In this document: positions 1 to 21,028 of the stretch, one piece after another
Layout of the letters: the number at the start of each line of letters is the position of its first letter
Numbering within the stretch: the first letter of the stretch is position 1
Origin: a virus
DNA length: 21,028 nt
Direction: 5' to 3' (one strand)
Virus record (IMG/VR): IMGVR_UViG_3300048582_000008
Coordinates: 1 to 21,028 of that record
Program-made: the position numbers and the translations under genes
The notes under the pieces: generated by a model
The model's database searches: none
What the model was told of the DNA's origin: nothing
Seen by the model: only the letters and a program-made list of their open reading frames with translations

Positions 1-719
1 GTTCTAACTTGTGTCTGAGTTAACTCTTCTACTGGACCAGTACCTGCGGTAGTACGCCCAAGGAGTCTATTAGTTGGTAGATCAGCAATCTTAGCTAGCG
101 TGACAGCAGAGTTATCAATAGTCCAAGTAGCTCCACTAGCAGAGACTGTGATGTCCCCTTTGTCCCCGTCAGTGACTCCACCACCACCTCCTGTAACCCA
201 TTGAGTATTGTAATCAGTGTTGTCAATCTTTGCTAATACTTGACCAGTAGTACCACCCGGAGGTACACCAAAGCCATCAGAACCATCGAGACCTGCTGGG
301 CCTTGGGGACCTTCAGTGTTACTGATAAACAACTCCCACTTAAGGTTAGTAAGGTCAGTCATAAAGGTGTCTGAGGTATGCTCCTCAAGACAGATATACA
401 AGACACCATCCTTACGAACCAAGTCAAGCTTCTTGTAGTTAGTGGCAGTAAGCCAGTCACTGCGCCACTCAATGGTACCGCTGAATAGTTTACCGCCAAT
501 AGTAGCACTATCCACATTCAGGCTAGTGCCATCAAGCACACCAGCATTAAGGATATCATTGCTGTCCATATCAAGGTCAGCAAGCATGTTGTTAGGGCTA
601 GAGCCATCTCTAGATAAGGTATTCTCAAAGGCATTATCAATCTTAGTGAAGGCAGCGTTAAGCTGGCCTACAGTAAAGACAGAAGAGTTAATCTGACCTA
701 GATTGGGCTTCTTAGCCAT
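1..719 (-). CDS. Tail fibre protein, N-terminal part (cut by window edge)
   Basis: The frame is open from an ATG at 719 to the left edge, giving 239 complete codons with no stop, so the 3' end is missing. The N-terminus (MAKKPNLGQINSSVFTVGQ, then a short helix and LADLDMDSNDILNAG) looks like a virion-attachment segment. A collagen-like Gly-X-Y stretch (GPQGPAGLDGSDG) starts at residue 137. It is followed by GTTGQVLAKIDN...TQWV (about 155-174) and LLGRTTAGTGPVEELT (about 219-234); both motifs recur in phage tail fibres and spikes. The likely role is host receptor binding, with the specificity region lying outside the window. The start overlaps the stop of the HNH-like gene as TAATGG, so translation is probably coupled. 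This is the last gene of the late transcript visible here. The fibre assignment is good; receptor and trimerisation features cannot be judged. Confidence 0.85.
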   Translation of the reverse strand, partial: MAKKPNLGQINSSVFTVGQLNAAFTKIDNAFENTLSRDGSSPNNMLADLDMDSNDILNAGVLDGTSLNVDSATIGGKLFSGTIEWRSDWLTATNYKKLDLVRKDGVLYICLEEHTSDTFMTDLTNLKWELFISNTEGPQGPAGLDGSDGFGVPPGGTTGQVLAKIDNTDYNTQWVTGGGGGVTDGDKGDITVSASGATWTIDNSAVTLAKIADLPTNRLLGRTTAGTGPVEELTQTQVR

Positions 720-982
720 TATTTCTTACCTGCATTCTTGTTTCTAGCAAAACTTCTATTACTAGAAGCACTCCTTACTCTAAGGTTACCTTTAGAGTTA
801 TCATTAGCATTTCCATTCTTATGGTCTACATCTTTACCGTCACCCTTACGCACTTTACCTGCTTTAACCATCTCTGCTCTAGCGGCATTACGGGAAGCAC
901 GCTTCTTCTTAGCCTCAGGAGAAGCATGTTGAGTCTTATACTCTTGTTTGTAATCTCTTACATAGTTCTTAGAACTTGGCAC
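719..982 (-). CDS. Small HNH-like protein (87 aa)
   Basis: This is a very basic 87-residue protein. Residues 51-69 (DVDHKNGNANDNSKGNLRV) match the core of an HNH/AP2-type nuclease motif, with Asp53-His54 followed by Asn58, Asn62 and Asn66-Leu67. The N-terminal half is Lys/Arg/Ala-rich and helical (KKKRASRNAARAEMVKAG). It is shorter than free-standing HNH endonucleases, which usually exceed 120 residues, and a final catalytic His is not evident; Asn74 or Asn81 could replace it. The start is GTG at 982, inside the last codons of Rz1, with AGGG nine bases upstream; the next Met (residue 38) would remove half the protein. It lies between the spanins and the fibre. It could be a nicking nuclease, a degenerate homing-type remnant or simply a DNA-binding protein. 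HNH-like fold is fairly likely; nuclease activity is uncertain. Confidence 0.6.
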   Translation of the reverse strand: MPSSKNYVRDYKQEYKTQHASPEAKKKRASRNAARAEMVKAGKVRKGDGKDVDHKNGNANDNSKGNLRVRSASSNRSFARNKNAGKK

Positions 983-1151
983 AATAAGCAGCCCTATACT
1001 TAGCGTTAAAGTTATCTACTTCAATAATGGTTTGAGTAGTATCTTTTTCAGATACAGTTGGTAGCTGTTTACAGAGGTTAACCCTTTCGGACTGAACCGT
1101 GCTCACGCAACCGCTTAAGAGCAGCATCCCTATCAGTGTTGATTTCCACAT
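969..1151 (-). CDS. Rz1: Rz1-like outer-membrane spanin lipoprotein
   Basis: This 60-residue protein begins with a short lipoprotein signal peptide: Lys3, a hydrophobic core (TLIGMLLL) and the lipobox Leu12-Ser13-Gly14-Cys15. Cys15 would be the lipidated first residue of the mature protein, and Val16 at +2 favours outer-membrane sorting. The reading frame starts inside the Rz-like gene and runs past its end, the overlapping Rz/Rz1 arrangement of many phages. AAGG lies about seven bases before the ATG. The mature part has only one proline (Pro31), unlike the proline-rich lambda Rz1. Together with Rz it should span the periplasm and fuse inner and outer membranes in the last step of lysis. The lipobox plus the overlap make this assignment strong. 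Confidence 0.85.
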   Translation of the reverse strand: MWKSTLIGMLLLSGCVSTVQSERVNLCKQLPTVSEKDTTQTIIEVDNFNAKYRAAYCAKF

Positions 1152-1341
1152 TCTGTAACCTTTCCGCTTTCTGAACTTCTGACTCTAGATTCTTGTTCTC
1201 TATTTCCTGCTTGCCAATCTTCTTGCTCTGACCTTTGACGACGAGCAGAAGCACACCAAATGCACCAGCCACAAGGAGCCAAATCTGAGTTGAGGCAGGG
1301 ATGATCCATTTACTCAGGAGTGTCTTGAGAACGCTTAACAT
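1078..1341 (-). CDS. Rz: Rz-like inner-membrane spanin
   Basis: The 87-residue protein has one N-terminal transmembrane segment (about residues 18-36, TQIWLLVAGAFGVLLLVVKG). A charged, heptad-like helix follows (about 38-80, including KQEIENKNLESEVQKAERL), expected to extend into the periplasm. This is the topology of an inner-membrane spanin. A strong ribosome-binding site (GAGGAG, seven bases from the ATG) sets the start at 1341. The last third of the gene also encodes the start of Rz1 in another frame, and the first 32 bases overlap the end of the preceding small membrane protein. Partner: the lipoprotein encoded at 969-1151. Confidence is high because topology, overlap and cassette position agree. 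Confidence 0.85.
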   Translation of the reverse strand: MLSVLKTLLSKWIIPASTQIWLLVAGAFGVLLLVVKGQSKKIGKQEIENKNLESEVQKAERLQNVEINTDRDAALKRLREHGSVRKG

Positions 1342-1501
1342 TAAGATGCTCCTCTAGCATACGAATACCCCTACGAGCTACAACAGTAACAAGCATGTAG
1401 TAAGGTAGGTACTCAATGGGAATAACTGCGATTACTTCAGTAAGTTCCAAGAAAGGAACAACAAGCATTAAGAAGTCTAAAAGCCAATGCAAGAACTTCA
1501 T
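1310..1501 (-). CDS. Small membrane protein, holin candidate (63 aa)
   Basis: This 63-residue protein has two hydrophobic stretches (about residues 3-18, FLHWLLDFLMLVVPFL, and 22-41, EVIAVIPIEYLPYYMLVTVV). A basic/acidic C-terminal tail follows (ARRGIRMLEEHLNVKRSQ). A small protein with two membrane spans and a charged tail, encoded between the endolysin and spanin genes, fits a class II-type holin that permeabilises the inner membrane to release the cytoplasmic muramidase. A GGAG site lies eleven bases before the ATG at 1501, which is rather far. The gene overlaps its upstream neighbour by four bases and Rz by 32. The function rests on position and hydropathy; I do not recognise the family. 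The adjacent 62-aa protein is the alternative holin, and the two may be a holin/antiholin pair. Confidence 0.6.
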   Translation of the reverse strand: MKFLHWLLDFLMLVVPFLELTEVIAVIPIEYLPYYMLVTVVARRGIRMLEEHLNVKRSQDTPE

Positions 1502-1686
1502 TGTTTAAGGGTCTCCTCTATTCTACCAATCTTCTCAGTCAATACTGCTACATCCACAGCTAGCTTCTGGGTTGTCATAAGGTTCCAAGTAAGTAACCCT
1601 ATAACGGCAGCAATCATAACCTTGTTCCACATGTCGTCAGCATGACTCTGCTTAGCCTGCTGGTCTATTTTTTCTTGGTCTGTCAT
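1498..1686 (-). CDS. Small membrane protein of the lysis cassette (62 aa)
   Basis: The 62-residue protein has a hydrophilic N-terminus (MTDQEKIDQQAKQSHADD), one transmembrane segment (about residues 23-39, VMIAAVIGLLTWNLMTT) and a C-terminal heptad-like helix (VDVAVLTEKIGRIEETLKQ). Its start codon overlaps the endolysin stop as ATGA and has no clear Shine-Dalgarno sequence, so translation probably depends on ribosomes finishing the endolysin gene. One span plus a coiled coil could be a class III-like holin, an antiholin or a lysis accessory. I do not recognise a family; the lysis role is inferred from neighbours on both sides. Confidence 0.55.
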   Translation of the reverse strand: MTDQEKIDQQAKQSHADDMWNKVMIAAVIGLLTWNLMTTQKLAVDVAVLTEKIGRIEETLKQ

Positions 1687-2168
1687 TTCGTAAGGAAGAG
1701 TGCGCGCTCTTCTTCCCTGCGTTTAGTGAGGCCCTTAAGGACATTAAGTCTACCAGTAGTCTTGCTACGCTGCTTGTTCCACATACGGAAAGCATCAGCA
1801 GCACCTTGGTAGTTACCCTCGTTAAGTTCTCTAAGAACAGAAGACTTAGTAAAGTTACCTTCTCCAATATTAAAGATTAGGGAAGCTAAGGCATCATACT
1901 GGTTCTGAGTAAGCTTGACCTTGACCAGCCTAGCGATAACATCTTCAACCCAAGCCAAGTCTTGTCTAAGCAACTCCTCGGCTCTCTCTTCAGTAATGAC
2001 CATACCTTTATGTGCAGTCTTGGTATGCCCATAACCAATAGTCCACTTATCATCCTTGGTAGGAAGATAGGCTTGAAGTCTTAAGCCTTCGTGTTTTTTG
2101 ATTAACTCAATATTCTTAATTCTAGGCTTAGAAACTTTCTCCACAGCCTCAATCTTCTTACCACTCAT
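1683..2168 (-). CDS. Endolysin, GH24 lysozyme (muramidase)
   Basis: This 161-residue protein carries the GH24 phage-lysozyme signature at residues 26-49: HEG with catalytic Glu27, then AYLP and WTIGYGHT (Thr43 in the catalytic-Thr position). It should cut the N-acetylmuramic acid to N-acetylglucosamine bond of peptidoglycan. The Asp/Cys normally found six residues before the Thr is absent: Thr37 occupies the site, within AYLPTKDDKW, which also contains Asp39 and Asp40. The N-terminus (MSGKKIEAVEKVSKPR) is charged, with no SAR or cleavable signal, so release needs a holin. The C-terminal half contains the family's NQYDALASLIFNIGEG and RREEERALF segments. AGGAG lies eight bases before the ATG, inside the end of the upstream gene. 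The family call is strong; the catalytic residue set is non-canonical. Confidence 0.9.
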   Translation of the reverse strand: MSGKKIEAVEKVSKPRIKNIELIKKHEGLRLQAYLPTKDDKWTIGYGHTKTAHKGMVITEERAEELLRQDLAWVEDVIARLVKVKLTQNQYDALASLIFNIGEGNFTKSSVLRELNEGNYQGAADAFRMWNKQRSKTTGRLNVLKGLTKRREEERALFLTK

Positions 2169-2171
2169 TTA

Positions 2172-4604
2172 TTATACTCCTACTAATGCTTGGATAAGGG
2201 CCTTAATCATAGGGTCTACAGGCTTACCAGCCATAGCCTCTTCTACCACCTGAATAGCCTTCTCAGGGGCCTCTTTAACTCTTTCCACTAGTGCAGCTAC
2301 CTCAGCAGCGGATAGGCCCTCTGTAGCCCCTCCTACGGCCTGTACGGGGCTATCTAGAGGCGTACCCTCGCCTACCCTTTGAGGGCTATCAATAGAGGCA
2401 GAGTCAGACCTGATAGACGGACTCATGGAGCCAGCAGGAGCAGGAGAGGTTTGACCTCTGGAACCGTTGTATTTACTGATCCAGATATTGGCAAACTCAC
2501 CGGCAGTCATATTGGCGTTACCACCATTCTGCTCCACAGCTTTCTTACCAACAATATCGACAGCCAGAGCATCTGGATTAGACAGGAGCTTAGCTGCACC
2601 ACCGGGACCTTGTTGGTGGGCTAGATAAAGTTCTCCACCAGTAGGCTCTCTACCAAGGACTCTGGTAAGGTAGTTCATGTTCTCCACCGCAAACCTAACA
2701 GCACCCTCAGTGGATTGAACTGGATCATATTTGTCTGCGACGCCATAGGCAGCAGCATTAGAGTCAATCTGTTGGAATAATCCACCAGCCGAAGACATTG
2801 GGTTGTCAGCAGAGGGGTTACCACCAGATTCAATAAGGGCAACCTTGTTAAGGTAACCAGATGGGATGCCATTCTCAGATTCATAAGTTGCGAAGTCAAT
2901 ACCTAACTCTGCACCTACGTCTCTACCACCACCTTTAGAACTCTTGGTTACAGTAGAACCACCTCTACCTCGACCCTTAGGAATTACCCTAGACGAACCA
3001 GAGGCAGCAGGAGTAGGTTCATTGAGTAAGCCTAGAGCTTCTTGAACCTCCTTACCCATCGGGCCTAGAATACCTAGAGTACTAACCTTCTGATTAAGAG
3101 CGTCAATATCCAGACCAGCAGGAAGCTGATTAAGGGCAGACTTACTGTAAGGTCTATAGGAGTCATTCCACTTCTGTTCAGCCAGAGTACCCGGCTCAGG
3201 AGTCATGACAAACTTCTTACCATCAAACTCTAGGTTAACACCAGCAATAAGATTACTCTCAATAATAGAGATAGTCTGTTGAATATCACTTACCAGAGTA
3301 TCTTGGACTTCAGCCTTAAACTCAGCGTTACCTTTAGCAAGCTCATTGATACGAGTAGCGTTCTGACCAATGACAGCATTGAAGCTAGCGCCATCCATAA
3401 CCTCGTAACCAGAACGTTCTCTAGCAGCATTGAATGCAGTAAAGACACCCTCATCCATAGTCTCAGAAAGAATCTGGACAGTGGACTCAGCTAAACTTTT
3501 AGCATCAGACTTAGACAGGTTAGCTACATTCTCTTCGATCTTAACCTTAGGGAATAGAGTTCCACCATCACTGATAAGAACACCCCCAAGCTTCTCCATC
3601 ATGTCGTTAGTGTCACCAACCATGAGTTTAAAGGTTTCAGGGGGAAGAATCTTAGCTAAATAAACAGCAGTAGATACACCACGCTCATCAAGTTTACGTA
3701 GAGCGTCAGCCTCAATGAGAGCATTCATAGCGGCAGTAGCCTCCTGAGGGGAATCAAACTGCTCAGCAACTCTAATCAGACCATCAATGCTACTATAGAC
3801 ACTGGCATTCCAATCATCAGGAGGAAGAGCACTATAGCCGAAGTTAGACTCAAAGTTCTGTTGACCTTGGGTAGTCATAACCATTTTAGCAGTACTAAGT
3901 AGCAGGGGTAGGTTAGTCATAGTAACTTCAGTGAACGGTAGGCTACCACCCATCATAGCAGCTAGTTCAGGAGTAACTTCTACAGTACCACCGTCTTTGA
4001 CCGTCTGAACAATAGGACCAAGAATACTAGTAACAGCATTATCTACCATAGACTTTTGAGTAGGAGCTAGTGCTTCCCAACGCTTAGCTTCAATAGTACC
4101 CTCAGCAGTAAGCTTAGCAGCGTTACGCTCAAGATTAGCAATCTCTGCTTGTTGTTGCATGACTTCAGTAAACGCTTTAGCCATAAAGGCTTGACCTTCT
4201 TCAGGAGACATACCATTAGTCATAGCAGCAGCCACAACACCCTCAGGAGTCTTAGCCCATTCTAGAAGAGCATCTCTAGACTCCTCTTGAGGAGCGGCAG
4301 TCATAACACCAAGTTCTTCTGCAAAGCCTTTAGCTTGGCTAGTAAACTGTGGGTAGTTAAAGATAAACTCCCGCATACCCTTACGATCCCAAGTAAAGGT
4401 ACCACCCTTAGCCTCTTCAAACTCTCTTACAGCTAATGAAAACTTCTCGTCTTCGGTAAGCTTAGCCTCACCACTACCGGCAGGCTTAGTCATTGCTGAC
4501 TTGACACCAAAGTTAAAGAGTTCTGCTACAGCACTCATAGCATTAGGTGTATCTACGGGTTGGTTATAGGCGACCCCGCCTTCTAGTTTAGGTGCAAAGA
4601 CCAT
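2172..4604 (-). CDS. Internal virion/ejected protein with C-terminal lytic transglycosylase domain (810 aa)
   Basis: Residues about 575-715 form a soluble-lytic-transglycosylase-like domain. ALIESGGNP contains the catalytic Glu592, SAGGLFQQI follows at 605-613, and AHQQGPGGA lies at 662-670, the expected motif order. The upstream ~540 residues are Ala/Glu-rich, mostly helical and low in aromatic residues, as in ejected core proteins. After the enzyme domain comes a Ser/Pro-rich linker (about 720-760) and a C-terminal helix. In T7 the transglycosylase is at the N-terminus of the large gp16; here it is near the C-terminus of the shorter ejected protein. The likely role is local peptidoglycan digestion while the ejected proteins form a conduit across the envelope. 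The start overlaps the upstream stop as TAATGG, with AGGAG ten bases upstream. Enzyme domain confident; ejection inferred from order. Confidence 0.82.
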   Translation of the reverse strand: MVFAPKLEGGVAYNQPVDTPNAMSAVAELFNFGVKSAMTKPAGSGEAKLTEDEKFSLAVREFEEAKGGTFTWDRKGMREFIFNYPQFTSQAKGFAEELGVMTAAPQEESRDALLEWAKTPEGVVAAAMTNGMSPEEGQAFMAKAFTEVMQQQAEIANLERNAAKLTAEGTIEAKRWEALAPTQKSMVDNAVTSILGPIVQTVKDGGTVEVTPELAAMMGGSLPFTEVTMTNLPLLLSTAKMVMTTQGQQNFESNFGYSALPPDDWNASVYSSIDGLIRVAEQFDSPQEATAAMNALIEADALRKLDERGVSTAVYLAKILPPETFKLMVGDTNDMMEKLGGVLISDGGTLFPKVKIEENVANLSKSDAKSLAESTVQILSETMDEGVFTAFNAARERSGYEVMDGASFNAVIGQNATRINELAKGNAEFKAEVQDTLVSDIQQTISIIESNLIAGVNLEFDGKKFVMTPEPGTLAEQKWNDSYRPYSKSALNQLPAGLDIDALNQKVSTLGILGPMGKEVQEALGLLNEPTPAASGSSRVIPKGRGRGGSTVTKSSKGGGRDVGAELGIDFATYESENGIPSGYLNKVALIESGGNPSADNPMSSAGGLFQQIDSNAAAYGVADKYDPVQSTEGAVRFAVENMNYLTRVLGREPTGGELYLAHQQGPGGAAKLLSNPDALAVDIVGKKAVEQNGGNANMTAGEFANIWISKYNGSRGQTSPAPAGSMSPSIRSDSASIDSPQRVGEGTPLDSPVQAVGGATEGLSAAEVAALVERVKEAPEKAIQVVEEAMAGKPVDPMIKALIQALVGV

Positions 4605-7600
4605 TATTGATTAGCTCCTGCTGCGTTACGCTCAGCTTCACGCTTAGCTTCATTTAACATGCTTTCTTCGTACATAGAGCGGAAGGTATTGTCCACATAC
4701 TTAGAGTATCTATGTTGTTCTGGGTTTAGTTTATACATCTCTTCAATAGAAGCAGTTAGTTGTCTAGCATAAGGGCTAGTCCAACCATTCTGGTCTACTT
4801 CTCTGTGAAGATCATAGTACATCTTGGAAATCTTCTTACCGACATCCTTGTAGTAAGCATCAAGAAGCTTGGTGTTACCGATAGTATCCCAGATAGAGTT
4901 AACTCTTTCAAGAGGGATGCCCAAGGCCATAGCAATAGCTTCTCCTCTAGAGACATCATCTAGAAGGACACCACCACTATTCCTCATACTATAGGTCTCA
5001 TGCTTCCAAGCAAGGATAGCGTTATGGTACATATTTGCAAACTTCATAGTCTTGAAAATATCAATAATGTCGTCCACAGTACCTCTAGACATACCATACT
5101 TAAGGTTACCAGCAAACTGGTTAAGAGACTCAAAGGCATTAGTAGCGACAGTACCAGTAGGGCCTAAGAGAATCTCTACTATGTTCTTGTTAGACAGGTC
5201 TTGAATAGTTGTAGTAAGACCTTCACCCCAAGCGATACGTCCACCAGCCTCAGTTTCTATACCAGTAATATAACTAAGTAGTGTGTCTAAAGCACCTTTA
5301 CGGATAGCATTGTAGGTAGTCTCGTCTAGGCCAGTACCATAACGGTACTCGTACCAAGCTAGGGCAGCGCCACCAAAGGGTACAGCAGTAGCACCGAAGA
5401 AACCTAGCTGCATAGTACCCAGCTTAATCTTCTGAGTACTAGTAAGGACATTCTTACCGCCTGCTAGTCCAGCAGTCATAAACTCAGTCATACGAAGAGC
5501 ATAAGACATAAACTGCATCATAGGAAACTGTTCGATAGGATGCCTAGATGTAGAGGTCATAGCATGGGTAAGCTTGTCACTCTCATGCATAACCCAACGC
5601 TTAGCATGTTGACTCTTAAGGTCAGCCTTAGGACCATACTTAGCAATATAATCCAGAGAGGCTGAAATATGGGCAGAGATACGAGAGATGAGTTCCCCTT
5701 CGTTATAGAAGAATCTACCCTTCTCTCTTACAGTTCTAAGAGCAATCTTACCACCAGCATCTTCCCCAAGGTCAGCCACAGAGGCTTGCACAGCGGCTCT
5801 ACCAGAGGTCTTGAAGACATCAATCATGTCCTTCATATGCTTAGGGTCAACGCTAACAGCTTTACCCATAAGCTTAGACATAGCCTCTTCTACGGCAGCA
5901 TGACCATTAGCTACAGTGCCTCTAAAGAATGGTGCTAAGGCAGCAGCTTCGATACCACGAGTCTTATTAGACATAGCCATAATAGCAAACAACTGAGAAG
6001 CCTGTACCCATGCTTGGTCTACAGCACCCCAGAAGAAGGTATCAAAGACAATACCACGGGTACCTGATACTGGATCAGCAGAGAGTGCGTCCATCTTCTC
6101 AGAGATTTTCTTGAAGCCTTTATCATAAAGGATATTAGACCACCTATCCTTCATGTTATGGTAGGCTACATCAAGGACCCTCTGCTTCTCAAGTCTGGTT
6201 AGAATCTTCTTACGCTCAAGCTCAAGCTTCTTACCAAACTCAGTACCAGTAGCAATCTCCATGTTCCTAGCCTTCTGGCGAAGAGACATGTTTCTGATAG
6301 CAGCAATGTTCTGTTTAGAGAGAAGGTTCTCTTCTAGAGCGGTCTTATAAAGCCTTAAGATAGCTCTAGACTCGTAAGCTACTTCAGTCTGTCTAGCCAT
6401 AGCAGACATAACACTACGCTGCATAGCCTCAAAGGGAGCTACCGTAGGTAGTCTTTGACCACCATAGCCCATAAGTACTTTATCGTTTCTAAAGTCACCG
6501 TACTTAAGAGGACCGGGGGCAATAGCCACATCCTTGAAGGTGATATCCCCAATCATGGAGTCACCCTTGACAAGTTGTTGTCCGTCAGACACAGCATCGA
6601 CAAGTTCTCTAAGGTCAAACTTATTCTCAGTAGCAAACTCTACTAAGTCCATGACACTATGGACATCAGTATTCCAAGCAGAGTTACGGGCAATCAACTC
6701 GTTAAGATTTACGTCTCCATTCTTAGACTGAATAACTCTAATGTAATCGTCAGCATTATCAAAGGCTTTAGGGTTAGCAATCTTATGAAGTTCGGTAAGA
6801 ACCTCATTAATCTCCGCAACAGCTTTATTGGCTTCTTTTTCAGTCTTAGCAACAAGAATAGTCCTAGGAGTACCCTGACGAGTAACACCACCAGCAAGAT
6901 CAACAGTGGTATCCTGCTTAATCATGAAGTTAGTCTTGTTGTTAGCATAGAGTCTTGAGCCACCAACGTTATAACCCATAACGTCAGTATGCTTCAAGGC
7001 TCTAGTTCTAGGAGTAGCTGAGGCCACGAGGTCAGTCATCTGGCCACCAAACTCAGTAGCCTCGACAAGACGATAGATTTCTCTATCTCCAGACAGGGAC
7101 TCAATGGCTACGTACTTTCCAGCGTCAGCGTCCCAGACTTCTCTGCCAGCATTAGCCTCACGGCTAGACTTAATAGCAGGAACTTCCATACCGTCCTGAG
7201 GAACCAGTATCTCTACACCACGGTTTACTTCACGCTTGAAGTGCATGTCAGCAGACATAAACCAGTCAGTATCGTTCCACTCTTGCTGGAGACGATAAAG
7301 GTCTAATTCATCTTCGGTAGCTTTACGGCCATTTATTTTGAAGAAATAATCATCAAACTCAGCAGTAGTAGGGGCTTGCCTAAGGTTAGCCAGAGAGCCA
7401 TCCCTAAGCTCTTTGAAGACTTTCTCTACAGCAGTACGACCATCCCTACCAACAGCTTTAAGCTTGGCCCCTACGTCTACCTCAATGGACTCTAGGGCTA
7501 AGGCTCTAGCAGCCTCACCTTGCTTTAGGATAGCATTGTTGGTCCAATCAGTCTGAGCAAGACCAGAACCAATATGTGCCCATACACCATTACCAAGCTC

Positions 7601-9265
7601 ATCTTCCCTAAGTGCAGGGTAGAGAGACAAGTCTTTAGCAATAGCTTCAGGAGTAGCACCTTGACTATACCAACCAGTAGGGACGTTACTGGTCTTCTTG
7701 ACCATAAAGCCACCTTCCGACACCTTACCAACTCTTTTTAGCCCGCCATATTTATTTGGGTCTAAGCTTGCTGTGGTAATACTAGTCTGCCAGTTATTTA
7801 TAGCCATAGACTCAACAGCATCATCAGTCTTAGGCACATCAAAATAATAAAGTTCATCAGAACCGTTTGCGTATTGCGATGAGTAGGCTTTGTTAGTTGA
7901 GTAGGTATTAGTTCCACCAATACCTCCGTGGTGGTAAAATCTTACCATATCAGAAGGAACGGGAGGCTCTGGTACTATTTTAGAACCAACGGGGACAATC
8001 TCACCAAGGATTTGGTCAGCGTATTTCTGCGCGGCTACTTGACTGGTAAAAGCTCTACCTTTAGTAGTGCCGTAGAACTCAGCCATAGTGATGTTGTCAA
8101 ATGGGTCTTTGTCTACAGTGACATCAATAGTCCTAAGGTTACCAGCTTTCTCAGCACGAGCTTTAGCCTGCTCCTTAAGAACAGCTACGAATGGTTCAAA
8201 GGTTTCATCGTCAATAGCAGAGCCAGAAGCAAGCCTTACAGCAATAGCCTCTTCCCTAGCCTGTAGGGCAAGCTCTACGTCCTTAACAGCGGCAGAGACA
8301 GTAGGAGACCTAATAGTGGTAGCCTCAGGCGTAAGGATGCTCTCCTTCCACGTAGCAGGGTCTACACCACCGGCAGGGTTATCCTTAATGACACCTTTAG
8401 TAAGAACCTCAGCAGTTTCCTCCACAGACTCTCTAGTCATAGCTACAAGCTTACCAGCATCACCAAGACCAGCAAGGAATGCTATAGCATCTAGACCAGC
8501 CAGACCTTGTTGCAGAGCAAGCTCCCCACCCTTACCTTGGTCCATGGTAAGCATAAGGAAGTCATTCATGTAGAAACGATTGCTATTGGTGAAGAAGCCC
8601 ATGTCAGCAGCCTCATCTACAATAGCCTGCATCTCTTTCTGAATGATACCGGGGTCTTCGTTAGAGTCCAGAAGCTGTAGAAACCTATCGCTAAGCTCTT
8701 TACGTCTCTCGACGTTAATAGACGAGACAATAGGAAGGTCAGAGGCAAGCATGTCTACAAAGTCAAAGTTAGCCCAGAAAGATTCTTCGTTAGACTCTGA
8801 CATCTTGTTGTTAAGAATAGTAGAGGCAATAAGGACGTTAGCAAGTCTTCCCTGAGCAGCACGTTGGGCTACAGGGCTATCACTTTGCTTAAGGGCGTGA
8901 AGCACTTCCTTAGGAACAAATGCCTTAAGCATAGGGTTAGTCTCTCTGAGTTCCTCAAGCTCAGCAATAGCCTGCTCAGGAGTCTTCTGGTCAAGTCTAG
9001 ACATCTCAATAACGTCTAGCATCTTGTTAGTCTGTTTCTCAGTAGTAATAGCCTGAGCCTTAGACTCAATAGGGCCAACAACTCCAGCCTCTAAGAAACT
9101 CTTTACTTCTTCCTTAGGAGTATTAGACACCAAAGGATACAGTACCTCAGCCTGATCCTTGAGGTATTCATTCTTAAGTAGGGCCGTAGGCCCAGTGGAT
9201 GTGTCCACATTGAGCCTAAGGATACTAGGAGTCTTCTTCTCTTCTTCTATCTTAAAGATAGCCAT
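4604..9265 (-). CDS. Giant internal virion/ejected protein (1553 aa)
   Basis: This 1553-residue protein is placed between the small core protein and the transglycosylase protein, where T7-like phages encode gp15/gp16. The long N-terminal part is helical and charged. Residues about 440-530 contain an unusual compact patch: FYHHGG at 443-448, TYSTNKAYSSQYA at 454-466, and LYYFDVP at 472-478. It recalls the core of ADP-ribosyltransferase-like domains, but no third catalytic Glu is evident. Around 1282-1305 there is one strongly hydrophobic segment (LGFFGATAVPFGGAALAWY) that could insert in a membrane. I see no transglycosylase motif. The start overlaps the upstream stop (TAATGG), with AGGA five bases away. 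It is probably packaged in the capsid core and ejected into the cell with the DNA. The role is inferred from size, position and composition; the biochemical function is unknown. Confidence 0.75.
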   Translation of the reverse strand: MAIFKIEEEKKTPSILRLNVDTSTGPTALLKNEYLKDQAEVLYPLVSNTPKEEVKSFLEAGVVGPIESKAQAITTEKQTNKMLDVIEMSRLDQKTPEQAIAELEELRETNPMLKAFVPKEVLHALKQSDSPVAQRAAQGRLANVLIASTILNNKMSESNEESFWANFDFVDMLASDLPIVSSINVERRKELSDRFLQLLDSNEDPGIIQKEMQAIVDEAADMGFFTNSNRFYMNDFLMLTMDQGKGGELALQQGLAGLDAIAFLAGLGDAGKLVAMTRESVEETAEVLTKGVIKDNPAGGVDPATWKESILTPEATTIRSPTVSAAVKDVELALQAREEAIAVRLASGSAIDDETFEPFVAVLKEQAKARAEKAGNLRTIDVTVDKDPFDNITMAEFYGTTKGRAFTSQVAAQKYADQILGEIVPVGSKIVPEPPVPSDMVRFYHHGGIGGTNTYSTNKAYSSQYANGSDELYYFDVPKTDDAVESMAINNWQTSITTASLDPNKYGGLKRVGKVSEGGFMVKKTSNVPTGWYSQGATPEAIAKDLSLYPALREDELGNGVWAHIGSGLAQTDWTNNAILKQGEAARALALESIEVDVGAKLKAVGRDGRTAVEKVFKELRDGSLANLRQAPTTAEFDDYFFKINGRKATEDELDLYRLQQEWNDTDWFMSADMHFKREVNRGVEILVPQDGMEVPAIKSSREANAGREVWDADAGKYVAIESLSGDREIYRLVEATEFGGQMTDLVASATPRTRALKHTDVMGYNVGGSRLYANNKTNFMIKQDTTVDLAGGVTRQGTPRTILVAKTEKEANKAVAEINEVLTELHKIANPKAFDNADDYIRVIQSKNGDVNLNELIARNSAWNTDVHSVMDLVEFATENKFDLRELVDAVSDGQQLVKGDSMIGDITFKDVAIAPGPLKYGDFRNDKVLMGYGGQRLPTVAPFEAMQRSVMSAMARQTEVAYESRAILRLYKTALEENLLSKQNIAAIRNMSLRQKARNMEIATGTEFGKKLELERKKILTRLEKQRVLDVAYHNMKDRWSNILYDKGFKKISEKMDALSADPVSGTRGIVFDTFFWGAVDQAWVQASQLFAIMAMSNKTRGIEAAALAPFFRGTVANGHAAVEEAMSKLMGKAVSVDPKHMKDMIDVFKTSGRAAVQASVADLGEDAGGKIALRTVREKGRFFYNEGELISRISAHISASLDYIAKYGPKADLKSQHAKRWVMHESDKLTHAMTSTSRHPIEQFPMMQFMSYALRMTEFMTAGLAGGKNVLTSTQKIKLGTMQLGFFGATAVPFGGAALAWYEYRYGTGLDETTYNAIRKGALDTLLSYITGIETEAGGRIAWGEGLTTTIQDLSNKNIVEILLGPTGTVATNAFESLNQFAGNLKYGMSRGTVDDIIDIFKTMKFANMYHNAILAWKHETYSMRNSGGVLLDDVSRGEAIAMALGIPLERVNSIWDTIGNTKLLDAYYKDVGKKISKMYYDLHREVDQNGWTSPYARQLTASIEEMYKLNPEQHRYSKYVDNTFRSMYEESMLNEAKREAERNAAGANQ

Positions 9266-9768
9266 TAGAATCCTGCTCTACCTGCGTGAGAAGTATAAGG
9301 TTGTTGACGCTGGAATGGCCCAGTACCAGCAGCGGTAGCTGAAGTGGGCTTCTTAGCTGAGGTATCTCCTGTGCCATTGAAGTTAGCAAAACCACCAGAG
9401 GCTTGCCATAGGGTGCTACCCATACTAGCAATAGCTCCCCAAGTCTGAGCCTTCTGTGTAGCTCTCTCGATATCCCCACTAAGCGAAGACATCTGGCTAG
9501 AGAAGCCCAGCCCAGAGCCAAGCTGAGAGCCTAGAGATGTGATACCACCAGCAAGCGCAGAGCCACCTAAGGCACCCATACTAGCGGCAGCAGAGATAGC
9601 CATAGCCCTACGAAGCTGAGCCTCTCTAATAGACTCTCTGTTGCTTCTGTCGGTAGCTAACTGCTGTTGTTTACGACCAGCCTCAGCGGCCTTCTTTTGC
9701 TCTCTGTAGGCCATAATAGTACCACCAACTGTGGCTACAGCACTAACAACTGCGACTACTGGTGCCAT
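9265..9768 (-). CDS. Small internal core protein, T7 gp14-like (167 aa)
   Basis: The 167-residue protein has a hydrophobic N-terminus (about 3-19, PVVAVVSAVATVGGTIM), then a basic Gln/Ala-rich helix (20-55). Next comes an Ala/Gly/Ser-rich segment (55-95, ISAAASMGALGGSALAGG) and a polar tail. Length, composition and position just before the giant ejected proteins match the smallest internal core protein of T7-like phages (gp14, about 196 aa), which inserts in the outer membrane during infection. Sequence similarity to gp14 itself is not obvious to me. The ATG overlaps the preceding stop (TAATGG), and GGAG lies seven bases before it. The virion role is probable; outer-membrane insertion is inferred by analogy. 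Confidence 0.7.
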   Translation of the reverse strand: MAPVVAVVSAVATVGGTIMAYREQKKAAEAGRKQQQLATDRSNRESIREAQLRRAMAISAAASMGALGGSALAGGITSLGSQLGSGLGFSSQMSSLSGDIERATQKAQTWGAIASMGSTLWQASGGFANFNGTGDTSAKKPTSATAAGTGPFQRQQPYTSHAGRAGF

Positions 9769-10067
9769 TATAATTCTCCATAAAAGTAGACATCCATATT
9801 ATCAGCATGTCCTTTTTTCTTAAAGTTAAGTTTTGTGAGTAACTTGGTTATCTTTAGATTATTTGGATCAATGGCAGCAAAGATTCCCTTGTATCCAACT
9901 GTCTTAAAGAATTCATACCACACCTCTAGCCTAGCCTGCATGTCCAAGAATGTTTCTTTAGTCATCTTAATCTCAGGAAGGTGTGCGATGACATATTCCT
10001 CGTTGTATTCTAGTCTAATAGTGTAGTTCTTAGTCTCAATGAATGTAAGAGAATTAGAATCTGGCAT
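9768..10067 (-). CDS. Degenerate GNAT-like protein between nozzle and core genes (99 aa)
   Basis: The C-terminus (LLTKLNFKKKGHADNMDVYFYGEL, residues about 76-99) looks like the last part of a GNAT acetyltransferase, where a helix and a Gly-Phe-type turn precede the final strand. GIFAAIDPNNLKI resembles the preceding GNAT strand. The acetyl-CoA-binding motif (Arg/Gln-x-x-Gly-x-Gly/Ala) is missing from the place where it should be, so catalysis is doubtful. In T7 the gene at this position is gp13, a small virion-assembly protein. I chose the ATG at 10067, with GGGA close upstream, giving a 14-base overlap with the nozzle gene; an in-frame TTG at 10079 would add four residues. The fold is a moderate-confidence reading; a structural or assembly role is inferred from position. 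Confidence 0.6.
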   Translation of the reverse strand: MPDSNSLTFIETKNYTIRLEYNEEYVIAHLPEIKMTKETFLDMQARLEVWYEFFKTVGYKGIFAAIDPNNLKITKLLTKLNFKKKGHADNMDVYFYGEL

Positions 10068-12330
10068 TAGTCCCGACAAGAACAGAGTACCCTAGAAGTA
10101 CAAAGTTCTTTCCTTCTTCTGCAATAAACTTAAGTCTCATAGACCTACCTGAGCCTCTAACCTTAAGTCTGGATGTTACAACGTCTTTAGTCTGTCCATT
10201 GCCATCCTCAGTGTAGACTGGAGTAGGTTTGATACGGTACACCTGTTGCCTAGTAGAAGCTGACTTCTTGAAGTCCCAGTAAGCCTCCATAAACAGTCCT
10301 GAGGGGTTAATGGTTACATAGCCGGGGGCAGGCCCAAAGCCTTCTTCAGTAACCCTACAATACGTGGTGACATAGGGAGCACTCTTCTTAAGCAGAAGGT
10401 CTCCTGCAAAGTCATACCCGCACTCTACAAAGCTTTCGTAAGTCTGTGTGCCCCAATCATAGAAGCGTTCATCATTAAAGGTACTAATAGTGATCTGCCC
10501 AAAGGCTGGGAAGTCTTCACTAGGTACATAGGTAACAAAGCCAAGTTGAGTATCAGCTTCTGTGATAAGGCTATAGCCATCTACCCAGACAGGAGCACTA
10601 AGTTGATCTGTTACAACAGCACCTAAAGAGTCTACGATATTATCGTTAAACCTAGTAGCCCCATAAGAATCAAAGAAGAATGGTGCCACTATGTAGGTGT
10701 TAGCCGAAGCCACCTTCCACGGATAGAAGGCTTGTAGTGGGATATTAAGGATAAGCATATCAGTCTTACGGTTAGGTACAGTCTCTCCGTTAGCTGGAAA
10801 CAGCCAGAAGATTTGCTTGTTTACCCTATCGTAAGCAGATACAACAGTCTCTTTAGCGTTGGTGTCTAATCCATCCCACAGAGTCTGAATGGTGGAGATA
10901 GAAAGGTTCTGTTCCATAGGGAAGCCAGAGCTTTCATCATAGGCAAAGGTATGGATACCATACTTAGACCACCAGAAGGGGACACCCTCAGCTTCTACAA
11001 AACTACCAATAGAAAACAGTCCTACGTTAGAGACCTTAGAGACATAGTAGCTAGAAGCACTAAAGCGGCTATCTGGACCAGAGATAACCCAGATACCATT
11101 GTCAGCAAAGACGTACAGGTATTGGTTGTGGGCATAAATCTTTTTGATGTTATTAGCCTCTGGGATGTTAATGACACCACCATCAGTCTCAAGAAGATCA
11201 TTGAAATATTCAGAAGCAGGGTCATTCTGCTGGAGGCACTCACCGATAATAGTGCAGCTAGAGGACTCCTTGATGGTCTCTAGGATGCGGCTATAGAGCA
11301 CCTTGCCAGAGTTCTTACCACTACCCAATCCAGCGTAGAACATGCGGCCAGCATAGGCAGCAACAGACCTAAATCTTTCTTTCTCTACTTCATTAGGAAT
11401 ACCAGTAAGACCAGAGATTTCATTCCTATCTTTATTAAAGAAGTCAAGAATAAAGTGTCCGTTACCGATAAGGCTTGAACCAGCGTAGACCTTCTCCCAA
11501 GGAGTGGTATCAAAGTTACCATCCGAGAGTTTACCACTAAACCAAGGGTGGGTAAGAGCAGGCCACTTCTCTCTTGTACGTACATAGATGTACAGAGCCT
11601 CAAGACCATTGCTGCTATACACACGCTGTCTGGGTCTCAGAGGACCTGCTGCGTTACCGTCAAAGATAACACCAACAATCTCGTCAGTGCTGCTTAACGG
11701 GTCTTCACCGTAGTTACCAGCCCAACCAGCGTTAAAGGTATCATACTTTCTCTGGTTAGTAACAGTAGCCTTAGGGATACTAAGGTTAAGGTCGCAGACA
11801 TCAGACTGCCAGTCAAAGTCTCTAACTCTGAATTCAATCTGAGTGGCTACAATAGCATTATTCTCATAAGCAAGGTAGACAGTGTTAAGACCCTCACTAG
11901 CTACGACAAGAACACCAGCAATGGTAGCAAACTCCATACGGTAGTCTTCTACACTCTTACCAGGAGCGGCATAGTCATCAAGGTTGATGTTCAGAGCTAG
12001 AGGGTCATAGCCGGTGCTATAGGGAGCGTTAGAGCTATTATAGAACCAGAGTACAGAGCCAGCTTGAACAACCATAAAGCTAAGGCTAGCGATACCACCG
12101 GGGTTATCCCATCTACCCACATACAGAGGCAGATTTGGGTCTACAGTGAACTGAGAGAGTTGGTACCCCGGTTCAAAGTTTAATCCAAGTCTACGGGACC
12201 TAGAGCCATCCCTAGACAAGACACAGTTAAGCTCATCAACAGAAGCATTCTCAGGAAACGTAAGTTCCCCAGCTTCTGTAATAAGACCTTTAGTAAGGTT
12301 GTTAACTGTGCGTTGATTAAGATTCTGCAT
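10054..12330 (-). CDS. Tail nozzle protein, T7 gp12-like (tail tubular protein B)
   Basis: The 758-residue protein is close to the size of T7 gp12 (794 aa). The N-terminus has the family's pattern: QRTVNNLTKGLITEAGELTFPENASVDELNCVLSRDGSRSRRLGL, residues about 6-50, describing genes whose products wind onto the tail as a beta-rich propeller. The remainder is rich in aromatic residues, Asn, Gly and beta-prone stretches, with IYAHNQYLYVFADNGIWVISG at mid-protein typical of the propeller strands. It should form the hexameric nozzle below the adaptor and help anchor tail fibres. It directly follows the adaptor module and precedes the core proteins, as in T7. The start overlaps the upstream gene by 14 bases; the ribosome site is weak (AAAG), suggesting coupling. 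Confidence is high. Confidence 0.9.
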   Translation of the reverse strand: MQNLNQRTVNNLTKGLITEAGELTFPENASVDELNCVLSRDGSRSRRLGLNFEPGYQLSQFTVDPNLPLYVGRWDNPGGIASLSFMVVQAGSVLWFYNSSNAPYSTGYDPLALNINLDDYAAPGKSVEDYRMEFATIAGVLVVASEGLNTVYLAYENNAIVATQIEFRVRDFDWQSDVCDLNLSIPKATVTNQRKYDTFNAGWAGNYGEDPLSSTDEIVGVIFDGNAAGPLRPRQRVYSSNGLEALYIYVRTREKWPALTHPWFSGKLSDGNFDTTPWEKVYAGSSLIGNGHFILDFFNKDRNEISGLTGIPNEVEKERFRSVAAYAGRMFYAGLGSGKNSGKVLYSRILETIKESSSCTIIGECLQQNDPASEYFNDLLETDGGVINIPEANNIKKIYAHNQYLYVFADNGIWVISGPDSRFSASSYYVSKVSNVGLFSIGSFVEAEGVPFWWSKYGIHTFAYDESSGFPMEQNLSISTIQTLWDGLDTNAKETVVSAYDRVNKQIFWLFPANGETVPNRKTDMLILNIPLQAFYPWKVASANTYIVAPFFFDSYGATRFNDNIVDSLGAVVTDQLSAPVWVDGYSLITEADTQLGFVTYVPSEDFPAFGQITISTFNDERFYDWGTQTYESFVECGYDFAGDLLLKKSAPYVTTYCRVTEEGFGPAPGYVTINPSGLFMEAYWDFKKSASTRQQVYRIKPTPVYTEDGNGQTKDVVTSRLKVRGSGRSMRLKFIAEEGKNFVLLGYSVLVGTNARF

Positions 12331-12640
12331 GTTTTCTTTGCTGACGTTCTTCGTGGAGCCTATCGGACCTTACTGCAAAAGTCTCTTTAGTATTCTTGAT
12401 GTACTGGGTTACAGCGTGGATAGCAGAGTCTAGGGAAGTATACTTACCAGAGAGTTCATTAGGCACAACACCTTTAGTGGTGTTCACCGAGAAGAACAGG
12501 GCTGATCTTAACTTGTTAACAACAAACTCAGCCTTGTGCTTACTAGAGGTAATTCTAGCCTTCTGTCCTTCTAGATCAACGTCTACCGTAAAGATTTCTT
12601 CTGTTGGATTGCTTGGTTTTGTATCTATCGTTTTGGACAT
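12317..12640 (-). CDS. Unknown protein between adaptor and nozzle (about 107 aa)
   Basis: The open frame begins at a GTG at 12682, but the first ATG, at 12640, seems the better start (MSKTIDTKPSNPTEEIF). Even so it overlaps the end of the adaptor gene by 65 bases, and neither start has a convincing ribosome-binding site. The protein is charged: a beta-prone stretch (IFTVDVDLEGQKARITSS), then KLRSALFFSVNTTKGVVPNEL, then a helical, basic tail (RSDRLHEERQQRKH). I do not recognise the family. T7 has no gene between gp11 and gp12, so this may be a tail assembly factor or minor tail component. The exclusive part of the frame (12330-12575) would otherwise be an unexplained gap in a fully packed operon, which is the main argument that it is real. 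Confidence 0.6.
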   Translation of the reverse strand: MSKTIDTKPSNPTEEIFTVDVDLEGQKARITSSKHKAEFVVNKLRSALFFSVNTTKGVVPNELSGKYTSLDSAIHAVTQYIKNTKETFAVRSDRLHEERQQRKHAES

Positions 12641-13286
12641 AGGACTTGAGTCGTCTAGCTGCTTGTTCAATTTTAGGGTCACTTCCAGATTTAAAGACAG
12701 AGAAGCACACAGACTTAGATTCTGCCAGAAGATAGGGGAACATAGTCTCGTTCAAATCAACAATGAAAGAGTCAGACATAGTAAAGGTAGGATACTTGGT
12801 ACCCCAGCATCTAGTCTTACTCTCCTGAAGAGTAGTGTCTTCTACGTTGTTGTAGCTGTCACAGACAATGTATTGGTTATCAAAAGAGGTGTAGTACCTA
12901 GGGTTCTTACTGTTACGGCAAGTAAGGGGAATGTTATTAACTGGGTGAGTATAGTTAAAGACATCATCACCAGAGGTAGGAAGAGAGGCTAGAAACTCCG
13001 TAGGGTCTTTCCAGTAGACTTCCTTACCATCGTATTCAAAGACTCTAATCTCTTTTACATTCTCAGGATAAAGGAACATGCTGGGACGAGCACTATCGGA
13101 TAGAGCAGTAAGCTTGAGAAGCTCATCGTGCTCAGGGTTCTCTCTAGCAGCAATAATATTGAAGTAGGTATCTCTGATAACTGAAGCACACTGTTGGGCT
13201 TCTTCGGTATCAAAGATGCTGTTGACTGGCTCACTATCCATATCGTTTAAAATACTTTGCGTCATGTCCAGCAATGTTCTCTTCAT
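12576..13286 (-). CDS. Tail adaptor protein, T7 gp11-like (tail tubular protein A)
   Basis: The 236-residue protein is a little longer than T7 gp11 (196 aa). The N-terminus has the family pattern: TLLDMTQSILNDMDSEPVNSI, then DTEEAQQCASVIRDTYFNIIA (about residues 4-46), the helical part that packs against the portal. The middle (about 70-190) is rich in Tyr, Trp, Phe and Asp, as in the beta-rich part, and the C-terminus is basic (RYKTKQSNRRNLYGRR). It should form the dodecameric ring joining portal and nozzle. GGAG lies seven bases before the ATG, and the start also overlaps the stop of a 13-codon frame as ATGA. Assignment is strong from sequence and position directly upstream of the nozzle module. 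Confidence 0.9.
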   Translation of the reverse strand: MKRTLLDMTQSILNDMDSEPVNSIFDTEEAQQCASVIRDTYFNIIAARENPEHDELLKLTALSDSARPSMFLYPENVKEIRVFEYDGKEVYWKDPTEFLASLPTSGDDVFNYTHPVNNIPLTCRNSKNPRYYTSFDNQYIVCDSYNNVEDTTLQESKTRCWGTKYPTFTMSDSFIVDLNETMFPYLLAESKSVCFSVFKSGSDPKIEQAARRLKSYVQNDRYKTKQSNRRNLYGRR

Positions 13287-13324
13287 AACTTTTCTCCAAG
13301 CTCATCAATCGGGAGGTCAAACAT
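13283..13324 (-). CDS. Possible 13-residue minigene tiled upstream of the adaptor
   Basis: A 14-codon frame (MFDLPIDELGEKL, then TGA) exactly fills the space between two genes. Its ATG overlaps the stop of the 150-aa gene as TAATG, and its TGA overlaps the adaptor start as ATGA. AGAGG (13331-13335) sits six bases before its ATG, a good ribosome-binding spacing. It may be a coupling device that carries ribosomes from the preceding gene to the adaptor start rather than encode a functional peptide. Chance cannot be excluded for so short a frame, though a double overlap plus a ribosome site is a lot of coincidence. Confidence 0.4.
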   Translation of the reverse strand: MFDLPIDELGEKL

Positions 13325-13776
13325 TAGGAACCTCTAATAAAGACCGTTACAAAAAGCTTTCTAGCGGTGTCGGAAGCACCGTCAGTTTCGACAGAAATTC
13401 TACTGTCGTTAGTTACAGTATTGTTGGAGGAAGGGTTAAGAATATCAATGTCTCCAGCGGCAGAACCAGACTGAGTAATCGTAAGAGTACCCATAGAGGC
13501 ACCAGCAGCATCCTTGACAGTGACAATAGCGTTAGCCGTAGTAAGTGCACCAGCAAGTACGGTTACAACCTTAACCACAGTACCAGCGAATGGAATGGGA
13601 AGATAGATAGTGCTGGCAGTAGACACATCGTCAATCACACCAGACACAGCGTAAGGGGGGTTAGTCCAGTTACCAGTACCAAGACCATCAGCAACGTAGA
13701 CCTCACCTACAGTGGCATTTTCAATACCCTTAGGTTCATGTAGATCAGCACCAGTTAAAGTAGAATGAGCGGGCAT
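13324..13776 (-). CDS. Probable small structural (surface/head fibre-like) protein (150 aa)
   Basis: The 150-residue protein begins MPAHSTLTGADLHEPKG, then ATVGEVYVADGLGTGNW. That N-terminal style is shared by many small phage structural proteins that bind the virion surface. The rest is Thr/Ala/Val/Gly-rich and beta-prone (VVKVVTVLAGALTTANAIVTV; MGTLTITQSG; KLFVTVFIRGS) with no Cys. It fits an immunoglobulin-like or jelly-roll surface domain. AGGA lies seven bases before the ATG. It is the first gene after the hairpin terminator that closes the capsid block, so it should be made at a lower level than the capsid. I do not recognise a precise family; a minor decoration or head-fibre role is inferred. 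Confidence 0.6.
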   Translation of the reverse strand: MPAHSTLTGADLHEPKGIENATVGEVYVADGLGTGNWTNPPYAVSGVIDDVSTASTIYLPIPFAGTVVKVVTVLAGALTTANAIVTVKDAAGASMGTLTITQSGSAAGDIDILNPSSNNTVTNDSRISVETDGASDTARKLFVTVFIRGS

Positions 13777-13795
13777 ATTAGTTCCTAAGGTTAAA

Positions 13796-13821
13796 GGCTA
13801 GGGAGCCGAAACCCCCTAGCC
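13796..13821 (-). terminator. GC-rich hairpin, probable partial terminator after the capsid block
   Basis: On the transcribed strand the 8-bp arms GGCTAGGG and CCCTAGCC pair perfectly around a 10-base loop. The hairpin starts nine bases after the stop of the decoration gene. Only three U residues follow (TTTAACC), so termination would be partial. Its place directly after capsid plus decoration genes is that of T-phi after gene 10 in T7, which lowers transcription of the tail genes relative to the capsid. Confidence 0.65.
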
Positions 13822-13829
13822 AAGTTAGA

Positions 13830-14312
13830 TTAGAGCTTCACGTATTCAATGTAAAGCTTGCCTGCACCAGCGGTGTAAGCGGCAGTGGCGTAGATAAGCC
13901 CGATGTAGGCATTCTCTGCGACATAGCCAGCCGTGGTGAGGTGAGCGCCGTCACAACGCACGGTTTCACCAATCGCGTCAATAGCGGTCAGAGCAACAGT
14001 AGCGTCGATACCGTCTGCGTCAATAGCAGTACCGGCAGCGTTGTAGGTACCGATGGTAAGAGTAGCAGCACCACCAGAGGTAGCAGCCGTAGTCATAACC
14101 AGTGTGGCGCTAAGGATCAACGAACCAGCCGGGATAACCGGATTCATTACGTCGATGTTAGAAGCGCCAAAGGTGGTACCGATAGCGGTAAAGGCCGGGA
14201 TGTCCACGACCAGAGTTTGGTGCATAGCGCCGGGAGAGGTACCCTGCGTTTTAACAGCACCCTGATCTGCGTCGGTAAGGACTCTAAGGCCGTCAGCGTT
14301 AGTGTAAGACAT
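13830..14312 (-). CDS. Probable head decoration protein (160 aa)
   Basis: The 160-residue protein starts MSYTNADGLRVLTDADQG, followed by a long beta-prone region rich in Ala, Thr, Gly and Ile (IPAGSLILSATLVMTTAATS; ATLTIGTYNAAGTAID; LYIEYVKL at the end). It contains one Cys (CDGAH) and no membrane segment. It is encoded just downstream of the major capsid gene. AGGAG lies nine bases before its ATG. It shares the capsid gene's GC-rich, C-ending codon use, so it is probably made in comparable amounts. Those points suggest a capsid-binding decoration or cementing protein. Direct evidence of capsid binding is not in the sequence; a head fibre is the main alternative. Confidence 0.65.
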   Translation of the reverse strand: MSYTNADGLRVLTDADQGAVKTQGTSPGAMHQTLVVDIPAFTAIGTTFGASNIDVMNPVIPAGSLILSATLVMTTAATSGGAATLTIGTYNAAGTAIDADGIDATVALTAIDAIGETVRCDGAHLTTAGYVAENAYIGLIYATAAYTAGAGKLYIEYVKL

Positions 14313-14327
14313 GTAATTATACTCCTA

Positions 14328-15299
14328 TTACACGTTGGTCTTGGTGATGATACGAACCATGTTCTCGGGACGGTACAGCTTAACGCCATAACGAGCCGTG
14401 GTCACGTATTCGTCACGCTGCTTGTTCTTGTTGTACTCGAAGTCAACCTTCGGGGGCTGACGCCAAGCGCCGACAAACGGCATAACCGTAGAGGCGGCAG
14501 AGAAGAACAGGTTGACCTTACCGTTAACCGAAGAGAAGTCTTGGTTAGCAGGCGAGGCCGCAGCGTTGGTAAGAGCGTTGTCAGTCGCAGTCTTCAGGTA
14601 GTTCGACGTATACACGTCAAAGCCGTAGATGTTCTTGACAAACTTCATACCAGTTGCAATACCGTCAGCAACGATACCTTCCCAACGCGGGTTGTCCGAG
14701 ACCGACACAAGGTTGGTCAGGGTGTTGATCGTGTATTCAGCCGAAGGATCAACAATAGCGATAAGGTTAGTATCAGGGACGTTAAGACGCTTCAGTGCAT
14801 AGCGAGCACGAGCAAAGTCCGACACGGTAATAAACGTGCCAGTACCCGAGCCAGCCCAGCGGTGCTGGATGCCGTCAATGAGTTCCTGCGAGTTAGCTGC
14901 AACACCAGCTTCCGGGGTAGCAAGAGTCGTACGCTCAAAGTGCGCCATAATGGCACGCTCTTGTTCCGGCACGAAGCTGGAAATCAGTTGAGCAGAGTAG
15001 AAGGCGTCTTGCTTAGCCTTGTTGGTGATGTAGGTAGCACTCGACAGGTACTCCGTGATAGAGAACTGGAATTCACCAGTATCCATCGGACGGAACAGAA
15101 CGTCAGTGTCTTCTTCGTAGTTGTCAACTTGAAGTTGGCCGATAGACGGGATCGTAAACGTATCACCATCCGGGAAGCCATCAAGCATCCTGACATATTT
15201 TTGAGCCATCATCTCATCGCGAAGGATTTCTTTGAGTTCCGAAGACCAAAGTTCCGAGCGAGTGAGTTGGCTCATATTTGCAGTAGTCATACCACTCAT
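14328..15299 (-). CDS. Major capsid protein, HK97-fold
   Basis: The 323-residue protein is close in size to T7 gp10A (345 aa). The N-arm is helical and polar (SQLTRSELWSSELKEILRDEMMAQKYV). FTIPSIGQLQVDNYEEDTD (about residues 48-66) resembles the N-arm/E-loop strands of T7-type capsids. ERAIMAHFERTTLA begins the spine-like helix region. The C-terminus (TTARYGVKLYRPENMVRIITK) is the typical end of T7-like capsid proteins, YG followed by RPE. AGGAG sits eight bases before the ATG. It follows the scaffold and precedes the decoration gene, as expected. Codon use is distinctly C-ending and CTAG-free compared with neighbours. No slippery sequence or gp10B-type extension is evident. Confidence is high. 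Confidence 0.92.
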   Translation of the reverse strand: MSGMTTANMSQLTRSELWSSELKEILRDEMMAQKYVRMLDGFPDGDTFTIPSIGQLQVDNYEEDTDVLFRPMDTGEFQFSITEYLSSATYITNKAKQDAFYSAQLISSFVPEQERAIMAHFERTTLATPEAGVAANSQELIDGIQHRWAGSGTGTFITVSDFARARYALKRLNVPDTNLIAIVDPSAEYTINTLTNLVSVSDNPRWEGIVADGIATGMKFVKNIYGFDVYTSNYLKTATDNALTNAAASPANQDFSSVNGKVNLFFSAASTVMPFVGAWRQPPKVDFEYNKNKQRDEYVTTARYGVKLYRPENMVRIITKTNV

Positions 15300-15314
15300 T
15301 TAAGCTTTCTCCTG

Positions 15315-16061
15315 TTATGAGTTTCCAAATCGGTCCCCTAGACGTAGTTTATCTTGAATCATTTGTTGTTGCGTCTTGGGGTCAAAGTAAAGTGTTTTAT
15401 TAGTTCTGCGGAGATTCTGGTAATAGTTCCAGTCTCGTTCCGCTGGATTCGAATACTGCGCTGAGGACGTATTGATCGTTCCTTGGACCGGAGGTCTAAA
15501 CTCGGGTTTAGGTTCTCCAATAAGCGTCATAAAGGCGGTGGGAGACTCAGCAGCTAGAGCGGAAAGTCTTTCCATGCTCATACCAAGTTCTTGTGCCTTC
15601 GCCTCAACTCGTGCCTTAGCCTCGGTACCATACTTCTGAGCAAGTTGTTCTTGCACAATCTTGGTGTTCTGGACGGAGGTATTCTGAGCTTCTCGTTGAG
15701 TCAGCGTTTGTTCGACTAGGCGTTTGATTACATCTTCACTAAGTTCCGGCTTGGTATCGCTCGGCTTAGGTTCACCAGTATTCGGTACAGAGTTTGCATT
15801 GGTGGTCTGCCGCCCGCTCTGCAATTCAGCTAAAAGCTTGGACGCATAGTCTTGCTTACCAACTTCGTCTCGCATTTCTTTGAGTTGTCTTTCAAGTTCA
15901 AGAATATACTTGTCAGATTCAAGTTTGGATTTAGCAAGGACTTGGGGGTCCTTAAAATTCTCACCTTTAGCTTCCACAATCTTTGCCAGCCAGTCTTCTT
16001 GGTTAGGAGTCTGTTGGTTCTGATTGCCGTCTTGACCCGTGGTTTGGTCTTGGAATAACAT
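15315..16061 (-). CDS. Capsid assembly scaffold protein
   Basis: The 248-residue protein has the composition of a scaffold: many Gln, Glu, Lys and Asn, no Cys, largely helical. WLAKIVEAKGENFKDPQVLAK (24-44) is followed by SKLESDKYILELERQLKEMRDEV (45-67), a coiled-coil segment typical of podovirus scaffolds. A second long helix spans about 107-160, and the C-terminus (QMIQDKLRLGDRFGNS) is a basic helix of the sort that binds capsid protein. It lies immediately upstream of the capsid gene. AAGGA is five bases before the ATG. It should form the transient internal core of the procapsid and leave before or during packaging. Confidence is high. Confidence 0.9.
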   Translation of the reverse strand: MLFQDQTTGQDGNQNQQTPNQEDWLAKIVEAKGENFKDPQVLAKSKLESDKYILELERQLKEMRDEVGKQDYASKLLAELQSGRQTTNANSVPNTGEPKPSDTKPELSEDVIKRLVEQTLTQREAQNTSVQNTKIVQEQLAQKYGTEAKARVEAKAQELGMSMERLSALAAESPTAFMTLIGEPKPEFRPPVQGTINTSSAQYSNPAERDWNYYQNLRRTNKTLYFDPKTQQQMIQDKLRLGDRFGNS

Positions 16062-16062
16062 T

Positions 16063-16281
16063 TTAGTCCTTCTCTACGGTTAAGAGTTTGATGACATCGC
16101 TGAGTACGGAATTATACTCGTTTACTGCGATTTGTTTGTACTCCCATCCGGGGGAGTAATCTCGGACAGCATCTTTCTTAAGGAAGTCTGTCTCTAAGAT
16201 TTCTTTCAGGGCTTCTAGGGCAGGCTTGAATCGTTTAACGTCTTCCCTAGAATGTCCAGCCTTAATCCAACGGCTATCCAT
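16063..16281 (-). CDS. Unknown small head-module protein (72 aa)
   Basis: The 72-residue protein is charged and helical (MDSRWIKAGHSREDVKRFK; ALEALKEILETDFLKKDAVRD; YNSVLSDVIKLLTVEKD) with no membrane segment, signal peptide or recognisable catalytic motif. The ATG overlaps the preceding stop as TAATGG, and its own stop lies one base before the scaffold ATG, so it is embedded in a coupled chain of portal, small proteins and scaffold. It may be a minor assembly factor. I do not recognise a family. Confidence 0.7.
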   Translation of the reverse strand: MDSRWIKAGHSREDVKRFKPALEALKEILETDFLKKDAVRDYSPGWEYKQIAVNEYNSVLSDVIKLLTVEKD

Positions 16282-16409
16282 TACTTAGCCTTCTTTTTCT
16301 CCAAAAGCTTTCTAGCTTTATCGGCACCACCAACCTTCTTAATGGCTTTAGCGCCTTTATCGTAGGTAATCTTGGTGCGTACTAAGTCTTTAATAGTATC
16401 TTTTCTCAT
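16281..16409 (-). CDS. Small basic protein between portal and head-module genes (42 aa)
   Basis: A 42-codon frame (MRKDTIKDLVRTKITYDKG, then AKAIKKVGGADKARKLLEKKKAK) fills the gap between the portal gene and the 72-aa gene. Its ATG overlaps the portal stop as ATGA, GGAG lies eight bases upstream, and its stop overlaps the next ATG as TAATGG. It is strongly basic (14 Lys/Arg) and helical, with no aromatic core apart from Tyr16. Exact tiling at both ends with a ribosome site makes it very likely real. The function is unknown; nucleic-acid or scaffold binding is plausible from charge alone. Confidence 0.75.
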   Translation of the reverse strand: MRKDTIKDLVRTKITYDKGAKAIKKVGGADKARKLLEKKKAK

Positions 16410-18148
16410 AATCCATTCTCCGCTGAGATTTGCATTTGTTGAAGCATATCCGCTTCGTTATCCTGCATAGCCATCTGAGTCTCGGCTTGTTCCTTGACTG
16501 CGATGTTTTCACCAAACAGTTCTGGCTCTTGAAGCTCTTCAGCAAGAATCTGAGCAAACTTCTTACCAGACAGGTGTGCACCGACAGAGGGATCAGCAGC
16601 TTTGATCTGCCAGAGGGTAGACAGACTCTGGACTCTACGAGCACGTTCAGCAAAGTGTCTGGCACCCATAGGGACAATCTTACCGTTACCAGAGATATCC
16701 TTCTTCTCGATCTGACGGAAGACAATAGCACCGGAGTTGGGGTCTATAATCTCGATACGGTCCACCATGTCAAGCATTCTGGTGGAAAGCTCAAGCATAG
16801 CGTTGAGTGCAGGCTCAAGGAAGACCTTCTCAAAGTGAGCAGCTTTGTGTTCAAAGATACGAGAAGCAGAGTTCTGGAGTTGTTCTACTTCAAATGCTGT
16901 CTTCTCACCCGGAGTACGGATACCCATAGCTTGTCTAGGGGCACCGGCCATTTCTTCCATCTTGTCTTCAAGTGCTCTGATCTGGAAGTCTGCTTGGAGG
17001 GCTGTGGCATCCGGCACAAGGTAAGCTACGTCTCCTTCTTCACCCATATAGATACGACTACCCGGAGCATAGTCAAAGTCCTCGACATCACCTCTGATCT
17101 TGGTGATTGGGTAGGCGATCTGGTCAAATACGTCTGCTTTAAGGTTCTCAAGGTGGTCAATACGGTATTGCATACCAACCAAGTTGTCCAGAGGACCCAT
17201 AGCGTAAAGGTTATCCGGTCTTTCTCTCCAGCCAGCATGGAAAATGGGGGATTTACCGCTCCAAGAGGGCTGTTCCTTGTTTTCAAGGACGTAAGCACGG
17301 TCAACTACGGAGATAATACGGTCTCTAAGTAGTTTTCCAGTGGTATAGTCGTAAATATCCCCATAGAAGGTAAGAATTTCGACATAATTACTGTTATAAT
17401 AGTTCCTAATATCAGTAAAGCCGTCAGCAGTGTAAGCATTTCCTTTAGAGACATCACCATCACTCGACTTAACAGCGTTACGGGAGTCAACCATACGAGT
17501 AAAGATAGCTTCATAAGCTGTATTCTTGCTATCTTCGATGTATTTCTTGACCTCACCAATGGTCATAATCGACTTAACGATCTTAGGAGTATGGGCAAAC
17601 GAGGCTGCGGTAGGGTTAAAGACAATATCGTAGGGGCTTATACGGACCAGTCTGGGGCCTACGTAGTCAATAACAGGCTCACCACTAGCCTTAGTACGGA
17701 AGGACTTCTCAAACTCTACGGTAGCAAAGCAGTTGCCATAGATGATATAGTCCTGTACAAGCTTAGAGGCCACAGTGGTGAAGTTAGACTGACGAAGTTT
17801 GTTATCCATATAGGCTTGGATAATGTCTCTCTTAAGCTTAGTACCAGATTCCTTATCTAGAGCCTCCCATTTCATCCACTTGTTCTGAGGGAACAGGGTA
17901 GCCATGTAGTTAGCATGGAGGTTATCACTGATCTGAGTCAGCTTAGGGGTGGTCGTGGTATTAGACCAAGGCAGAAGAGCATTGGCAGTTGTCTTGGTGG
18001 ACGTAGCGTAGAGGTAGTTGCGGAGTTCCTTCTTCTCCTCAATCCAAGAAGAGCGGTAAGAGTTCCACTCTATCCACTTGTTAGCAATCTCGCTAGCGAG
18101 TTGGTCAGGTCCAATGATGGAGTCTAGGTCTAATACAGTACCAGCCAT
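16406..18148 (-). CDS. Portal (head-tail connector) protein
   Basis: The 580-residue protein is in the range of T7-like portals (T7 gp8, 536 aa). The N-terminal part (about 24-100) holds a helix, NYLYATSTKT, and DNLHANYMATLFPQNKWMKWEA, a characteristic pattern of podovirus portals. Residues about 402-452 (RQAMGIRTPGEKTAFEVEQ, then SRIFEHKAAHFEKVFLEP and ALNAML) match the wing-to-stem helical segment conserved in the family. The C-terminus is Gln/Met/Glu-rich, like a barrel extension. It sits between terminase and scaffold genes. It should form the dodecameric ring through which DNA is packaged and ejected. The start overlaps the 62-aa gene's stop (TAATGG) with no strong ribosome site, suggesting coupling. 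Confidence is high. Confidence 0.92.
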   Translation of the reverse strand: MAGTVLDLDSIIGPDQLASEIANKWIEWNSYRSSWIEEKKELRNYLYATSTKTTANALLPWSNTTTTPKLTQISDNLHANYMATLFPQNKWMKWEALDKESGTKLKRDIIQAYMDNKLRQSNFTTVASKLVQDYIIYGNCFATVEFEKSFRTKASGEPVIDYVGPRLVRISPYDIVFNPTAASFAHTPKIVKSIMTIGEVKKYIEDSKNTAYEAIFTRMVDSRNAVKSSDGDVSKGNAYTADGFTDIRNYYNSNYVEILTFYGDIYDYTTGKLLRDRIISVVDRAYVLENKEQPSWSGKSPIFHAGWRERPDNLYAMGPLDNLVGMQYRIDHLENLKADVFDQIAYPITKIRGDVEDFDYAPGSRIYMGEEGDVAYLVPDATALQADFQIRALEDKMEEMAGAPRQAMGIRTPGEKTAFEVEQLQNSASRIFEHKAAHFEKVFLEPALNAMLELSTRMLDMVDRIEIIDPNSGAIVFRQIEKKDISGNGKIVPMGARHFAERARRVQSLSTLWQIKAADPSVGAHLSGKKFAQILAEELQEPELFGENIAVKEQAETQMAMQDNEADMLQQMQISAENGL

Positions 18149-18336
18149 TAAATCTTTGCTGCCCCAGAATAGCCCATAGAGGTCTTAGTCTTAGGCTTAT
18201 TCTTTCTGAGTTGAAGTTTATTTAATTCTTCCTGAGTATAGACAGGAGTCTTAGTCTTGGCTTTAGGAGGAATCACCTTACCCACAGCACTGTTGCCTCT
18301 GTGGACTTTAGGTTTTGGTTTAGAATTAAGCGGCAT
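18148..18336 (-). CDS. Lys/Pro-rich small protein between terminase and portal (62 aa)
   Basis: The better start is the ATG at 18336, with AGAGG upstream and an 11-base overlap with the terminase end; the open frame further upstream runs antisense to nothing useful and lies wholly within the terminase gene. The 62-residue product is very basic and low-complexity (MPLNSKPKPKVHRG; PPKAKTKTPVYTQEELNKLQLRKNKPKTKT), probably disordered apart from one short helix (EELNKLQLRK). It shares KPKPKV with the 105-aa protein on the other side of the terminase gene. A packaging or DNA-binding accessory is possible. I do not recognise a family. Confidence 0.7.
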   Translation of the reverse strand: MPLNSKPKPKVHRGNSAVGKVIPPKAKTKTPVYTQEELNKLQLRKNKPKTKTSMGYSGAAKI

Positions 18337-19867
18337 TGGCCCCTCTGAATTTGAATGCACTCCAGTCAATGTTGGAGCTACGTTGTGAGTTAGACGAACC
18401 AGCAGGCTTGATAGCGATATCAATAGCGTTGCTGAGAGCATCAATTACGTCATCGTGGGAAGGGTTACGAGTAGCAAGCTCTTCCTCTAGGGTCTGACAC
18501 TCACCACCCTTGTAGTGCCAGATAAGCTTATTGTCATAGCGAGGCTCAAGGATAGCCATCATACGTTCTTGCTTGGACTTGTTCTGTGGGCGGTGCTCAT
18601 CAATGGAGATAGACAAACCATTCTCTCTAATCAAGTCCTTTAGTTGTCTGACAATGACGGCCTGAGCGACTGTAACCTCTGCTCTAAGCTTTCTAAATCC
18701 CCACTTATTCGATAGTTGAAGGATATGCTCAAAATATTCACTAATACGGTCAGTACGAAACCGATCAATATCCAAGACGTAGACTTGCCCTTCACTGTCC
18801 ATACCTACAACTACAATGGCGGTAAAGTCAGCCTTCTTGCTTAAGCTGAATGCAAAGTCTACTGCGGCGACTACGTTTAACCTTTTACCACGGAACTTCC
18901 AATGGCCACCTTCTTGGCTCAGGAACTTTCTTTCATAGTACTGGAACTTGTCTTTAGTAACTGGAACGTTATCAGGGTCACTGGGGTCATTGTAATACTG
19001 TGCCCTGAACTGACCTTTATCGAGATACTGTCCACGCTTCTTGGCTAGAATCTTCTGATCGAAGCCAAACCATTTACCATCTTTACGAAGTTGTCTAGGC
19101 CAGAGGAACTCTCCAGTACCGTCTCCACGGTTCTCCACAGCCTTCTCGTAGACTTCGTAGATACCCTCACTACCCTCAATATCTCCATCATCATTGAAGG
19201 TATCCTGAGTCATAGACATAAGCTCTGAATACAGGTCGGAGGGGTGATATCTAGTACCTACAACCCACTCTCTAGCATTAGCACCTTCGATACTAGCCAG
19301 AAGGGAGTATTGGCTCTTAACCTTTTCTCTACCTTCCTTGGAGTAGGCATTCTCATAGACCACTACGTCATCCATAACGACAATGTCGCAGTGCATACCA
19401 GTGATACCAGTAGTAAGACCAGCAGTGAAGATAGAAGGGTCTCTGACCTTCTCAGACTCTCTAAGGGGGTGGTCTAACATAATCTCAGACACAGACCACT
19501 TCTTACGTTTACCTTCTTCAGGATGGACGTGGAGGGGCCAATAGCGTCTATAGATTTCACTAGTGAAGATAGACTTCATGAAGCTAAGTTGCTTCTCTGC
19601 AAGGTTAGCAGTAGCAGAGATATACAAGACTCTAAGGGTGGGGTCTTTAGTTAGTTCCCAGACAACCCTATAGGCGACTAGACGAGACTTCTGGTGGTCT
19701 CTAGGGAAGAGTAGCAGTTGGTGGCTCTTGGCCTCAGGACGGTACCACCAGCGGATAACATCCTCATGGCAGGCACCAAGGACTTGTTCAGGAGCAATAA
19801 GTTTAATGAAGTAGAGAAAGTCAGCTTCCGCAGCTTCTCTAATCTCCTGAACTAAGGTTTTAGACAC
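18326..19867 (-). CDS. terL: Terminase large subunit (packaging ATPase and nuclease)
   Basis: With a GTG start at 19867 the protein has 513 residues. AGGA lies six bases upstream (19874-19877) and the start overlaps the previous stop by eight bases; the TTG at 19882 that opens the frame has no ribosome site. ATPase features: LLLFPRDHQKSR (51-62), a variant Walker A with Lys60-Ser61 but Gln in place of the last Gly; YISATANLAEKQ (82-93); and Walker B IVVMDD (162-167). The nuclease domain has VDFAFSLSKKADFTAIVV with Asp337 and HDDVIDA (471-477) with Asp472, Asp473 and Asp476, the RNase H-like metal ligands. It drives DNA into procapsids and cuts concatemers. In T7 this gene is near the end of the late region; here it is near the start. 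Confidence 0.93.
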   Translation of the reverse strand: MSKTLVQEIREAAEADFLYFIKLIAPEQVLGACHEDVIRWWYRPEAKSHQLLLFPRDHQKSRLVAYRVVWELTKDPTLRVLYISATANLAEKQLSFMKSIFTSEIYRRYWPLHVHPEEGKRKKWSVSEIMLDHPLRESEKVRDPSIFTAGLTTGITGMHCDIVVMDDVVVYENAYSKEGREKVKSQYSLLASIEGANAREWVVGTRYHPSDLYSELMSMTQDTFNDDGDIEGSEGIYEVYEKAVENRGDGTGEFLWPRQLRKDGKWFGFDQKILAKKRGQYLDKGQFRAQYYNDPSDPDNVPVTKDKFQYYERKFLSQEGGHWKFRGKRLNVVAAVDFAFSLSKKADFTAIVVVGMDSEGQVYVLDIDRFRTDRISEYFEHILQLSNKWGFRKLRAEVTVAQAVIVRQLKDLIRENGLSISIDEHRPQNKSKQERMMAILEPRYDNKLIWHYKGGECQTLEEELATRNPSHDDVIDALSNAIDIAIKPAGSSNSQRSSNIDWSAFKFRGANAA

Positions 19868-20177
19868 CTGTAATCCTAGCAATCTTGCGTTTACGAGACT
19901 CTACTTTATTCTTACGTTCTTTCATGAACTTCTCGGAATCAGAGTCTGAGACGCCTCTACGACGAGTCTCTGCTGTAATAGAAGCCTCTTGTTTTGCCGT
20001 ATTCTTAATTCCATTATTATTGTAGAGTGGAATAGTGGCCTTATCTTTATCTCTAGTGCCAGCTTTAAACTGCTCATTAGCAGTTTTACCAAGCTCTTTG
20101 GCAGAAGTCTTCTTTACTTTAGGCTTAGGCTTGCCCTGAGCAGGAAGTCTGAACTTCTTAGTGGTTTCCTTGGCCAT
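19860..20177 (-). CDS. Basic protein between the terminase genes (105 aa)
   Basis: The 105-residue protein is rich in Lys and Arg throughout and has almost no hydrophobic residues. The N-terminal part (FRLPAQGKPKPKVKKTSAKEL) looks disordered, and the C-terminal part (EKFMKERKNKVESRKRKIARI) is a basic helix. KPKPKV recurs in the 62-aa protein after the large terminase. The ATG overlaps the small-terminase stop as TAATGG, with AAGGA eleven bases upstream, and its own stop overlaps the GTG of the large terminase. Position suggests a DNA-packaging accessory or DNA-binding protein. I recognise no family. Confidence 0.7.
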   Translation of the reverse strand: MAKETTKKFRLPAQGKPKPKVKKTSAKELGKTANEQFKAGTRDKDKATIPLYNNNGIKNTAKQEASITAETRRRGVSDSDSEKFMKERKNKVESRKRKIARITGV

Positions 20178-20686
20178 TATTGAATCAATCCTTGCTCTTT
20201 AAGTCTACGTAGGTCTGATTGTACCGAGGAATCCTTAAGGGCAGCTTCAGCACTATCCGAGATTTGCTTCTTGATCTTCTTACGCTCAGTGGCGTTACCC
20301 ACCTTCCAAGGCTCTTCGATAAGGTATTTAGCAGCAGTGAAGGAGCTTCTACCTTTGTCTTCTACTTCAGCAATAATAGCCTTGAAGGCTTTCTGCTTAC
20401 GCTTGGTGGCTGCAAGGTGTCTCCACTCGGTGATATCCTTCTCGAACCAATTAGCTTCGGAGAGATTCTGCCAGAAGAAGAGGTCTCCGAATACTTCTTC
20501 AGCAAAGGTAACCTCTGAGGGATCATCGACACAATGGGCCATATAGAGCTTAAACAGACAAATCTTACCTTCCTTACCATTCTTGTCTAAGGTAAGTAGA
20601 CCCTCAGGATTCCATTCACAGAAGATGTTCCTGATGAGCATGTTGTTAGATTTGTTGTAAAGATCGTCTTTAGTAAAGATTGGCAT
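20177..20686 (-). CDS. Putative terminase small subunit (169 aa)
   Basis: The start at 20686 gives 169 residues and has AGGA six bases upstream (20693-20696). The frame stays open to a TTG at 20794, but that extension would translate through two promoter sequences and has no ribosome site. The protein has an acidic, aromatic N-terminal half (CLFKLYMAHCVDDPSEVTFAEEVFGDLFFWQNL is part of it, split here only for description) and a basic helical C-terminal half (WRHLAATKRKQKAFKAIIAEV; ATERKKIKKQISDSAEAAL). It is the first gene of the late operon, close to the large terminase, which is where small terminase subunits usually lie. I do not see a textbook helix-turn-helix, so the DNA-recognition role is inferred from context. 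Confidence 0.55.
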   Translation of the reverse strand: MPIFTKDDLYNKSNNMLIRNIFCEWNPEGLLTLDKNGKEGKICLFKLYMAHCVDDPSEVTFAEEVFGDLFFWQNLSEANWFEKDITEWRHLAATKRKQKAFKAIIAEVEDKGRSSFTAAKYLIEEPWKVGNATERKKIKKQISDSAEAALKDSSVQSDLRRLKEQGLIQ

Positions 20687-20716
20687 TGAAGTTCCTAAGT
20701 TGCCCTTACCCATATT

Positions 20717-20745
20717 ATTGTACAGTATTTTAGATGATTTGTCAA
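20717..20745 (-). promoter_or_regulatory. Sigma70-like promoter for the late operon (proximal)
   Basis: On the minus strand there is a perfect -35 box TTGACA (20740-20745), a 17-base spacer and a -10 box TACAAT (20717-20722). Transcription should start near 20710, giving a leader of about 24 bases before the small-terminase ATG. The spacing and near-consensus boxes make it the best promoter in the window. It implies that host RNA polymerase can transcribe the late genes. Confidence 0.75.
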
Positions 20746-20765
20746 GAGAAATCGACATAAAATAT

Positions 20766-20794
20766 TTTATAGTGTACCTCTTGAAATTAGACAA
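20766..20794 (-). promoter_or_regulatory. Second, weaker sigma70-like promoter (distal)
   Basis: Also on the minus strand: TTGTCT (20789-20794; four of six consensus bases), a 17-base spacer and TATAAA (20766-20771; five of six). It lies about 49 bases upstream of the proximal promoter, in tandem. The match is weaker and the surroundings are AT-rich, so chance is possible. Confidence 0.45.
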
Positions 20795-20844
20795 AAGAAT
20801 ACTATATATACTATAAGGTATACTTTAAGGTAGCTATAGACATA

Positions 20845-20868
20845 GTTATATAACTTAAGATATATAAC
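20845..20868. repeat. 24-bp near-perfect palindrome
   Basis: Arms GTTATATA and TATATAAC are exactly complementary and flank ACTTAAGA, whose CTTAAG core is itself palindromic; only one base pair in the 24 mismatches. It lies about 50 bases upstream of the distal promoter's -35 box, a possible site for a dimeric regulator. Confidence 0.7.
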
Positions 20869-20877
20869 CTAAGTATA

Positions 20878-20953
20878 CTTAATGTACACCACAGTGATAG
20901 CTACGTAGTACTACGTAGTACTCTAAGGTATAGCACTGTGTATATACATTAAG
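20878..20953. repeat. Imperfect inverted repeat (about 23-bp arms) around a palindromic core
   Basis: The left arm (20878-20900, CTTAATGTACACCACAGTG...) matches the reverse complement of the right arm (20930-20953, CTTAATGTATATACACAGTG...). The shared blocks are CTTAATGTA and CACAGTG, with a one-base indel and two or three mismatches. The intervening 29 bases include an 18-bp perfect palindrome. The right arm is part of a direct repeat that recurs immediately downstream. Confidence 0.75.
20901..20918. repeat. 18-bp perfect palindrome built from two CTACGTAGTA units
   Basis: CTACGTAGTACTACGTAG reads the same on both strands. It is made by two tandem 10-base units (20901-20910 and 20911-20920), each with a TACGTA core, so there are two overlapping symmetry centres about ten bases, one helical turn, apart. 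This is a strong candidate for cooperative protein binding. Confidence 0.85.
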
Positions 20954-20957
20954 GGGC
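20927..20957. repeat. Direct repeat copy 1
   Basis: GGTATAGC, A, CTGTGTATA, TACATTA and AGGGGC form the copy. It matches the copy at 20963-20991 at nearly every position apart from a two-base TA indel and a few substitutions. A further, inverted relative lies at 20878-20900. Confidence 0.8.
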
Positions 20958-20962
20958 TTTGG

Positions 20963-20991
20963 GGTATAGCGCTGTGTATACATAGAGGGGC
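20963..20991. repeat. Direct repeat copy 2
   Basis: GGTATAGC, G, CTGTGTATA, CATAG and AGGGGC form the copy, starting 36 bases after copy 1. The fixed order TATAGC / CTGTGTATA / AGGGGC suggests a repeated binding site or a phage-specific promoter pointing rightward, out of the window. Confidence 0.8.
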
Positions 20992-21028
20992 AATCTTGCA
21001 CTATGGTATTTTTTCTTAGAAAATGACG

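Follow-up and report, generated by a model that had tools for sequence, protein, structure and literature searches.

The palindrome-rich cluster at positions 20795-21028 is, on balance, probably a T7-like right-end terminal region, whose motif array and central dyad would be used in concatemer processing or packaging. The window, meaning the whole stretch of DNA analysed here, is an entire virus record of 21,028 bases that ends at position 21028, so that the cluster occupies its extreme right. The position and the motif of the cluster come from comparison, and the cutting or packaging function is one that we infer. A sequence-only reading of the window had offered three options for this locus, namely a replication origin, a transcription switch, or a packaging site recognized by the small terminase. 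Packaging or a genome terminus is favoured here, because the cluster abuts a predicted terminal-repeat boundary and shares its motif with the T7 and T3 ends; the small-terminase part of that option holds only weakly.

The minus strand carries every major gene of the window, and the gene set comprises a putative small terminase subunit (TerS), a small gene, TerL, portal, scaffold, capsid, tail proteins, and internal virion proteins. The portal shares 62-64% identity and TerL 66-71% identity with those of phages ICBM1, ICBM2, CRP-4, CRP-5, SIO1, and P12053L, and the late gene order from TerL onwards is identical in ICBM2 and the window. Judged by this relatedness and gene order, the window represents part of the genome of a Zobellviridae-like (Cobavirinae-like) podovirus. 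At the DNA level, no matches of the window to named phages were found, either close or remote. The nearest near-complete genome, designated G003, is a contig of 48.2 kb whose ends overlap by 127 bp, and is therefore circular as assembled. Its cluster, at ~44,990-45,200, is flanked by a leftward early module and a rightward late module, with a promoter close to the sigma-70 consensus and a putative small-terminase gene downstream of it. At the early/late junction of another sequence, L108 (PQ867845), a perfect 97-nt inverted repeat was observed, which may be real or possibly an assembly artefact.

A palindrome and repeat cluster had been claimed at 20795-21028 and was found there. Perfect palindromes of at least 6 bp cover 48% of this stretch, whereas other equal-size stretches of the window average 5% and reach at most 22%, in agreement with the claim that nothing else in the 21 kb looks like it. 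Dinucleotide shuffles of the cluster were covered to 22 +/- 7%, and 0 of 500 reached 48%. Perfect palindromes of at least 10 bp number five against 0.98 expected, a count equalled in 5 of 500 shuffles. Since shuffles also score high, AT-rich composition accounts for part, not all, of the palindrome excess. The earlier suggestion of an undescribed control element stands insofar as the cluster sequence itself matched nothing in the phage record collection, and falls short insofar as a comparable array occurs at the T7 ends.

The individual parts of the cluster, none of which is assigned a strand, were located as follows. The 24-bp near-perfect palindrome is GTTATATAACTTAAGATATATAAC (20845-20868), with 11 of 12 pairs matching, and the repeated GTATAC element is present in three copies in the cluster and two in the remaining window. 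The inverted repeat described with arms of about 23 bp does span 20878-20953, with arms broken by a few mismatches. The 18-bp perfect palindrome placed at its centre is present (CTACGTAGTACTACGTAG, 20901-20918), and an overlapping 16-bp perfect palindrome (20907-20922) lies nearer the exact centre; together they occupy 20901-20922 in the dyad loop. Two imperfect direct repeats of GGTATAGCRCTGTGTATA (20927-20980) were also recovered, with copies GGTATAGCACTGTGTATA (20927-20944) and GGTATAGCGCTGTGTATA (20963-20980) that are 94% identical across 18 nt; the length of 29-31 bp originally given for them requires gaps.

Palindromic motifs of the CTTAAG/GTATAC type (ATACCTTAAGGTAT family) form an array over 20795-20990, as delimited by matrix matches and palindrome cover. 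Motifs were counted in 33 non-redundant relatives over the stretch from the boundary to the late promoter, or over the last 330 bases before TerS in relatives for which no boundary was found. In these relatives CTTAAG was observed 37 times against 6.8 expected, CCTTAAGG 11 times against 0.1, and GTATAC 31 times against 7.3. A palindromic matrix (consensus ATACCTTAAGGTAT) was then trained on 30 relatives, with the window, G003, and L003 left out and four other members of the window's clade kept in the training set; its p values are Poisson values, each per stretch, with several stretches tested. Applied to window positions 20758-21028, this held-out matrix found 7 sites against 1.4 expected (p 7e-4), and 0.15% of window stretches of equal size, the cluster itself counted, are as dense. 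The G003 cluster contains 7 sites against 1.5 expected (0.35% of stretches).

The same matrix was applied to the ends of other phages. Sites are dense in the T7 terminal repeat (TR; 7 vs 0.9 expected, p 5e-5), the T3 TR (10 vs 1.2, p 5e-7), and the T3 right unique region (7 vs 1.2, p 3e-4). In T7, the right unique region by itself is borderline (4 vs 1.4, p 0.055 at the lower of the thresholds), the SP6 left end is weakly enriched (5 vs 1.3, p 0.01), and no enrichment was found on the right ends of phiKMV, VpV262, and RIO-1. Of these, VpV262 and RIO-1 belong to the Zobellviridae and have terminal repeats annotated. The strict CCTAAAG sequence is absent from the window's cluster region. Because matrix sites are dense both in the window cluster and at the T7 and T3 ends, the motif class appears to be shared. 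The resemblance of the array to the T7 and T3 ends therefore looks real, yet it is not universal among DTR podoviruses or within Zobellviridae.

The central dyad (20878-20953), recognized by its fold and by compensatory changes, has the arms CTTAATGTA...CACAGTG (20878-20896) and CACTGTG...TACATTAAG (20934-20953). Folded as DNA, it gives z = -3.4; the longest perfect looped stem in the window, taken alone, is not significant (p = 0.35). The core TACTMCGTAG with its flanking arms is kept in all seven sequences compared. Between L006 and L008, which share the core, 3/3 left-arm changes are matched by 3/3 right-arm changes; compensatory changes likewise number 2/2 between L007 and L009 and 1/1 between the window and G003, all of them Watson-Crick. 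Covariation of the palindromes in relatives, proposed as a check in the sequence-only reading, is accordingly seen, for the dyad, in three aligned pairs. That reading had also named absence of the cluster from close relatives with conserved flanks as evidence against it. Among relatives whose sequence extends into the region, however, the six nearest keep a dyad around the common core, with drifting sequence, so the cluster withstands this check. The exact dyad is confined to a small clade.

A shuffle control on the chosen dyad arms gave 0/500 both for cells paired and for the covariation score. These arms had been selected for complementarity, so arms were also searched freely in the flanks. 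In this free search each genome's own pairing had p 0.002-0.08, and own versus cross pairing was weak (p = 0.05). Not all of the wider relatives have such a stem: long stems at p <= 0.06 occurred in 12 of 33 against ~2 expected. Since one arm may template the other, compensatory change supports a DNA structure or dyad and is not proof of selection. Quasi-palindrome correction can yield such changes without selection, and the exact sequences turn over quickly between clades, as would be expected if the cluster were a neutral by-product in which AT-rich quasi-palindromes are maintained by templated mutation, arm copied from arm, with no selected role. Such a by-product is very improbable, given that palindrome cover exceeds that of shuffles of equal dinucleotide content (0/500) and that the motif is enriched at one position across the 33 non-redundant relatives. 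The dyad also folds well as RNA as well as DNA, which would suit a leader or antisense RNA hairpin. This interpretation is scarcely credible, since the dyad lies upstream of the late transcript and outside it, no Rfam covariance model matched at E up to 1, and the counted arm pairs in the seven sequences are all Watson-Crick, with no G-U pair.

The genome end was predicted from related phages with DTRs. As determined by PacBio sequencing, the DTRs of ICBM1-3 measure 159-173 bp and share a conserved 5' end rich in GC (PMC6775973), and those annotated in the GenBank records of the Lentibacter phages ICBM1 and ICBM2 are 172 and 159 bp long. The annotated DTRs of ICBM1 and ICBM2 fall in the divergent early/late intergenic region, as does the cluster. 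Their late-side edge consists, in one orientation, of a G-rich block and then an AT-rich motif (AAAGATTTTCTAATAG in ICBM2), and the AT motif homologue starts 7-9 nt off the annotated DTR edge. In the window, the homologous boundary motif CGTCATTTTCTAAGAAAAAATACC constitutes the last 24 bases (21005-21028, minus strand). The AT motif was also found in G003, L003, L006, L007, and L008, and it is paired with the G-rich block in G003, L006, L007, and L008. By homology, the DTR boundary is predicted ~5-7 nt past the window's end, so the cluster would be the non-repeated DNA immediately inward of the right genome end. The window dyad lies ~125 bp from this predicted boundary; in T7, a 19-nt inverted repeat is located 170-210 bp ahead of the TR. 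Matches to the boundary-motif pattern in viral contigs outside the clade were rejected, as they occur without the G-rich block and look unrelated.

On the early side, G003, L006, L007, and L008 carry the element CATARAYCAAAGGTWTA at a distance of 163-170 bp from the AT motif, and a different palindrome, GTGTTAYARTRTAACA, sits 165-168 bp from it in ICBM1 and L227. A distance of 163-170 bp between two conserved elements is close to the ICBM DTR length and supports a DTR of ~165 bp, as predicted for the window's phage. Elements of the CATARAYCAAAGGTWTA type were observed on the early side of the predicted DTR at ~44745-44761 in G003, and also in L006, L007, L008, L217, and L219; the palindrome GTGTTAYARTRTAACA is conserved near the early terminus edge in ICBM1, ICBM2, L221, L227, and L086. 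Additionally, contigs L210, L242, L272, L274, and L284 start at nearly one place, 31-34 nt before the AT motif. These starts were set aside as a sign of a physical end, because four of the five lie visibly at a G-run and may be assembly breaks.

The cluster had been described as lying upstream of the late promoters, and this position is correct: a near-consensus sigma-70 promoter, TTGACA-17-TACAAT, matches 11/12 consensus positions at 20717-20745 on the minus strand. In 24 of the 33 non-redundant relatives, a TTGA[CT] match occurs no more than 170 nt from where TerS starts, and most of these matches, not all, have a -10-like hexamer after them. Just upstream of the -35, two TGTCKAWTT-type direct repeats (20749-20757 and 20784-20793, minus strand) form a candidate regulator site, and they are the only sites of this type in the 21-kb window. 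A TGTCGATT- or GTCGATT-type sequence also precedes the -35 in L003, L006, L007, L008, L223, and L229. Lying between the array and the -35, the TGTCGATTT repeats are a candidate for the late promoter's own regulatory element.

This arrangement bears on the main rival explanation, a transcription switch in which the palindromes would be operators silencing or activating the late sigma-70 promoter, and maybe early promoters too. The array stops just upstream of a near-consensus promoter that would have to be controlled, arrays of palindromic motifs typify dimeric regulators, and an early HTH protein is annotated in ICBM1 and ICBM2. We regard a switch as possible, if not favoured: the motif is dense at the T7 and T3 ends too, where phage RNA polymerase reads the late genes; the dyad arms vary in sequence yet keep pairing, unlike fixed operators; and a distinct conserved TGTCGATTT element is present at the -35. 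Furthermore, the window and G003 regions contain no CtrA sites (TTAA-N7-TTAA). Over the 33 relatives, CtrA sites number 5 against 2.0 expected, which is no clear enrichment and does not identify the promoter as CtrA-controlled, and CcrM sites show no clear enrichment among relatives, with none in the window region.

A replication origin, in which the AT-rich palindromes would be origin or initiator sites, is unlikely. The region is AT-rich (35% GC in 20501-21000), and the cumulative GC-skew minimum of G003 falls at 45,393, ~400 bp or less from the cluster. The GC-skew check suggested in the sequence-only reading, when run on G003, therefore places a minimum near the cluster, but one confounded by divergent transcription; because the skew turn coincides with that transcription, it is not independent support for an origin. 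DnaA boxes number 2 against 0.9 expected, without clear enrichment, and none lies in the window region. The primary origin of T7 is internal, not terminal, which also counts against an origin here.

The first late gene (20177-20686, minus strand), an open reading frame two genes upstream of TerL, encodes a putative small terminase subunit of 169 aa assigned by family matches to PHROG 8035. All 23 aligned members of the family match phrog_8035 (unknown function), and 2 of the 23 also match phrog_4102, annotated as 'terminase small subunit', with a best E of 4.7e-4. A fold search against the PDB returned nothing significant, with Sf6 TerS at rank 7 (E = 3.4). These matches hint weakly that the gene beside the cluster is a small terminase. 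Its homologues in ICBM2 (39714-40241) and ICBM1 (39249-39740), with 33 and 32% identity, are annotated as 'hypothetical protein' and adjoin the mapped terminus. In L008, a tRNA-Met (CAT) gene at 1034-1112 separates the late promoter from the TerS gene.

If the cluster is a terminal region, genomes in the replicating concatemer would be joined through a DTR of ~165 bp, with the cluster directly on the late-gene side. The array could then provide recognition DNA at the concatemer junction for terminase (the putative TerS of the neighbouring gene) or another maturation protein, and the dyad would act as DNA in concatemer cutting or DTR duplication. In T7, a palindrome ~190 bp from the terminal repeat has a proposed role in concatemer cutting or repeat duplication. 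More speculatively, and with considerable doubt on our part, the covarying dyad of Zobellviridae might form a hairpin or cruciform in the DNA and so drive duplication of the terminal repeat or cutting of the concatemer. Hairpin-based end processing, as proposed for T7, would then be general and fast-evolving among DTR podoviruses, alongside a short-repeat code that their genome ends share. To our knowledge, terminal-repeat duplication and concatemer-junction recognition are poorly resolved in DTR phages. A motif common to the ends of T7/T3 and of a distant marine family, together with a covarying dyad, would supply testable sequences for end processing, and motif and dyad combined would offer a means of predicting genome ends in metagenomic phages.

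Among known systems, the cobaviruses ICBM1 and ICBM2 (PMC6775973) share with the window the divergent early/late junction, the G-rich block, the AT boundary motif, and a TerS-family gene adjoining the terminus, whereas their array sequence differs from that of the window. The main text of PMC6775973 describes the DTRs and their GC-rich 5' end, and does not contain 'palindrom', 'promoter', or 'intergenic'. The cos and pac sites bound by small terminases likewise have repeated subsites beside terminase genes, and the window array would be a candidate counterpart. At the T7 genome ends, CCTAAAG-type short repeats in and beside the terminal repeat are a known feature. The window differs from T7 and T3 in its palindromic CCTTAAGG/GTATAC consensus, as opposed to the CCTAAAG of T7, with its array examined on the late side only; its array is flanked by the TerS candidate gene and a late sigma-70 promoter, and a phage RNA polymerase promoter was not identified in the window. 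It resembles T7 and T3 in having an array at the corresponding place relative to the terminal repeat, a predicted one in the window, and in a motif class that appears to be shared according to a matrix with neither T7 nor T3 in its training set; with T7 it further shares an inverted repeat near the terminal repeat (at 170-210 bp in T7), represented in the window by the dyad.
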